Both the position numbers and the translations under genes were made by a program. DNA of 64,000 nucleotides from an uncultured Alphaproteobacteria bacterium (GTDB taxonomy: Bacteria; Pseudomonadota; Alphaproteobacteria; HIMB59). The DNA lies in NCBI GenBank assembly GCA_902591315.1, contig CACJAI010000002.1, positions 1 to 64,000 of the forward strand, given 5' to 3'. Below the pieces are notes generated by a model. The model saw nothing but the letters and a program-made list of their open reading frames with translations. It had not been told where the DNA came from and did not search any database. Numbering within the stretch: the first letter of the stretch is position 1; each line of letters starts with the position of its first letter. Below are positions 1-64,000 of this stretch, piece after piece.

Positions 1-312
<312 letters not shown>

Positions 313-352
313 CTGTTAGAATGCTAATAACCGGCAGTTCATTACTGACTGT

Positions 353-1438
353 ATGAAGATAATAATTTTTTCTAAGACTATTTTTTTACTTATTTTTTGT
401 TTTTTAATACTTTTCAGCACCCACTTATATTCAAAAACTTTAGTAAAAACTGGAGTTTCTCTGGATAATCCCTGGGGGATGACTTGGATAGATGACTACT
501 TGTTGATTACTCAAAAATCAGGTGAAATTTTCCTTGTGAATACAAACGATTATTCACAAACAAAAATTGATCACAACATTCCTTTTGTTCAACACGGCCA
601 AGGAGGGCTTTTAGATATTGTAAGTGAAAAGAATTTTATATGGGTTACTGGCTCAATTAAGAAAAATGGCAAATACACAACTGCTGTGTATTCTGCAGAG
701 CTTAGAGAAAATAAGCTCATTAATGAAAATCTTATATATGAGGCTTTACCATATTTTGGTAATGGTAAACACTTTGGTTCTCGAATAGAAATTCTTGATG
801 ATTACCTTTATGTAAGTATTGGTGAAAGAGGAAAAGGCATGATTGCTCAGGACTTCTCAAATTCAATTGGCTCAATAATCAGAATACATAAAAATGGTGA
901 GCACCCTAAAGACAATCCTTACATATCGGGTAATGATTGGCTGCCTGAGTTATTTCAAATTGGTGTTAGGAACCCTCAAGGGATGACTTTGGACCCTCAT
1001 ACTAAATCTATTTATATATCTAATCATGGACCTAAAGGAGGAGACTTTATAGGTAAAGTTCTTAGAGGTACTAATTATGGTTGGAAGAAAATAGGATGGG
1101 GAGGAACAAATTACTCTGGAACTAAAATTGGAGATGGCAATGCTTGGGAACCTGGTTTTTTAAAACCAGAATTTACTTGGGTACCTTCAATTGCAGTTAG
1201 TGGTATCAAATTCTATCAAGGAGATGCTTTTCCAGAATGGCAAAATTCACTTTTGGTGTCCTCATTAAAATTCAGATATTTATCTGTATTGCATAGAGAA
1301 AATAATAAATTTGTTAAAGAGGAAATTATATTTCAAGATAAAATTGGGAGAGTCAGAGATATGGAAATAGATAGATTGGGATATATATATATTATAGCTG
1401 ACGAGTCTAGCTCAAATTTATTTGTTTTAAAACCATAG
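353..1438 (+). CDS. PQQ-dependent sugar dehydrogenase-like (glucose/sorbosone dehydrogenase family), secreted
   Basis: Signal peptide; 'DNPWGMTWIDD', 'IGVRNPQGMTLDPHTKSIYISNHGPKGGD', 'NYGWKKIGWG' motifs. Confidence 0.85.
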   Translation: MKIIIFSKTIFLLIFCFLILFSTHLYSKTLVKTGVSLDNPWGMTWIDDYLLITQKSGEIFLVNTNDYSQTKIDHNIPFVQHGQGGLLDIVSEKNFIWVTGSIKKNGKYTTAVYSAELRENKLINENLIYEALPYFGNGKHFGSRIEILDDYLYVSIGERGKGMIAQDFSNSIGSIIRIHKNGEHPKDNPYISGNDWLPELFQIGVRNPQGMTLDPHTKSIYISNHGPKGGDFIGKVLRGTNYGWKKIGWGGTNYSGTKIGDGNAWEPGFLKPEFTWVPSIAVSGIKFYQGDAFPEWQNSLLVSSLKFRYLSVLHRENNKFVKEEIIFQDKIGRVRDMEIDRLGYIYIIADESSSNLFVLKP

Positions 1439-1458
1439 CTTTAATCTATCCTAATCAA

Positions 1459-1761
1459 ATGCGAAATATTTTACTTTTAATTTTCATATTTTTTTATTTT
1501 AGTTTGTATGCATATAATGAAGATGAAATAATTTGTATTGCAACTTATGAATTAGCTACAGATTTTTTTTCATCAATGAAAGATGAAAAAACCTCACAGG
1601 AGATGTTTCAAAAAAAACAAGAATTACTCGATAAATACGAGGATGGTCATTTTCCATTAGAAGATATAGAATTTATGAAAACAGAAATACACTATGCTTG
1701 GTCGAACAATTTTGATTTCCTCCCCCCTATTTTAGAAAATTGTGTCCAAAATATTAAGTAA
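1459..1761 (+). CDS. Small secreted hypothetical protein
   Basis: ORF with N-terminal hydrophobic signal-like segment. Confidence 0.5.
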   Translation: MRNILLLIFIFFYFSLYAYNEDEIICIATYELATDFFSSMKDEKTSQEMFQKKQELLDKYEDGHFPLEDIEFMKTEIHYAWSNNFDFLPPILENCVQNIK

Positions 1762-1823
1762 AATAAGTCTATAAATAGGATAATTACTATGAATTATTTC
1801 TGCTGTCTGTATAAAATTAAAAT

Positions 1824-2801
1824 ATGAAAATTCTAGTTGTGGGTGGCATCGGATACATAGGCTCACATATGTTAAAGCGTTTCAAAGAAACAAATTATGA
1901 CATTGAAATTCTTGATAATTTATCAAGTGGACAAAAAGAGAATACTCAAAATTACAAACTTCATGTTTGTGACTTATCAGATAAGGACACAGTTTATAAA
2001 ATATTGTCAGAGCAAAACTATGATCTTGTAATGCATTTTGCAGCATCTATTAATGTTGAGGAGTCCTATTACGATCCAAAAAAATATCGACAAAATAATG
2101 TTATCAACACAATTAACCTTCTTGAGTGTATGAGAGATTTAAAAATTAATAAATTTATATTTTCTTCATCTGCTGCTGTTTATGGTGAACCAGAGCATCT
2201 TCCGATTACCGAACTTCATAATTTTAATCCAGTAAATCCTTATGGTAATACAAAAGCAGAAGTTGAAAATACTTTGAAAAATTATGAGGAGTCTTGTGGT
2301 TTAAAATATGTATCACTGAGATACTTTAATGCTTGTGGCGCTCATCTCGATGGCACAATAGGTGAAATGCATGATCCAGAAACACACCTAATACCACTTG
2401 TGCTTCAAGTTGCTTCCGGTAGAAAAAAACATATTAGTATTTTTGGTGATGATTATCCCACCCCTGATGGCACTTGTGTGAGAGATTATGTTCATGTAAT
2501 GGACATAGTAGAGGCTCATATATTAGCTATGGAAAATTTAACGAATACAAACAAGTCTCAAGTTTTTAATATTGGCAACAATAAGGGTTTTAGTGTTAAT
2601 CAAATTATTCAGATGGCCAAAGAAATTACTAAAGTCGATATTCCCTTCAAAATTAAAGGAAGGCGAAAAGGAGACCCAGCAGAGTTAATTGCTGACAATA
2701 AAAAAATAATGAATTTATTAAACTGGACCCCAAAATACTCTGACTTAGAGACTATCGTCAAATCAGCATGGAATTGGGAAAAAACGTTAAAAATAAAGTA
2801 A
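1824..2801 (+). CDS. galE: UDP-glucose 4-epimerase
   Basis: GxxGxxG 'VVGGIGYIGSHM', SSAAVYG, YGNTK, 'RYFNACGAHLDGTIGE'. Confidence 0.92.
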   Translation: MKILVVGGIGYIGSHMLKRFKETNYDIEILDNLSSGQKENTQNYKLHVCDLSDKDTVYKILSEQNYDLVMHFAASINVEESYYDPKKYRQNNVINTINLLECMRDLKINKFIFSSSAAVYGEPEHLPITELHNFNPVNPYGNTKAEVENTLKNYEESCGLKYVSLRYFNACGAHLDGTIGEMHDPETHLIPLVLQVASGRKKHISIFGDDYPTPDGTCVRDYVHVMDIVEAHILAMENLTNTNKSQVFNIGNNKGFSVNQIIQMAKEITKVDIPFKIKGRRKGDPAELIADNKKIMNLLNWTPKYSDLETIVKSAWNWEKTLKIK

Positions 2802-2863
2802 ATTAGCTATTTTACTGTATCAATATAATTATTTTAATATAATAAGACTGCTTAATTAAATAC

Positions 2864-2878
2864 AATCTAATTTAGATT
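2864..2878. promoter_or_regulatory. Palindrome AATCTAA-T-TTAGATT just upstream of the Shine-Dalgarno of the sugar-binding protein gene
   Basis: 7-bp perfect inverted repeat read directly; followed by AGGAGG. Confidence 0.35.
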
Positions 2879-2892
2879 TGTAGGAGGATAAA

Positions 2893-4134
2893 ATGAAAAA
2901 AATCATAGCTACTTTAACAGCTATTCTAAGTATGGGATTTTCTTCTTCATTCGCAGGGACATTAGTCATTAATACTGATTTAACTGATCCAGCTCCAAAA
3001 GCAGCGTTTGAATGGGCTTTTAATAAATTCCAAGAAGAAAACCCTGACGTCACAATTGAAGTTAATAACTTCGATCATGAAGGATATAAACAAGCAATTA
3101 GAAATTTTTTAACCACAAGTCCCCCTGATGTTTTCAATTGGTATGCAGGAAACAGAATGCTTCCATTTGTAAGAGCAGGGCTTGTTGAGGATGTATCAGA
3201 TATCTGGTCAGACACCGGATGGGTTGATGGAAATTTAACAGAGGGTATGTCTCACGCTAAGAAACCAATGACTATTGGTGGCAAACAGTGGGGTATTCCA
3301 TACACCTATTACCAGTGGGGTGTTTATTACAGAAAAGATATTTTTGAGGCCAACGGAATTTCAGTACCAACAACTTGGGATGAATTTGTTGCTGCCTGTG
3401 CAACATTGAAAGCCGCAGGTGTTACACCAATTACGATTGGATCAAAGTATCTTTGGACAACAGCAGGTGTCTTTGACTATTTAAACTTAAGAACAAATGG
3501 TTATGAGTTCCACATGGCTTTGACAAAAGGTGAAATACCTTACACTGACCCTAGAGTGCATGCTGTATTTGACAAGTGGGATGAGTTAGTTAAACCAGGA
3601 TATTTTCTCGAAAATCATGCCTCACTTGCTTGGCAAGAAGCAATTCCTCCAATGATTAATGGAGAGGCAGCGATGTATGTTATGGGTAACTTCTCAGTTG
3701 CATTATTCAAAGAGGGTGGTTTAACAAATGACAACCTCGGCTTTTTCCAATTTCCAGAAATAACACCTGGTATTCCTATGGCTGAAGAGGCACCAACGGA
3801 TACGATGCACATTGCATCTGGGGCCAAAAATAAGACAGATGCAAAAAGATTCTTGATCTTTTTAAGCAGAGCAGATGTTCAAGAGGAGATGAATAAGACT
3901 CTAGGACAGCTTCCAGTTAATAGCGGCTCTAAAGTTGATCCAGATCCATTTTTAGAAGCAGGTTTGAATATGTTAAATAACGCATATGCAATGGCGCAAT
4001 TCTACGACAGGGATGCCCCAGCAGAAATGGCCTCTGAAGGAATGAAGGGTTTTCAAGAATATATGGTTAATCCTGATAGAAGAGATAAAATTCTTGAGCG
4101 TTTAGAAAAAGTACGCCAAAGAGTTTATAAATAA
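2893..4134 (+). CDS. Sugar ABC transporter substrate-binding protein (family 1)
   Basis: Signal peptide, 'PDVFNWYAGNRMLPFVRAGLVEDVSDIW', 'YTYYQWGVYYRKDIFEANGISVPTTWDEF'. Confidence 0.92.
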   Translation: MKKIIATLTAILSMGFSSSFAGTLVINTDLTDPAPKAAFEWAFNKFQEENPDVTIEVNNFDHEGYKQAIRNFLTTSPPDVFNWYAGNRMLPFVRAGLVEDVSDIWSDTGWVDGNLTEGMSHAKKPMTIGGKQWGIPYTYYQWGVYYRKDIFEANGISVPTTWDEFVAACATLKAAGVTPITIGSKYLWTTAGVFDYLNLRTNGYEFHMALTKGEIPYTDPRVHAVFDKWDELVKPGYFLENHASLAWQEAIPPMINGEAAMYVMGNFSVALFKEGGLTNDNLGFFQFPEITPGIPMAEEAPTDTMHIASGAKNKTDAKRFLIFLSRADVQEEMNKTLGQLPVNSGSKVDPDPFLEAGLNMLNNAYAMAQFYDRDAPAEMASEGMKGFQEYMVNPDRRDKILERLEKVRQRVYK

Positions 4135-4146
4135 TCAATTTCAATT

Positions 4147-4167
4147 GGGGTGGTTTTCAACCACCCC
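4147..4167 (+). terminator. Perfect 9-bp intercistronic hairpin GGGGTGGTT-TTC-AACCACCCC after the SBP gene
   Basis: Read directly; no strong U-tract, so likely mRNA-stability/attenuation element rather than full terminator. Confidence 0.7.
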
Positions 4168-4177
4168 ATTTCTTAAC

Positions 4178-5095
4178 GTGCCTAATTCAACACAAGTTAC
4201 ATATAGAAAGTCATCATGGTGGAAACTTAATCAACAAAGGTTAACACCATGGATTTTTTTGTTTCCAGGTTTATTACTATTTTTAGTCTATGTAATCTGG
4301 CCGATTTTTAATTCTTTATACATTTCTTTATTACAATGGGACGGGCTATCTCCAGCAATTTACGTTGGATTATCAAATTATATAGAATTATTGGATGACG
4401 AGTATTTTTATATTTCGTTAATGAATAATCTTAAATGGTTAATCTTATTTATGTTAGCTGTCCCAATAGGACTAGGCTTAGCAATATTTTTAAATCAAAC
4501 TATTTTTGGTATAAGACTCATCAAATCTCTTTTCTTTTTCCCTTTTGTAATTTCCCAAGTTGTTATAGGAATTATATTTTCATGGTTTTACAATCCAAGA
4601 GGTGTTATTGGGCCTTTTTTAGATAAATTAGGTCTCAGTAATTATGCCATATTAGCAGATGAGAATTTTGCTACCTATGGAATTATCTTTGCAGGAATTT
4701 ACCCACAAATTGCATACTGTATGATCTTGTATTTAACGGGCTTAAACAATCTTAATACAGATCAAATTGAGGCAGGTAGAATGGATGGTGCAAAAGGTTT
4801 CTCTTTATTTAAAAATATTATCTTACCTCAATTGAAGCCAGCCACTTTTCTAGCAATTGTTGTAACTGTGATCGGATCCCTGAGAAGTTTTGACATGGTT
4901 GCTATAATGACACAAGGTGGCCCATATGGTTCAACTAATGTTTTAGCATATTATATGTTTGAGACCGCTTTAAGCGAATATGGATATAGAATGGGTTATG
5001 GTTCAGCTATTGCAGCAGTTTTATTCACCATAATGATGTTCTATATATTATTTTTTATTTATCGGATGTATCAAAGTGAGAAAAAAGGACTTTAA
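4178..5095 (+). CDS. Sugar ABC transporter permease (MalF-like)
   Basis: Multiple TM segments and EAA motif 'EAGRMDGAKGFSLFKNIILPQLKP'; start moved to GTG 4178 because the ORF-track start (4145) translates the hairpin. Confidence 0.85.
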   Translation: MPNSTQVTYRKSSWWKLNQQRLTPWIFLFPGLLLFLVYVIWPIFNSLYISLLQWDGLSPAIYVGLSNYIELLDDEYFYISLMNNLKWLILFMLAVPIGLGLAIFLNQTIFGIRLIKSLFFFPFVISQVVIGIIFSWFYNPRGVIGPFLDKLGLSNYAILADENFATYGIIFAGIYPQIAYCMILYLTGLNNLNTDQIEAGRMDGAKGFSLFKNIILPQLKPATFLAIVVTVIGSLRSFDMVAIMTQGGPYGSTNVLAYYMFETALSEYGYRMGYGSAIAAVLFTIMMFYILFFIYRMYQSEKKGL

Positions 5096-5947
5096 ATGTT
5101 TCCCATACCAATTCAAAAAAGACCTTTAATTAACAGGATTTCATACAAAATACTTGTACCTGTATCTTTGTTCATTTGGTTGATCCCTCTAATAGGGATT
5201 ATGCTTACTTCAATTAGAGGTCTAGGAGATATCACCGCAGGAAATTATTGGGGCATACCTAGCGAATTTTTATTATTTAGTAATATTAAAGATGTATTTC
5301 AAAATACCCCAATGTTGTCTTACATAATTAATAGTTTTAAAATAACCATCCCTACTGTAATAGGTGCTGTTGCTATAAGCTGTATGACAGGTTTTGCTTT
5401 AGCATCATACAAGTTTAAAGCAAATCTTTTTATCTTTTTCACGTTTATCGCTGGAAATTTTGTTCCCTTTCAAATTTTAATGATACCTGTTCGAGACCTG
5501 ACTTTCCAAATGGGTTTGTATGATACAGTTACAGGTTTAGTTCTATTTCATGTTGCCTTTCAAACTGGCTTTTGTACTTTATTTATGAGAAATTTTATCA
5601 AAGCTTTACCAAATGAGTTATTTGAGGCTGCAAGGATTGATGGTACTTCGGAGTTTAATATATTCTTAAAGATAGTAGTTCCCCTGACAAGACCGGCTAT
5701 CGCTGCATTGTCTGTGTTAATATTTACATTTATTTGGAATGATTTTTTTTGGGCAACTGTTTTAATTCAAGGACAACACGCAATGCCAATTACTGCAGGT
5801 TTGAAATCTCTAAATGGTCAATGGGTTACTGTCTATCATCTTTTATCTGCTGGATCAATAATCGCAGCAGTTCCTCCTGTGATAATGTTTTTTCTAATGC
5901 AAAAACATTTTATTGCTGGTCTTACACTAGGCGCTAGTAAGGGATAG
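5096..5947 (+). CDS. Sugar ABC transporter permease (MalG-like)
   Basis: EAA motif 'EAARIDGTSEFNIFLKIVVPLTRPAIAA'. Confidence 0.9.
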   Translation: MFPIPIQKRPLINRISYKILVPVSLFIWLIPLIGIMLTSIRGLGDITAGNYWGIPSEFLLFSNIKDVFQNTPMLSYIINSFKITIPTVIGAVAISCMTGFALASYKFKANLFIFFTFIAGNFVPFQILMIPVRDLTFQMGLYDTVTGLVLFHVAFQTGFCTLFMRNFIKALPNELFEAARIDGTSEFNIFLKIVVPLTRPAIAALSVLIFTFIWNDFFWATVLIQGQHAMPITAGLKSLNGQWVTVYHLLSAGSIIAAVPPVIMFFLMQKHFIAGLTLGASKG

Positions 5948-5949
5948 AA

Positions 5950-7278
5950 TTGGCTAAAATCACTTTTATAGGTGCGGGCAGTACTGTCTTCATGAAAAGT
6001 ATTTTGGCAGATATTTTACTTGAGCCGGAATTAAATTCGTTTGATATTGCCTTACATGATATAGACCCAAAAAGATTAAAAACATCACAAATAGTAGCTG
6101 ATAATATATGTAAGTCGCTAAAAGCTCCGGCATCAATAAAAACTTCGTTAGATAGAAAAGAGGCTCTTAAAGGCGCTGATTTTGTTATAGTTATGATACA
6201 GGTTGGAGGTTATGAACCCTCAACTGTTATTGATTTTGAAATACCAGCCAAGTATGGACTTCAACAAACAATTGCAGACACGATAGGTATTGGAGGCATT
6301 ATGCGCGGGTTGAGAACAGTTCCTGTTTTAGTTGAAATAGCCAAAGATATTATAGAACAATGCCCTAAAGCATGGATGCTTCAATATGTAAATCCTATGG
6401 CAATCAATTGTCTAGCTCTCTCAGACTTTGTTCCTGAGCTTCAATATGTAGGACTTTGTCATTCTGTCCAAGGTACAGCTGCTGATTTAGCAAGAGACAT
6501 AAATGAAGATTTAAGCAAAATTCAATATGAGTGCTCTGGAATAAATCATATGTCATTTTTTACAAAGTTTGAAAAAAAATTGGGTAATGGTTTAACGGAA
6601 GATCTTTACCCTAAAATTTTTAAGGCAGGAGAGGAAGGGAATTTTGGCACCAATTGGGATGGTTGTTCAAATCACGTAAGATATGAAGTATTGAAAAGGC
6701 TTGGTTATTTTGTTACGGAGTCATCGGAACATTTCGCAGAATATACGCCTTGGTTTATTAAAAATCACCAAAAAGAATTAATTTCAAAATTTGATATTCC
6801 AGTTAATGAATACATTCGTCGCTGTAAAAAACAAATTCAAGAATGGGAAATTCAAGAAAAAGAGTTAATTAGTAAACCTCAAAAAGAATATAATAAATCT
6901 GTCGAGTATGCTTCGAGAATAATTTTATCAATGGTAACTGGAAATCAAGACACTGTTTATGGTAATGTTCTTAATAAAAATTTCATACCCAATTTACCTA
7001 ACAATTGCTGCGTGGAGGTTCCTTGTACTGTTCAAAAAAATGACCTCACTCCAAAATCAGTACCACCATTACCTATGCACTTAGCAAATCTAATTCAGAC
7101 CAATATTAATGTTCAACAACTAACAGTTGAGGCTCTTAAAACTCTTAAGAAAGAGAGTATTTATCATGCTGCCATGCTAGACCCACACACCGCTGGTGAA
7201 CTTAATTTAGATCAAATTTGGAAAATGGTTGATGAGCTACTTGACGCTCATGGTTCAATGTTACCTGTTTTCAAATGA
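5950..7278 (+). CDS. melA: GH4 alpha-galactosidase-type NAD-dependent glycosidase
   Basis: N-terminal 'KITFIGAGSTVFMKSILADIL', NPMAIN, and 'GLCHSVQGT' (CHSV motif). Confidence 0.85.
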   Translation: MAKITFIGAGSTVFMKSILADILLEPELNSFDIALHDIDPKRLKTSQIVADNICKSLKAPASIKTSLDRKEALKGADFVIVMIQVGGYEPSTVIDFEIPAKYGLQQTIADTIGIGGIMRGLRTVPVLVEIAKDIIEQCPKAWMLQYVNPMAINCLALSDFVPELQYVGLCHSVQGTAADLARDINEDLSKIQYECSGINHMSFFTKFEKKLGNGLTEDLYPKIFKAGEEGNFGTNWDGCSNHVRYEVLKRLGYFVTESSEHFAEYTPWFIKNHQKELISKFDIPVNEYIRRCKKQIQEWEIQEKELISKPQKEYNKSVEYASRIILSMVTGNQDTVYGNVLNKNFIPNLPNNCCVEVPCTVQKNDLTPKSVPPLPMHLANLIQTNINVQQLTVEALKTLKKESIYHAAMLDPHTAGELNLDQIWKMVDELLDAHGSMLPVFK

Positions 7279-8333
7279 TGGCTAATCTATCGATAAAAAG
7301 AATTGATAGGGGCGATGGAAAAGAACTTATTTTATTTAGTCAAAACCCCATAAACTACAAAGTTTTTGAAGGCTTACCTCCAATCTCTGATAACAAGACT
7401 CATCTTAGGTACCACCCAACTCGCTCTGAATGGGTAGGATACTCAACATCAAGACAAAACAGAACCTTTTTACCTAAGGCCCTTGAATGTCCCTTATGTC
7501 TAATGAAAAATGACGATGCACCGAGTGACATTCCTGTTGACCAATATGAAGTTGCCATCTTTACAAATCGTTTTAGCTCATTCAAATTAGTCGAGGCTGA
7601 TATACCTCATTTAGAAGTAGAAACTAATCAGGCAGTAGGGACTTGTGATGTAATTTCTTATAGTTCGAAACATAATGATGAGTTTTCTAAGTTACCTATT
7701 GAGAGAATTGAACTAATTATTCAAGCACTATCTAACCGCACTGAAGAATTATATAATAATCCAAAAATTGAATTTGTTTTACCATTTGAAAACAAAGGAA
7801 AAGAAATTGGGGTTACTTTAGATCATCCTCATGGACAAATATATAGTTTTGGACATATTCCAGAATTGATTAAAAGGCAAGCTATAGTACAAAAATCAAA
7901 TCCTCTCGAAAAATATTTATCGAACATTCCTAAAGAATTAATTTTAAAAAAGAATTCTTCAGCTATATCCTTTGTGCCCCGTTGGGCTAGATACCCCTTT
8001 GAAATTTGGATAGTACCTTACCGAAGGACATCTAATATTTTTGAACTTTCACAAAATGAGCAAAAAGATCTTGCTGAACTTATGCTTGATGCCTCTAAAA
8101 GTTTAGACAAAGTATTTGATGATCCTATGCCGTATACTCTTGCATGGCAGCTATCTCCTAAAGGTTATGAGAATTCTTACCATTTTCATGTCTGCTTTCA
8201 ACCTATACGTAGATCAAAAACAAAATTAAAATATTTAGCAGGTGTTGAGCAAATTACAGGTTTTTTTTTAGTAGATCTTCCTCCAGAACGCTCAGCTCGA
8301 ATCTTGAGAGGTGAGGAACTTCCTGATGAATAG
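7275..8333 (+). CDS. galT: Galactose-1-phosphate uridylyltransferase
   Basis: 'RYHPTRSEWVGYSTSRQNRTFLP', 'CPLC', HPHGQIY. Confidence 0.92.
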   Translation: MMANLSIKRIDRGDGKELILFSQNPINYKVFEGLPPISDNKTHLRYHPTRSEWVGYSTSRQNRTFLPKALECPLCLMKNDDAPSDIPVDQYEVAIFTNRFSSFKLVEADIPHLEVETNQAVGTCDVISYSSKHNDEFSKLPIERIELIIQALSNRTEELYNNPKIEFVLPFENKGKEIGVTLDHPHGQIYSFGHIPELIKRQAIVQKSNPLEKYLSNIPKELILKKNSSAISFVPRWARYPFEIWIVPYRRTSNIFELSQNEQKDLAELMLDASKSLDKVFDDPMPYTLAWQLSPKGYENSYHFHVCFQPIRRSKTKLKYLAGVEQITGFFLVDLPPERSARILRGEELPDE

Positions 8334-9411
8334 TCAGTCTTTATTTAAGCAGCACTTCCACTATTCTGCAGTATCATCATCAGAGGCACATGGAAGAGTA
8401 AATTTAATTGGTGAACACACCGATTATAATAAAGGTTTTGTACTTCCAACATTAATCGAACAGAAAATTGAAGTAAGTCTTAGTCCTCGATTAGACTCTA
8501 AAATAGTAGGTATTTCTGAAGAATTTGGTGAAAAGACGGTATTATCTGACTCAAATACTGATGGTACTTGGATAGATTTTGTTAGAGGAGCTTTATATTA
8601 TATGGCAAAGGAAGGGCAACTAATTAAAGGTTTAGATATTGCGGTTGCCTCTAGTATTCCAACAGGGTCTGGATTATCCTCTTCAGCGGCATTTGAAATA
8701 GCAATGTTGAGGGCCTTGTGCCAAATGGTTGGACATGAACTATCATCAACTAAAATAGCAAAAATAGGACAGCTGATAGAACATCATTTTATAGGAACCT
8801 TTTGTGGAATAATGGATCAAATGTCATCATCAAAATCTAAATTTGGACAAGTATTATTCTTGGATTGTGAAAATTTGAATACAGAAATAGTACCTATCTT
8901 TAAAGATTATACTTTCATAATTATTCATTCTGGAAGCACGCGAAAACTTTCAGAAGGGTTATATAATGAAAGAAAAAGAGAGACAGAAATAGCTACTAAA
9001 TTTCTTAATGTTTCGTCATTACGCTATGCAGAAATTTCTGATTTAAATATTATTAAAGATCCTAAAATTTTAAGAAGAGCTAGACATGTCATTACAGAAA
9101 ACGATCGAGTAATAAAGGCTGTACAATTTTTAAAAAATAATAATGCGCAAGCATTTGGAAATTTAATGAACGAAAGTCATATTTCCATGGACAAAGATTA
9201 TGAAATATCTAGTCCTGAATTAAATCATATTGTTAAAACTGCTCAGTCATACGGTGCTTTAGGCGCAAGACTCACCGGAGCTGGATTTGGAGGTTGCACT
9301 GTGGTTTTGTCGTCAAATACTCGAAGAGATGATATTATCAAAAAAATATTAGAACATTGTCCTAAATCATATTTTGTTACCAATATAGGACAAAATATTA
9401 CACCTAACTAA
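8326..9411 (+). CDS. galK: Galactokinase
   Basis: 'GRVNLIGEHTDYNKGFVLPTLI', 'SSIPTGSGLSSSAAFEIA', 'GARLTGAGFGGCTVVL'; ATG overlaps the galT stop. Confidence 0.93.
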   Translation: MNSQSLFKQHFHYSAVSSSEAHGRVNLIGEHTDYNKGFVLPTLIEQKIEVSLSPRLDSKIVGISEEFGEKTVLSDSNTDGTWIDFVRGALYYMAKEGQLIKGLDIAVASSIPTGSGLSSSAAFEIAMLRALCQMVGHELSSTKIAKIGQLIEHHFIGTFCGIMDQMSSSKSKFGQVLFLDCENLNTEIVPIFKDYTFIIIHSGSTRKLSEGLYNERKRETEIATKFLNVSSLRYAEISDLNIIKDPKILRRARHVITENDRVIKAVQFLKNNNAQAFGNLMNESHISMDKDYEISSPELNHIVKTAQSYGALGARLTGAGFGGCTVVLSSNTRRDDIIKKILEHCPKSYFVTNIGQNITPN

Positions 9412-9412
9412 A

Positions 9413-10285
9413 ATGAATAAATTAAAAGTTACAACAATTCTTAAATGCAAAAATTTACTTGGCGAAAGTTGTTTTTGGGACCCAAGATATAACTGCTTAG
9501 TTTGGTCAGACATAGAAGCAAAGAAGGCATGGATGCTTGATGATAATAATCAAAGCTTTGTATTTAATTTACCAGATAGGGCCGGGTTTATTCTTCCAAG
9601 GAAAAAAGAGGGATTTATTATTGGATTTCCCAACTTTATTGCTATTTCTGATAAAAATTTTTCTTCATTTGAAAAAATATGCGAAGTTGAAATTACCAAT
9701 AATCAAACTCGAATTAATGATGCAAAAGTAGATCCTTATGGAGGCATAGTATTTGGTACTTATAATGAAGATCCGGATAAAATAAAAAGAAAGCCTATTG
9801 CTAATCTCTATAGACTTGCACCAAATTTATCTTTAACACAACTTTTGTCAAACATTACAGTTTCTAATGGAATAGCCTTTTCAGAAAACGAAAATATCAT
9901 GTATTTTGCTGATACTCCAACTGGTCGAATACAAAAATTCGAGTACACTAAAAATTTCAATAAGTTTTATGAATTAGAAACAAATATGATCTTTAAAAAT
10001 GTCGGTGAACCCGATGGAGCTACTGTAGATATAGATAATAACTATTGGTCAGCAAGAGTCAGAGGGAAATGTATTATTTGTGTTGATACAAAATATGAAA
10101 AAATCATAGAAAAAATTAGTCTTCCAACCAATACGCCCACATGTGTAACTTTTGGTGGTACTAATTTAAACAGTCTTTACATTACATCTTTAAGAGCAGA
10201 TCCTATTAGTGATAATGAAGATGGAAATCTTCATAAAATTGAAACTAGTACTCAAGGCCGTCCTCAACTTTTAACTGATATTTGA
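9413..10285 (+). CDS. SMP-30/gluconolactonase/LRE family protein
   Basis: 'LLGESCFWDPRYNCLVWSDIEAKKAW', 'RINDAKVDPYGGIVFGT', 'SNGIAFSENENIMYFADT'. Confidence 0.88.
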   Translation: MNKLKVTTILKCKNLLGESCFWDPRYNCLVWSDIEAKKAWMLDDNNQSFVFNLPDRAGFILPRKKEGFIIGFPNFIAISDKNFSSFEKICEVEITNNQTRINDAKVDPYGGIVFGTYNEDPDKIKRKPIANLYRLAPNLSLTQLLSNITVSNGIAFSENENIMYFADTPTGRIQKFEYTKNFNKFYELETNMIFKNVGEPDGATVDIDNNYWSARVRGKCIICVDTKYEKIIEKISLPTNTPTCVTFGGTNLNSLYITSLRADPISDNEDGNLHKIETSTQGRPQLLTDI

Positions 10286-10287
10286 TT

Positions 10288-11250
10288 TTAAAGAAATTTT
10301 TTATTAACTAAATTTTCCATGTTTAATTTCTTCATATTTTTCAAATAGTAGAATATATTTTGTGATGCCTCTAGAGACATTCTCTCTCTGCATTCCAGAG
10401 TTAATGCAGCATTATGCGGCGTTAATAAAATATTATCTAACTTAAAAAAAGGATGATTGGACTCTGGAGGTTCAGACACAAAAACATCCATTCCTGCACC
10501 TAAGATTTTTTTTGAGCTAAGGGCTTGATATAAATCATTTTCATTTACTATCCCACCCCTAGATGTATTTACTAGAATTGTTTTTTTTTTCATAAGATCT
10601 AATTCTGTTTGCGATATAAAATTTTTCGTATCTTCATTTAATGGTAAATGTATGCTAACAAAATCTGCTAGTACTAAACCATCATTTTTTTCTATGGGTA
10701 TACAGCCACTTTTTTTTATTGAATCACTATTTAAAAATGGATCATAAACATATACTTCCATATCAAAACCGAGACATCTCTTTGCAACTTCTTTTCCTAT
10801 TCTGCCAAAACCAGCTAAAAGTAATTTTTTTTTATATAATTCAAAAAAGTTTGGCAGCTCAGACCTTTGACTAAAATTTCCCCCCTTCACTAATTTATCA
10901 GATAGAGATAAATTTTTCGTTAAATACAAAAAGAACGACATTACGTGTTCAGCAACACTTACGGCATTAGATGTTGATGTAATAGAAAGAGCAATTTTTT
11001 TCTTATTTAAATAATCTAAATCAACATTGTCATAACCAACACCATGTCTTGAAATAATTTTTAAATTTTTACAATGTTCTAAAATATCTTGATCAAGCTT
11101 TGATGTTCTTAGTAGTATAGCATCAACAAACTGTAATTCCTCTTTTAGGTTTTGATTGTTAAAATTTGTTACTTCAACTACTTCTAATTCATTCTCTTTT
11201 AAAAATTCTAACCCTTTTGGATGAACTTTACCTAATATTGCAATTTTCAT
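10288..11250 (-). CDS. D-isomer-specific 2-hydroxyacid dehydrogenase (PGDH-like)
   Basis: 'RHGVGYDNVD', 'LAGFGRIGKEVAKRCLGFDMEVYVYDP', 'VNTSRGGIVNENDL'. Confidence 0.88.
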   Translation of the reverse strand: MKIAILGKVHPKGLEFLKENELEVVEVTNFNNQNLKEELQFVDAILLRTSKLDQDILEHCKNLKIISRHGVGYDNVDLDYLNKKKIALSITSTSNAVSVAEHVMSFFLYLTKNLSLSDKLVKGGNFSQRSELPNFFELYKKKLLLAGFGRIGKEVAKRCLGFDMEVYVYDPFLNSDSIKKSGCIPIEKNDGLVLADFVSIHLPLNEDTKNFISQTELDLMKKKTILVNTSRGGIVNENDLYQALSSKKILGAGMDVFVSEPPESNHPFFKLDNILLTPHNAALTLECRERMSLEASQNIFYYLKNMKKLNMENLVNKKFL

Positions 11251-11363
11251 TTTGTTCTCTGATTAAAAGTTATGTCAAAAAAGTGTCAATTTTAAAAGGT
11301 TTTTCATTCAAATTATTTTTCTATCATGTAATATCTTTAATGGGTTTAGTTTTTGGAGGAATA

Positions 11364-13208
11364 ATGAAAACCATCAAATTGTCTTGTGCGCATGCACTAT
11401 TTAAATATTTAATTGCACAGAAAACTATTATCAATGGTCAAAAAGTACCATTATTTCCTGGTGCATTTGCAATTTATGGTCATGGTAATGTGGCTTGTTT
11501 AGGCCAAGCAATGGAAGAATTTCAGTCTGATCTCCCAGGTTATAGAGGGCATCATGAACAAAGCATGGCATTGACTGGTATTGGTTATGCACGAGCTATG
11601 AGAAGAAAGCAAATTTTTATTGCTACCTCATCTGTTGGCCCCGGAGCTACAAATATGGTAACAGCGGCAGCAGTAGCTATGAGTAATCGTCTTCCAATAT
11701 TACTTCTTCCAGGAGATACATTCGCTAGCCGATTTCCTGATCCTGTATTACAACAAGTTGAAAATTTTAACTCTCCCATAGAAACTGCAAATGATACCTT
11801 TAAATCTGTATCAAAGTATTTTGATAGGATTACTAGACCAGAGCAGATTCTTGCTTCTCTTCCTCAAGCAATTCAAGTGATGCTTGACCCATCAGATTGT
11901 GGCCCTGCTACAATTGCTATGTCTCAAGATGTTCAAGGAGAGTCATACGATTATCCTGAAATTTTTTTTGAAGAAAAAATCCATCAGTTAAGAAGAGTTT
12001 ACCCTGATCCAAATCAAATTAAAGAGGCAGCTGATAAATTAAAAAATTCAAAACAACCTATAATAATTTCAGGGGGTGGTGTTCTATATTCTGGGGCAGA
12101 ACAAATACTCTCTAATTTTGCAAAAAAACACAATATCCCCGTAACTTCAACTGTGATGGGAATTGGATGTATGACCAAAGATGACCCTTATTACATTAGT
12201 GCTATTGGGGCTCTAGGAGAGGGCTCCTCCAACAATTTATCTAAAGACACTGATTTAGCTCTAGCTGTAGGTACAAAACTTGCAGATTTTACAACAGGTT
12301 CATGGGCAAATTTCGAAAATCCTAATTTTAAACTAATCTCAGTTAATACAGCCCGCTATGATACAACTAAGCATTTAGCTACGCCTGTTATTAGTGATGC
12401 AAAAGTGGGATTGCTACAAATATCGGAAGCACTTGGTGATTGGAGGGCCCCCGACACTTGGTATCAAAGAGCAATTAAAGAAAGGGATGAATGGGAAGCA
12501 TACGTTGCAAAACAAAGTGGCCCTACAAATCAACAAGAGCCATCTTATGCTCACGCAGTTGGAGCAATTTATAGAAATTCAGATCCTAGTGATATCGTGG
12601 TAACAGCAGCCGGAGGCCTTGTAGGAGAGGTCGTTCAAGTTTGGAAGCCAAAGGAACTTAATACTTTTGAAACTGAATGGGGTTTTAGCTGTATGGGATA
12701 TGAAATATCAGGAGCGCTAGGAATTAAAATGGCTAAACCAGATCAAGATGTCGTTGTATTTGTTGGAGATGGTTCTTATCTGCTTAACAATAGCGATATA
12801 TATAGTTCGGTTCTCTATGATCAAAAACTAATTATTATTATTTGTGATAATGGAGGTCATATGGTTATCAATCGTCTTCAACTAGCAAAAGGAGGTAAGG
12901 AATACATTTGTAATCTTCGTGCTGCAAGAGCAACCAATCTTAAATTCGTAGATTTTGAAAATCATGCTAAAAGCATGGGAGCAAATGCTGAGACAGTAAG
13001 TTCGACCTCAGAGTTAGAGGCTGCTTTCAAAAGAGCCAAAGAGTCTGATAAAACATATGTCATAGCTATAAAAACTCACGGCTATGAATGGTTAGATGGA
13101 ACAGCTTTTTGGGAAAGCCCAACACTTCAAGACCCTCTAACTGAAGAAAACAAAAAAGCATTAGATGACTTTGAAACAGGAAAGAGTAAACAACGTAAAG
13201 GCGTTTAA
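11364..13208 (+). CDS. iolD: IolD-type TPP-dependent 3D-(3,5/4)-trihydroxycyclohexane-1,2-dione acylhydrolase
   Basis: 'FAIYGHGNVACLGQAMEE', 'GYRGHHEQSMALTGIGYARAMRR', 'SSVGPGATNMVTAAAVA'; GGAGGA SD before ATG 11364 (ORF-track start 11166 overlaps the divergent gene). Confidence 0.88.
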   Translation: MKTIKLSCAHALFKYLIAQKTIINGQKVPLFPGAFAIYGHGNVACLGQAMEEFQSDLPGYRGHHEQSMALTGIGYARAMRRKQIFIATSSVGPGATNMVTAAAVAMSNRLPILLLPGDTFASRFPDPVLQQVENFNSPIETANDTFKSVSKYFDRITRPEQILASLPQAIQVMLDPSDCGPATIAMSQDVQGESYDYPEIFFEEKIHQLRRVYPDPNQIKEAADKLKNSKQPIIISGGGVLYSGAEQILSNFAKKHNIPVTSTVMGIGCMTKDDPYYISAIGALGEGSSNNLSKDTDLALAVGTKLADFTTGSWANFENPNFKLISVNTARYDTTKHLATPVISDAKVGLLQISEALGDWRAPDTWYQRAIKERDEWEAYVAKQSGPTNQQEPSYAHAVGAIYRNSDPSDIVVTAAGGLVGEVVQVWKPKELNTFETEWGFSCMGYEISGALGIKMAKPDQDVVVFVGDGSYLLNNSDIYSSVLYDQKLIIIICDNGGHMVINRLQLAKGGKEYICNLRAARATNLKFVDFENHAKSMGANAETVSSTSELEAAFKRAKESDKTYVIAIKTHGYEWLDGTAFWESPTLQDPLTEENKKALDDFETGKSKQRKGV

Positions 13209-13210
13209 TC

Positions 13211-13942
13211 TTGATTTCTAAAAAAAAAATTGTCCTGATAACAGGGGCTGAGTCTGGCATTGGTAAAAGCACATCTAAAATATTTGCCAATAATGGTTAC
13301 AGAGTATTAGGAACTTCACTCAAAAAAATTAACTACAAAATTAAAGATATTGAATACTATCAAATAGATATAACCAATAATTCTCATTGGAAAAGTTTAT
13401 CCAACACTATCAAAAAAAAGCACGGAAAAATTGATGTTTTAGTTAATAGTGCCGGTGTGAGACTGAGCGGAAATTTAGAGACAACCTCGATGAGTGATTG
13501 GACTTATCACTTTAATAACAATGTGACGGGCACTTTTTTAGCTTGCAAATATGCATTACCATTGCTCAAAAAAAGTAAGAAATCTTCCATAGTAAATTTA
13601 GCTTCAATAAATAGCATTAGAGGAGCAAAAAATATGTTGGCTTATGCAACATCAAAAAGTGCGATAATATCTTTTACGGCATCTTTGGCATTGGACTTGT
13701 CTAATTTTAATATTAGAGTTAATGCTGTTGCTCCAGGTGCTATTGATACTCCAATGCTAGCCTCTTTTAAAAAGGATTTAACAAAAAAAGAATTTGAAAA
13801 AAGGATGCGAGAAAATCATCCTATTGGAAGGATTGGAAAACCAGCAGAAGTTGCAAGTGTAATTTATTTTCTTGCAAGTGATGCTTCAACTTTCATGACA
13901 GGATTGACCATCCCTGTAGATGGAGGAAGAAGCATAAGATAA
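13211..13942 (+). CDS. SDR family oxidoreductase
   Basis: TGAESGIG, NSAG, YATSK, 'VNAVAPGAIDTPM'. Confidence 0.9.
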   Translation: MISKKKIVLITGAESGIGKSTSKIFANNGYRVLGTSLKKINYKIKDIEYYQIDITNNSHWKSLSNTIKKKHGKIDVLVNSAGVRLSGNLETTSMSDWTYHFNNNVTGTFLACKYALPLLKKSKKSSIVNLASINSIRGAKNMLAYATSKSAIISFTASLALDLSNFNIRVNAVAPGAIDTPMLASFKKDLTKKEFEKRMRENHPIGRIGKPAEVASVIYFLASDASTFMTGLTIPVDGGRSIR

Positions 13943-13945
13943 CTT

Positions 13946-15895
13946 TTATTTATTGATTTTTAAAATAGTTACATCAGCTTGTTTCATGTTTTTTGATCCT
14001 AATAGAATTTCACCTTTAAAAGCGTCTGGTATAGCAACATTTTTTTTTCCATAATTAGTAAAAAATAATAGATCACCTCTTTGCCTTACTCTTAAATATT
14101 CCGGAAGTGTAATTGGTTTTAAACCTGCCATAGTCATTTGTTCTTTCATTATTGAACTTAATAATGCTTCATCTGGCCATCCACACAAATAACTTCCTTG
14201 GTTCCCGCTAGTTATAACAGGAAAGTCATCTTCTGATTTACCTTCAGATACGCCCGAGCTGTCTCCTTGTTCTCTCCATACGTGTAACTTTCCTTTCTGT
14301 CCTTTCCACTCTACTTCTATAGGAAGCTCATATGGAAGGGCATTTACTCTTTTAACTTTATAACCAAGTCCCTCTAAGCTTAAGTTTTCCGGAATTTGAA
14401 AATTTCTATTTTTTAATCCTGTTCTTGGACCAGCTAAAATTTTTGCTCCAGAAGAAACCATTTTTTTAAATGTGTCAGTTTCAAGATGTACAAAAGAGGG
14501 AACAATAATTAGTTTATACCCAGCAAAATCAGCATTCTTTCCAACAATATCTAGAGAGCCACCATTAACTCTGACTGATTTATAAAAATCAATCATCAGG
14601 CGCGTGTAGTGGAAATCTTCTGTTTGTCCATCCAGCTCAGTCATCCAACAAGCTTCATAATCATGCAATAACGCAATTTCGGATTTTTGTGTTTCTGGTA
14701 AATTGAGCATTTGTATCTCATTACTTACTTGCATGGCCTCGTGACTACCGATTGCCGGTGTATTATCACGGTACATTAGCCCTGCATGCATTTGTTCTTG
14801 TGCAAATGGCGCTTGTCTCCAACGAAAATAACTTACAACCTCAGCATCGTGAGCAAATGCCTCCCACGTCCACATCCTTACAGCACCAGTTAAAGGAATA
14901 GGATTATATTTCGCCCAATTAACTGGACCAGGTTGTTGTTCCATTATCCAAAGACGACCCATCCCTCGATAAAGGTCATGATGGTAAGATTGAAAATCAG
15001 GATCACCAATATTGTAACAGTCCTCAATAAGTTTTTTATCTTCTCTAGCGATTGTTTGCATATTTTGAAGAAAACCTAAAGGATAACTATCCCAAGCAGC
15101 TATATTTAAATCTTTACAAATTTCACGATGATCAAATTCTGTAAAGTGACCCATAAAGTTATGGCTAACGGGCCTTCCGGGAGAATAATTATTTAATATT
15201 TTTACCTGTTGATAATTAAAATTTTTTACCTGATCAGAGCTAAACTTTCGGAAATCAAAATTATGAGAAGGATTTGCCTCAGTAACTGTTAAATTAGGAA
15301 GTTCGATTTCCTCAAAGGAGCGATACTCCATAGACCAGAAAACATTTCCCCAAGATTTATTTAAATCATCTATGCTTTGATATTTTTTTTTAAGCCAAAT
15401 TCTAAACTCTCGCAAGGCAGACAAGCACCAAGAGTATGTAGTTTCATGACAACCAAACTCATTATCCGTTTGCCATGCTTTCACAAAATTATTTTGTCCG
15501 TATCTCTCTGCTATAGCTTTAGTTATGCGCTGACTTTCTTTTTGATAACCAATGTGAGAAAAGGAATAGTGTCTTCGAGATCCAAATTTTCTAGCCTGAC
15601 CATTTTCATCTATGGCAACCATGTCCGGCATCTGGTCAACCAACCATTTAGGAGGGGTGGCTGTTGGAGTGCACATTACAATCTTTAAACCATTATTTCC
15701 CAATATATCGACAATCTTATCCAGCCAATTCCAGTCAAAAACACCAGAACTTGGCTCGATTCGAGACCAAGCGAATTCAGCAATTCTTACCCAAGTGATA
15801 CCATTTTTGTGCATATTCTGAGCATCAGTTATCCACATTTCTTCAGGCCAATGTTCTGGGTAATAACATACCCCTAATTCGGGACTCTTAGACAT
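13946..15895 (-). CDS. GH42 beta-galactosidase
   Basis: 'LGVCYYPEHWPEEMW', 'VRIAEFAWSRIEP', 'AWQTDNEFGCH', 'MEQQPGPVNWA'; no signal peptide. Confidence 0.92.
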   Translation of the reverse strand: MSKSPELGVCYYPEHWPEEMWITDAQNMHKNGITWVRIAEFAWSRIEPSSGVFDWNWLDKIVDILGNNGLKIVMCTPTATPPKWLVDQMPDMVAIDENGQARKFGSRRHYSFSHIGYQKESQRITKAIAERYGQNNFVKAWQTDNEFGCHETTYSWCLSALREFRIWLKKKYQSIDDLNKSWGNVFWSMEYRSFEEIELPNLTVTEANPSHNFDFRKFSSDQVKNFNYQQVKILNNYSPGRPVSHNFMGHFTEFDHREICKDLNIAAWDSYPLGFLQNMQTIAREDKKLIEDCYNIGDPDFQSYHHDLYRGMGRLWIMEQQPGPVNWAKYNPIPLTGAVRMWTWEAFAHDAEVVSYFRWRQAPFAQEQMHAGLMYRDNTPAIGSHEAMQVSNEIQMLNLPETQKSEIALLHDYEACWMTELDGQTEDFHYTRLMIDFYKSVRVNGGSLDIVGKNADFAGYKLIIVPSFVHLETDTFKKMVSSGAKILAGPRTGLKNRNFQIPENLSLEGLGYKVKRVNALPYELPIEVEWKGQKGKLHVWREQGDSSGVSEGKSEDDFPVITSGNQGSYLCGWPDEALLSSIMKEQMTMAGLKPITLPEYLRVRQRGDLLFFTNYGKKNVAIPDAFKGEILLGSKNMKQADVTILKINK

Positions 15896-15897
15896 TT

Positions 15898-16929
15898 TTA
15901 GTCGATTGAAACACCAGAGGAGTCAAAAAAATGCTGGTGATTTTGATGCCAATCTAGACAAATATTTTCATTAATTTTTATTCTACTATTTACATCAAGT
16001 TTAGCCGTAATCTCATTATTCTTTTCCAGGTTAATGTAACATAATAAGTGCTCACCTAAATTCTCTATATGTCTAATGGTTCCTTTGAGTTTACAAGAGT
16101 TATCATTTGACACATTGAGATGCTCAGGTCTAATTCCTATTTTGTTTGCTCCACTTGGAATGTTTAAATTAGTCATATTTAATTTATGTCCATTCTCTAA
16201 ATTTATCATATTCATTTTTGGAGAACCAATAAACTCAGCTACAAATTGATTTTTTGGAGAGTTATAAAGCTCTATAGGTGTTCCAACTTGTTCAATAATT
16301 CCCTCATTAATAACAACAATTCTATCTGCTAGAGTCATTGCTTCAACTTGGTCATGTGTTACATAAATCATAGTTGCAGCTAATTGATTATGAAGCTTAG
16401 CTATTTCTATTCTCGTTTGAACACGAAGTGCTGCATCTAAATTAGATAAAGGCTCATCAAATAAAAATACTTTTGGATTTCTCACAATAGCTCTTCCAAT
16501 AGCAACACGTTGTCGTTGACCACCTGATAATTGTTTGGGTAGTCTTTCAAATAGACTCTCAATTTGCAAAATTTTTGCTGCCTCTAAAACTCTACTTTTG
16601 ATTTCATCAATAGGAGTCTTAGCTTGTTTTAAAGCAAACGACATATTGTCAAAAACTGTCATGTGAGGGTACAATGCATATGATTGAAAAACCATCGCAA
16701 CACCTCTCTCTGCTGCAATAATTTTATTTACAACCTCTCCACCTATAGATATCTCTCCTTCTGTAATATCTTCTAGTCCAGCTATCATTCTAAGGAGTGT
16801 GGACTTTCCACAACCAGATGGTCCAACAAAAACAATGAATTCACCAGAGTTGACATCAAGGTCTACACCATGGATAACTTCAGTTTTATCATAAGTTTTT
16901 TTTACATTTTTAAGGTTTAAATTAGCCAT
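15898..16929 (-). CDS. Sugar ABC transporter ATP-binding protein (MalK/UgpC-like)
   Basis: Walker [10 protein letters not shown], signature [10 protein letters not shown], Walker B, C-terminal TOBE-like domain. Confidence 0.93.
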
Positions 16930-16989
16930 AATACCCTGAAAACTTTAGCATTTTTTGTATAAATATACATCAGTGACTACAGTTTTAAT

Positions 16990-18312
16990 TTAGGCTAAAT
17001 ACTTTGAGAATTCATAATAAGATTTTTTTGGAATTCGTTTAAAGCTATCGAAATCAACATAGACTATTCCAAATCTCTTGGAATAGCCATATGCCCATTC
17101 ATAATTATCAAGCAATGACCAAGCAAAATATCCCTTAACATTCAAACCCTCATTCAAACAACTTAATATTTGTTTTAAATGTAAATTAAAAAATTCAATT
17201 CGATCTTCATCATAAATTTCTCCTTTTGAAGTTGGTTTATCGGTATTTGCCATCCCATTTTCGGTAATATAAATTGGAATTTTACTATCATATTCTTCAC
17301 TTATTCTTTTAATAAAGTAGCTTAGTCCCTCAGGATAAAATTCCCATCCCATATCTGTTTTTTTTAGCGTTCCACTATTACACTCATAATTAACACCATC
17401 GTCTGATTTTTTATATTTGATTAATGAGCGGGTATAATAATTCAATCCTATCCAATCAATTGGTGAAGATATTAATTCTAATTGTGTTTTATAATTTTCT
17501 GGTAGGTATTTTTCTAGAATTGATAAAGCTAATTTAGGATATTTACCTTTAAAGATGGCATCGGAAAACCATCTATTATGAATTTCATCAAAAAGTTTTG
17601 TTGCTTGAGTATTTTCTTCATTACTATCTATGGATTGACCGAACTGATTATTTAAAACTATACCAATCTGATGAGCACCACAGGACCTTATTGCTTCAAC
17701 AGATTGCGAGTGTGCAAATAAAATATTATGCATAGTTTTAGCAGCTGATTGGATATTTTTAATTCCTGGAGCATGCTCTCCAAGATAATGACTTAACCAA
17801 GAAACACACCAAGGTTCATTAATGGTTGAAATTTTTTCGAATTGATCTCCAAATGTTTTTGATATGAAAAAAGATAAATCTCCAAAATGCTTACAGGTTT
17901 CTTGATTCTCCCAACCATTAATTTTTTGAAATCTTATGGGAAGATCCCAATGATAGATTGTTGGAAAAGCCTCTAAATCGTAATTATTTATCTCTTCTAA
18001 TAATCGCTTGTAAAAATCTACACCCTTTAAATTTACATCTTTGTTGTTGTCTGGAAACAATCTAGGCCAAGCAAATGAGAAACGATAGGTCTTAAAACCC
18101 GCGTCCTTAATAAGTTTAATATCCTCTTTGAAATATTCAATATGACTACAGGCAAGCTTACCATCAATGCCATTCAATTTCCTCTCAGCAAAATCGTCCC
18201 AAATTGATTTACCACAATTGCTATATATCGTTCCTTCAATCTGATAAGAGGAAGTAGCTACTCCCAATTTAAAATCCTTAGGAAACTCTTGTAGAAGAGA
18301 TAAGTTAATCAA
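16990..18312 (-). CDS. GH1 beta-glucosidase
   Basis: 'FKLGVATSSYQIEG', 'TINEPWC', 'YITENGM'. Confidence 0.92.
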   Translation of the reverse strand: MINLSLLQEFPKDFKLGVATSSYQIEGTIYSNCGKSIWDDFAERKLNGIDGKLACSHIEYFKEDIKLIKDAGFKTYRFSFAWPRLFPDNNKDVNLKGVDFYKRLLEEINNYDLEAFPTIYHWDLPIRFQKINGWENQETCKHFGDLSFFISKTFGDQFEKISTINEPWCVSWLSHYLGEHAPGIKNIQSAAKTMHNILFAHSQSVEAIRSCGAHQIGIVLNNQFGQSIDSNEENTQATKLFDEIHNRWFSDAIFKGKYPKLALSILEKYLPENYKTQLELISSPIDWIGLNYYTRSLIKYKKSDDGVNYECNSGTLKKTDMGWEFYPEGLSYFIKRISEEYDSKIPIYITENGMANTDKPTSKGEIYDEDRIEFFNLHLKQILSCLNEGLNVKGYFAWSLLDNYEWAYGYSKRFGIVYVDFDSFKRIPKKSYYEFSKYLA

Positions 18313-19381
18313 GTCTGATTTTGTTACTAGAGTGAAATAAATTAGTTTTGTTTAAATCAAATTTAATTTTAACATCATCACCAACCTTAATTAAGCTATC
18401 TCCTGATGCCTCAACTACTATTGGATCACCCTCGTTATCTAAATAAATAAAAGTGTTTGAACCTAATTTTTCCACAACAAACGCTTTACCTCGGAAATCA
18501 TAATCTGAGTCGCCAGTGATAATTATATCCTCGGGTCTAATACCAAAAATTATATCAGAATTTTCATTTGATTTAATTGTTTTTGAAATTGTAATCTTTG
18601 AACCTAAAACATTAATTCCAACTCTATTTTTATCTACTGATAAAATTTTAGCATTGACAAAATTCATCTTTGGAGAGCCAATGAAACCTGCAACAAATAA
18701 ATTTTTAGGATTATTATATAATTCTATAGGCTTACCTTGTTGTGAAATCTCACCTTGATCTAACACAACAATCTCATCAGATAAAGTCATTGCCTCAGTT
18801 TGGTCATGTGTCACATAAACCATTGTTGCGTCCAAGTGATCATGCAATTTTGCTAATTCAATCCTCATTTGAACTCTCAAAGCGGCATCTAAATTAGATA
18901 AAGGTTCATCAAATAGAAAGACCTTAGGTTTTCTAGTTATTGCTCTACCGATAGCAACTCTTTGTCTTTGACCTCCTGACAATTGTTTAGGTTTTCTTAA
19001 AAGATAATCTTCAATTTGTAAAATTTTTGCAGCCTCATGCACTCTATGTTTAACTTCATCTTTAGGTCTTTTTTCTAATTTTAGTCCAAATGCCATATTA
19101 TCAAAAACAGTCATATGGGGATAAAGAGCATATGATTGAAAAACCATGGCGATATTTCTTTCTTTTGGAGGGAGGTTATTTACTTCTTCTCCACCAATAG
19201 ATATTTTACCCGAATTGGTTTCTTCTAACCCAGCTATCATTCTTAATAATGTAGACTTTCCACATCCAGATGGCCCAACAAGTGTTGTGAATGACTGACT
19301 TTTAATGTTGAGTGAAAAATCCTTAATAACATGGGTTTTTCCAAAAAATTTATTTATTGAGCTTAGTTCTATATCCGCCAT
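18305..19381 (-). CDS. aglK: Alpha-glucoside-type ABC transporter ATP-binding protein (AglK-like)
   Basis: [19 protein letters not shown]; in operon with AglEFG-like genes. Confidence 0.8.
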   Translation of the reverse strand: MADIELSSINKFFGKTHVIKDFSLNIKSQSFTTLVGPSGCGKSTLLRMIAGLEETNSGKISIGGEEVNNLPPKERNIAMVFQSYALYPHMTVFDNMAFGLKLEKRPKDEVKHRVHEAAKILQIEDYLLRKPKQLSGGQRQRVAIGRAITRKPKVFLFDEPLSNLDAALRVQMRIELAKLHDHLDATMVYVTHDQTEAMTLSDEIVVLDQGEISQQGKPIELYNNPKNLFVAGFIGSPKMNFVNAKILSVDKNRVGINVLGSKITISKTIKSNENSDIIFGIRPEDIIITGDSDYDFRGKAFVVEKLGSNTFIYLDNEGDPIVVEASGDSLIKVGDDVKIKFDLNKTNLFHSSNKIRLD

Positions 19382-20700
19382 CAGTTTAAGTATCCTAAAA
19401 ATTTTGATTGTTTATTAATCATGGTATCTAAAAGTTCCTCAGCCTTAATTGCATCATGAACTATAGGATCTGACAAAAGAGCTAAATACGCACCATGTTT
19501 TGATCTATTTAAAATCGCTTCTGTTGTTAATTGTATGACTCCTGTTTGCGAATTTAAAAGCGCTCCAAAAGTTTTAGGATAATTTCCTAATTTCTTTCCA
19601 TTCGCACCTTTCTTATTAATTACAGCTGGTACTTCCACTACAATATCATTTGGTAAATACTCAATTAAATTATTATTTGGGATATTTACTGCATGTTCAA
19701 GTCTATTGTCATCTTCAATAATACTCTCAATAATTGGCACAACTCTCTCATCAAGTTTTGGTTTGCTATTATCAAAAAACCTCCCATACAAAAAGTCATC
19801 CTCATAAAAATTTAAACATCTATTTTTATATTTTTTATAAAAATCTGAAATCCCATCGTGATCAGCGACGCTAAAAGCCCATTGCATGTATTCTCCTACA
19901 TGGCTGTCTGTTGTAATGGGAAGATAAGAATATTTTTTAAATAACTCAAAGAAGACTCCTCTTTCAGCTCCAGGGTCTGACTCAAAACCTTCGTGATCAT
20001 TAATTAAACTAGAGTAGTAGCTATTAAATTTATCTCGAATAATTGGATATCCATCTTTTTTGGTGTCTTTATACTTGACATCCAATAGGATACTAAAATG
20101 ATTTAGTCCACCTGCTTCAAATTCTATATTGCTGAGGTCGGTATTGAGTAAAGTTGGTAATTGTCTTTCCATAGAATGAATTTCGTGGCACAAGCCAATT
20201 ATATTTAGATTTGGAAATTTTGTGGTAAGAGCATGACATATTCTTTGCATTGGGTTCGAGTAATTAAATACAAAAGCGTCGGGACAAATCTTTTCTATAT
20301 CCTCACAAATTTCAATTATTACAGGTATAATCCTTAAAGCATGAAATAGACCTCCAGGGCCTCCGTTTTCTCCATAAATTTGTTTAAAACCATATTGAAG
20401 TGGTATCCCCCAATCTTGTTCCCAGAGTTCAAATCTATTTCCAACTTCAATTGAGATTAAACAAAAATCAGCACCTTTGAGTGCCTCTTCTCTAGAAGTA
20501 GTAGCTTCAATTTGAAAATTTACCTGAAGTTTTTCTTTATATTTTTCAGCAATTTTTCTAGTTTTTTCAACTGCCTCGGGCCTTATGTCATGGAGGACTA
20601 TAGTGGATCCTTTAAGGATTTGAGATTTATAAAAGTCTCCAATTATCTTCAAACCAAAGTTAGTGCTTCCTGCTCCTATAATTACAATTCTTTTTCCCAT
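19381..20700 (-). CDS. GH4 NAD-dependent alpha-glucosidase/alpha-galactosidase
   Basis: 'RIVIIGAGSTNFGLKIIGDF', 'FNYSNPMQRICHAL', 'GLCHEIHSM' (CHE-type motif, distinct from the CHSV paralogue). Confidence 0.85.
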   Translation of the reverse strand: MGKRIVIIGAGSTNFGLKIIGDFYKSQILKGSTIVLHDIRPEAVEKTRKIAEKYKEKLQVNFQIEATTSREEALKGADFCLISIEVGNRFELWEQDWGIPLQYGFKQIYGENGGPGGLFHALRIIPVIIEICEDIEKICPDAFVFNYSNPMQRICHALTTKFPNLNIIGLCHEIHSMERQLPTLLNTDLSNIEFEAGGLNHFSILLDVKYKDTKKDGYPIIRDKFNSYYSSLINDHEGFESDPGAERGVFFELFKKYSYLPITTDSHVGEYMQWAFSVADHDGISDFYKKYKNRCLNFYEDDFLYGRFFDNSKPKLDERVVPIIESIIEDDNRLEHAVNIPNNNLIEYLPNDIVVEVPAVINKKGANGKKLGNYPKTFGALLNSQTGVIQLTTEAILNRSKHGAYLALLSDPIVHDAIKAEELLDTMINKQSKFLGYLN

Positions 20701-20720
20701 AATTTATTTACTTATTATCT

Positions 20721-21860
20721 CTAACCTTTTACTGACCCAGCTACAAGCCCTCTTATAAAATATCTTTGAAGCGAAAAGAAAATAAATAAAGGGACCGTCA
20801 TTGATACAAAGGCACCTGTTGTTAAAATTTCCCAATTTTCTCCTCTAGATCCAAGAAGCTCTTTTAACTTTGCGGTCAAAATAATTTCACTTGGATGCTT
20901 GTCTAAAAAAACTAAACCAACAAGCAAATCATTCCACACCCATAAAAATTGTAAGATAAAAATTGATGCAAAAGAAGGTATTGATAATGGCACTACTATT
21001 TTTATAAAAGTATCGTAATGTGTCGCTCCATCAACTCTAGCTGCCTCGATCATTTCACTAGGTAGTGTTTTTAGAAAATTCCATAATAAAAAAGTAGTTG
21101 ATGCAAGACCAAATCCAGTATGTGCCATCCAAATACCAGGATAAGATTTAGCAGAGACACCGAATAATGCCCCAAAGTCATTGTATATTGTTAGTACAGG
21201 TATTAAGCACATTTGCAACGGAACAACAAGAGAGGCTATTATAGTAGCTAATAAAAGATCTCTACCGTAAAATTTCATCCAAGTAAGTGCATACGCAAAA
21301 TAAGAACAGATAATTAAAGGTATTAAAGTTGCAGGAAGCGCTACTGCAAAAGTATTTAAAAATGCCTGCCCTAATCCCTCTTTAAGAAGCACCTCTTTAT
21401 AATTATCAAATGTAAAGCTTGGAGGGCTCTTGGCGGATACAAAAATTCTTTTGCCTTTTTTCTTTTTAAATTCTTCTTTTGATTTCCAAATATAATCACC
21501 ATTTTCAAAAACTGTAATTTCTGTTTCATCTTTAAATAATGCGGTCTCACCAACCTCATATTCGTCAATGTTTTTAGAGGTAACACCAAACCGATAAATC
21601 TCTTTACCCTGTTTTTCATCAAATAAATTACTTTTTATAAAATAGTAATCTCCTTCTTTGATTTGGTCTTCTTTACCTTTTGTACGGTATATTTCATTGA
21701 CCTCAGTAGTGGTAAAGGAGGTCCACCACCCACTTATAGCTAAAACATCTTTATCTCTTAGAGAGCTGATAAATAGCCCAAATGTTGGAACAATCCATGC
21801 GATTACAAATAATAATAATAAAAGTTGGGAGAATACTTTAGTGAATGTAAGTTTTTTCAT
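20721..21860 (-). CDS. aglG: ABC transporter permease, AglG-like, with ~100-aa periplasmic insertion after TM1
   Basis: EAA motif 'EAARVDGATHYDTFIKIVVPLSIP'; insertion between TM1 and TM2; ~380 aa as in AglG. Confidence 0.8.
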   Translation of the reverse strand: MKKLTFTKVFSQLLLLLFVIAWIVPTFGLFISSLRDKDVLAISGWWTSFTTTEVNEIYRTKGKEDQIKEGDYYFIKSNLFDEKQGKEIYRFGVTSKNIDEYEVGETALFKDETEITVFENGDYIWKSKEEFKKKKGKRIFVSAKSPPSFTFDNYKEVLLKEGLGQAFLNTFAVALPATLIPLIICSYFAYALTWMKFYGRDLLLATIIASLVVPLQMCLIPVLTIYNDFGALFGVSAKSYPGIWMAHTGFGLASTTFLLWNFLKTLPSEMIEAARVDGATHYDTFIKIVVPLSIPSFASIFILQFLWVWNDLLVGLVFLDKHPSEIILTAKLKELLGSRGENWEILTTGAFVSMTVPLFIFFSLQRYFIRGLVAGSVKG

Positions 21861-22840
21861 ACTTTTTGCTCTTGTTTATGTCTGTATAGGTTCCAAGCTA
21901 ATATTGGGATAACTCCAATCAAGATACAAAAAGCAAGTACACTTCCCCTACCTGAATCACCGCCACCTCTGAACATCCAATCATACATCAAATTTGCTAG
22001 AACTTCTGTTTGCCACTGACCATTGGTCATTGCATATATAATGTCGAAAACTTTTAAAACTAGAATTGTAATTATCGTCCAAATCACCAAGATAGTCTGC
22101 TCTAGATATGGAATGATAATTGACCAGAAAATTTTCAACTCACTGGCACCATCTATCCTAGCAGCATCTAGTGTTTCATTAGGAATACTCCTAAGTGCTG
22201 CACTAAAAATAACTAGGGCAAGACCAGTTTGTATCCATATCATAATTGCCATTAAAAAAAGATTATTCCATATAGGAATTGTTAACCATGCTTGTGGTTC
22301 AAAACCCAAAGCAACTGCTATTGCATTTAATAGTCCAATTTGTTGATCACCAGGCCCTCTGTAGTCATACATAAATTTCCATATCACACCTGCACCAACA
22401 AATGAAATTGCCATAGGCATAAAAATTATTGACTTTGCAATTGACCCCCACCAAATCCTATCTGCTAGATTTGCTATAACTAAACCAAAAAAAGTACTTA
22501 ACGTTGGAACAACAATTAACCAGCCCAAATTATTTATAATACTTCTTTTAAAATCAGGATCATTAATAGCCCAATTATAATTGAAAAGTCCCACAAAGTT
22601 TTCACCAACTTTATCGTAAAAACTTAACCTTATAGTTTCAAATACAGGATAAATTATAAAAACAAATAACACTATAAAAGCAGGTGCTATAAAAATAATA
22701 ACCCTTATAGAATTTTCAAACGCAAAATTTTTAGATACTTTTACTCTAAAATAATCTAATAAAAAATTTGATAAATGAAAAAATAATACAAAAAAGAGAA
22801 CTCCAATAAGAACGGTAATTGCAAGGGAGAAAATACTCAT
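21857..22840 (-). CDS. aglF: ABC transporter permease, AglF-like
   Basis: EAA motif 'DAARIDGASELKIFWSIIIPYLEQ'; adjacent to AglG-like. Confidence 0.8.
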   Translation of the reverse strand: MSIFSLAITVLIGVLFFVLFFHLSNFLLDYFRVKVSKNFAFENSIRVIIFIAPAFIVLFVFIIYPVFETIRLSFYDKVGENFVGLFNYNWAINDPDFKRSIINNLGWLIVVPTLSTFFGLVIANLADRIWWGSIAKSIIFMPMAISFVGAGVIWKFMYDYRGPGDQQIGLLNAIAVALGFEPQAWLTIPIWNNLFLMAIMIWIQTGLALVIFSAALRSIPNETLDAARIDGASELKIFWSIIIPYLEQTILVIWTIITILVLKVFDIIYAMTNGQWQTEVLANLMYDWMFRGGGDSGRGSVLAFCILIGVIPILAWNLYRHKQEQKV

Positions 22841-22855
22841 TGTATTAGAAAGAAG

Positions 22856-22887
22856 CTAAGGGCAAATAATACACTATTCGCCCTTAG
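22856..22887 (-). terminator. Intercistronic hairpin CTAAGGGC...GCCCTTAG between the aglE-like and aglF-like genes
   Basis: 8-bp perfect stem with further inner pairing (AATA/TATT). Confidence 0.65.
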
Positions 22888-22906
22888 TTTAGAAATTAAC
22901 TATTTT

Positions 22907-24217
22907 TTATTGACCAGCTTCCCAGCTAGCTTGTATTTCGTCAGCAACGTCCTTGGCTGATTTACCATTGGTATAATCAACCATTCCAGTCCAGAAAGAT
23001 CCTGCTCCAACCCATCCAGGCATTAAGTCTGAACCATCAAACCTGAAAGTTGTTGCATTCATTAAGATTTCATGAAGACCTCTGAATGTATCACTTGAGT
23101 ATTTACTTGTATCTACATACTTATGAGGTGTTAAAAATCCGCCTTTTTCCATGAATCTTTCGTTAGCTTCAGTGTGAAGTAAGAACTTCATGAACTCAGT
23201 TGTAATTTTTCTGTCATTAGTAGGAGCCATTAAAGTTCCAGCACCAAGAACAGGTTTACCTAAGTCTTGAGAAGCAAAAGGTGGGAAGTAGAAGAAATCA
23301 TAGTCTACGCCAGCTTCTGCACCTTCAGGAAAGAATGCAGGAATAAAACTAGCTTGTCTATGCATCATACACTCCGCTGGAGAGGTAAACAATCCATTAG
23401 GAGAGTCTCTAAAGTCTGTTGTTGCAACAGCTTTTGTACCACCATTAACGTAAGAGTCATTTAATGCTATTGAACCAAAGAAGTCCATTGCATCGATAAC
23501 TCTTTGATCATTAAATTTCATTTCATTTGAAACCCATTGATCGTATGTATTAGGTGAATGAGTTCTTAACATAATGTCTTCCATCCAGTCCGTGGCAGGC
23601 CATCCAGTAGCACCACCAGAACCTAAACCGATACAAAATGGAGTATTACCATCACTGACCATTTGATCTGCCAATGCTAATAAATCTTCCATTGTTGTAG
23701 GTATTTCGTAGCCATTATCCTCAAAGTTGTCAGGTGAATACCACACTAAACTTTTTACGTTAACTCTATAAAAGACACCGTAAAATTTTTCAAAGCCAAC
23801 TGGATCTTTATAAGTTGTAAGATCAACCCATGATTGACCTGCAGCATAATTATCAAGAACCATTTGTTTGATGTCATCACCTAATGGAGATAAACAACCA
23901 GTAGCTGCAATATTAGCTGCTAATCCTGGTTGAGGGAACACAGCAATATCTGCTGGGCTTCCTGCCTGACAGTCAATATTAATAATTGATTCAAATTCAT
24001 CAGAACCACCATACTCGACGGATGCTCCTGTTGCTGCTTCAAAAATTGAAATGACATCCCTGAAATCATCATCTTGTGGTGCCAACCAAGGACCAAAGAT
24101 TGTTAATTTTTCTCCCGACAGGTCAGGGCCTGTATATGCGTGAGAACCAGCATTTGCATAGCTTACTCCAAATAAAGAAATAGCCATCAAAGCTGTAAGT
24201 GTTTTAATTAATTTCAT
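22907..24217 (-). CDS. aglE: Alpha-glucoside ABC transporter substrate-binding protein (AglE-like)
   Basis: Signal peptide; family 1 extracellular binding protein features; AGGAGGAGG SD upstream; synteny with AglFG-like permeases. Confidence 0.8.
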   Translation of the reverse strand: MKLIKTLTALMAISLFGVSYANAGSHAYTGPDLSGEKLTIFGPWLAPQDDDFRDVISIFEAATGASVEYGGSDEFESIINIDCQAGSPADIAVFPQPGLAANIAATGCLSPLGDDIKQMVLDNYAAGQSWVDLTTYKDPVGFEKFYGVFYRVNVKSLVWYSPDNFEDNGYEIPTTMEDLLALADQMVSDGNTPFCIGLGSGGATGWPATDWMEDIMLRTHSPNTYDQWVSNEMKFNDQRVIDAMDFFGSIALNDSYVNGGTKAVATTDFRDSPNGLFTSPAECMMHRQASFIPAFFPEGAEAGVDYDFFYFPPFASQDLGKPVLGAGTLMAPTNDRKITTEFMKFLLHTEANERFMEKGGFLTPHKYVDTSKYSSDTFRGLHEILMNATTFRFDGSDLMPGWVGAGSFWTGMVDYTNGKSAKDVADEIQASWEAGQ

Positions 24218-24263
24218 AGAAATCCTCCTCCTATAAAAATATGTGAGGATGAATTTAACAAAA

Positions 24264-24283
24264 TGAGTATGATTTCATACACA
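24264..24283. promoter_or_regulatory. Candidate operator TGaGTATGA-TT-TCATACaCA upstream of the aglE-like gene
   Basis: Near-perfect palindrome (one A/A mismatch) in the promoter region. Confidence 0.45.
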
Positions 24284-24396
24284 TTAAAAGCTTAAATAAT
24301 ATGCAATTTTCTGATATCAAAAAATTAATATTATCAACATTTATTCATATTTAATCCATAATCTAGGAGATTCTATTCGCTTTGCTATGTTTAAAA

Positions 24397-24879
24397 TTAA
24401 TGTTTACTTATAGTATCGTATTTTCTTTGTATTGACTCAGGCCAAACAGATTTCATGTAAGCTAAAATAGACCATATGTCATCATCATTTAATTTGTCGT
24501 TACCTTGCATTTTACCATCGTAGTTTTCATTATAAATTTTAAATCCATACTTAATTATATTAAAGAGTTGTTCTTGACTGTGATGCCATGTATGACCTGT
24601 ACCATTTAAGGGTGGGGAGAGGTTATGACCATCTTTATCTTTTTTTGTACTCCAGTTAGGTTGACCCTGCAAGTTGTCACCATGACATGATGCACAGTGA
24701 GTTACATAAAGAGATTTACCTAGGATAATTTGACTAATTAATTTTTCATCTATTTCTGTAATGGCAGTTTCTAAATTATCGCTTTCCTTTTTGTTAGGAT
24801 TTAAAAAATACAAAAGAGAAATTATTATTGCTGCGAGACTAATAACAAATACTACAATTCTTTTTAAAAGAAACGACAA
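24397..24879 (-). CDS. Membrane-anchored cytochrome c
   Basis: 'YVTHCASCHGDNLQG' (CxxCH), 'WSILAYMKSVWP', N-terminal TM. Confidence 0.88.
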   Translation of the reverse strand: MSFLLKRIVVFVISLAAIIISLLYFLNPNKKESDNLETAITEIDEKLISQIILGKSLYVTHCASCHGDNLQGQPNWSTKKDKDGHNLSPPLNGTGHTWHHSQEQLFNIIKYGFKIYNENYDGKMQGNDKLNDDDIWSILAYMKSVWPESIQRKYDTISKH

Positions 24880-24884
24880 TGTTG

Positions 24885-25178
24885 TTAATTATTAAATTTT
24901 CTAAGTAAATCTTGTAATTCTTCTATTTTTTGTTTTTTTTGTTTATCGTTTTTTTTCATAGCATCTACAACACAGTGATCAATGTGCTTATTAAGTATGT
25001 TATTTTCTAGAGATTTTATTGCCGAAGTTATGGCTCTTGTTTGTTGTAAAATTTCAAGACAATATCTTTTTTCAACAATCATTTTTTCAACGCCTTTAAG
25101 CTGACCATGAATTCGATTAATGCGATGAATATTTTTAATATGATCTGGATTTTTATTTATTTTAATAATATTTGACAT
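24885..25178 (-). CDS. Metal-sensing transcriptional repressor, CsoR/RcnR (DUF156) family
   Basis: 'HRINRIHGQLKGVEKMIVEKRYCLEILQQTRAITSAI', 'HIDHCV'. Confidence 0.88.
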   Translation of the reverse strand: MSNIIKINKNPDHIKNIHRINRIHGQLKGVEKMIVEKRYCLEILQQTRAITSAIKSLENNILNKHIDHCVVDAMKKNDKQKKQKIEELQDLLRKFNN

Positions 25179-25188
25179 AAAAGTACTA

Positions 25189-25210
25189 TACTATATACCA
25201 GTATATAGTA
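25189..25210. promoter_or_regulatory. Perfect operator palindrome TACTATATAC-CA-GTATATAGTA
   Basis: 10-bp perfect inverted repeat, 2-bp spacer, between csoR-like start (25178, -) and the next + gene (25223). Confidence 0.75.
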
Positions 25211-25222
25211 AATATAAAAATA

Positions 25223-25669
25223 ATGCTTGTATCAACTCTCACCAACTTTAATTGGAAATGTAAACACACATGGAAAAAAAGTGCTCATAATACTAAGTGG
25301 TGTTTAATTGGATGTGCCATAGGAGATCTTGGTACGATATTCTATTTTCAAATTAATGAAATTGCTTGGCCTACATTAAATATTATGATTTTAGCAATTA
25401 TTAATGGACTGATTACTAGCATTATCCTGGAAACAATAATTCTTTTAAGACAAAATTTTTCTCTGAGACAGGCAATTAGTACTGCTCTTGGAATGAGCTT
25501 TATCTCTATGATATCAATGGAAATAGCTATGAATGTTACAGATGTAATTTTAACCGGAGGAGCAATGCTTACTTGGTGGGTCGTTCCTATAATGCTTTTT
25601 GTTGGTTTTATTACTCCTTGGCCCTATAATTATTGGCGTTTAAAAAAGTACAATATTGCGTGTCACTAA
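25223..25669 (+). CDS. DUF4396-like integral membrane protein
   Basis: Several TM segments, 'WCLIGCAIGDLGTI', 'ISMISMEIAMNVTD'; divergent from CsoR-like gene. Confidence 0.6.
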   Translation: MLVSTLTNFNWKCKHTWKKSAHNTKWCLIGCAIGDLGTIFYFQINEIAWPTLNIMILAIINGLITSIILETIILLRQNFSLRQAISTALGMSFISMISMEIAMNVTDVILTGGAMLTWWVVPIMLFVGFITPWPYNYWRLKKYNIACH

Positions 25670-26127
25670 AATTTTCTATTATTTACCTAATTTTCTCACT
25701 GTTTTTACTCGTAAATAACCTATTTGCTTCTCATGTCACTGTAGTTGATGGAGACACAATTAAATTAGGTGATGTTAAGATACGTTTTAGTGGAATAGAT
25801 GCTCCTGAAATTAATCAGACGTGTGTTGCAAGTGAAGGGAAGGTTGCTTGTGGAAAAATATCAAAAGATATTTTACTTACAAAAGTTACAAATAATAAAA
25901 TTAGTTGTACTGATGAGGGAAAAGACTTTTATGGAAGAGTTTTAGGTGAGTGCTTTGTCAATGGTGAGTCTTTGAGTAGATATTTAGTTAGAGAGGGCTT
26001 TGCGTTTGCATACAGAAAATATTCAGACAAATTTATCTTAGATGAGGAGTATGCTAAATCAAATAGGCTTGGAATGTGGTCTATGAAATTTCAATTTCCA
26101 TGGGATTACCGAAAAAGTAATAATTGA
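25633..26127 (+). CDS. Thermonuclease (SNase) family protein, secreted
   Basis: 'VVDGDTIKLGDVKIRFSGIDAPEI', 'YGRVLGECFVNGESLSRYLVREGFA'; exact start uncertain (overlaps upstream gene). Confidence 0.88.
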   Translation: MAFKKVQYCVSLKFSIIYLIFSLFLLVNNLFASHVTVVDGDTIKLGDVKIRFSGIDAPEINQTCVASEGKVACGKISKDILLTKVTNNKISCTDEGKDFYGRVLGECFVNGESLSRYLVREGFAFAYRKYSDKFILDEEYAKSNRLGMWSMKFQFPWDYRKSNN

Positions 26128-27347
26128 GAGATAATAAACAAATTGCAGTAATTGGCGCTGGAATTGTTGGTCTAAGCACCTCTTATTATTTACAGTCATC
26201 AGGCCATCAGGTTACAATATTTGATCAGAATGATCCTGGCTCAGGAACTTCGAGAGGACATGCAAGTGTGATTGCAGATTACGGTGTTCCTGCATTAAAT
26301 CAGCCTGATATTTGGAAAAATTTATTTCGATATACTTTTTATAACAACTCTCCCTTATCTGTAAAATGGTCTTATTTACCTAAAATGTTTCCTTGGATCT
26401 TTAAATTTCTTCAAAATTGTAATTCAAACTCAATGAACTATACAGCAGAGCATATGACAAGCCTTTTAAAGAATGCTTTACAGTCTTATGAGACATTGCT
26501 TCGTGAAATTGGGGCTACGGATTTAGTGACACATAAAGGAGTTTTATATGTTTGGATTAATGAAAAAGAAAAACCAACTTATGACCAAATAGAAATAAGA
26601 AAAAAAAATAATGTTGAGCAAGTTAGTCTCTCCAAAGATGAGATCATAGATCTCGAGCCAAATTTAAGTAGCAGCATTAAAGGAGGTTGGTATTTTCCTC
26701 GCGCACATCATACTTTAAATCCAGATAAGATTTTAAATAAGTTATTTTTAAAGTTTACTGAAAAAATGGGAAAATTTTTAAAGGAAAAGGTTGTATCAGT
26801 AAATCATAGTTTTGGAAAATTCAGTATCAATAATAAAAATTATGACTGTTTGATTGTTTGTGGAGGAGCTTTTTCAAAAGATTTAGTTAATCAACTAGAA
26901 AATAAAAGTATACCTCTTGAAACAGAAAGAGGTTACCATTTAGAGTTTCTTGGAACTCAAGATTATTTAACTCGTCCGACCTGTCTGGTTGACTCAGGTA
27001 TGTACTTAACTCCTCTTGAATATGGAATTAGAGCTGCAGGTACAGTGGAACTAGCCGGTACAACAAAAAAGGTGAATAAATCAAGGCTTAATTATATTCA
27101 TCATTATGCACAACAATTAATTCCAAAACTTCAAGAATATCAAAATTCATGGTTAGGCTACAGACCAACTCTCCCAGATTGTTTGCCAATAATTAGTAAG
27201 TCCCCAAGTCTTGAAAATCTTTATTACGGTTTTGGACATAATCACTTAGGTTGGACTTTAGGCCCAATCACTGGAAAAGTAATTACTGGGCTAGTGAACG
27301 ATGAGACACCACATAATCCAGCTTTCTCGATTGATAGGTATTTATAG
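26124..27347 (+). CDS. FAD-dependent D-amino acid dehydrogenase-like oxidoreductase (DadA family)
   Basis: 'IAVIGAGIVGLSTSYYLQSSGHQVTIFDQ', 'WLGYRPTLPDCLPIIS', 'GHNHLGWTLGPITGK'. Confidence 0.9.
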   Translation: MRDNKQIAVIGAGIVGLSTSYYLQSSGHQVTIFDQNDPGSGTSRGHASVIADYGVPALNQPDIWKNLFRYTFYNNSPLSVKWSYLPKMFPWIFKFLQNCNSNSMNYTAEHMTSLLKNALQSYETLLREIGATDLVTHKGVLYVWINEKEKPTYDQIEIRKKNNVEQVSLSKDEIIDLEPNLSSSIKGGWYFPRAHHTLNPDKILNKLFLKFTEKMGKFLKEKVVSVNHSFGKFSINNKNYDCLIVCGGAFSKDLVNQLENKSIPLETERGYHLEFLGTQDYLTRPTCLVDSGMYLTPLEYGIRAAGTVELAGTTKKVNKSRLNYIHHYAQQLIPKLQEYQNSWLGYRPTLPDCLPIISKSPSLENLYYGFGHNHLGWTLGPITGKVITGLVNDETPHNPAFSIDRYL

Positions 27348-27916
27348 TGAATTTAAAATCTTTAATTCTCATTGTTGCTTTTTTAATTCCATTAAAGTTA
27401 CTTTCTAATTCACTAGATCAAGATTACTGTGTTGGCTACTTAGAGGAAGTATACTGGTCTTTAGATCCTATTGAAGAGGTTGAAATACGAGAAAAAATAA
27501 TTGAATTCTTCAACGATAATTTTGAAGGTGCAAAAAACTTAGATTATGACTTATATTATGACTCCCAATCTAAGCAATTTTTAATTGATTTGGACGGTGT
27601 AGATATTAGTAAATATAAAAAAGTCAATTATCCTAATTTTGAAATCTTAGTATTAGATGCATATATCAATCTATTTAAGGGAGATGGAATAAACTATTGT
27701 CCTGCGTTTTGGGATAATTGCAGTGAGGAGTCATTGAAGTCTTTTTTTCAAGCCTCTGAGGATTTTAGTCGATCTTGGAGTGGCGAGGAAAATGCAATGA
27801 AATTTCTCACAGATCACTTCATCAATCATCATTGCACCATGTATCTTGATACCTCTATTGATCAAAAGACTTTCATAAGCGATCTCAATATCTTAATTAA
27901 TGAATTGACCAAATAA
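27347..27916 (+). CDS. Secreted hypothetical protein
   Basis: Signal peptide-like N terminus; abuts upstream stop. Confidence 0.5.
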   Translation: MNLKSLILIVAFLIPLKLLSNSLDQDYCVGYLEEVYWSLDPIEEVEIREKIIEFFNDNFEGAKNLDYDLYYDSQSKQFLIDLDGVDISKYKKVNYPNFEILVLDAYINLFKGDGINYCPAFWDNCSEESLKSFFQASEDFSRSWSGEENAMKFLTDHFINHHCTMYLDTSIDQKTFISDLNILINELTK

Positions 27917-27989
27917 TTTATTAACAACTTTTTTAATTTATGCGTAACTTCTATCAAAGACTGGTCCATATGTATGATATTTATCATTA

Positions 27990-28202
27990 ATGGGCTGGTG
28001 GAATGGTAAAGAGGAGTTATTTGAAAATAATGAAATTCCCTATAACAAGTGCACTGAATGTGGTGATTTCAAGGAAGTCTCAAAGAAATATATCAATAAA
28101 ATCAACGATGAAATGATTACGATTTGCTACGATTGTAGCAAAAAGCGCTATATTGAGTCGTTAATGGTGGTTTCTGCTATTGATGGAGTTGACGACCTTT
28201 GA
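27990..28202 (+). CDS. Small zinc-ribbon-like hypothetical protein
   Basis: CTEC...CYDC pairs. Confidence 0.45.
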   Translation: MGWWNGKEELFENNEIPYNKCTECGDFKEVSKKYINKINDEMITICYDCSKKRYIESLMVVSAIDGVDDL

Positions 28203-28334
28203 TGGTCGTAGGTTAAGAAAAAAAATAAGACTATAAATGCATATAGTAAGACACCTACTATTACCACTAGAGGGATGAAACCGCTTTGATAAGACATCAA
28301 AGAAACAAAAACTAGAACACTCATAGAACTTTTT

Positions 28335-28799
28335 TTAAAAATACAAATACAGATAATCTTGAGCGATAATTTTTGAAGCAATAAAAACCTTTTCTGGTGG
28401 GAGCTCATCATAGCTGCTCCAACCGATGTATTTCAAAGAACCATCTAGACCAACGAGTTGGCGGATTTCATCTAAGGACCGAAGAGGGTGACCCTCTAAA
28501 GATAGATCGAGAAGATATGAATGGTTCTCATTTCCTTGGACATGCAAACTCACAACCTGCCATTGATTTTGATTTTGATAGGGAAACACATATATGTACG
28601 ACTGTGTTTCTATACTAATTGTTTGAGCGTAATTGTGTATTTGGTAATAAATTTTCTCTTTAAATAATTGCTTTGTTTCTTTATCTAAACTACCCAGCAC
28701 AAAAATCGTTGACTGATTAATATCTGCTTTAATTTGTAAAGAAGAGGTTAGGAACATGACCACAAATAATAATTTTTTAATCATGTCCATCCCTGGCAC
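28335..28799 (-). CDS. Secreted hypothetical protein
   Basis: Signal peptide; overlaps the upstream lipoprotein gene. Confidence 0.5.
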   Translation of the reverse strand: MPGMDMIKKLLFVVMFLTSSLQIKADINQSTIFVLGSLDKETKQLFKEKIYYQIHNYAQTISIETQSYIYVFPYQNQNQWQVVSLHVQGNENHSYLLDLSLEGHPLRSLDEIRQLVGLDGSLKYIGWSSYDELPPEKVFIASKIIAQDYLYLYF

Positions 28800-29308
28800 G
28801 TATCCAAAGCACTGTTAAGAGCAGAACTGAGTCCGTTAGCTTTCATTTCTATCTCTTGTTTTTCAAACCTATTGAGAGGATCATTAATAGAAAATGAAAT
28901 TTGTCCTCTTTTGGATAATAGCTCTTCCAGCTTGGAGAAGTGATGTTTATAAAAACTCATTAACTCCCAACGAACGTATCCATCGGCATTCAATCGGCTT
29001 GCATTTTCGCCTTCATAAGATTGACCTGAAAGCTTCCAATCAAAAGTTTCACCACTCATGACGTCAAAATCTTTGGGCTCAAATCCTCGATTGGTGTAAA
29101 CTAAACGGGCATCACAACTTAAATTTGGATCGACAATAAAAATAATCATTTGATCTTGGTTTTCCAAGCTAAAGACTAAGTCTAAGTTTTCTTCTTTAGC
29201 CTCCATATGTATCCAATTATCAAATTCATGATGCATAGGACTACCTTCTGCTTTTAGAGAACAATTAGTTAAAAAAACACTGATAAATAACAATAATAAT
29301 GCTCTCAT
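28781..29308 (-). CDS. Putative lipoprotein
   Basis: Lipobox-like 'VFLTNCS' N terminus. Confidence 0.55.
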   Translation of the reverse strand: MRALLLLFISVFLTNCSLKAEGSPMHHEFDNWIHMEAKEENLDLVFSLENQDQMIIFIVDPNLSCDARLVYTNRGFEPKDFDVMSGETFDWKLSGQSYEGENASRLNADGYVRWELMSFYKHHFSKLEELLSKRGQISFSINDPLNRFEKQEIEMKANGLSSALNSALDTCQGWT

Positions 29309-29628
29309 TACTTCTTTTCTCCTGGTTTGAAATGGCTCATTAAAAATTGCTTAGGAAAGGGTACTTTAAGATAAGAGGCATATTGCCTAGTAAAAAAGTA
29401 ATTTAAGGGATACTGGATAAATTCTAGATTACCATTCTCAAGAGCATCAAGAGTGCTACGAGAATAATTCAAATGCTGCATTACATCCTCAACAGAAATA
29501 TTATTTTCTTGCCTGATTTGTGCTAAACAACGCAAATACTCTTCAATTTCTCTTAGGGATTGGGGTTCATTTCTTTTATTAGAGGACAACCTCCTACCTA
29601 AAGTAGGAGTAATATAATTAGACTTCAT
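29308..29628 (-). CDS. HTH protein (RodZ N-terminal/HTH_25-like)
   Basis: 'LAQIRQENNISVEDVMQHLNYSRSTLDALENGNLEFI'. Confidence 0.6.
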   Translation of the reverse strand: MKSNYITPTLGRRLSSNKRNEPQSLREIEEYLRCLAQIRQENNISVEDVMQHLNYSRSTLDALENGNLEFIQYPLNYFFTRQYASYLKVPFPKQFLMSHFKPGEKK

Positions 29629-29663
29629 GATAACAATAATGAGGAATATTATTAATACAAATA

Positions 29664-29688
29664 GTCCAAAGCTTTTTTACTTTTGGAC
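29664..29688. promoter_or_regulatory. Inverted repeat GTCCAAA...TTTGGAC between two divergent HTH genes
   Basis: 7-bp perfect arms, 11-nt spacer. Confidence 0.45.
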
Positions 29689-29733
29689 ATAGATTATTGA
29701 TTACCCGCTTAACATAAATTGCTATAGTGAGGT

Positions 29734-30198
29734 ATGTCTAAAACAAAAGAAATTATCACCATTGAACATACCCTAAAAGAGGTTCTTAAAAATTTAAGTG
29801 ATCAAGATATTCAAGATATCACTGGGAAGTCTAAGTCTTATATATACAAATGTGCTGATCCTGACGACAGTGATAGGAATATACAATTTAGAACTGTCAT
29901 TCGGTTAGAGCATGCTATGCATAAAATTTACCAAAAAACTCCCTTTAGCAATTTTTTGAAAGATTATTTAGCAACTGCCCAACCTGAAAAACCTGCTAGT
30001 GAAAGTGAAGTACAATCAGAGATATTAGCAATTGGTGGAAGATTGGGAGATTTAATGGATGCTGTACGTGAGTCAATGGATGAGAAAAGTTCAGGAGGAT
30101 CAAAAATAGTCCCACATGAAAAAGAGAAAATTTACCAAGACATCCAAAAATTAGATGATCAGTTGAGTAAAATTAAGAGTGTGTTAAAATCACTCTAA
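29734..30198 (+). CDS. HTH DNA-binding protein with C-terminal coiled coil
   Basis: N-terminal HTH-like 'SDQDIQDITGKSKSYIYKCADPDD'; possible regulator of the downstream channel gene. Confidence 0.5.
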   Translation: MSKTKEIITIEHTLKEVLKNLSDQDIQDITGKSKSYIYKCADPDDSDRNIQFRTVIRLEHAMHKIYQKTPFSNFLKDYLATAQPEKPASESEVQSEILAIGGRLGDLMDAVRESMDEKSSGGSKIVPHEKEKIYQDIQKLDDQLSKIKSVLKSL

Positions 30199-30207
30199 TT
30201 TGTTTTT
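30171..30207 (+). terminator. Terminator-like hairpin AATTAAGAGTG...CACTCTAATT-TGTTTTT overlapping the HTH stop and channel-gene start
   Basis: 10-bp stem with one bulged A and T-rich tail, read directly. Confidence 0.55.
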
Positions 30208-31552
30208 AAGGGGGATAATTTTAGGATTTTGGGTTTTCTTTTCCAGTGTTAGCTGGGGAGCAGAAATTTGTGAACGACTTCTAAAAAAAGACTTCAGAGA
30301 AACGTCTAACATTAGACTAGCTTATAACGATAGCGGTGTAGTTCTTGAGCAAAATCAACCTATTATCAACAAAAAACGCTTTGGCTCTTATGCTTTTAAT
30401 ACTCCTCTTAAGGCTGGAGTCCGCATCTTAGCTGTTGATCAAAAACCTGTTGCTTCCGATGATGTTGATGCCTACTTGTATTTATCCAACTTACTAGAGA
30501 CATCAGCAATGAGAGATCTCTCACTAACTGTTCAACATTTAGATGGGGAAGTGGAGATAGTTGACCTTAAAAGAATTCCTTATCTAGGTCACCCTATAGT
30601 TGAGGCAGATATAATATTAAATGATTTTGAGGTCATACAACAAAGTAGTAAATCAAATTTGAATTTAGAGGTGAATTTGCAGTGGCAAAATGAAGACTTA
30701 ATTCATAATTTTTTCAATTTAACAGAACTTGATAAATCACCTATTAAATGCATTTTTAGAAAGTCAGCAGAGCTTGAAAATATTTTACAAAAAATTTGGT
30801 ATCCTACATTTGAAACTACTCAAACAGGATCTTTTATAAATGATATAACCTTTAAAAGTTTACTTATCACAAACGATAAATCAGATCCTTTTAATTTTGT
30901 TCTCAAACAACAAATTAATTATCAAGTTACGAATTCCTCAGATTTTAAAAAATTTCCTTTTGATAATATTTCCACATCAGCTGATTTTATCTTCCAAGAC
31001 ATTGATTTAAGCACGTCTTCATTATACGACCCAGAAATAATTATAAGGGACGGTAATGAAATTTTGTATGAGTGGCAAATTAATGATCACACTTTAAATT
31101 GTTGTGACTCTCAAATTTATGGACAAGGAGTGCTCCAAAAACTGGAATACAGTTTTGATCTTAATCGTAAATCCTTTTACTATATCTTAAAGATAATCCT
31201 ACCTGTCATATTTTTGGTTTATTTATCATTTATGGTTTTCTGGATACCTTCACGTGAGCTAGAGTCTAAATTAGCTGTTAGTCTCGGATCTTTACTTACT
31301 TTAGTGGTATTTCAATTTACATTCGGAGATGATGTGCCAAAAATAAATGATTTCACCGTTCTGGACACAATGATATTGGCCTCGTACTTATTTACAGGGA
31401 TTTCAACGTTTATTACCATTATAAATCATGTTTTTTACTCTCGATCAAAAGAGATAACAACTCAACAAAATTATGACAAAAATCTCTTCGTTATTCTGTG
31501 TTTAACCTATCCAGTTGTAACTACTTTATTTGCCTTGAACGTTTATAATTAG
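30200..31552 (+). CDS. Prokaryotic pentameric ligand-gated ion channel (Cys-loop/pLGIC superfamily) with extra N-terminal PDZ-like domain
   Basis: Pro-loop 'FKKFPFDNISTSADFIFQ'; pre-TM1/TM1 'NRKSFYYILKIILPVIFLVYLSFMVFW'; TM2 'SRELESKLAVSLGSLLTLVVFQFTFGDDVPK'; TM3 'FTVLDTMILASYLFTGISTFITII'; C-terminal TM4; signal peptide; TTG start. Confidence 0.8.
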   Translation: MFLRGIILGFWVFFSSVSWGAEICERLLKKDFRETSNIRLAYNDSGVVLEQNQPIINKKRFGSYAFNTPLKAGVRILAVDQKPVASDDVDAYLYLSNLLETSAMRDLSLTVQHLDGEVEIVDLKRIPYLGHPIVEADIILNDFEVIQQSSKSNLNLEVNLQWQNEDLIHNFFNLTELDKSPIKCIFRKSAELENILQKIWYPTFETTQTGSFINDITFKSLLITNDKSDPFNFVLKQQINYQVTNSSDFKKFPFDNISTSADFIFQDIDLSTSSLYDPEIIIRDGNEILYEWQINDHTLNCCDSQIYGQGVLQKLEYSFDLNRKSFYYILKIILPVIFLVYLSFMVFWIPSRELESKLAVSLGSLLTLVVFQFTFGDDVPKINDFTVLDTMILASYLFTGISTFITIINHVFYSRSKEITTQQNYDKNLFVILCLTYPVVTTLFALNVYN

Positions 31553-31646
31553 ATATATTTCAAAACTTATATTATTGTCTAAAAAATTTAAATATCTCCC
31601 CAATCTTTATTTTTAAAATTTAGTATCTTTGTCTTCAGTGCAAAGA

Positions 31647-31807
31647 CCTCTCTCTTCCTTTCTGTTTTCTAGTTACTCCTTCTCTAAGTCATTTCCTACC
31701 AGGTTAATAAATGACAAACAAAAAAAAGAGAGAGGAAAAATTGAGGTGGTTTTTTCATGGTTCCTTTCTGTGCTACGGCTAATCCCATCCTCCTGTACAT
31801 TAGCCGT
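31647..31807 (+). promoter_or_regulatory. Highly structured leader with three perfect inverted repeats
   Basis: CCTCTCTCTT 31647-31656 / AAGAGAGAGG 31726-31735; GTCATTT 31688-31694 / AAATGAC 31709-31715; ACGGCTAAT 31775-31783 / ATTAGCCGT 31799-31807. Confidence 0.6.
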
Positions 31808-32408
31808 GGTGCAAAGAGGAAAATACTTAATACTAATAATTACTTCTCTATTTATTTTCTCCTTAAGCTCAGCGATGACTTTAGAAAGATTTCATGGTTG
31901 GAATATTCAATTATTGGAGGAGGAAATGATTGCAATCGAACGTAGTGGTGATGTTGAAGACTCAGAAAATATAATTTTTGTTATGACCAAAAATAATTGT
32001 GATCGCGTTCTCCAATTCTTTGAATTATTTACTTTATCAGTTCACCCTGATCTCACAAAATTATTAGATAAAGAAATTGAACTCCAGGAAAATGGTCATT
32101 CAACCACCGGAATGGTGCATGAAATATATCCATATAAGAATGGACACATGATTTTAATAGGCATGGGTTCATATAATCATGAAACGATTAAAGAATATTA
32201 TACTTTTCATAAACGCTCTCGCTTAACAGTCACTGATGTAACTTTCGAGGAACCAGTCGCTTTAAGAACATTCATAGACTTACCTACAATACAGTGGGCT
32301 ATGCCTCAAGTAGAGGAAGCCATGGACAGAGCGCATAGGCATTGTAAAAAAATACCTGATCCCATTTCAGCTAGCCTAAACAATTCTCAGAAAGGACTAA
32401 AAACATGA
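31806..32408 (+). CDS. Secreted hypothetical protein
   Basis: In-frame GTG before 'KYLILIITSLFIFSLSSA' signal peptide; start is tentative, ORF-track N terminus (31629) is over the hairpin region. Confidence 0.5.
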   Translation: MVQRGKYLILIITSLFIFSLSSAMTLERFHGWNIQLLEEEMIAIERSGDVEDSENIIFVMTKNNCDRVLQFFELFTLSVHPDLTKLLDKEIELQENGHSTTGMVHEIYPYKNGHMILIGMGSYNHETIKEYYTFHKRSRLTVTDVTFEEPVALRTFIDLPTIQWAMPQVEEAMDRAHRHCKKIPDPISASLNNSQKGLKT

Positions 32409-32632
32409 CTTTTTTACATTTTTTAGCAGCAGTTATATTCTTGTATGTTGCAGATGAGCAAAATCACAGTCAACTTCATTTTGGTAAGAAATGCTTTCAA
32501 AATGAAAACGGGGACATTATTTTTTCACACATCTGGGTAACACGCCCTTTTGATGAATTACCTGCTAACAAAGAGCAATGTACATTGCCAGAGGAGCCCG
32601 AGCTCCCGGTAGTTCATAAATATGGAAAATAA
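32405..32632 (+). CDS. Small secreted hypothetical protein
   Basis: Overlaps the preceding stop; hydrophobic N terminus. Confidence 0.45.
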   Translation: MTFLHFLAAVIFLYVADEQNHSQLHFGKKCFQNENGDIIFSHIWVTRPFDELPANKEQCTLPEEPELPVVHKYGK

Positions 32633-32661
32633 TATTTTCGATGAAACTAAAATTTACTTAT

Positions 32662-32751
32662 GCGGCCTTAGCTTAAATGGAAAAGCGTCCCACACTGAGA
32701 TTTCTTGCGGGAAGGGAAGATGCAGGTTCGACTCCTGATCCGGCTGCACCA
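32662..32751 (+). tRNA. tRNA-like element (atypical; identity not assignable)
   Basis: GCGGCC/GGCTGC acceptor helix with a G-U third pair, ACCA end, D-arm GCTT-AAATGGAA-AAGC, T-arm CAGG-TTCGACT-CCTG; anticodon region does not fold canonically. Confidence 0.4.
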
Positions 32752-32793
32752 AAACTATTTGGGGAGTTTTCAAAAAAACTTATAATACCTCTT

Positions 32794-33207
32794 ATGGGTC
32801 ATAACTATTTTATTGAATGTCAAAAATGTGAGTACAAATCTGAAGACATCACAATGGGAGTTGGCTTTTTATTTGGAAATATTGATGACATACTCCATGC
32901 ACTTAGAGGCAATGATAAAAAAACAGTGCAACTCTTAAAATACCGCAAACAAATTCATACCCATTATTCACGAGGTTACTCTCTTTATCAGTGTAGAAAC
33001 TGCAAATCACTAGAAAATAAGTGTCACCTTACATTGTACAACCAACAAGGAGATCTTATATTTCAAACAGAGTCTTATTGTCGGTCATGTCAAAAGGAGA
33101 GAGAGTATATGCCAGAGGACAGTGATAATGAAACTATTCCAGATCTGTGCTGCCCTAAATGTCATCAGCAGGATCTTAAAGTCCTACTAGGCATACTGTG
33201 GGACTGA
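32794..33207 (+). CDS. Zinc-ribbon hypothetical protein
   Basis: 'CQKCEY', 'CRNCKS', 'CRSCQK', 'CCPKCHQQD' pairs; ATG 32794 preferred over 32677, which translates the tRNA-like element. Confidence 0.55.
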   Translation: MGHNYFIECQKCEYKSEDITMGVGFLFGNIDDILHALRGNDKKTVQLLKYRKQIHTHYSRGYSLYQCRNCKSLENKCHLTLYNQQGDLIFQTESYCRSCQKEREYMPEDSDNETIPDLCCPKCHQQDLKVLLGILWD

Positions 33208-33262
33208 TTTACTATTTAAAAAGACACTTAGTTTCTTTTGATGAATAAAACCTTAAAAGAAT

Positions 33263-33535
33263 TTAATAAATTTGAGTAACTTTTATCAATTTTTTTATTA
33301 TCAAACATGTGGGAATTAAAATAAGAATAAAAACTATGTCAGGTATGTGACCTACAAAATAAAGCCAATACAGTGGTGGGTCTATAAATGCATACTTATA
33401 ATCAAAAAGAAAACCCTCTAAATTCTCTTTGGTGTAAAGCAAGTTAAAATAATCAATAAAATTATAATATAAATAGAATAAAAATCCGAAGGCTAAAAGT
33501 AGAGATGATGCTATAACTTTGATGTTATAAACCAT
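33263..33535 (-). CDS. Small membrane protein, hypothetical
   Basis: Three hydrophobic segments. Confidence 0.4.
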   Translation of the reverse strand: MVYNIKVIASSLLLAFGFLFYLYYNFIDYFNLLYTKENLEGFLFDYKYAFIDPPLYWLYFVGHIPDIVFILILIPTCLIIKKLIKVTQIY

Positions 33536-33736
33536 AGATTTACTGTAATTATTATCATCTTAATTTAAAGAGAAATCTGCATTGAGAGTAGAGCCATAGT
33601 TGATTATCATTTAGATCTAAGAGTCAATAAAGAAGTTAAATAAATAATACTCTTTAAGGCTTAATTATATCCACATTTTACTAACAATTAAATTTTAAGT
33701 CCATATTCGCTTATAAAAGGGCAATGTAAAATTTCA

Positions 33737-34033
33737 ATGAGAAGAGCAATGAGGTTTTTTAATTCAAAAATATTATTGAATATATTTTTTATTTTTTTGC
33801 TCGTTTATCTAGCTTACCACATTATTAATGGGAAATACAATATACAGAATTACCTTATCAATAAGTTTGAATTAAAATTGTTTCAAGACTTTCATTATAA
33901 CCTGAAGCAAAAGTCATTAGCTGTGGATATGGACTTGAGAGCTTTATACAATGAAAGTGAAGATTTTGTAGATGAAATCTCACATCAATTTTCTGAACCT
34001 GAAAATGGAGAGCAATTATTAAAAATTGATTAA
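33737..34033 (+). CDS. FtsB/DivIC-like septum formation initiator (tentative)
   Basis: Short N-terminal TM, 'YHIINGKYNIQNYL...' then heptad-like coiled coil and a 'LYNESEDFVDE' tail resembling FtsB. Confidence 0.4.
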   Translation: MRRAMRFFNSKILLNIFFIFLLVYLAYHIINGKYNIQNYLINKFELKLFQDFHYNLKQKSLAVDMDLRALYNESEDFVDEISHQFSEPENGEQLLKID

Positions 34034-34115
34034 TGTTTAAGTAGCCATCGTAAATACTAAACGCTTGTTTGTTTTCTTAAACAATTCTCTTATCTAAGAA
34101 TGGGCCATCGATAAA

Positions 34116-34478
34116 TTAATTAGATTTATCTTTTGCCTGGGCTTCAGCAATTCTTCTAAAGGCATCCATAATAGAGGAGTCATCATAGAAGTATTTTTCA
34201 GGAAGATTTTTGAATGGATCAGTATTCCCGTAGAATTCTTTTCCTATTTGCACTTCTCCATTCTCCTCAATAAGCTTCTCGCAGAGCCACTTCTTAAACT
34301 TCATAGGTATCTCTTGGTCCAGTTCTTTATTTTTTTTGAAATCCTCATCAATTCTCCAGGGTAATTGAAGGTTGAAACAACTGCTTAATGCGTCGAGATA
34401 TTCTTCTCTATTTTCGGGTTCAAAACGACCCGTAAAATAATCAAACATCTTGTATATATTATCTATCGCTTTACTCAT
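34116..34478 (-). CDS. Hypothetical protein
   Basis: ORF only. Confidence 0.4.
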   Translation of the reverse strand: MSKAIDNIYKMFDYFTGRFEPENREEYLDALSSCFNLQLPWRIDEDFKKNKELDQEIPMKFKKWLCEKLIEENGEVQIGKEFYGNTDPFKNLPEKYFYDDSSIMDAFRRIAEAQAKDKSN

Positions 34479-34584
34479 GTGAACAATTAATTAAACAACT
34501 CATTTAATTTTAATAAAATCATATTTAGTATAGATAATTAAAATCTATGAATCTAATACTAATGAGTATAATACAAAAAATTTA

Positions 34585-35508
34585 ATGAATGTTTTAAGTC
34601 TTTTTGATGGTATTAGCTGCGCAAGAATAGCAATAGAAAAGTCAGGCTATAAAGTAAATAAATATTTTTCTTCTGAACTTGACCTTAAGTGTTGTGAAGT
34701 CTCCAAAAAAAACTATCCAGACAACATTTTTTTAGGAGATGTAAATAAAATTGAGTTAAACGCCTTACCAAAGATTGATATTTTGATTGGTGGAAGCCCT
34801 TGCCAAGATATAAGCCATGCCTTTAAAGGCTCTGGTCTTTATGGTTTAAGATCATCCTTATTTTATAAATTTGTAGATTTAAAGAATAAATTAAATCCAA
34901 AATACTTTTTGTTAGAGAATGTCAAAAGCAAATGGAACACGATGATGGATGATGCCATAGGTGTTGAAGGTGTAGAGATAAACTCCTGTTTTTTTTCAGC
35001 TCAATTTAGACCTCGTGTTTATTGGACTAATATTTATTTACCTAATATTCCAAATGAAATTTCAGATGATAAAATTGATGACATTCTTGATAAATCTGTA
35101 AAAGACAAAAAATATTTTTTTAATCCATCTATCGACAAGTATTTCAAAGACTCACCATTATCTTTTTATAAAACACAAGGAGGCATATTAAAAGTAGGAG
35201 AGATTCCGAGAAAATTATTAAAGGATAATGAACGACAAAGAAGAGTATACTCTATTAAAAGCAAATCCCCAACTTTACTTGCTAGAGCTGATACGACTAA
35301 GATATTATATAAAAATAGAGTAAGAAAGCTTACCCCATTGGAATGTGAAAGGCTTCAAGGTATTCCAGATAATTTCACATCTGGTTTTAGTGATACAAGT
35401 AGGTATAAGATGATAGGTAATGCCTTTACCGTTCAAGTGATTTCCAAAATAATATCAAACATTGGAAAAAAAAATTCTAAACCTCGACAAGTAGGACTAT
35501 TTGCTTGA
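34585..35508 (+). CDS. DNA C5-cytosine methyltransferase
   Basis: 'LSLFDGISCARIAIEKSG', 'GGSPCQDIS', 'LLENVKSKW', 'RKLTPLECERLQGIPDNFT', 'MIGNAFTVQVI'. Confidence 0.92.
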   Translation: MNVLSLFDGISCARIAIEKSGYKVNKYFSSELDLKCCEVSKKNYPDNIFLGDVNKIELNALPKIDILIGGSPCQDISHAFKGSGLYGLRSSLFYKFVDLKNKLNPKYFLLENVKSKWNTMMDDAIGVEGVEINSCFFSAQFRPRVYWTNIYLPNIPNEISDDKIDDILDKSVKDKKYFFNPSIDKYFKDSPLSFYKTQGGILKVGEIPRKLLKDNERQRRVYSIKSKSPTLLARADTTKILYKNRVRKLTPLECERLQGIPDNFTSGFSDTSRYKMIGNAFTVQVISKIISNIGKKNSKPRQVGLFA

Positions 35509-36485
35509 AGTTCATAGATTTATTTTGTGGATTAGGTGGCTTTAGACACGCTCTAGAAAAACATGGAGCAAGGTGCGTATTAAGTAGTGACAATGATAAA
35601 TATGTTGCTGAGTCATACTATTTGAATTTTAAAGATAATCCCTTAAATGATATTACTAAAATATTAGTAAAGGATATACCCGAATTTGATTGTTTAACAG
35701 CTGGTTTCCCTTGCCAACCTTTTAGTATAGCTGGTCATAGAAAGGGTTTTGAAGATGTAAGAGGCACATTATTTTTTGATATTGTTAGAATTTTAAATGA
35801 AAGAAAACCTGAATATTTCATTTTAGAGAATGTAAAAGGTTTAATTAATCACGATAAGGGCAGAACTTTTAAAATAATGCTTAATACTTTAGCTTCTAAA
35901 ATTAACGGTGTGGAGAACTCATTCGTTCATAAAGACTGTCTAGATTATAATGTTTTTTGGAGTGTCCTTAATGCTTCTGACTATAACGTACCTCAGAACA
36001 GGGAAAGGGTTTTTATAGTCGGTTTTAGAAATAAGAGTGTCAAATATCAGTTCCCACAACAAGAAAGACTCAAAAACAAACTTGAAAATATTATTGAGGA
36101 CAGACCTAATCAATTTAAACAAATCTCAGATCTATCTTATAAATACATAATTAAGTATTTATCAGAGCATAATAAATATAATGAAATTAAAAATCTGAAA
36201 TATCTAGTCGCTTCTGAGATCAGAAGGAGCAGGGTAAATTTCCGTTTTGACAACATATCACCTTGTTTGACTACTAAAATGGGTACCGGGGGAAATAATG
36301 TGCCTTACTTAGTTAATCAGAAAAGGTTTTTTACTTTAAAGGAGTGTCTTTCTCTTCAATCTTTTCCCAAAAACTACAAGTTAGTTGATAATTATTCTGA
36401 ATCTTTAAAGCAACTAGGAAACACAGTTGTAATCAAAGTAGTAGAAAAAGTTTTTTCTAATATGATTAGATATTCTTCTACTTAG
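35505..36485 (+). CDS. DNA C5-cytosine methyltransferase (HhaI/Dcm-like)
   Basis: 'FIDLFCGLGGFRHALEKHG', 'AGFPCQPFSIAGHRKGFED', 'ILENVKGL', 'NVPQNRERVFIVG', 'QLGNTVVIKVV'. Confidence 0.94.
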   Translation: MKFIDLFCGLGGFRHALEKHGARCVLSSDNDKYVAESYYLNFKDNPLNDITKILVKDIPEFDCLTAGFPCQPFSIAGHRKGFEDVRGTLFFDIVRILNERKPEYFILENVKGLINHDKGRTFKIMLNTLASKINGVENSFVHKDCLDYNVFWSVLNASDYNVPQNRERVFIVGFRNKSVKYQFPQQERLKNKLENIIEDRPNQFKQISDLSYKYIIKYLSEHNKYNEIKNLKYLVASEIRRSRVNFRFDNISPCLTTKMGTGGNNVPYLVNQKRFFTLKECLSLQSFPKNYKLVDNYSESLKQLGNTVVIKVVEKVFSNMIRYSST

Positions 36486-37230
36486 GTTTTATCACTATTG
36501 TTGGTGATTTTAATCTCCCAGATCCAGTAGTGACAGTAAAGTCATAAGGTCTTAACTCTGTTATTTTCCCTCTTTCGTACAACCAAGATGCACAGTATGG
36601 TTCTTCAAAATACCCCTTCCCGGAGAAAATATAATTTAATTTATTTTCATTACTGGTTATTATTAGTTTTATTTGTTCATTACTTAATTTCTTAATTTCT
36701 GATAATTCAGTCTCATTTAATTGATCAAATTTTTTTAAAACAAATTTGTGGTACTTCATAAACTCAGCTTCTTCACATCTCCAAATTTCTAAAATTTTTC
36801 TATTAAATTTCGTTTTATCACCTTTAATATAGATAGAACTACCAGCAGCTAATGCAGGAATATTAATAAACTTAAGAAATGAACTAACTGTAAATTTATG
36901 TATTTGATATTTTTTTGAGTCTTCTCTTTTTATTGAAATTCCTGAATTTAAAAGTTTTTTTAGATTTAGCTCTTTTGTGTTTTTTTCATTTAGTAGGTAG
37001 TTATGTTTATTTAAAAATTCACTGTTAAGATTACTATCTACCAAATATACATCAGATTTGGGCAATACCTTGTTATTAGACAGAACAGAATAATGTTTTT
37101 CTTCAACTCTGACAGCATAAATGGATTGTTTAATATCAAATTTTTTTTTAAATTCCGAAAAAGAACCTCTGTTAAAATTTATAACAAATTTTTTTTCCTC
37201 TTCTGTTCCTTCTTTGGTGCCTTTATTCAA
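36478..37230 (-). CDS. Putative restriction endonuclease subunit/accessory protein
   Basis: Genomic context with two C5 MTases; overlaps the partner nuclease gene. Confidence 0.5.
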   Translation of the reverse strand: MNKGTKEGTEEEKKFVINFNRGSFSEFKKKFDIKQSIYAVRVEEKHYSVLSNNKVLPKSDVYLVDSNLNSEFLNKHNYLLNEKNTKELNLKKLLNSGISIKREDSKKYQIHKFTVSSFLKFINIPALAAGSSIYIKGDKTKFNRKILEIWRCEEAEFMKYHKFVLKKFDQLNETELSEIKKLSNEQIKLIITSNENKLNYIFSGKGYFEEPYCASWLYERGKITELRPYDFTVTTGSGRLKSPTIVIKPK

Positions 37231-38005
37231 TTATAAATTCCCCAATGTCCTTTGATTTAAACTGTATATCTAATCGATGTTTTTTACCTATTTTTTTTGG
37301 ACAACTAGCGTCACATTTATGAGATGGATGCCCATGATCTTGACCTCTTAAACAAGCCCAACAATTCTGAAATGTTAAAAGGCCTATACTTCCATTGCTT
37401 TCAGTCATATTTAGGTGTTGATATAAAATTTTATCAAAATTTATAAGTGAGGGCTTGCTATTAATGTTATCTACATGAATGAGGTATTGAGGTTTATTTT
37501 TTGAACCAACCCATACTCTAAAAAAAATTTCCTCTTTGTAAGTCCTTAGGGTTTCCATATATTTTTGGTACTCAATAGGGAACATATTCTTAAATTTAGT
37601 CTTATTTACTCTATCTTTAATTGAACCAGTATTGTCTAGTGTGCCATCACACCAATGAAATTTGTTTATTAGATTAATTTCATATTTACTTAGTTTTTTT
37701 ATATTGTCTAGAAAGGAGATAAATGTTGATAAAGCCTCCTGATGAATTGAATTTTGATTGCCGTGCTTAAGACTTGTATTAATTCTTCGCCCATCAATTT
37801 CAAATGTTAAATCATTTTTTTTCTCTAATTTGATGCCCTCCTTCTTGATACACTTAACTATTGAAGAGTTATTTATTTCATAGCCAAACATTTTGTTGAT
37901 TAAGGGTTTGTAAAAAGGACTTAAATCACATATTTTTTTGTTATGTATCTCTTTTTGTATTTTCTTTTCAAAATTAAAGCCTTGATTTTGACCGATTACT
38001 CTCAT
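37223..38005 (-). CDS. Putative PD-(D/E)xK-type restriction endonuclease subunit with Cys/His cluster
   Basis: 'KKNDLTFEIDGRRINTSLKHGNQNSIHQEAL' D-x(n)-SLK-type motif; C-terminal 'CWACLRGQDHGHPSHKCDASC'. Confidence 0.65.
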   Translation of the reverse strand: MRVIGQNQGFNFEKKIQKEIHNKKICDLSPFYKPLINKMFGYEINNSSIVKCIKKEGIKLEKKNDLTFEIDGRRINTSLKHGNQNSIHQEALSTFISFLDNIKKLSKYEINLINKFHWCDGTLDNTGSIKDRVNKTKFKNMFPIEYQKYMETLRTYKEEIFFRVWVGSKNKPQYLIHVDNINSKPSLINFDKILYQHLNMTESNGSIGLLTFQNCWACLRGQDHGHPSHKCDASCPKKIGKKHRLDIQFKSKDIGEFIIE

Positions 38006-38038
38006 GTATTTGATTCACAGTTTTGAGTATTATTTTAA

Positions 38039-38683
38039 TTGAAATATAAATTGATGGCCAAAAGTAATTTAAATTTTGATAAAATAAAAAAATATTTATT
38101 TGAAAAAGACCCGAAATTAATAAGAATTATACTGGATAAAAATTGTATTTTTTTTTTTGATCAGACTAAGTTTTCTAATATTACACTTTCTTTACATATT
38201 TGTGAGTCTATCGTAGGACAGCAACTTTCTGTTAAATCAGCAAAATCTATTTGGAAAAAAATATATTTGAAAAATAATAAAAATACTCTTAAAACAATTT
38301 CTAAATTTTCAATCAATGATTACAAAAAAATAGGTCTCTCAAGAAGTAAAATCTCTTTTATTCAAGATATAGCTAGAAATACTCTTAATAAAAAAATTAA
38401 TTTTAATAAATATTATTATATGGCAGATGATCAAATAATTGAGGATCTTATAAAAATCAGGGGTATTGGCAGTTGGACAGCAGAAATGTTTTTAATTTTT
38501 TCAATGAGAAGAATAAATGTATTCTCCAAAAAAGATAATGGACTTATAAGTGCAATTAAAAAATTATATAAAATCAATAATCTTAACGAAAACAGATTAA
38601 ATCTAATTATAAAAAGGTGGGAGCCATATAAGTCTATAGTTTCTATATACCTTTGGAGGGCTTTAGATAGTAAAATTATTTAA
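38039..38683 (+). CDS. HhH-GPD DNA glycosylase (AlkA-like, 3-methyladenine glycosylase II)
   Basis: 'ESIVGQQLSVKSAKSIW', 'IKIRGIGSWTAEMFLIFSMRRINVFSKKDNGLISAI'. Confidence 0.9.
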   Translation: MKYKLMAKSNLNFDKIKKYLFEKDPKLIRIILDKNCIFFFDQTKFSNITLSLHICESIVGQQLSVKSAKSIWKKIYLKNNKNTLKTISKFSINDYKKIGLSRSKISFIQDIARNTLNKKINFNKYYYMADDQIIEDLIKIRGIGSWTAEMFLIFSMRRINVFSKKDNGLISAIKKLYKINNLNENRLNLIIKRWEPYKSIVSIYLWRALDSKII

Positions 38684-39110
38684 CTTCACTATTAATGATT
38701 AGTTCAAAATCTTGCCTTTGAATAATTTTAACTCCTCCAATTAAGTCTAATCCATAGTATTTTGGTTTTCTGATAAAATTTAGTTTTTCTTTTATCGATC
38801 TTATATCGATTGGTTTTGAAAATAACTTTGTAACCTTAAAAGTTATAAATTGACTTACATACTGATTATATTCTGGGTCATAAAAATCGTCCGATTTTTC
38901 AATTTCTTGAATTTCGCCAATTGCATAAAAGCTTTTTGAGAATTTGAATTTTCCAGCGATATAGAAAATTATTTTAGTGCCTATAATTAAATGTTCTTTA
39001 TCACGGGTTTTGTCAAATATTAACCACTTCTTTTCATCAATTCTTTCATTAAGTATTTCAAATGCTATCTTTCCTTTAAAATCTGATGTAACAAAAATAG
39101 CGTAGTTCAT
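38676..39110 (-). CDS. EVE/PUA-like domain protein
   Basis: 'YAIFVTSD', 'KKWLIFDKTR', 'GTKIIFYIAG', 'YAIGEI' pattern; paralogue of the adjacent + gene. Confidence 0.55.
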   Translation of the reverse strand: MNYAIFVTSDFKGKIAFEILNERIDEKKWLIFDKTRDKEHLIIGTKIIFYIAGKFKFSKSFYAIGEIQEIEKSDDFYDPEYNQYVSQFITFKVTKLFSKPIDIRSIKEKLNFIRKPKYYGLDLIGGVKIIQRQDFELIINSEVK

Positions 39111-39130
39111 GTATAATTTTAATTATCTAA

Positions 39131-39562
39131 ATGAAACACATCATTCTTATAACTTCTGACTCTCATAACGGACAAGCTTTAGATACATTAGAATCAAGAT
39201 TACTATTAAAAAAATGGGAAATATACCAAAAAACAAATCTTAGAAGGCAGTTCGAAGTCAATGACATTGTTTTATTTTACATTGGTGGAGTTGGTAAGCT
39301 ATCACAACATTTTTATGGCGAGGGTATTATAAAAAATATTACTTTAGAAAATGAGTCATACAGTGAAACTTCAAATGTTAATCTCTATAGCACTCTCTCA
39401 CTTTATAAAATCAGAACATATGAAAATCCTGTTCCTATTAAAACTATATTGAATAAACTTAATTTCATTAAAAATAAATTATACTATGGCGTATATTTAA
39501 ATGGTGGTGTTAGAATAATTAATCAAAAAGAATATGAATTGATTTCTAAATATAAGGCCTAA
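39131..39562 (+). CDS. EVE/PUA-like domain protein (paralogue of 38676-39110)
   Basis: Colinear motifs with the divergent neighbour: 'KKWEIYQKTN', 'NDIVLFYIGG', 'LNFIKNKLYYGVYLNGGVRIINQKEYELI'. Confidence 0.55.
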   Translation: MKHIILITSDSHNGQALDTLESRLLLKKWEIYQKTNLRRQFEVNDIVLFYIGGVGKLSQHFYGEGIIKNITLENESYSETSNVNLYSTLSLYKIRTYENPVPIKTILNKLNFIKNKLYYGVYLNGGVRIINQKEYELISKYKA

Positions 39563-39618
39563 AAAGCATTTAATTTAAATAAAAAATAATGTTATCGTAA
39601 CAAAGTAAAAAAAGCACT

Positions 39619-39644
39619 TGGGCTTTTATTGATTTAAAAGCCCA
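39619..39644 (+). terminator. Hairpin TGGGCTTTTA-TTGATT-TAAAAGCCCA
   Basis: 10-bp perfect stem. Confidence 0.6.
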
Positions 39645-39664
39645 TTCAAATTAAATATTATAAA

Positions 39665-40423
39665 GTGCCCAAAAAAAAATCACTATATACCCCTCATCAG
39701 AATGAAGCTTTTGAATTAAGTCGCTCTAAACTTCAACTTTTTATGGAGTGTCCTAGATGTTTCTATTTAGATAGATCTGAAAGGTTTAGAAAAAGTAGAC
39801 CAAGTGGGCCAATGTCTTATATTCCTACAGCTATAGATTTACTTTTGAAATCTGATTTTGATAAATATAGAAAACTTCAACAATCTCATCCCTATTTAAT
39901 TTCAAATAAAATTAACCTAGTGCCATTCAACCATGAGGATATTGACGATTGGAGAAATAATAGAAAAGGAGCAAGATATCACGACTTCGATACTAATCTC
40001 ATAATTTATGGTTCAATTGATGACTGTTGGTTTGATATTGAAAATAATAAATTGCATTTAGTAGATTACAAAACCACAACTGCCTCATATGAAAAAGACG
40101 CATCAATTAAAAAGGTTGATCTAGATGAAAAAGGAGCACCACATAAATTTTGGTACAAAAAACAAATTGAAATTTATAGTTGGATCTTCAAAAAGAAAGG
40201 CTTCGACATATCTGATACTGCTTTTTTTTTATTTTGCAGTGCTCTTTACAAAGGAAAAGAAAGTTTCGATAATAGATTAGATTTTAAAATCGATATAATT
40301 AAATATCAAACTAACGATAGTTGGGTAGATGATACTATTAAGTCTGCAAAAAAAACTCTTGATTTGAATGAACCACCTGAAGTTAATACTAAGTGTACAT
40401 ATTGCAACTATATAAACAGCTAA
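39665..40423 (+). CDS. PD-(D/E)xK nuclease, Cas4/RecB-like
   Basis: 'LSRSKLQLFMECPRCFYLDR', 'LVDYKTTTA' (DYK), C-terminal 'CTYCNY'; GTG start. Confidence 0.75.
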   Translation: MPKKKSLYTPHQNEAFELSRSKLQLFMECPRCFYLDRSERFRKSRPSGPMSYIPTAIDLLLKSDFDKYRKLQQSHPYLISNKINLVPFNHEDIDDWRNNRKGARYHDFDTNLIIYGSIDDCWFDIENNKLHLVDYKTTTASYEKDASIKKVDLDEKGAPHKFWYKKQIEIYSWIFKKKGFDISDTAFFLFCSALYKGKESFDNRLDFKIDIIKYQTNDSWVDDTIKSAKKTLDLNEPPEVNTKCTYCNYINS

Positions 40424-40437
40424 AAATTGAATATTAA

Positions 40438-40638
40438 ATACCTGTAAGTTCCAAAATAATAAAAAAAGAATTTGGACCTAATCAAAAAATATACTTCTTA
40501 GAAATAGCTTTTAGTAAAAATTTCAAGATTATAGGCTTTGCAACACTGAAGATCACCTTCAATCAACATTTCTTTACTTACAGTCCTTATCTTGATTACG
40601 ACTTCACTGTTGGTGCTGGATATATCGCTTTGAGTTAG
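40438..40638 (+). pseudogene. Possible gene remnant (outer-membrane-protein-like C-terminal fragment)
   Basis: Open frame without start codon reading '...KEFGPNQKIYFLEIAFSKNFKIIGFATLKITFNQHFFTYSPYLDYDFTVGAGYIALS*'. Confidence 0.3.
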
Positions 40639-40784
40639 TTTACAAAATCAAAAGGATGTCAAAAAAGTATGAATAATAACAAAATCATTTATTTAGATAC
40701 CCCTTAGTTGTTTAAAATATTTTGAAATTTCTGTCGATTACTCTTAACACTATTGTTCTTTTTGCTATTATCTCGTGTTTAATC

Positions 40785-43124
40785 ATGTCCAAGTTTAAAA
40801 AAATCGTTGTAATTGGTGCTGGTACTATGGGCTCAGGTATTGCTGCCCATTTGGCTAATTCTAACCGCCAAGTAGTTTTACTTGATCTCAAAGATAAAGA
40901 CAAACCCAACCAAATTTCTGAAAATGCGATTGATATTATCAAAAAGTCAGATCCGCCTCTTTTAGTTGAAAGGTCTCGAATTGATTACATCAAACCCGGC
41001 AACCTTGATGATGATTTTGATGAAATCAAAGATGCAGATTGGGTTATCGAAGCTGTTGTTGAGCGTATCGATATCAAGCATAAGCTTTACTCACAAATTG
41101 ATAAAGTTCGCAGCCCCAACTCTATTATTTCATCTAATACTTCGACAATTCCTCTTTCAATTCTCACACAAGAGATGTCTGATACCATGAAAGCAGATTT
41201 TTGTATTACTCACTTTTTTAATCCTGTTCGATTTATGAGATTATTAGAGATCGTTGAAACACCAACGATGAATAAAGACAAGATGAGTGGACTTCGAGAC
41301 TTTTGTAAAAATGAACTAGGCAAAGGAATTGTCAATTGTAATGATACACCTGGTTTTATTGGTAATCGAATTGGTGTTTACGCGATGCAAGTGGCAATGT
41401 ATGAGGCTTTAGAACGAGGCCTCCCAGTAGAAATCGCAGATGCATTATTTGGCCGACCATTAGGAATTCCTAAAACAGGTGTTTTTGGACTCTATGATCT
41501 CATTGGTATTGATTTGATGAAAGATGTGCTTGCTAGCTTTAAAAAAGAATTACAAGAAGATGACCCTTTTATGGATGTAGTGAAACCTCATCCTTTAGTC
41601 GAGCAGTTACTTGATAAAGGTTATAACGGAAATAAGGGCCCTGGAGGTTTTTATCAGACAACGATTGTTGAGGGTGATGAACATGTTAAAGCCATGAACA
41701 CTGCAGATATGAGTTATTATGATTTTGATAAAGTAGATTTAGAAATCGCAAGAAGAGTTGAGAAAGAAGGCATCAAAGCACTTCTTGATGATGATAGTGA
41801 GTATGGTCGATATGCTTTTGCAGTTTTAGCAAAAATTATTAATTATAGCGCTTTTTGCATTCCTGAAGTTTCTTCAAAGGTGACAGACATAGATGATGCT
41901 CTTCGTATGGGATTTAACTGGAATGAAGGGCCATTTGAATTATTAAATGAGTACGGGCTCACCAAATTTGTCCAACGACTTCAAGATGAAAAACAAGAAG
42001 TACCAGAATTACTTACAACCATGATTAGATTAAAACAAGAGCCTTATGACTCTACTTCTTCACGCGCCTATAATCATGAAGCAGGTATGAAGTTTATCTC
42101 TAGAGGAGCGGGTGTTCGCCGATTAGGTGACCACAAAAAATATGCAAATCCATTATCTCGAAATTTTGCTGCAACTATTTGGCAATTTAATGATGAACCT
42201 CGAGGACAGAAGATACTGTGTTGTGAATTTCACACTAAGGCAAATGCCTTAAACGCAGATGCAATGAAAATTCTAGATGAGTCAGTTAACCGTCTTGAAC
42301 AAGATAATTATCAAGGACTAGTTGTTTATAATGAGGCTATGAACTTTTCTGCAGGAGCTGATTTAAATACCATGATTGGTTTAGCTGACGTGAAAGATTG
42401 GAAAGGTATCGATAAATACCTATCTGATTTTCAATCTGCATGTATGAAAATGAAATATGCATCGAAACCAACAGTTAGTGCTGTTGCTGGATTAGCTATT
42501 GGTGGTGGTTTTGAAGTAGCATGTCAAACCTCTAAGATGGTTGCACACATGAATAGTACTTTAGGTTTAGTAGAAACAGGTGTCGGCCTTGTTCCTGGTG
42601 GCGGTGGGTGTAAAGAATTATTATGGAGATGGGTACAAGACAAAAAATATATAAATGACCATGATCAAGCAGCTCTTCAAGTATTTGATATTATAGGGTA
42701 TGGCCTAATGGCTCATTCTCCATTGCAAGCTAAAAAGCATAAATTTTTTCTAGATGATGATATTTTTGTTTTAAATAGAGATAATCTTCTTGTGGAAGCC
42801 TTTAATCAAGTATCATTATTAAAGAATGGATATTCAGCTCCTGAAAAGCCAAAGTTCACGCTAAGCGGAACTGAGGTAAAAGAGAAAATGCACCAAGTTT
42901 TATTGGATTTAGAGCAAAAAAAGATCATTTTTGGCTATGATGTTGATATTGGTCTTCATTTAGCAACCGTACTTAGTGGGGGTGATACAACTAAATCAAA
43001 AGAATTGTCTGAAGCTGATCTTTATAATTTAGAGCGACAGTCTTTGATAAATTTAATACAATCCAATAAGACGAGGGATAGGATCCATGCAATGTTGTCT
43101 ACGGGGAGAAGACTAAAAAACTAA
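40785..43124 (+). CDS. 3-hydroxyacyl-CoA dehydrogenase/enoyl-CoA hydratase bifunctional protein (HCDH N-terminal, ECH C-terminal)
   Basis: 'VVIGAGTMGSGIAAHLA', 'THFFNPVRFMRLLEIV', 'NDTPGFIGNRIG', 'AGLAIGGGFEVA'; ATG 40785 preferred. Confidence 0.92.
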   Translation: MSKFKKIVVIGAGTMGSGIAAHLANSNRQVVLLDLKDKDKPNQISENAIDIIKKSDPPLLVERSRIDYIKPGNLDDDFDEIKDADWVIEAVVERIDIKHKLYSQIDKVRSPNSIISSNTSTIPLSILTQEMSDTMKADFCITHFFNPVRFMRLLEIVETPTMNKDKMSGLRDFCKNELGKGIVNCNDTPGFIGNRIGVYAMQVAMYEALERGLPVEIADALFGRPLGIPKTGVFGLYDLIGIDLMKDVLASFKKELQEDDPFMDVVKPHPLVEQLLDKGYNGNKGPGGFYQTTIVEGDEHVKAMNTADMSYYDFDKVDLEIARRVEKEGIKALLDDDSEYGRYAFAVLAKIINYSAFCIPEVSSKVTDIDDALRMGFNWNEGPFELLNEYGLTKFVQRLQDEKQEVPELLTTMIRLKQEPYDSTSSRAYNHEAGMKFISRGAGVRRLGDHKKYANPLSRNFAATIWQFNDEPRGQKILCCEFHTKANALNADAMKILDESVNRLEQDNYQGLVVYNEAMNFSAGADLNTMIGLADVKDWKGIDKYLSDFQSACMKMKYASKPTVSAVAGLAIGGGFEVACQTSKMVAHMNSTLGLVETGVGLVPGGGGCKELLWRWVQDKKYINDHDQAALQVFDIIGYGLMAHSPLQAKKHKFFLDDDIFVLNRDNLLVEAFNQVSLLKNGYSAPEKPKFTLSGTEVKEKMHQVLLDLEQKKIIFGYDVDIGLHLATVLSGGDTTKSKELSEADLYNLERQSLINLIQSNKTRDRIHAMLSTGRRLKN

Positions 43125-44749
43125 TGAATAATTTTGAACAGGGAATGCATAAAAATGATGCAAACTTTGTTCCTTTAACTCCCATCAGTTTCCTTGATCG
43201 AATAAAAGATGTTTACCCCGACTATGAAGCCATAGTTTATAAAGAGAGAAAATATTCTTGGAGAGAAGTTTACGATCGATGTACTCGATTTGCTAGTGCC
43301 TTAACAAAAGTTGGAATTGGCAAAGGTGATGTTGTTTCTATTATGGCAGCAAATACACCTGAATTATTTGAAGCGCATTATTCTGTTCCCATGACAGGAG
43401 GGGTTGTTAACACAATTAATACTCGATTAGATACTAGAACAGTTGCCTACATACTAGACCATAGTGACTGTAAAGTTTTTATAGTAGATCGACAATTTCA
43501 CAATGTAGCAATTGACGCTATTGCTCAAGTTAATCGAGAGATAATCGTTATTGATATTGATGACAAGCAAGCAGGTCTAGGAGATATTCCAGCAATCGGA
43601 AAATTAGAGTATGAAAGTTTCCTACAAACAGGTGATGAGGGGTTTGAATGGATAAGACCAGATGATGAGTGGCAGGCTATTTCACTTAATTATACATCTG
43701 GAACGACAGGAAACCCAAAAGGTGTTGTGTACCATCACAGAGGGTCCTATTTAATGTCAATGGGAAGTATCACTGCATGGAATATGCCTAATCGGCTCAC
43801 CTATTTATATACAGTGCCAATGTTTCACTGCAATGGCTGGGGGTATCCATGGACTTTGGCGATGCTCCATGCCCGTGTAATATTTATACGAAATATTGTT
43901 GTTAAAGAAATTTTCGAATTAATTGATAAATATGAGGTGACTCACTTTGGAGGTGCTCCTATCGTATTAAATATGATAGCAAATGCTCCTTCAGATGATC
44001 AAAAAGCATTGAAAAATAAGGTTTATGTTATGACTGCTGGTGCACCGCCCCCTAGTTCAATTCTTCAAAAAATGGAGTCTTTAGGCTTTGAGGTTATGCA
44101 TGTATATGGACTGACTGAAACTTACGGTCATGTTGTTCATTGTGCTTGGAATAAGGACTGGGATAATCTAGCAGATGAAAAGCGATCTGAGCTAAAAGCC
44201 TATCAAGGAGTTCGCTATCCGCACACAGAAATGGTATCGGTCATGAACCCAGAAACACTCGAACCTGTCCCTTCCGATGGAGAAACTATGGGGGAGATTA
44301 TGATCCGAGGAAATACTGTCATGATGGGGTACTACAAAAATGAAGAAGCTACTCAAGAGTCGATGAAAAGTGGATGGTTTCATTCAGGCGACTTAGCAGT
44401 AATGCACCCTAGTGGGTATATTCAGGTTAAAGATCGATCAAAAGATATCATTATTAGTGGTGGTGAAAATATATCATCCGTAGAAATTGAAAATATTATT
44501 ACAAAGCACCCTGCAGTATCATTAGCAGCAGTTGTTGCTAGACCTGATGAAAAATGGGGTGAGACACCCTGTGCTTTTATAGAATTAATTGAGGGTCAAA
44601 CGGTAGAAGAAGATGAGTTAAAGAAATTTTGTAGAGAGCACTTAGCTGGTTTTAAAATGCCCAAAACTTTTGTATTTCAGGTCTTACCAAAAACATCAAC
44701 TGGTAAAATTCAAAAGTACGAGTTAAGAGAAACAGTCAAAAATCTCTAA
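43124..44749 (+). CDS. AMP-binding acyl-CoA synthetase (fatty acyl/DmdB-like)
   Basis: 'LNYTSGTTGNPKGVVYHHRG', 'HVYGLTETYG', 'GWFHSGDLAV', 'PKTSTGKIQKYELR'. Confidence 0.92.
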   Translation: MNNFEQGMHKNDANFVPLTPISFLDRIKDVYPDYEAIVYKERKYSWREVYDRCTRFASALTKVGIGKGDVVSIMAANTPELFEAHYSVPMTGGVVNTINTRLDTRTVAYILDHSDCKVFIVDRQFHNVAIDAIAQVNREIIVIDIDDKQAGLGDIPAIGKLEYESFLQTGDEGFEWIRPDDEWQAISLNYTSGTTGNPKGVVYHHRGSYLMSMGSITAWNMPNRLTYLYTVPMFHCNGWGYPWTLAMLHARVIFIRNIVVKEIFELIDKYEVTHFGGAPIVLNMIANAPSDDQKALKNKVYVMTAGAPPPSSILQKMESLGFEVMHVYGLTETYGHVVHCAWNKDWDNLADEKRSELKAYQGVRYPHTEMVSVMNPETLEPVPSDGETMGEIMIRGNTVMMGYYKNEEATQESMKSGWFHSGDLAVMHPSGYIQVKDRSKDIIISGGENISSVEIENIITKHPAVSLAAVVARPDEKWGETPCAFIELIEGQTVEEDELKKFCREHLAGFKMPKTFVFQVLPKTSTGKIQKYELRETVKNL

Positions 44750-44946
44750 TTTAATTTTTTATTTTTATCTTCAGTATTTATCACTTTAATAGATTTTAGT
44801 TTTTTATAACACATGTAACAGACAAGATTATGATGACTTTTAATTAAATTTTGAACTTTCTTAGGAGCTGTTCGAATTTCAGATTCAATATACACACTAT
44901 CCATGACTGATAGCTCTCCCTCGCAATATTTGCATTTCTCAGCCAT
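44746..44946 (-). CDS. Small zinc-binding protein
   Basis: 'CKYCEG'...'CYMCYK'. Confidence 0.5.
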   Translation of the reverse strand: MAEKCKYCEGELSVMDSVYIESEIRTAPKKVQNLIKSHHNLVCYMCYKKLKSIKVINTEDKNKKLN

Positions 44947-44948
44947 GA

Positions 44949-45344
44949 CTAATATTTTAAATTTTTCTTAATTTTGTTCCAATACTGAAAAAATCTTTTT
45001 GCTGGATGAAGATAATTCTCATGCAATAAGAAGTAATCGGGTAACTGCTCTAAATCATATTTTTCACCTAATTTTTGAAATAAATTTTGGTAAATAGGTC
45101 TAAAAGTAGATTTTGTTATAATTTTGGATATGGTGTTTTGGTTATGAATTTCTTGCAATATCTCATATGTATTACCTCTATAGATTTCAGCCCCTGCCTC
45201 TTTAGCTAAAAAGTATCTATTTTCAATGATTTTGTCACTAAGCTCATAGCCTTCAGTTAAAGTATCATCAAAGATGTAAACAGGATTACCCTCAATACCG
45301 GCTGGCACTCTCATAAACTCGTCATATAAATAAATTAAGTTCAT
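44949..45344 (-). CDS. Photolyase N-terminal (Rossmann/antenna)-like domain protein, stand-alone
   Basis: 'VYIFDDTLTEGYELSDKIIENRYFLAKEAGAEIYRGNTYEILQEI' resembles photolyase alpha/beta domain; 4-bp overlap with the FAD-domain gene. Confidence 0.5.
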   Translation of the reverse strand: MNLIYLYDEFMRVPAGIEGNPVYIFDDTLTEGYELSDKIIENRYFLAKEAGAEIYRGNTYEILQEIHNQNTISKIITKSTFRPIYQNLFQKLGEKYDLEQLPDYFLLHENYLHPAKRFFQYWNKIKKNLKY

Positions 45345-46078
45345 AAATTGGGAAAGAGCCTCGAGCTAATTTCTTCATAGCTGCCATCTATTTCTCTATT
45401 CTTCTCAGGTATAATATCTATGCTTTTGTGACAGTATTTGTGAACATTTTCTAAATTAAATATATAAGGTTTTCCTGCAAAGGTACTCGCGATCCACTGC
45501 CAAGAGAAGTTATTACTTGCAATATCTCCATCCAGTAAATGACTCATAAAAAACTTCGCTCCAGCTTGCCATTTCACTCTTCTAAAGTGAATAATATAAG
45601 AAGCCAAATACATACGTGCATGGTTATGAAGGTACCCAGTGCTAGTGAGTTGCTCGATGAAAATATTAATAATTTGTGTTGGTGTTGTTGCTGACATAAC
45701 ATCCTCAGGCAAGTTATCTTGATATTCTTGAGCTTGAAATCCAGTTTTATATTCTTCTACATCTGTCCATAGTTGATCAGGATGATGGTAGGCATAGCTT
45801 CTCCAAAAATCTCTCCATGCTAATTCTTGAATAAACTTTTCACTCTCAACAAAATTATATTTTTCTCGAATATATTGAAAGAGCTCTTTGTTAGTGATGA
45901 TTCCATATTTTATATGGGCTGATAATCTTGAAATTTGTCCATTCAAAAAGTTTCTTGTTTTTGCATAGAGAGCAGGATTAAAAGAATTGAATTTTTCCAG
46001 TGCATCATGTCTTGATAACATGGTGCTATTCGAATTTTTCGATATTGGTATTAGATCTTGAACACTTGAGATTTTCAC
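45341..46078 (-). CDS. FAD-binding cryptochrome/photolyase catalytic domain, stand-alone
   Basis: 'FIQELAWRDFWRSYAYHHPD', 'TGYLHNHARMYLASYIIHFRRVKWQAGAKFF', 'DGDIASNNFSWQWIASTFAGKPYIFNLEN'. Confidence 0.88.
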   Translation of the reverse strand: MKISSVQDLIPISKNSNSTMLSRHDALEKFNSFNPALYAKTRNFLNGQISRLSAHIKYGIITNKELFQYIREKYNFVESEKFIQELAWRDFWRSYAYHHPDQLWTDVEEYKTGFQAQEYQDNLPEDVMSATTPTQIINIFIEQLTSTGYLHNHARMYLASYIIHFRRVKWQAGAKFFMSHLLDGDIASNNFSWQWIASTFAGKPYIFNLENVHKYCHKSIDIIPEKNREIDGSYEEISSRLFPNL

Positions 46079-46102
46079 TTTTAATTATACATAAAATCTG
46101 TG

Positions 46103-46981
46103 CTAATAGATTGTTTGTAAATCGAAGGTGATTTTGGTTTCAGGGGGGAGCTGAGAGATTCTTGAAATATCCACTTCATTTAAAATTGCAATTTTTGGAT
46201 ACCCGCCAGTACAAGGAATGTCCCGCATTAATACAATGGGTTGCCCATCACTTGGCACTTGAATAGACCCAGGTAATATTCCTTCAGACAAAATATCATG
46301 AGACTGAGAACTAATGAGACTCTCACCTTTGAGCCTGATACCCATTCGATCACTTTGATTAGTTATCGTAAAAACACTGCTAATAAAAGATTGTAGAGTA
46401 TTGTCTGAGAAATATTGAAGTTGAGGACCAGGATAAACTTTGAAATTGGTTACCTTTTCTAAATCAGGTTTTGGTATAGAGATAAGATCCCAAGAGCCTA
46501 CATCTTTGCTAATGTGAAATATATCTTCATCATTTAAAGGTCGATTAATCGAACCTATTCCTGCTTTTGTGTCAGTAGAGTAGCTATTAAGACAAGGCTC
46601 TAACCCAAGTCCATGCTCAAAAGCTATGTATCCATATACTGAGTCTATTGTATTGTGAATAATCAATTCATCGCCCTCAAATAAATTAATACTTTTATAG
46701 GGCTGGCACTCAAGCTGGCTGTTGTTATTTTTCTGAATACTCATATTACAATTACCACCAACACAAATCTTAACAGATCCTTCTTTTACTTTTATTGAAG
46801 GCCCCACATAAGCAAATTCTAGAAATTGATTTTGATGATTGGGTATAATTTTTTGTAGCTCTGTAATAATTCTTTGGTCCATTGCTCCACTTGGTGAAAC
46901 TCCTAAGTGCTGATATTGAAATCTTCCAAAGTCTTGAATCGTTGAATGAGTCCCTGCACGAGTGATTATGATTGAGTTCAT
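46103..46981 (-). CDS. pxpC: 5-oxoprolinase subunit C (biotin-dependent carboxyltransferase-like)
   Basis: 'AGTHSTIQDFGRFQYQHLGVSPSGAMD', 'SDRMGIRLKG', 'GSIQVPSDGQPIVLM'. Confidence 0.92.
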   Translation of the reverse strand: MNSIIITRAGTHSTIQDFGRFQYQHLGVSPSGAMDQRIITELQKIIPNHQNQFLEFAYVGPSIKVKEGSVKICVGGNCNMSIQKNNNSQLECQPYKSINLFEGDELIIHNTIDSVYGYIAFEHGLGLEPCLNSYSTDTKAGIGSINRPLNDEDIFHISKDVGSWDLISIPKPDLEKVTNFKVYPGPQLQYFSDNTLQSFISSVFTITNQSDRMGIRLKGESLISSQSHDILSEGILPGSIQVPSDGQPIVLMRDIPCTGGYPKIAILNEVDISRISQLPPETKITFDLQTIY

Positions 46982-47697
46982 GACGAGTATTCCTTGATCA
47001 ATTCATTTAATGAAAAATTATATTTTCTAATTTTTTCAAACTCTGAAAGTGATACGGAGTAAAATTTTACCTCATCACCTGGAAGAAAAAGGGAAGGGTA
47101 AGAACTTTGTAAATCAAAAATATCAAATGGTATTTGTCCAATTATATTCCAACCCCCAGGTGAAACTTTTGGATATATACAGGTATGGTTTTTTGCTATG
47201 CCAATGGATCTAGCAGGAATTTTTACCCTTGGAGTAGCTAACCGCGATGTGATTAATTGGGAGGGAACATCCCCTAAATATGGAAATCCCGGCATGAAGC
47301 CTATATAATATGTATAGTAACGAACTGATGAGTGAAGATTGATAACCTCTTCTTTTGTAATCTGGTGTAGTTTTTGGATGATCTTTATATCTAAAGCAAA
47401 ATCTTCATTATAACATGCCGGTATTTCCCATGTTTTAGTAACTTTTTTGTTAGTTTGAGAGTTTGTATCTTTCATTTTCATACTAATTTTGTCTTTGTTT
47501 TGATCTCTAATTTTTGAATTTTCAAAAATTACAACTATTTTATTGAAGGAAGGAATAATGTTTAGTGGTTGAAGATTAAGGTTTGAAATATTTAAAAATG
47601 TCTCATTTACCTCCTGTGATATAGATTTTGAGGTTTCATTCCCAAAATCTAAGACTAAACCACGATCCCCATAAGAATTTATTCCTTTGAAATACAC
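46978..47697 (-). CDS. pxpB: 5-oxoprolinase subunit B
   Basis: 'YTYYIGFMPGFPYLGDVP', 'TPRVKIPARSIGIAKNHTCIYPKVSPGGWNIIGQ'. Confidence 0.92.
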   Translation of the reverse strand: MYFKGINSYGDRGLVLDFGNETSKSISQEVNETFLNISNLNLQPLNIIPSFNKIVVIFENSKIRDQNKDKISMKMKDTNSQTNKKVTKTWEIPACYNEDFALDIKIIQKLHQITKEEVINLHSSVRYYTYYIGFMPGFPYLGDVPSQLITSRLATPRVKIPARSIGIAKNHTCIYPKVSPGGWNIIGQIPFDIFDLQSSYPSLFLPGDEVKFYSVSLSEFEKIRKYNFSLNELIKEYSS

Positions 47698-47717
47698 GCT
47701 AATATCATAATGTAACT

Positions 47718-48494
47718 TTGGTGCATTTGAATAAAATTAATTTAAATTCTGATATCGCAGAAAAAGATCTCAGTTTTTTCGAGACTGTTGATGCGCAGTT
47801 AATAAATAAAATTAGCTCTGCTAATCTTTCTTGTTTATATCATGGGGGGTCAGAAGACGTTGTTTTTAAAGCACTAAATTACTGTAAAACAAAACGTGTT
47901 TCAGTTGGTGCGCATATTTCTTTTTTAGATAGAGATAATTTCGGGCGCACAAAAATTAATTGGAACAAAAAATTAATCCAAGAAATTGTCAAAGACCAGT
48001 TAATGTTTATGCATAATCTTGCCTCTAATATTAATTTTCCATTAACACATGTTAAGCTTCATGGAGCTTTGAGTAATATGGCATGCGTTGACCAAGACCT
48101 TTCTAGTGAAATAGTAGATGTTTTAAAAAAAAATTACCCATCAATGATATTACTTGCACCTGCTTTAAGTGAACTTGCTAAAATCGGTATGAATTGCAAC
48201 ATACCCACCGCCCTTGAGATTTTTGCAGATCGCACTTATGAAGATGATGCTACTTTAACACCTCGTTCCATTAATGACTCTTTGATAACAGATCCTAGAA
48301 GCGCCAAGGAGCATGTAAAAGCCATGCTTATACAAGAAGGGATTATTTCACGTTATGGGAATACTCTCAAAACAAACATTCATTCAGTGTGTGTTCACAG
48401 TGATACGCCAAATAGTGTTGAAATTTCTGAACAAATTTGCATACTCCTTCATGAAATGAAGATAAAAAAAGCAGCTCTTCCAGAATTTTTCTAA
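47718..48494 (+). CDS. pxpA: 5-oxoprolinase subunit A (LamB/YcsF family)
   Basis: 'LNSDIAE', 'VSVGAHISFLDRDNFGR', 'HVKLHGALSNMA', 'EIFADRTYEDDATLTPR'. Confidence 0.92.
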   Translation: MVHLNKINLNSDIAEKDLSFFETVDAQLINKISSANLSCLYHGGSEDVVFKALNYCKTKRVSVGAHISFLDRDNFGRTKINWNKKLIQEIVKDQLMFMHNLASNINFPLTHVKLHGALSNMACVDQDLSSEIVDVLKKNYPSMILLAPALSELAKIGMNCNIPTALEIFADRTYEDDATLTPRSINDSLITDPRSAKEHVKAMLIQEGIISRYGNTLKTNIHSVCVHSDTPNSVEISEQICILLHEMKIKKAALPEFF

Positions 48495-48501
48495 GACTAA
48501 A

Positions 48502-48999
48502 ATGAATAATTATTTTTTTTACGGCACTCTACGCTCTATTGCAATATTAGAGAAGGTTATAGGAGGAAAAACTGATCACTTAAAAATAACTAAAGCTTTT
48601 GTACCAAAAAGTGAATTGCGTTTAGTCATTAATGAAAACTTCCCTGTAATAATCTTCGGTGAAAATTATTCTGGCGTTGAAGGTATAGTGGTTAAAGGAT
48701 TAACCGAAGAAGATATAGCACGTATACGTTTTTTCGAGGATGTAGAGTTTTCTCCTAAAACAATGATTATAGACATAGGGGGAATTCATGAAGAGGTCAA
48801 TTATTTTTCACAAAAAGGAGTTGAGCCCTCTTTAGACCCTTGGTTCTATGATGAGTGGAAAGAAAAAGAGGAAGCTTTATCTTTAGTGACAACTGATTTT
48901 TGGATGCAACTTTACGGAAAATATACATCTGAAGAGGCAGATCAATATTGGAATGACGTAAAAAAGCAGGCATATCATCATTACCTCTCACAACAATGA
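48502..48999 (+). CDS. Gamma-glutamylcyclotransferase (AIG2-like)
   Basis: 'NYFFYGTLRS', 'GVEGIVVKGLTEEDIARIRFFED'. Confidence 0.8.
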   Translation: MNNYFFYGTLRSIAILEKVIGGKTDHLKITKAFVPKSELRLVINENFPVIIFGENYSGVEGIVVKGLTEEDIARIRFFEDVEFSPKTMIIDIGGIHEEVNYFSQKGVEPSLDPWFYDEWKEKEEALSLVTTDFWMQLYGKYTSEEADQYWNDVKKQAYHHYLSQQ

Positions 49000-49553
49000 A
49001 AATTGTTAATTTCTTTTTCTTAATTTCTCTTTTTTTTACATTTAATTCTTTATCTGATGAAACAACAAGTTGGGAATTATTAAAAGAGGGTGGTAAAGTA
49101 GCTTTTATTCGTCACGCATATGCTCCTGGAGGCGGTGATCCCAATAATTTTGAATTATACGATTGTTCAACACAAAGAAATTTAAATGAACAAGGAATTA
49201 ATCAATCTAAACGAATGGGTATATTATTTTCTAAATATTCTATTCCAATAGACTCTGTTTATTCCAGCGAATGGTGTCGCTGCAAAGAAACCGCTCGTCT
49301 GGCATTTGGAAATTTTGAGAGTTTAAGTGCCTTAAATTCAACATTTTCAGCTGATTATCAAAAAAACCATTCAAAACAAATGTATGAATTAAATCAATTC
49401 ATTAAAAATTGGGACGACAGTCAAGGTAATTTAATTTTTGTAACCCATTATGTAATTGTTGGTGGTTTTCTTGATTATTATCCAAGTTCAGGAGAAATGG
49501 TGATAACAGATAAATCTCTATCAGTTCTTGGCACTATTAAAATAAATTTTTAA
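48996..49553 (+). CDS. Histidine phosphatase family protein
   Basis: 'VAFIRHAYAPG', 'RNLNEQGINQSKRMG', 'SSEWCRCKETARLAF'. Confidence 0.88.
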   Translation: MKIVNFFFLISLFFTFNSLSDETTSWELLKEGGKVAFIRHAYAPGGGDPNNFELYDCSTQRNLNEQGINQSKRMGILFSKYSIPIDSVYSSEWCRCKETARLAFGNFESLSALNSTFSADYQKNHSKQMYELNQFIKNWDDSQGNLIFVTHYVIVGGFLDYYPSSGEMVITDKSLSVLGTIKINF

Positions 49554-50677
49554 AAGAATACTCTTTCAATAAACCAATATAAACCAATCATTGAAATTAT
49601 AATCGAAATAGGAATTTGCAAAAATGCTCTATACCAACTTTGACGTGAAGGTATTATAAAGATAATTGATGCTAAGATAATAATTGCTATCTGTGCTATT
49701 TCTACACCAATGTTAAATGAGATTAAACTTAAAACAAGTTGACTAGTATTTAACCCAATATCTCCCAGCACAAACGCAAAACCTAAACCATGAATTAATC
49801 CAAAAATAAAAATTATTAAATACCGAAGTAAAGTTGAACGTCTTTGAAATATATTCTCAATTGCAACATAGCTTATAGACAATGCTATTAACGGTTCAAC
49901 AATAGTAGCAGGTATAAAAATTAAATTAAAACTAGCTAGAATAAGTGTGATCGAATGCGCAACTGTAAACATTGTAACTTGAAGTAATAAAGGTTTAAAT
50001 TTGATAGCGTAAAAAAAGATACCTATTATGAATAAGATATGGTCAAGTCCCTTAGGAACAATATGCTCTATCCCTAAAACTAAATATTCAATTGTTGTAC
50101 TTAAAGCTGAAGACCGTGTCTGTTGGGATATGAGTGATGATCTTTCAGCAGGTTGTAAATAAGTTGTAAATAAAACAGACTCTTTTGATAAATCCTCAAA
50201 ATGTCTAATTACCACGGGACCCAATTCTTTTTCAAATTGAATGGTAAAAGACTCATCTTTTATTTCAAAACCTATGTTTAAAGTTGTATCTCTGGGAAAT
50301 TCATCGTTTATTTCTTGAAAAGTATCTACATTTCTTAAAGAAAGCGGTATAGTTTCATCTCCGATATTGATTTTAATCTTATCTGTAAATTTGTTTTCAT
50401 TTTCTATGACCATTTTCTCTACTTCTTCAGTGGAAAGGGTCCGTAACGCATCATATTTTTGGGATTGAGGTGAGTCGTTGGTATCCTGATATAAAGAGGC
50501 ATCAATTTCAGAAAGAACAGTTTCTGCATTTAATTTAAATTCGATTGATGCATTTCCTTCAATAATGGTAATATCCATCATCGCGGGTTTAATTTCGTGC
50601 GAATGCAGAGGAGAGCTCAATATTAAAATTAGAAAAAATAAGTACTTAATCATTCGGTCATGTTTACCAAAATTCAT
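49550..50677 (-). CDS. HupE/UreJ-like membrane protein
   Basis: 'GIEHIVPKGLDHILFIIGIFF', 'VAHSITLILASF', 'FGLIHGLGFAFVL'; real start probably internal Met at ~50653. Confidence 0.8.
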   Translation of the reverse strand: MNFGKHDRMIKYLFFLILILSSPLHSHEIKPAMMDITIIEGNASIEFKLNAETVLSEIDASLYQDTNDSPQSQKYDALRTLSTEEVEKMVIENENKFTDKIKINIGDETIPLSLRNVDTFQEINDEFPRDTTLNIGFEIKDESFTIQFEKELGPVVIRHFEDLSKESVLFTTYLQPAERSSLISQQTRSSALSTTIEYLVLGIEHIVPKGLDHILFIIGIFFYAIKFKPLLLQVTMFTVAHSITLILASFNLIFIPATIVEPLIALSISYVAIENIFQRRSTLLRYLIIFIFGLIHGLGFAFVLGDIGLNTSQLVLSLISFNIGVEIAQIAIIILASIIFIIPSRQSWYRAFLQIPISIIISMIGLYWFIERVFF

Positions 50678-51493
50678 CTAAAAATTCTTTATATTTTTTT
50701 GCTCCTTATTGCTTATTCTATTAGAGCAAACGCTCATGAATTTTGGATCGAGCCTACGCAATATCAACTTAATGATGACTTAATAAATGCTCACTTGAGG
50801 GTAGGACAAGAATTTCAAGGTATGGTTTTAATGTATAATCCACAAGATTTTAAAACATTTAAAATATTATCTGGATCCAAAAATAAAAAAGAAAAAATAA
50901 AGGGCATACTAGGTGATGTGCCTGCAATTAATATAACGACTAATTTAGACAATTTATTAATTATTTATCATGAAACTAAAGATAAATATGTTGATTATAA
51001 AAAGTTTCAAAAATTCGAGGATTTTGTTAATGAAAAAGGTTACCAGCAACTAATCAATACCCATTTTGAGAAAGGATTTCCCGAAAGTAATTTTATTGAG
51101 AGTTATCGTCGTTATGCAAAATCTCTTATTACACTAAATGGCAGTGAGGGGAAGGATAAAAATACAGGACTTCTATTTGAATTTGTTTTAGACCAAAATC
51201 CTTACAAAGAATTGAATTCAAAGCAAATGAGTGGAACTTTATATTACAAAAAAAAACCACTAAAAAAAAATCTTGTTACAATTTTTTCGAAATATAAAAA
51301 TACAAAGTTATCAATTGTAAATACCATAACGGATGATAAAGGAAAATTCACGTTTGATATTGAACCAGGAAGGGAATATCTTTTAGACTCAGTTGTGATT
51401 TATCCATTAAAGGCAGACCCAGAAAAAAATGAGCCAATCTGGCATAGTGATTGGGCATCAACAACTTTCTTGATACCTGAAAATAATCTTTAA
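50660..51493 (+). CDS. Secreted DUF4198-like protein
   Basis: Signal peptide followed by 'AHEFWIEPTQYQL'. Confidence 0.6.
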   Translation: MFTKIHLKILYIFLLLIAYSIRANAHEFWIEPTQYQLNDDLINAHLRVGQEFQGMVLMYNPQDFKTFKILSGSKNKKEKIKGILGDVPAINITTNLDNLLIIYHETKDKYVDYKKFQKFEDFVNEKGYQQLINTHFEKGFPESNFIESYRRYAKSLITLNGSEGKDKNTGLLFEFVLDQNPYKELNSKQMSGTLYYKKKPLKKNLVTIFSKYKNTKLSIVNTITDDKGKFTFDIEPGREYLLDSVVIYPLKADPEKNEPIWHSDWASTTFLIPENNL

Positions 51494-51523
51494 TTATTAT
51501 TAATTAGTATAAAATAGATAATT

Positions 51524-51859
51524 ATGATTTTTGCTTTAAAAGTTTTATTAGCTGCTCTTGTGATTGCATTTGCAAGTTGGCTTTCCGGTAAAAAACCTGA
51601 GCTATCTGGATTTATTATTGCTCTTCCAATAGCAAGTATAATAGCCATAGCCTTCTCTTTCTTAGAGCATAAAAATACTGAAAATACTGTAATATTTGCA
51701 AAAAGCATTCTTATTGGAGTACCTGTCTCATATTTATTTTTCTTACCTTTTTTCTTTGCAAAAAATCTCAATATGAATTTTTGGTTAATTTACTTGATTG
51801 GATTGACTTTACTCGTAATAGGATACTTCGTTCATAAATATATTATGAGTCTAATTTGA
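51524..51859 (+). CDS. Small integral membrane protein (DUF3147-like)
   Basis: Four TM segments, 'SGKKPELSGFIIALPIASI'. Confidence 0.5.
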   Translation: MIFALKVLLAALVIAFASWLSGKKPELSGFIIALPIASIIAIAFSFLEHKNTENTVIFAKSILIGVPVSYLFFLPFFFAKNLNMNFWLIYLIGLTLLVIGYFVHKYIMSLI

Positions 51860-52474
51860 ATGTTTGAGTTATTCGCAGACTCAACTCCAAATGCAAGAAA
51901 AATTTCAATAATGTTAGAGGAGATTAATGAGAGTTATGATTTGACTTTAATTAATTTAAATAAGGGTGAACAATTCAACGAGGAGTTTAAAAAAATTTCT
52001 CCATTTTCAAAAATTCCTGTTTTAAGACATGATAATAAGACCATATTTGAGTCTGGTGCTATCTTAATTTACTTGGCAAATTTATCTGGAGAATTTTATG
52101 GCTCAAATCAAAGTTTAACAACCCAGTGGTTGATGGCTCAAATGGGTTATATAGGCCCTATGTTAGGTCAGCATCATCAATTTCATCATTATAACCCTGG
52201 TAAAAGTGATTTTGGTGAAGATAGATATTTTAAAATTTCAGAAACGATATACAAAAATTTAGACGATCATTTATCTATAAATGAATATTTGGCAAATGAA
52301 TATTCAATTGCAGATATTGCAACATTTCCTTGGATCGCTAGACACCCAATTCATGATATAGGTCTGAATAAATACATCAATCTATTGCGATGGTATAATC
52401 AAATATCACTTAGACCTGCTGTCTTAAAGGGATATGATCTATTTAAAGATGGCTCAATACCACCACCCGCGTAA
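51860..52474 (+). CDS. Glutathione S-transferase family protein
   Basis: 'FADSTPNARKISIMLEE', 'FSKIPVLRHDNKTIFESGAILIYLA', 'SIADIATFPWI'. Confidence 0.88.
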   Translation: MFELFADSTPNARKISIMLEEINESYDLTLINLNKGEQFNEEFKKISPFSKIPVLRHDNKTIFESGAILIYLANLSGEFYGSNQSLTTQWLMAQMGYIGPMLGQHHQFHHYNPGKSDFGEDRYFKISETIYKNLDDHLSINEYLANEYSIADIATFPWIARHPIHDIGLNKYINLLRWYNQISLRPAVLKGYDLFKDGSIPPPA

Positions 52475-52479
52475 TCAAA

Positions 52480-52818
52480 ATGAAAGTATACTTTAATGGT
52501 TCATGTAATATTTGTAATGCAGAGATAAGTCACTATAAAAAGAAAACCTTAGATATAAACTATGTTGATATTTCAAAAAATAAAGATGAACATATAAATC
52601 ATCTCTCCAAAAAAGATTTATTTAGAAGAATGCATGTATATCATGATGGAAAAATTTTTTCTGGATCAGAGTCCTTTTTAGTTTTATGGGATACAATTCC
52701 AAGATGGAGATACCTGTCTTTATTGTTGAAGCTACCATTATTTAGACAACTATGGAAAATTGCATACGAAGGGTTAGCTTTACTACTTTATTTGAAAAAC
52801 AAAAAGAAGATTGAGTAG
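52480..52818 (+). CDS. DUF393/DCC family thiol-disulfide oxidoreductase
   Basis: 'VYFNGSCNICNAEISHYKK'. Confidence 0.8.
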   Translation: MKVYFNGSCNICNAEISHYKKKTLDINYVDISKNKDEHINHLSKKDLFRRMHVYHDGKIFSGSESFLVLWDTIPRWRYLSLLLKLPLFRQLWKIAYEGLALLLYLKNKKKIE

Positions 52819-52852
52819 AACCATTCTTGAAGAAAACCACAAGAATGGTTCT
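52817..52852. terminator. 13-bp perfect-stem hairpin AGAACCATTCTTG...CAAGAATGGTTCT between convergent genes
   Basis: Read directly; 10-nt loop; starts at the DCC stop codon. Confidence 0.7.
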
Positions 52853-52965
52853 GGAGGATTAAGGTTAGTTATTAATTATTACTTTTTTTGAGAAAAATTA
52901 GATCAATCAATATATTTTTATAAATGGGGATATTTTTGCTATTTGGCACTATATAGCGAGAAAAT

Positions 52966-54213
52966 CTAATTTTTTAAACGATTTAATTTTATCACTTCAC
53001 CAATAAAATATAATGATCCTCCAAAATAAATTGTGGTCTGATTTGATGAGAGTTTATTAATCATTTTAAATGAATCTGTTAAGGAATTTGCAAAATAGAG
53101 CTTAAGGTATTTGGGCATCAGATCCTCAGTAATAGAGTTTTCCTCATTCATTTTAACAACAATTATTTTATTGAAATGATTTGATAAGTTAGAGAGCATT
53201 TGAGTATATTTTTTATTATTTAAAAAAGAGCATATGAGTATTTTCCTATTCTTTGGTAATGATTTAATTAATGCTTTCATGCCATCGATATTGTGAAAGC
53301 CATCTAAGTAAATATTCTTATATTTCTTTATTTTTTTATTTAAAAGTCCGCTCTTAATTTGCTGCAATCTCCCAGGCCACTCACAATTCATCAACGCTTT
53401 TTCTGTTTTTTCTATTACAAATTTTTCTTTCAATATATTCCTCGCTAAATGTATTGCTAATCCAGCATTAATTAATTGATGTGATCCTAATAAACTTAAT
53501 TTTGATAAATTAACTCTTATATCATTCGATAAATAAAAATTAGATTTTATTTTCCAATGAATATTAAATAGATTTGCAGTTAATTTTCTTTTTTTTAATT
53601 GTGACTTAATATATTTCATAACATTTGTTTTCTGTCGATTAATAAAAATCGTACTTTTTGGATTTAATATTCCTAATTTCTCAAAAGCAATTTGATACAA
53701 TGAATTTCCTAAATAATCTTGATGATCTAAAGAAATTGGAGTAATAGCTGCATACTTTGATTTTTTTAAAATATTTGTAGCATCAAACCTTCCTCCAAGC
53801 CCAACTTCTAATATTAGATAGTCAGCTTTATGATCTTGAAAAGCTTTAAACGCCGCCGCAGTAGTGATTTCAAAAAATGTTATCAAATTTCCTTCATTTT
53901 TATCTTCGCAAAACTTCAAATATTTTAATAATTTTTGATTGGAAATTTCTTTAGATCTTAATTGAATTCTTTCATTAAATTTTACTAGGTGAGGAGTGGA
54001 GTACACGTGTGTTGAATAATCATGATGATTGAGAATTGATTTTAAAATAGCTGCTGTTGAGCCTTTTCCATTAGTACCAGCTATATGAATGACTTTGGGC
54101 AGTAAATTTTCATCAAAATTGATTTTCTTTAAAAGTTTTTTAATTCTCCCTAAAGATAAATCTGAAAATTTTGGATGTAGATTTAGTAGTCTTTGAAAAA
54201 TGGGATCTTTCAA
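52966..54213 (-). CDS. folC: Bifunctional folylpolyglutamate/dihydrofolate synthase
   Basis: 'HIAGTNGKGSTAAILKSIL', 'LEVGLGGRFDATNI', 'LDHQDYLG'. Confidence 0.92.
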   Translation of the reverse strand: MKDPIFQRLLNLHPKFSDLSLGRIKKLLKKINFDENLLPKVIHIAGTNGKGSTAAILKSILNHHDYSTHVYSTPHLVKFNERIQLRSKEISNQKLLKYLKFCEDKNEGNLITFFEITTAAAFKAFQDHKADYLILEVGLGGRFDATNILKKSKYAAITPISLDHQDYLGNSLYQIAFEKLGILNPKSTIFINRQKTNVMKYIKSQLKKRKLTANLFNIHWKIKSNFYLSNDIRVNLSKLSLLGSHQLINAGLAIHLARNILKEKFVIEKTEKALMNCEWPGRLQQIKSGLLNKKIKKYKNIYLDGFHNIDGMKALIKSLPKNRKILICSFLNNKKYTQMLSNLSNHFNKIIVVKMNEENSITEDLMPKYLKLYFANSLTDSFKMINKLSSNQTTIYFGGSLYFIGEVIKLNRLKN

Positions 54214-54217
54214 GAAT

Positions 54218-55063
54218 TTATTTTTTTACGAATGATAAAACTTTTGAAAGTGTTTGACTTAATTCTTTTCGATGGACAACCATATCAACCATTCCGTGTT
54301 CAAGAAGATATTCCGCTGTTTGAAAATCCTCAGGTAATTGTTCTTTGATTGTCTCTTCGATAACTCTTTTTCCAGCAAAACCAATCATACTTCCTTTTTC
54401 AGCAATGATAATATCTCCAAGCATCGCAAACGAAGCACTCACACCTCCAGTGGTAGGGTGAGTTAGAACACTCACGTAAGGAATTTTATTTTGATCTAGC
54501 ATATTTACAGCTGCAACTGTTTTAGGTAGTTGCATTAAACTTACAATACCTTCTTGCATCCTTGCACCTCCTGAGGAAGCAACAGATATAAATGGACAAT
54601 TCAAATCAACAGCGTTTTGACAACCAATTTTAAATGCTTCGCCAACAAATTGACCCATTGAACCACCCATAAAATTAAAATCTAAAATAAAAACTACAAC
54701 TTTTGTGCTTCCAATTTCACCTTTAGCTAAAATGGCGGCATCTTTTTGATCAGTTTTTTTTTGTGCAGCTTTCATCCTGTCTGTGTATTTTTTAAGATCT
54801 TTAAATTTTAGAGGATCATTATTTTCAAAAGGTACCTCGATTAATTCATAATTTTCGTTATCAAATAAATTTTTTAATCTACTATTTACATCCATCCCCA
54901 TATGAAAGTCACAATATGAACAAACATTTAGATTTTCTTTTAAATCACTTACATACAAGGTTCTTTCTCCACATCCACACTTGGTCCATAAATCAGACGG
55001 AGGATCTTTGCGATTAACAAGGGAGCTTAATTTAGGTTTTACATAATCTGTGAGCCAGTTCAT
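54218..55063 (-). CDS. accD: Acetyl-CoA carboxylase carboxyltransferase beta subunit
   Basis: 'LWTKCGCGERTLYVSDLKENLNVCSYCDFH', 'SSGGARMQEGIVSLMQL', 'HPTTGGVSASFA'. Confidence 0.95.
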   Translation of the reverse strand: MNWLTDYVKPKLSSLVNRKDPPSDLWTKCGCGERTLYVSDLKENLNVCSYCDFHMGMDVNSRLKNLFDNENYELIEVPFENNDPLKFKDLKKYTDRMKAAQKKTDQKDAAILAKGEIGSTKVVVFILDFNFMGGSMGQFVGEAFKIGCQNAVDLNCPFISVASSGGARMQEGIVSLMQLPKTVAAVNMLDQNKIPYVSVLTHPTTGGVSASFAMLGDIIIAEKGSMIGFAGKRVIEETIKEQLPEDFQTAEYLLEHGMVDMVVHRKELSQTLSKVLSFVKK

Positions 55064-55065
55064 TT

Positions 55066-55851
55066 TTAGATCTTAACTTCTTGAATAAATTTTTTAAGGC
55101 TTTTAAGGTACTTATTAAAATCCATCTTTATATCAAAATATTTTTGAATTAGAGCTGAGCCAATTATAACACCATCTGCATTTGTTTTTTTGGATATATC
55201 AATAACATCTTTTTTAGACTTGATCCCAAATCCAACTAAAACAGGAACAGAAGACATTTTTTTTATAGATTTAACATTTTTATTTATTTCTTTGTAATCT
55301 AATTTATTTGAACCTGTAATTCCAGTTGCAGATATATAATAAATGAAACCTTTTGAATTTTTTAGAAGTTTTTGAGATCTTTTTTTATCAGTCATTGGAG
55401 AAATTAACTTGATCAAGTGTATGTTATTTTTAGACAATGACCTTTTGATTGCATCTTCTTCTTCAAAAGGCAAATCAACAATTATTATACCATCGACAAT
55501 ACTTTTAATATTTTTTATGAATTTATTTAATCCAAATTTACGGACAGTATTTAAATAACACATAATAACAAAAGAGGTATTATTTTTAGATTTATTAAAT
55601 TCTTTAATTAAATTAAGTGATTGTTGTGTTGATAATTTTGATCTAAGTGCAAGTTTATTTGCCTCTTGGATAATAGGGCCATCTGCCATCGGATCAGAAA
55701 AGGGAAGCCCAAACTCAATAATATCTGGTTGATGAGATAACATTTCATTAAAAACCTTTTTACTTTGATTTAGTGTAGGAAACCCACACGTCATAAATAA
55801 CGAGAGTATTTTTTTTTTAGGAAGAGAGTCTAGATTATTCATCTGCATCAA
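55066..55851 (-). CDS. trpA: Tryptophan synthase alpha chain
   Basis: '[23 protein letters not shown]', '[11 protein letters not shown]', '[10 protein letters not shown]'. Confidence 0.95.
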
Positions 55852-57040
55852 ATCCTATTGCTTTAGCTGCAGTAAATAAATCTTTATCACCTCGTCCACA
55901 CAAATTTAAAATTACAACTTTGTTTTTTTGTTTATTTTTAAATGCTTTAATTAAGTAGGCTAGGGCATGGGAAGGCTCTAGTGCAGGAATAATTCCCTCT
56001 AGTTTTGAACATATTTGAAATGCTTCAAGAGCTTCTTTATCAGTTATACCAAAGTATTTAACTCTTTTAATATCCTTTAAGTAGGAGTGTTCAGGCCCCA
56101 CACCAGGATAATCGAGGCCAGCAGAAATAGAATGAGCCTCTTTTATTTGCCCATCATTGTCTTGTAAGACATAACTGTAACTACCATGTAAAATACCGGG
56201 AGTTCCAGATGTCATTGTAGCAGCTGTTTCTTCTGTTTTGGCGCCTTTACCAGCTGCTTCAACTCCAATAATCTTTACATTTTTATCATTCAAAAATGGA
56301 TAAAACAAACCCATGGCATTTGACCCCCCTCCAACACAAGCAATTAAATAATCTGGTAGTTTTTTCTCTACTTTTAATATTTGTTCTCTGGCTTCTTTTC
56401 CAATTACAGACTGAAAATCTCTTACCATTTTCGGATAGGGGTGAGGACCTGCGGTAGAACCGATAATATAAAAAGTATCTCTAACGTTTTTAATCCAATC
56501 TCTCAAAGCTTCATTCATAGCATCTTTTAAAGATTTACTGCCAGACTCAACAGGAATAATGGTGGCCCCCAGAAGCTTCATTCTAAAAACATTAGGTTTT
56601 TGTCTTTCGATATCTTTTGACCCCATGTAAATATAACAAGGAAGACCAAAAAGAGCACAAACAGTAGCTGTAGCGACTCCATGTTGTCCAGCACCTGTTT
56701 CAGCGATAATTCTTGTTTTGCCCATTTTTTTTGCTAGGAGTATTTGTCCTAAGCAATTATTGATTTTATGGGCACCTGTATGATTTAGCTCATCTCTTTT
56801 AAAATATACTTTTGGTCCATTAATATATTTAGATAAATTTTTAGCATAGTGCAACGAAGAGGGTCTACCTACATAGTTTTTAAAAAGATCATTTAGTTCT
56901 TTTTTAAATTTTTTATCTTTTTGAATTTTTTTGTAAGATTTATCTAAATTTAATAATAGTGGCATTAATGTTTCTGAAACATACATTCCACCAAACTCAC
57001 CAAATCTTCCAATAGTGCTAGGTTGTTTATATTTTTTCAT
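55835..57040 (-). CDS. trpB: Tryptophan synthase beta chain
   Basis: '[15 protein letters not shown]', '[21 protein letters not shown]', '[10 protein letters not shown]'. Confidence 0.96.
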
Positions 57041-57666
57041 TAATTATAAATTGATGAAAGAATGCCGTCTATCAAAGTAAGGCTTTTTTCACCTGGTTGT
57101 TCCTCTACACCAGAATTTATATCAACAAAATCCGCACCTGTTAAGTTAATTGCCTTTTTGATATTAGTGACATTTAGACCTCCTGATAAAATATAAGGAA
57201 GTTTTTTAATATTTTTAAAATCAGACCAATCCCAAGTTTTATTGTTTCCTCCAGGCATCTGTTTTGAAGAGGGCTTCGCTTCAATAAGGAACTGATCTAC
57301 ATTTATCAACTCAGTCTTTTTAAAATCCTCTGGGGATATTGATTTATATATATTTTTCTTAAAATTATTTTTAACTTCGCTTATGAAGTTTTGATCTTCA
57401 TTCCCATGAAGTTGAATTGTATCAAAATCAAAAACTTCTAATCTATTTTTAATTTCATCAATTGATGGATTAACAAAAACACCCACAAATTTATCTTTAT
57501 GTGATTTAAAATATTGGTTAACAAGAGATAGTGTGTCCATATTAATAAACCTTGGACTCTTTTCATAAAAAATTAATCCTTGATAAGAAATATTTAAATC
57601 AAGACAGTGATTAATAATAGCTGGATTATTTTGTCCACAAATTTTTATTTTTATTTTGTTCGCCAT
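57040..57666 (-). CDS. trpF: Phosphoribosylanthranilate isomerase
   Basis: 'KICGQNNP', '[12 protein letters not shown]', 'IQLHGNED', '[14 protein letters not shown]'. Confidence 0.92.
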
Positions 57667-58333
57667 ATTCTTTTAACAAATCTAAGGGTTTTTTGCTTTC
57701 TATTAATTCTCTACCTATTACAACAAAGCTTGCACCATCTTGTAAAGCATTATGAGCAAAAGCAACTCTTTTTTGATCATCATTTCTAGCAAACATTTTT
57801 ACACCAGGTGTTATTTTAATTAATTTATTATATTTTCTTAAAACTTTCAGGTCATGACCTGAACAAATAAGGCCATGAATGTTTACATTATTTGCAATTT
57901 TAGTAAATTTTTTTACAAGTTTTTGCGTATTTCTCTCTTTATATATTTTTTCGCTATCTTTTCCATCTAAGCTCGTCAATAATGTTACACCTAAGATTTT
58001 AGTTTTAAGTTTATTTTTTTTAATAGAGTTGAATGCAGCTTTTATCATCTCGTTACCTCCAGATATATGCAAAGTAAGAAAATCAGGATTTACATTCGAT
58101 AAAGAGTCAATTGCACTACTAACTGTATTAGGGATATCATGAAGTTTTAAATCAAGAAATAATTTGCTTTTTTTCTTTTTGATTTCTGAAATAAGCTCAC
58201 TTGAACGTTGATTATAGAAAGACCTATAACCAACTTTAAAACCATACACATGGCGATGGAGTTCATTTACAATTCTTATATTTTGAACATTAGATTTGAG
58301 ATCTAAAGCAATAAAAGATTTAAATTTTTTCAT
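57626..58333 (-). CDS. pyrF: Orotidine 5'-phosphate decarboxylase
   Basis: 'ALDLKS', 'LFLDLKLHDIPNTV', 'TPGVK'. Confidence 0.92.
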   Translation of the reverse strand: MKKFKSFIALDLKSNVQNIRIVNELHRHVYGFKVGYRSFYNQRSSELISEIKKKKSKLFLDLKLHDIPNTVSSAIDSLSNVNPDFLTLHISGGNEMIKAAFNSIKKNKLKTKILGVTLLTSLDGKDSEKIYKERNTQKLVKKFTKIANNVNIHGLICSGHDLKVLRKYNKLIKITPGVKMFARNDDQKRVAFAHNALQDGASFVVIGRELIESKKPLDLLKEYGEQNKNKNLWTK

Positions 58334-58625
58334 TTAATTTTTCGTTTATAACTTCGCTAGTCTTGAATGTAACTTTCCATTTAGGCGGTATATAGATCTT
58401 TTTTTTATTCCTAGGGTCAGTGCCGAACCGAGGTTCCATAAACTTAGACTTAAATATACCAAAATTTCTTAATTCTATAGTTATGTGTTTAGAAATATTA
58501 TTCTTAAGAATTTCAAAAAACTTGTTAAATATAGCTTCGTTAATTTTGGGTGTTAAATCAGTTTCTGACTGTAAGAAAGCCTCTAAAAGATCTGACTTAT
58601 TCTTCTTTGGAGTCCTTATCTTCAT
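58320..58625 (-). CDS. ihfB: Integration host factor beta subunit / HU-like
   Basis: 'KSDLLEAFLQ...', 'ITIELRNFGIFKSKFMEPRFGTDPRNKKKIYIPPKWKVTFK'. Confidence 0.85.
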   Translation of the reverse strand: MKIRTPKKNKSDLLEAFLQSETDLTPKINEAIFNKFFEILKNNISKHITIELRNFGIFKSKFMEPRFGTDPRNKKKIYIPPKWKVTFKTSEVINEKLNEKI

Positions 58626-60294
58626 CTAAAGCCTTGCCTAGAATATCACCCAAAACAGATCCAGAGGATTTAGAACCATACTTTTCTAGCAAACTTTGCT
58701 CTTCATCGATCTCTAATTGTCGAATTGAGAGAGCAAACTTCCTATTAGTTAGGTCTATAGAGCTTATTTTAGCATCTATTTTTTGTCCTTCATTATATCT
58801 AGATATGTTTTGCTCTTCTTTATTTTTTGAGAGCTCCTTTCTCCTGATAGTAGTTTCAATAAAACTAGCTACCTCAACATCAATTCCATTATTATTTATT
58901 TTAGTTATTGTTGCAGATACAATATCCCCTTTTGACTTGTCTTTAAAAAATTCGTGAAAAGGATCTGCTGATAGTTGTTTTATACCGAAGCTAATTTTCT
59001 CTTTCTCAGGATCAATTTCTAATATTTTTACCTTTATATTCTGCCCTTTTTGATATTTTTTAAGAGTTCTATCTCCATTAGAGTCAGTCCATGAGAGATC
59101 ATTTTTATGGATAAGCCCATCAATGTTTTCATTGAGCTTTGCAAAAATACCGAACTCTGTAATATTTTTTATCTCAGTGTCAATTGTTTGATCTTTTTTG
59201 TATTCATTTAAAATATTTTCCCAAGGATTTGGTTCAGTTTGTTTTATTCCAAGGCTTATTCTTTTCTTCTCTTTATCAATCTCTAATATTTTTACTCTAA
59301 TATTAAAACCAACCTCTAGTATTTTATTTGGATGAATATTTTTTTTTGTCCAACTAATATCATTAGAATGGACTAAACCCTCTAAATCTTTATCAGATAA
59401 TTGAACAAAAGCACCATAATCGGTAATATGAGTTATTTTTCCATCATAAATTTCATTGATTTTTATTTTCTCTTCGATTTTTTCCCAAGGGTCATCCTTT
59501 AACTGTTTATAGCCTAAACTAATTTTATCTGAGTCATCTGAAACTTTAAGTATTTTAAAGTCATATTTCTTTCCAACTTCTAATACGTCAGATGGGTGTC
59601 CAATTCTACTCCAAGAAATATCACTTAAGTGTACTAAGCCATCAATACCACCGAGATCAACAAAAGCTCCATAATCTGTAAAAGTTTTTACTTTGCCACT
59701 AACAACTGAATTACTTTCAGATTTTTCTAGTATTTGTGCTTTAATTACTTTTTGCTTCTCTTCAAGAATAGCTTTCCTCGATACGACGATATTTCCTTTA
59801 GAATAATCCATCTTTAGTATTTCAAATGTTTCCTCAGTTTTTATTAAGTGACTTACATCTCTGACTGGACGAACATCTATTTGACTCAGGGGCAAGAATG
59901 CATTGGTACCCATAATTTTTACATATAAACCTGCTTTTGCTTTACCTACTATAAAACCTTTGACTCTCTCTTTGTTGTCATAAAGCTTTTGAAGCTTTTC
60001 CCAGGACTTCATTTTAATTGCTTTTTCGTGGGAGATTTTAACATTGCCCTCTCGATCTTCTAATTTTTCAACAAATACCTCAATTACTTGACCTGTTTTC
60101 AAATCATCAGAAGAGCCAGTGTTGAGAAATTCTTCTTTAGGTATTTGACCTTCACTTTTGTATCCTATATCGACAGTTATATGTTGGTCGCTTATTTTAA
60201 GAATAGTTCCAGAAATTATTTTATTAGCAGAGATGGTTTTTTTGGTATCGAATTGTTGGTCTAGCAATTTACCATATTCGTCGTTAGAAATCAT
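58597..60294 (-). CDS. rpsA: 30S ribosomal protein S1
   Basis: Repeated S1 domains ('VKTFTDYGAFVDLGGIDGLVHLSDISW', 'ITHITDYGAFVQL...'). Confidence 0.96.
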   Translation of the reverse strand: MISNDEYGKLLDQQFDTKKTISANKIISGTILKISDQHITVDIGYKSEGQIPKEEFLNTGSSDDLKTGQVIEVFVEKLEDREGNVKISHEKAIKMKSWEKLQKLYDNKERVKGFIVGKAKAGLYVKIMGTNAFLPLSQIDVRPVRDVSHLIKTEETFEILKMDYSKGNIVVSRKAILEEKQKVIKAQILEKSESNSVVSGKVKTFTDYGAFVDLGGIDGLVHLSDISWSRIGHPSDVLEVGKKYDFKILKVSDDSDKISLGYKQLKDDPWEKIEEKIKINEIYDGKITHITDYGAFVQLSDKDLEGLVHSNDISWTKKNIHPNKILEVGFNIRVKILEIDKEKKRISLGIKQTEPNPWENILNEYKKDQTIDTEIKNITEFGIFAKLNENIDGLIHKNDLSWTDSNGDRTLKKYQKGQNIKVKILEIDPEKEKISFGIKQLSADPFHEFFKDKSKGDIVSATITKINNNGIDVEVASFIETTIRRKELSKNKEEQNISRYNEGQKIDAKISSIDLTNRKFALSIRQLEIDEEQSLLEKYGSKSSGSVLGDILGKALDEDKDSKEE

Positions 60295-60362
60295 AAGTCA
60301 TGTTTTACCTTTCAAGTTAAGTTAGGTCGTTTTAAAGTTTTATTAGTGTTTTTCAAGAGAAA

Positions 60363-61661
60363 TTAATTAATTAATTTGGATATATGTTTGAAAAAGGTTG
60401 GATAGCTTGTTTTTACGCATGATTTATCTTTTATTATGTTGTTTTTTTCACAAATCATATTAGCGATAAAAAAAGCCATTAAAATTCTATGATCATTTTC
60501 GTGTCTAATAACAGCATCACCCTTTTTGAGTTCATGATTACCATAAATATAAAGATCGAATTTTTGAATCTTAGACTTAACACCAATTTTTTTTAAATTT
60601 TCATGTATAAGTTTCAATCTATTACTTTCTTTAACTGTAAGCTCTTTTAATCCTTTGAATACACTCAAACCTTTAGCAAATGAAGCTGCTATCGATAAAA
60701 TTGGTATCTCATCTATCTGTAGAGGAACATCTATTGATTTTAAAGTGGTTGAATTTAAACTTTTATTTTGTGCTATCTTCAAATCAGCCACGTTTTCATT
60801 ATGAATTTTTCTCCTATTTGTTATTTTAATATTTCCACCCATTGATTTTAAGGTTTTAAGAAATCCAACTCTTGTTTTGTTTAAAAGTATATTTTTAACA
60901 ATTAATTTAGAGCCAGGTTTTAAACACGCAGCAGTTATTAGAAAAGCAGCTGATGAAGGATCTCCTGGTACAGTATATTTAATTGTTTTAAGTTGTTTAT
61001 CATTTATCATATCTATGTATCTATATTTTGAGTCTTCTTTAACCTTAATATTATAACCCATTGATTTGAGCATATTTTCTGTGTGATCTCTTGTTGATTT
61101 AAATTCCTTTACTTTTACTCTTCCATTAGTATTTAAAGCTGAAAGCATGATTGCACTTTTTATCTGAGCCGAGGGAATTGTTATATTAAAATTCAACGGT
61201 ACTGAATTACCAGTGCCCTTAATTTTAATTGGGGGATAAATATTTTTTTTTAATTCGATAACTGCACCTATCTTAGATAAATGTTCTGTGACCCTTCTCA
61301 TTGGTCTTTTACTAAGAGAGCTGTCGCCAATTAAATTTACTTTGATATTATTTGATGCAATTAACCCTGATAATAATCTGATACCAGTACCAGAATTACC
61401 AAAATCTATAGACTGATTGGGTTGAAATAATCCACCTGGTGGCAAACCAAAAACATGGTATTTATTTAAAACTTTTTTTATAGTAACACCCATCAATTTC
61501 ATGGCCCTCAAAGTATTAATTACATCTTCGGCTTCTAATAAATTTGAAATTTCTGATTTACCAATAGCTTGTCCTGATAAGATCAAAATTCTATGACTAA
61601 TTGATTTATCCCCAGGAGGAAGGTATGTGCCATTTATTTTACTTAGATTATTCAGAGGCAT
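60363..61661 (-). CDS. aroA: 3-phosphoshikimate 1-carboxyvinyltransferase (EPSP synthase)
   Basis: 'PPGDKSISHRILILSG', 'DFGNSGTGIRLLSGLI', 'LTVKESNRL'. Confidence 0.95.
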   Translation of the reverse strand: MPLNNLSKINGTYLPPGDKSISHRILILSGQAIGKSEISNLLEAEDVINTLRAMKLMGVTIKKVLNKYHVFGLPPGGLFQPNQSIDFGNSGTGIRLLSGLIASNNIKVNLIGDSSLSKRPMRRVTEHLSKIGAVIELKKNIYPPIKIKGTGNSVPLNFNITIPSAQIKSAIMLSALNTNGRVKVKEFKSTRDHTENMLKSMGYNIKVKEDSKYRYIDMINDKQLKTIKYTVPGDPSSAAFLITAACLKPGSKLIVKNILLNKTRVGFLKTLKSMGGNIKITNRRKIHNENVADLKIAQNKSLNSTTLKSIDVPLQIDEIPILSIAASFAKGLSVFKGLKELTVKESNRLKLIHENLKKIGVKSKIQKFDLYIYGNHELKKGDAVIRHENDHRILMAFFIANMICEKNNIIKDKSCVKTSYPTFFKHISKLIN

Positions 61662-61666
61662 AAAAT

Positions 61667-62383
61667 CTAGATATAATTTTCACCCAAATAGATTTTTTTT
61701 ACAAATTTATCAGAAATAATTTCTTTTGGACTCCCAGATTTTATAATTTGTCCATTATAGATTATGTAACCAAAATCAACGATACTTAGCGCCTCTTTTA
61801 CATTATGGTCAGTTATAATTATTCCAATATTCATTTTTTTTAGTAGTGATATCGAAGATTTAACTTCTTCTATTGCTATAGGGTCTATACCTGCGAAAGG
61901 CTCATCAAGCAAAAGAAATTTTGGACTACTCGCTAATGCTCTCGCTATTTCAGTTCTTCTTCTCTCACCCCCAGATAACAATTTACCTTTAGTTTTTTGA
62001 AAATTTTTAAGAGAAAACTGATCTATAAGTTTTTTAGTAATTTTTTTTGCATTATCTTTATTATGAAATAATTCTGCAATTGAAAAAATATTATCAAAGA
62101 CAGTTAAATCTCGAAAAATTGAAGCATCTTGTGGTAAATAAGAAATACCTAGCTTTGTCCTTAAGCTGAGACTTTTTTCATTTAAATTATATTTATCTAA
62201 AAAAATTTTTCCAAAATCAGGATTTAAAAAACCAGCTACAATGTTAAAAAGAGTGGTCTTTCCACTACCATTTGGACCAAGTAATCCATTTACTTTGTCA
62301 TTAGAAAATTCGATGTTTATATTATTAAGAGCTTTTTTAGACTTAAAGCTTTTAGAAACTTCAATTAGTTTAATCTTTTGCAT
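61667..62383 (-). CDS. lptB: LPS export ABC transporter ATP-binding protein
   Basis: 'GLLGPNGSGKTTLFN', 'LLSGGERRRTEIARAL', 'LLLDEPFAGIDPIAI'. Confidence 0.95.
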   Translation of the reverse strand: MQKIKLIEVSKSFKSKKALNNINIEFSNDKVNGLLGPNGSGKTTLFNIVAGFLNPDFGKIFLDKYNLNEKSLSLRTKLGISYLPQDASIFRDLTVFDNIFSIAELFHNKDNAKKITKKLIDQFSLKNFQKTKGKLLSGGERRRTEIARALASSPKFLLLDEPFAGIDPIAIEEVKSSISLLKKMNIGIIITDHNVKEALSIVDFGYIIYNGQIIKSGSPKEIISDKFVKKIYLGENYI

Positions 62384-62840
62384 TATTTTCTAATAAAACT
62401 TCAACAAGAGAATCTTTATTACCTGAATTGAGGATTCTTTTATTATTATCGATATCAGCAATTAACTCGTTGCCGGTTAGTAACCTTGATGGCGACTCTA
62501 TTGATACATTCCCGGTTAGTTTTATTATATTATCTTTACGTGTATAAATGGCATAATCTCCTTTAAAAATTTCATCGTTGAATTTAATTATCACATTATC
62601 AAAAAGTTCAATTTTAGTAAAAATTTCTTCATTTTTTTCCTCTTTATAGTAAGCAAGCATTTTATCAGAGAAAGCAATAAATTTATCATTTTTAAATTCA
62701 ACATCACCTAAAGCTGTGTAACTTTTATTTTCAGAGTCCCATATAAGACTATCTCCTGCTTTAACAAAGCTCTCAGAATATGCATTTGGAAAAAAAATTA
62801 AATATATAAAAAAAAATAAATATTTATTTATTGATGACAA
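62370..62840 (-). CDS. lptA: LPS transport periplasmic protein LptA-like (OstA-like)
   Basis: OstA-type repeats 'ALGDVEFKNDKFIAFSDKMLAYY', 'LTGNVSI'; synteny. Confidence 0.85.
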   Translation of the reverse strand: MSSINKYLFFFIYLIFFPNAYSESFVKAGDSLIWDSENKSYTALGDVEFKNDKFIAFSDKMLAYYKEEKNEEIFTKIELFDNVIIKFNDEIFKGDYAIYTRKDNIIKLTGNVSIESPSRLLTGNELIADIDNNKRILNSGNKDSLVEVLLENNAKD

Positions 62841-63252
62841 AATTTACCTCACCTTTAAAAATAATTTTACCATCATAATCAAGATTCTTAAATCCTTTAC
62901 CTTTCAAAGTTCCCATTGAATTAATTACTTCTACAGGATCATCACTATTTGATATCTCTTTTGATAGGTTAATTGATATGTTTTTACCATATATTTTATA
63001 ATCTTTATTTTCTAAGTATGAATTACCCTCTAAAAAAATATTATCTTCATCTATTTTATTTAATTTTTCTGATCCAATTTTATTTATTCCAGATTTGCTT
63101 AAAACAATACTTGAAAAATTCTCAACTGTGATTTTCTTTTGACTAAAATTTTCTGTTAATGGTTTTTGATTATAGATATATATTGTTAACTGTATCCCTA
63201 AAAAAAAAATTATCAAAATATTAATTATTTTTTTGTTCAAGTTAAGAGTCAT
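62824..63252 (-). CDS. lptC: LptC-like LPS export protein
   Basis: N-terminal TM, 'YGKNISINLSKE', position between kdsD and lptA. Confidence 0.75.
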   Translation of the reverse strand: MTLNLNKKIINILIIFFLGIQLTIYIYNQKPLTENFSQKKITVENFSSIVLSKSGINKIGSEKLNKIDEDNIFLEGNSYLENKDYKIYGKNISINLSKEISNSDDPVEVINSMGTLKGKGFKNLDYDGKIIFKGEVNFVINK

Positions 63253-64000
63253 TTTCTAAGCATTTTTTAATATTTACAATACCAATAGGTTTATTTTGAT
63301 TAGCAATTATAAGACTTGTAATAGAGTACTTATTCATTAGAACAATAGCAGATGAAATTAATAAATCTCCTTTTGCAATAATTGGTTTACTTTTCATAAT
63401 ATTTGTTGCTTTCTCTTTTATATTGATCCTAGCAATCGATCTTCTTAAATCTCCATCTGTAATAATTCCTTTGATTTTTTTATTTTTATCTAATACCACA
63501 ACACACCCATATTTCTTTGCAGTCATTACTAAAACCGCATCAATTATTGATGATTCTGACTGAATTATAGGAATATCAGTATCCATAATGTCTCTTAATG
63601 TTTTCAATTTTTTTCCAATTTTTCCACCTGGATGAAGTTCACTAAATGATTTTTTATCAAATTTTCTTAAACTCAAAACAGAGCAACAAAGTGCATCACC
63701 TAGAGCCAAAGCCATTGTAGTCGAAGTAGTAGGAATTGTTTGTAATTTGTCAGCCTCTATATGAGAGGGTAAAATTAAATTTATATCTGAATTTTTTGAT
63801 AATAAACTTTTATGTGTAGATGTTATTGAAATTATTTTAATTTTTTTTTTCTTACTAAAGTTGATCAGATCCGCTAATTCATGTGACTCACCTGAATTAG
63901 ATAAAATCATAAGAACATCATTTTTATCAATAATACCCATATCTCCATGACTAGCATCAACAGGGCTTAGAAAGATTGCTGGTATCCCAGTCGAGGTAAA
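63242..64000 (-). CDS. kdsD: Arabinose-5-phosphate isomerase (KpsF/GutQ family), N-terminus beyond window
   Basis: SIS domain 'LILSNSGESHELADLI', 'LHPGGKIGKKL', CBS domains; frame remains open to 64000 ('FTSTGIPAIFLSPVDASHGDMGI'). Confidence 0.92.
   Translation of the reverse strand, partial: FTSTGIPAIFLSPVDASHGDMGIIDKNDVLMILSNSGESHELADLINFSKKKKIKIISITSTHKSLLSKNSDINLILPSHIEADKLQTIPTTSTTMALALGDALCCSVLSLRKFDKKSFSELHPGGKIGKKLKTLRDIMDTDIPIIQSESSIIDAVLVMTAKKYGCVVVLDKNKKIKGIITDGDLRRSIARINIKEKATNIMKSKPIIAKGDLLISSAIVLMNKYSITSLIIANQNKPIGIVNIKKCLENDS

Follow-up and report, generated by a model that had tools for sequence, protein, structure and literature searches.

GLIC and ELIC, two prokaryotic pentameric ligand-gated ion channels (pLGICs), share with the protein described in this article an extracellular domain, an FPFD Pro-loop, a pre-M1 arginine, an M1 proline, and an M2-M3 PK motif, but differ from it in having no N-terminal accessory domain; to our knowledge, they also lack the vicinal cysteine pair found here. 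DeCLIC does carry an accessory domain between the signal peptide and the extracellular domain, as the present protein does; however, the DeCLIC domain is made of two jelly-roll lobes and takes up about half of the protein, whereas the domain found here is very probably a single PDZ unit of about 85 residues. The N-terminal domain of DeCLIC has been found to alter gating speed (PMC12664993). Other pLGICs also have periplasmic domains fused to the channel core, including fusions of the PBP-I type that were recognized by eye in the phylum sample used here; a PDZ domain differs from these in binding peptide ends and not small solutes. The PDZ domains of the proteases CtpA, Prc, and HtrA are matched by the channel PDZ in sequence family and in predicted, moderately confident fold; unlike these, it is fused to an ion channel and is not accompanied by a protease domain.

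The Channel Gene and Its Locus

The window analyzed here is a 64,000-nucleotide stretch (positions 1-64,000, forward strand) of contig CACJAI010000002.1, from assembly GCA_902591315.1 of an uncultured Alphaproteobacteria bacterium (HIMB59). The assembly amounts to about 1 Mb in a genus with genomes of 0.7-1.4 Mb, consistent with the small-genome marine setting proposed in the first-pass annotation. A single pLGIC copy is present in this genome, and its open reading frame has exactly the boundaries given in Table 1, where the features of the locus are collected; genes are designated by their lower coordinate. Translation starts at a TTG codon one base past the stop of the upstream gene, 29734, to which it is coupled, and this TTG is kept in most of the orthologues compared or is replaced by an ATG within one or two codons.

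Table 1. Features of the PDZ-pLGIC locus and of the channel subunit, with positions in the window.
Feature	Position	Strand	Basis or remark
28335: orphan secreted protein, candidate PDZ ligand	28335..28799	-	Only with PDZ-type pLGIC, 28/28 vs 0/24 genomes
28335 C-terminal tail, AQDYLYLYF-COOH	28338..28364	-	Orthologue comparison
28781: orphan secreted or lipoprotein-like protein	28781..29308	-	Locus comparison
29308: divergent HTH_25 gene	29308..29628	-	PF13413, 1e-7; kept at PDZ and PDZ-less loci
29734: CII/CP76-like DNA-binding regulator (weak match), 154 aa	29734..30198	+	Upstream of pLGIC; genome co-occurrence
PDZ-pLGIC subunit (very probable), 450 aa	30200..31552	+	ORF, profile matches, orthologues, start context
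Predicted signal peptide, residues 1-20	30200..30259	+	Read from sequence; hydrophobic N-terminus in all orthologues
Conserved pre-PDZ segment AEICERLLKKDFRETSNIRLA	30260..30322	+	C24 invariant, PDZ-less relatives included
PDZ domain (very probable), about residues 42-126	30323..30577	+	Orthologue Pfam matches, PDB profile search, AlphaFold2 and Foldseek, dN/dS
pLGIC extracellular beta-sandwich domain, residues 134-322	30599..31165	+	GLIC alignment; W292, C184, FPFD
Pro-loop FPFD, residues 252-255	30953..30964	+	F252, P253, D255 invariant in alignment A7
Vicinal pair C301-C302, beta9/loop C region	31100..31105	+	Comparison with orthologues and relatives
Transmembrane domain, TM1-TM4	31166..31549	+	PF02932; invariant R323, P335, E355, L358, L366, F373, P380, K381
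31629: orphan protein, hydrophobic export-type segment ahead of conserved body	31629..32408	+	Downstream; adjoins PDZ and PDZ-less channels

The Channel Core

A complete pLGIC pattern had been described in the product of 30200-31552 at first pass, and this description stands, all of the motifs then quoted being found in the translation. The Pfam membrane profile PF02932 (Neur_chan_memb), which has a cut-off of 28.1, matches the product with 38.4 bits (E = 2.2e-9), and residues 237-415 can be aligned with GLIC chains at an E-value of about 2e-14. Seven residues are conserved across the pLGIC superfamily (Jaiteh 2016, PMC4795631, Table 1), and all seven are present (F252, P253, D255, W292, R323, P335, and P380). 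The Pfam ligand-binding profile, PF02931, found no match in the window copy. Judged from sequence, the window protein is a pLGIC, its homology being far beyond chance; a pentameric state, the geometry of the pore, and ligand-gated conductance are inferred. Evidence for the four transmembrane helices is limited to the sequence and a low-confidence model, and full-length AlphaFold2 prediction with 16 close sequences (pLDDT 32) was unusable.

Aligned from the PK motif, K357 falls at M2 0' and L366 at M2 9', and the TM2 positions read E-2', A2', G6', L9', V13', F16', D20', and D21', giving an acidic mouth. The combination of E-2' with D20'/D21' suggests a channel for cations, although selectivity can only be inferred and this region is not predictive of it in prokaryotes (PMC4795631). 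C24 and C184 are common to relatives with and without the PDZ domain (PDZ-type and PDZ-less, respectively) and probably, by inference, form a disulfide. The C301-C302 pair, in turn, is common to all full-length PDZ-type orthologues examined and is missing from all PDZ-less and other relatives; since the GLIC alignment places it a few residues ahead of the loop C tip, it is not claimed as the equivalent of the nicotinic vicinal cysteines, and a redox or ligand-binding role is possible.

The N-Terminal Domain

The N-terminus had likewise been annotated as PDZ-like, and evidence from orthologues and profiles upholds a PDZ domain, with two amendments: it starts earlier than the quoted 'NTPLKAG', extending over about 85 residues from 'YNDSGVVLEQN' to 'DLKR', and the window copy on its own has no PDZ match in Pfam. 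The segment that precedes it carries a conserved AEICERLLKKDFRETSNIRL with an invariant cysteine. When 11 related N-terminal domains (alignment A2) were compared with Pfam at permissive E-values, matches were obtained to PDZ_2 (10/11), PDZ (9/11), and PDZ_6 (9/11). The best of these belongs to orthologue L063 (PF00595, 6e-10, 39.8 bits, cut-off 23.2); the other orthologues tested singly gave PDZ scores under the cut-off, among them L004, which is near-identical to the window copy (PDZ_2, 2.7e-4). The PDZ G-D motif (30416-30430) reads G-V in the window, with GTC at the codon that is GAC or GAT in the orthologues compared, and this may be a real change or an error introduced during sequencing or amplification. 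Assignment of the window domain as PDZ is thus an inference from its orthologues and from profiles.

Searched against the sequences of the PDB, the A2 profile placed PDZ proteins on top (4l8n, 3.8e-6; the PDZ of an Aquifex RseP homologue; DegQ). Structure prediction, which the first-pass annotation had proposed as a check, was uninformative at full length but yielded a PDZ-like model of residues 21-133 with moderate confidence (pLDDT 69, pTM 0.63), for which the first Foldseek ranks were the PDZ-containing proteins CtpA, CPAF, HtrA, and Prc (probability about 1.0, TM about 0.55); the best E-value was 5.8e-3, and none fell under 0.001. An accessory domain of the DeCLIC jelly-roll type is not supported, the domain matching PDZ in both sequence and fold searches. 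Between orthologues L034 and L039, dN/dS is 0.05 for the PDZ and 0.05 for the extracellular domain; PDZ values in other pairs run from 0.05 to 0.33, every computable one lying below 1, which indicates that the domain is under purifying selection. The D-x-G of its putative carboxylate-binding loop is invariant in A2, in the absence of binding data. Taken as a whole, the PDZ-pLGIC architecture is assigned with high confidence.

Distribution and Evolution

In a sample of 52 genomes of the genus, pLGIC matches were found in 31, and in 32 once G009 was added; this genome was first scored negative and was included because its contig stops inside a PDZ-less pLGIC gene. PDZ-type channels occur in 28 of the 32 (28/52), PDZ-less channels occupy the same locus in G002, G008, and G009, and the channel of G026 is of a different pLGIC type (L058). 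A closed genome of the genus, of 1,410,127 bases, gave no pLGIC match. The orthologue records carry the names of uncultured Alphaproteobacteria and, in one case, of a member of the Pelagibacteraceae, and pLGICs in Pelagibacter have been noted before (Jaiteh 2016, PMC4795631). In wider samples pLGICs are rare, with few among 385 genomes of the class and 399 of the phylum. No PDZ-like stretch was recognized by eye in the alphaproteobacterial pLGICs L072, L073, L075, and L076 (no profile scan was made, and some of these loci are cut at the end), and several long pLGICs elsewhere in the phylum appear, again by eye and without a Pfam scan, to carry a PBP-I-like domain. Without profile scans of the wider samples, a PDZ fusion peculiar to this group remains an impression only. 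Among more distant relatives, L054, L058, and L099 have possible PDZ-like stretches that were not significant (hhalign P 0.11, 0.12, and 0.04; no Pfam PDZ match), and no relatives were found in viral contigs.

Two further observations concern pLGIC genes elsewhere. Four genomes have second, divergent pLGIC paralogues (L049, L050, L051, and L052), and close to each of these lies a 29734 homologue of 30% identity. In two genomes of different orders, a gene for a PrsW-family intramembrane metalloprotease (PF13367) adjoins the pLGIC gene (L081:5561-6364, 1.4e-25; L099:2925-3602, 1.8e-32).

In a tree of the extracellular and transmembrane domains, the PDZ-less pair from G002 and G008 lies beside the PDZ-type group, with support of 100 for the joint group and 60 for the PDZ-type group itself, and as a result gain of the PDZ domain cannot be distinguished from its loss. 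The gene also bears marks of exchange in parts. In comparison with G016, G014, or G030, the flanking genes of the window show 88-98% DNA identity, whereas identity is 53% in the PDZ, 66% in the extracellular domain, and 56-57% in TM3-TM4; against G028, the PDZ and extracellular domains are 89% identical, TM1-TM2 65%, and TM3-TM4 48%. Codon-level profiles reproduce these steps along the gene. Such steps inside near-identical flanks point to recombination that swaps parts of the gene (module replacement).

A Conserved Cluster and a Candidate Partner

PDZ-type loci with as little as about 50% identity keep the gene order 28335(-), 28781(-), 29308(-), 29734(+), pLGIC(+), 31629(+). PDZ-less loci retain 29308, 29734, and the pLGIC, as well as a 31629 homologue if the contig extends that far, and one of them (L059) also has a 28781 homologue. 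A homologue of 29734 lies next to the pLGIC in all PDZ-type loci compared; its family is matched weakly by Phage_CP76 (6/6), and the regulator is present in 31/32 pLGIC genomes, G026 being the exception, vs 0/20 others. Neither the 28335 nor the 31629 protein has convincing relatives in the PDB or Pfam. A reading of the locus as a defence system was discarded, PADLOC having given weak matches only. In many loci (L031, L037, L039, L049, L063, L064, and L065) a shorter 31629 paralogue of about 190 aa follows the 31629 homologue. In G036 (L044, L057), the pLGIC, 29734, 28335, and 31629 matches come in pieces, reflecting sequencing errors or decay. Elsewhere in the window, 34585-36485 holds two neighbouring C-5 cytosine DNA methylases (PF00145).

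The gene whose distribution follows the PDZ domain is 28335: all 28 PDZ-type genomes have it, and the 24 others, G002, G008, and G009 among them, do not. Fisher P-values for the co-occurrence of the regulator and of 28335 are 1.7e-13 and 2.3e-15, respectively, with shared ancestry ignored; because the PDZ-less loci of G002, G008, and G009 are close to each other, and probably stem from one or a few events, the association rests on few independent events. The last nine residues of the 28335 protein are nearly invariant and hydrophobic (A/V-Q-D/N-Y-L/F-Y/F-L-Y/H-F), ending in Phe in all family members. PDZ domains usually take a free hydrophobic C-terminus as their ligand. That this tail is the ligand of the channel PDZ is a tentative inference, made without binding data, and conservation of the tail may instead reflect a role in the protein's own fold.

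How the Channel Might Work

The explanation that best accommodates these observations, which we consider evenly poised between true and false, is that a periplasmic PDZ domain on a pLGIC reads the C-terminus of an envelope protein; both binding and gating are inferred. The channel would be a homo-oligomer in the inner membrane, pentameric by analogy, with the extracellular domain, and the PDZ domain on top of it, facing the periplasm. The partner of the PDZ domain would be a periplasmic protein, with the 28335 product as the likeliest candidate, bound by its hydrophobic C-terminal tail; capture or loss of the tail would bias the extracellular domain and hence opening of the TM2 pore, so that a signal from an envelope protein is turned into ion flux. 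Expression of the channel would be controlled by the upstream HTH protein (29734), and there may also be a small ligand that binds to the extracellular domain. Regulatory peptide binding by the PDZ domain, for which there are no binding data, is itself a proposition that could fall either way, and the valine that replaces the conserved aspartate in the window PDZ counts against it. The more specific proposal of a protein-gated bacterial channel, in which 28335 encodes a dedicated secreted partner whose free C-terminus is caught by the PDZ domain, is doubtful while neither binding nor current data exist. The 'sensory channel' of the first-pass annotation is in the same way an inference, with no ligand or current data behind it.

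The PDZ domain could alternatively be structural, binding no peptide and steadying the assembly or tuning its kinetics through neighbouring subunits, as reported for the accessory domain of DeCLIC, which changes gating speed (PMC12664993). The PDZ-less relatives at the same locus, which imply that a channel can dispense with the domain, agree with this; it is nevertheless an unlikely account, given that A2 shows no variation in the D-x-G of the putative carboxylate-binding loop and that the co-occurrence of 28335 would be left unexplained. Very slightly less likely again is a general sensor of envelope stress, of the DegS/HtrA type, that would detect the C-termini of unfolded outer-membrane or secreted proteins, with 28335 acting as a competitor or modulator and not as a dedicated ligand. 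DegS recognizes peptides ending in a C-terminal Phe, structural matching ranks the PDZ domains of the periplasmic proteases CtpA, HtrA, and Prc closest, and the sequence matches include RseP-like and DegP/DegQ PDZ domains; yet the cluster has no protease or sigma-E link, and such a sensor has no need of a dedicated co-occurring 28335. A different kind of small beta domain at the N-terminus, with only a superficial likeness to PDZ, is very improbable, for although the window copy lacks a Pfam match and the model reaches a pLDDT of only 69, an orthologue scores well over the PF00595 gathering threshold, many orthologues match PDZ, and profile and fold searches agree.

Novelty and Implications

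No PDZ-pLGIC was found in the literature covered, from which preprints and most subscription journals were absent. What is new here is the occurrence of PDZ-type orthologues in 28/52 genomes of the genus, within a conserved gene cluster that also encodes an HTH regulator and secreted proteins, together with the presence/absence partner 28335, the replacement of modules within the gene, and the vicinal cysteine pair near loop C. The biological role is unknown for every pLGIC of unicellular organisms (Jaiteh 2016, PMC4795631). The conserved cluster, the presence/absence partner, and a peptide-binding domain together make the question of what this channel senses directly testable, and provide a concrete lead on what the bacterial relatives of neurotransmitter-gated channels sense. 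If reading of an envelope-protein C-terminus by the PDZ domain is borne out, the pLGIC would be under the control of a PDZ domain whose natural ligand is genetically linked to it, and the channel would report whether an envelope protein is present or has been processed.

Follow-up and report, generated by a model that had tools for sequence, protein, structure and literature searches.

A PDZ-fused bacterial pLGIC with a conserved cysteine pair in its loop C hairpin

Known channels and the gene studied

The known prokaryotic channels closest to the one studied here are GLIC, ELIC and DeCLIC, all of the Pro-loop type. They share its fold, with an FPFD Pro-loop which lacks the Cys-loop cysteines, a pre-M1 arginine and four transmembrane helices. 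None of the three has two adjacent cysteines (CC) in the beta9–beta10 (loop C) hairpin; for GLIC and ELIC this agrees with the original prediction. Such a pair is found in the same hairpin of nicotinic alpha subunits and AChBP. According to the survey of Tasneem et al. (PMC549065), only some animal cation channels possess the consecutive-cysteine dyad. The fused or operonic partners of pLGICs listed there are PBP, MCP-N and Cache domains, and the term PDZ is absent. A 2016 inventory (PMC4795631) gives the biological role as unknown for every unicellular member. Jaiteh et al. 2016 do not mention the word vicinal, nor are PDZ-pLGIC fusions mentioned in the prokaryotic pLGIC survey which was checked. 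A full-text open-access search (prokaryotic pLGIC, vicinal, loop C) gave no bacterial pair, as judged by title and abstract; an earlier report may exist elsewhere.

The whole stretch of DNA which was analysed, 64,000 nt from an uncultured alphaproteobacterium, will be called the window. It contains an ORF of 450 amino acids in positions 30200–31552, with TTG as start codon; this gene and all its parts are on the + strand. The presence of a Neur_chan transmembrane domain (Pfam PF02932, E=2e-9, 38.4 bits against a cut-off of 28.1) places its product in the pLGIC superfamily. GLIC matches it by phmmer (E=2e-14), a profile search matches 303 PDB sequences, and in a Foldseek search the model finds pLGICs with a best E of 1e-16. 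The Pfam scan gave no match of the protein to PF02931. Foldseek nevertheless recognizes a beta-sandwich ligand-binding domain, and the FPFD Pro-loop and pre-M1 arginine are both present, with P253, D255 and R323 near-invariant.

The protein begins with a probable signal peptide (aa 1–21, 30200–30262): its N-terminus is hydrophobic, the model has a helix at 2–29, and cleavage after A21 was placed by eye. An N-terminal PDZ domain follows at about aa 49–128 (30344–30583). The window copy alone does not match PF00595, and the domain is assigned by alignment to orthologues. One of them, L065, matches PF00595 in positions 559–915 with E=3.7e-10, above the curated cut-off, and thereby identifies the N-terminal region as PDZ; another, L090, matches it weakly. 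Next comes an extracellular domain of the ligand-binding type (aa 130–323, 30587–31168; model pLDDT 86.6, pTM 0.81), with Foldseek matches to ELIC, GLIC and GABA-A. The four-helix transmembrane domain (31169–31549) is defined by PF02932, the model and the alignment, with M2 at about aa 354–375. A glutamate in M2 is aligned with E-2' of GLIC, and by inference the channel would be cation-selective. The gene product is best explained as a periplasmic and inner-membrane protein, predicted to join a signal peptide, a PDZ domain and a pLGIC. DeCLIC also has an accessory periplasmic domain ahead of the ligand-binding domain, which in the window channel is PDZ. A second addition with respect to GLIC, ELIC and DeCLIC is the pair C24 and C184.

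Position and conservation of the cysteine pair

The channel has cysteines in positions 24, 184, 301, 302 and 434. The vicinal pair C301–C302 (TGT TGT, 31100–31105) comes after W292, the tryptophan of the EW motif, and before the pre-M1 R323, and the segment originally quoted is found in the ORF by exact match, with the CC between the EW motif and the pre-TM1 region. From W292 to C301 there are 9 residues, and 21 from C302 to R323; in Torpedo alpha1, where the spacing was confirmed against PDB chains, both distances are 16. The pair is thus shifted by 5–7 residues toward the EW end with respect to the nicotinic one. The hairpins themselves are similar in length: the span from W to Arg measures 31 residues in the window channel, as compared with 33 in Torpedo alpha1, and the loop is not about 6 residues longer, as had been read at first. 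GLIC is also close in this length. In the phmmer alignment to GLIC the CC falls 8 residues ahead of the two residues mutated in 4ire, which is described in the PDB as "GLIC with mutations at the loop C region".

Two AlphaFold2 models were built, one of the full-length protein (24 sequences, pLDDT 81.6) and one of the ectodomain alone (26 more diverse sequences, pLDDT 86.6). Both give the same hairpin (aa 292–323, 31073–31168), with beta9 at 292–307, a turn at G308–Q309 and beta10 at 310–323. The CC is predicted within beta9, 6–7 residues ahead of the turn; the models are template-free and derive from a shallow alignment, so that the register is uncertain by one or two residues. Spacing, GLIC alignment and models, three lines which agree, indicate that the pair belongs to the loop C hairpin, but on strand beta9 and out of the nicotinic register. 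The placement at the nicotinic alpha position, at the tip of loop C, is therefore abandoned.

Other nicotinic features are absent. The two cysteines which flank the metazoan Cys-loop are replaced by N245 and T259, and the loop B tryptophan of the aromatic box is aligned with Q266, a residue which does not vary within the CC clade. When residues are counted back from the pre-M1 arginine, the nearest equivalent of the CC is found in the second disulfide of the glycine receptor (C198–C209): its beta9 cysteine is 20 residues before the arginine, as compared with 21 for C302. That disulfide joins beta9 to beta10, but the window channel has no beta10 cysteine.

At the cysteine frequency of the window about 0.06 CC are expected per 450 aa, and 0.004 in the hairpin; over all window ORFs, from which alone the background was counted, there are 6 as compared with 2.5 expected. 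The CC of the window on its own could be due to chance. Chance does not explain why, in spite of synonymous codon change, it is invariant in all 26 orthologues. These are distinct sequences, including the window copy, with 50–100% identity and all from a single alphaproteobacterial genus. Their records are single-cell genomes with AG- names, titled as uncultured Alphaproteobacteria and in one case as Pelagibacteraceae; we take these collections to be marine. The pair is encoded as TGT/TGT in 14 of them, TGC/TGT in 6, TGC/TGC in 4 and TGT/TGC in 2. Since all four combinations are present, it is the residues and not the DNA which are kept, and they must be under selection. The positions on either side (298–300 and 303–306) are variable.

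No CC was found in the same place in paralogues of the genus or in pLGICs of the same order, class and phylum; outside Pseudomonadota the comparison covers solved structures. In the tree all sequences with CC form a single branch (support 100/100). L083 and L070, which are sister to it, have no CC, yet they share the same locus, with its upstream gene and downstream neighbours. With one such clade, and sisters which lack the pair at an equivalent locus, the pair is derived and convergent: it is a trait of one lineage, with a single origin inside one genus. Convergence and ancestry had both been offered at first; the former stands, while the tree and the sisters rule out the latter. The feature is real, conserved and convergent, and its nicotinic resemblance is looser than in the first reading. 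We thus have a conserved bacterial counterpart of the dyad in the same hairpin and with a clear independent origin, which provides a natural test of an adjacent cysteine pair near loop C without the nicotinic aromatic box.

Possible roles of the pair

The conserved cysteines of the ectodomain are exactly four: C24 (30269–30271), C184 (30749–30751, in a short beta3-like strand), C301 and C302. The first two are near-invariant among the channels of this order, whether or not CC is present. CC-less relatives, both in the genus and in the order, retain the two of them, so that the CC clade has gained exactly two cysteines, and a paired gain of this kind favours bonding within the pair. A vicinal disulfide at C301–C302 is most likely on these grounds, and a second one probably links C24 and C184, tying the N-terminal segment to the beta3 region. 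DsbA is encoded in 51 of the 52 genomes of the genus and DsbB in 39; both are present in all ten well-completed genomes.

A mechanism can be proposed from these elements. In a periplasm oxidised by DsbA, C301 and C302 would form a vicinal disulfide, which would produce a bulge in beta9 and stiffen or shape the principal side of the interface between subunits. The C24–C184 disulfide would separately clamp the N-terminal segment onto the top of the ectodomain. The motion of loop C would be tuned in this way, and with it the gating by a periplasmic ligand, in convergence with nicotinic receptors and not by shared ancestry. To this reading, taken as a whole, we give about an even chance. Vicinal disulfides are rare. 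Moreover, both AlphaFold2 models draw a regular strand at the CC; in such a strand adjacent side chains face opposite sides, so that a vicinal disulfide could form only if the strand were locally distorted, and the models have no such distortion. The hypothetical effect of the pair would be a stiffening or a redox tuning of the hairpin.

It is also conceivable, though unlikely, that C301, C302 or both are reduced or switch between states. They would then be a thiol or metal sensor, or a ligand site at the subunit interface, where the binding of a soft metal, or of a reactive thiol as ligand, would gate the channel. In pLGICs beta9 is part of the principal side of the interface, both thiols are strictly conserved and H297 is invariant in the CC group. 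However, this histidine is four residues away, and in a flat strand it would be too distant for the same metal to be bound by it and by C301. It is also present in some CC-less paralogues, no further ligand residue was found to track the CC, and the DsbA and DsbB of the genus count against free thiols. Rather doubtful is a bolder version: a redox-active vicinal switch which evolved independently in the hairpin of a PDZ-fused pLGIC, with gating that responds to the periplasmic redox state or to thiol or metal ligands, as a second and non-homologous counterpart of the nicotinic pair.

Four ectodomain cysteines permit other combinations, in which C301 or C302 is bonded to C24, to C184 or to a neighbouring subunit. 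The disulfide would then connect two domains or two subunits. We consider this improbable: C24 and C184 persist without CC in paralogues of the genus and the order and most likely pair together, and by beta3 homology C184 should be near the membrane-distal end. True homology with the pair of nicotinic alpha subunits, by inheritance from a common ancestor, is hardly credible: the hairpin is the same and a tyrosine is found at +5 after the CC, as in the CCPDTPY of Torpedo alpha1, but this tyrosine is lost in two orthologues, the register (off by 5–7 residues) rules out homology by position, the Cys-loop cysteines and the loop B tryptophan are absent, and the tree contradicts it, CC being absent from the closest sisters and from every other prokaryotic pLGIC compared.

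Variation of the locus among relatives

The vicinal pair is kept in all alleles of a gene whose segments diverge strongly. As compared with genome G048, the neighbouring genes have 94–99% DNA identity from an FAD oxidoreductase to g32405, and 88% at g32677. In the channel itself the identity is 49% for PDZ, 66% for the extracellular domain and 71% for M1–M3. The pattern is different with G018 and G040: as far as loop C the identity is 84–97%, in the pore only 61% (M1–M3) and 41% (M4). The identity of four-fold third bases is 0.80–0.97 in the neighbours and 0.23–0.35 in the divergent channel segments, with few sites in some of them; for PDZ, extracellular domain and pore, values down to 0.27–0.35 are found between alleles. 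Low values in the channel with high ones around it point to replacement by old diverged alleles and not to a burst of amino acid change. By these identities the channel gene is a recombining allele cassette, into which old diverged alleles are swapped by recombination. Allele swapping and the PDZ-pLGIC architecture offer two ways to approach what a bacterial pLGIC does in the cell.

When window positions 30344–31549 are compared with L049, L048 and L045, the swapped segments have 41–71% DNA identity, and the neighbours on both sides mostly 88–99%. The PDZ and extracellular part and the pore part swap separately. Two members of the genus have at the same locus a shorter channel with neither PDZ nor CC (L058:5336–6565 and L059:4652–5878). 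A genus-wide requirement for the channel was considered and rejected: 21 of the 52 genomes have no match, though many of them are incomplete.

The gene upstream (29734–30198, +) codes for 154 aa and ends 1 bp before the channel. It has no confident Pfam assignment; its synteny is found in 15 genomes, and it is paired with the channel even in the deep CC-less sisters. Downstream there is a conserved syntenic neighbour (31629–32408, +) with no function assigned. A second pLGIC paralogue, about 30% identical and without CC, is found in other genomes (L048:3898–5319, L049:10488–11909, L050:10465–11886 and L051:3208–4380). There it belongs to a separate module, which also contains a diverged version of the 154-aa gene; in three of the genomes the distance downstream from the first channel is about 4–5 kb. 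The second paralogue was not found in the assembly of the window, which is 65% complete.

An origin of the gene in phages or plasmids was set aside, as no relative was found in viral contigs or phage records; one distant plasmid pLGIC, from Legionella adelaidensis, has no CC. A few kb downstream of the channel, in window positions 34585–36485, there are two adjacent genes for C-5 cytosine DNA methyltransferases (PF00145). On this side the locus is not the same in all relatives.
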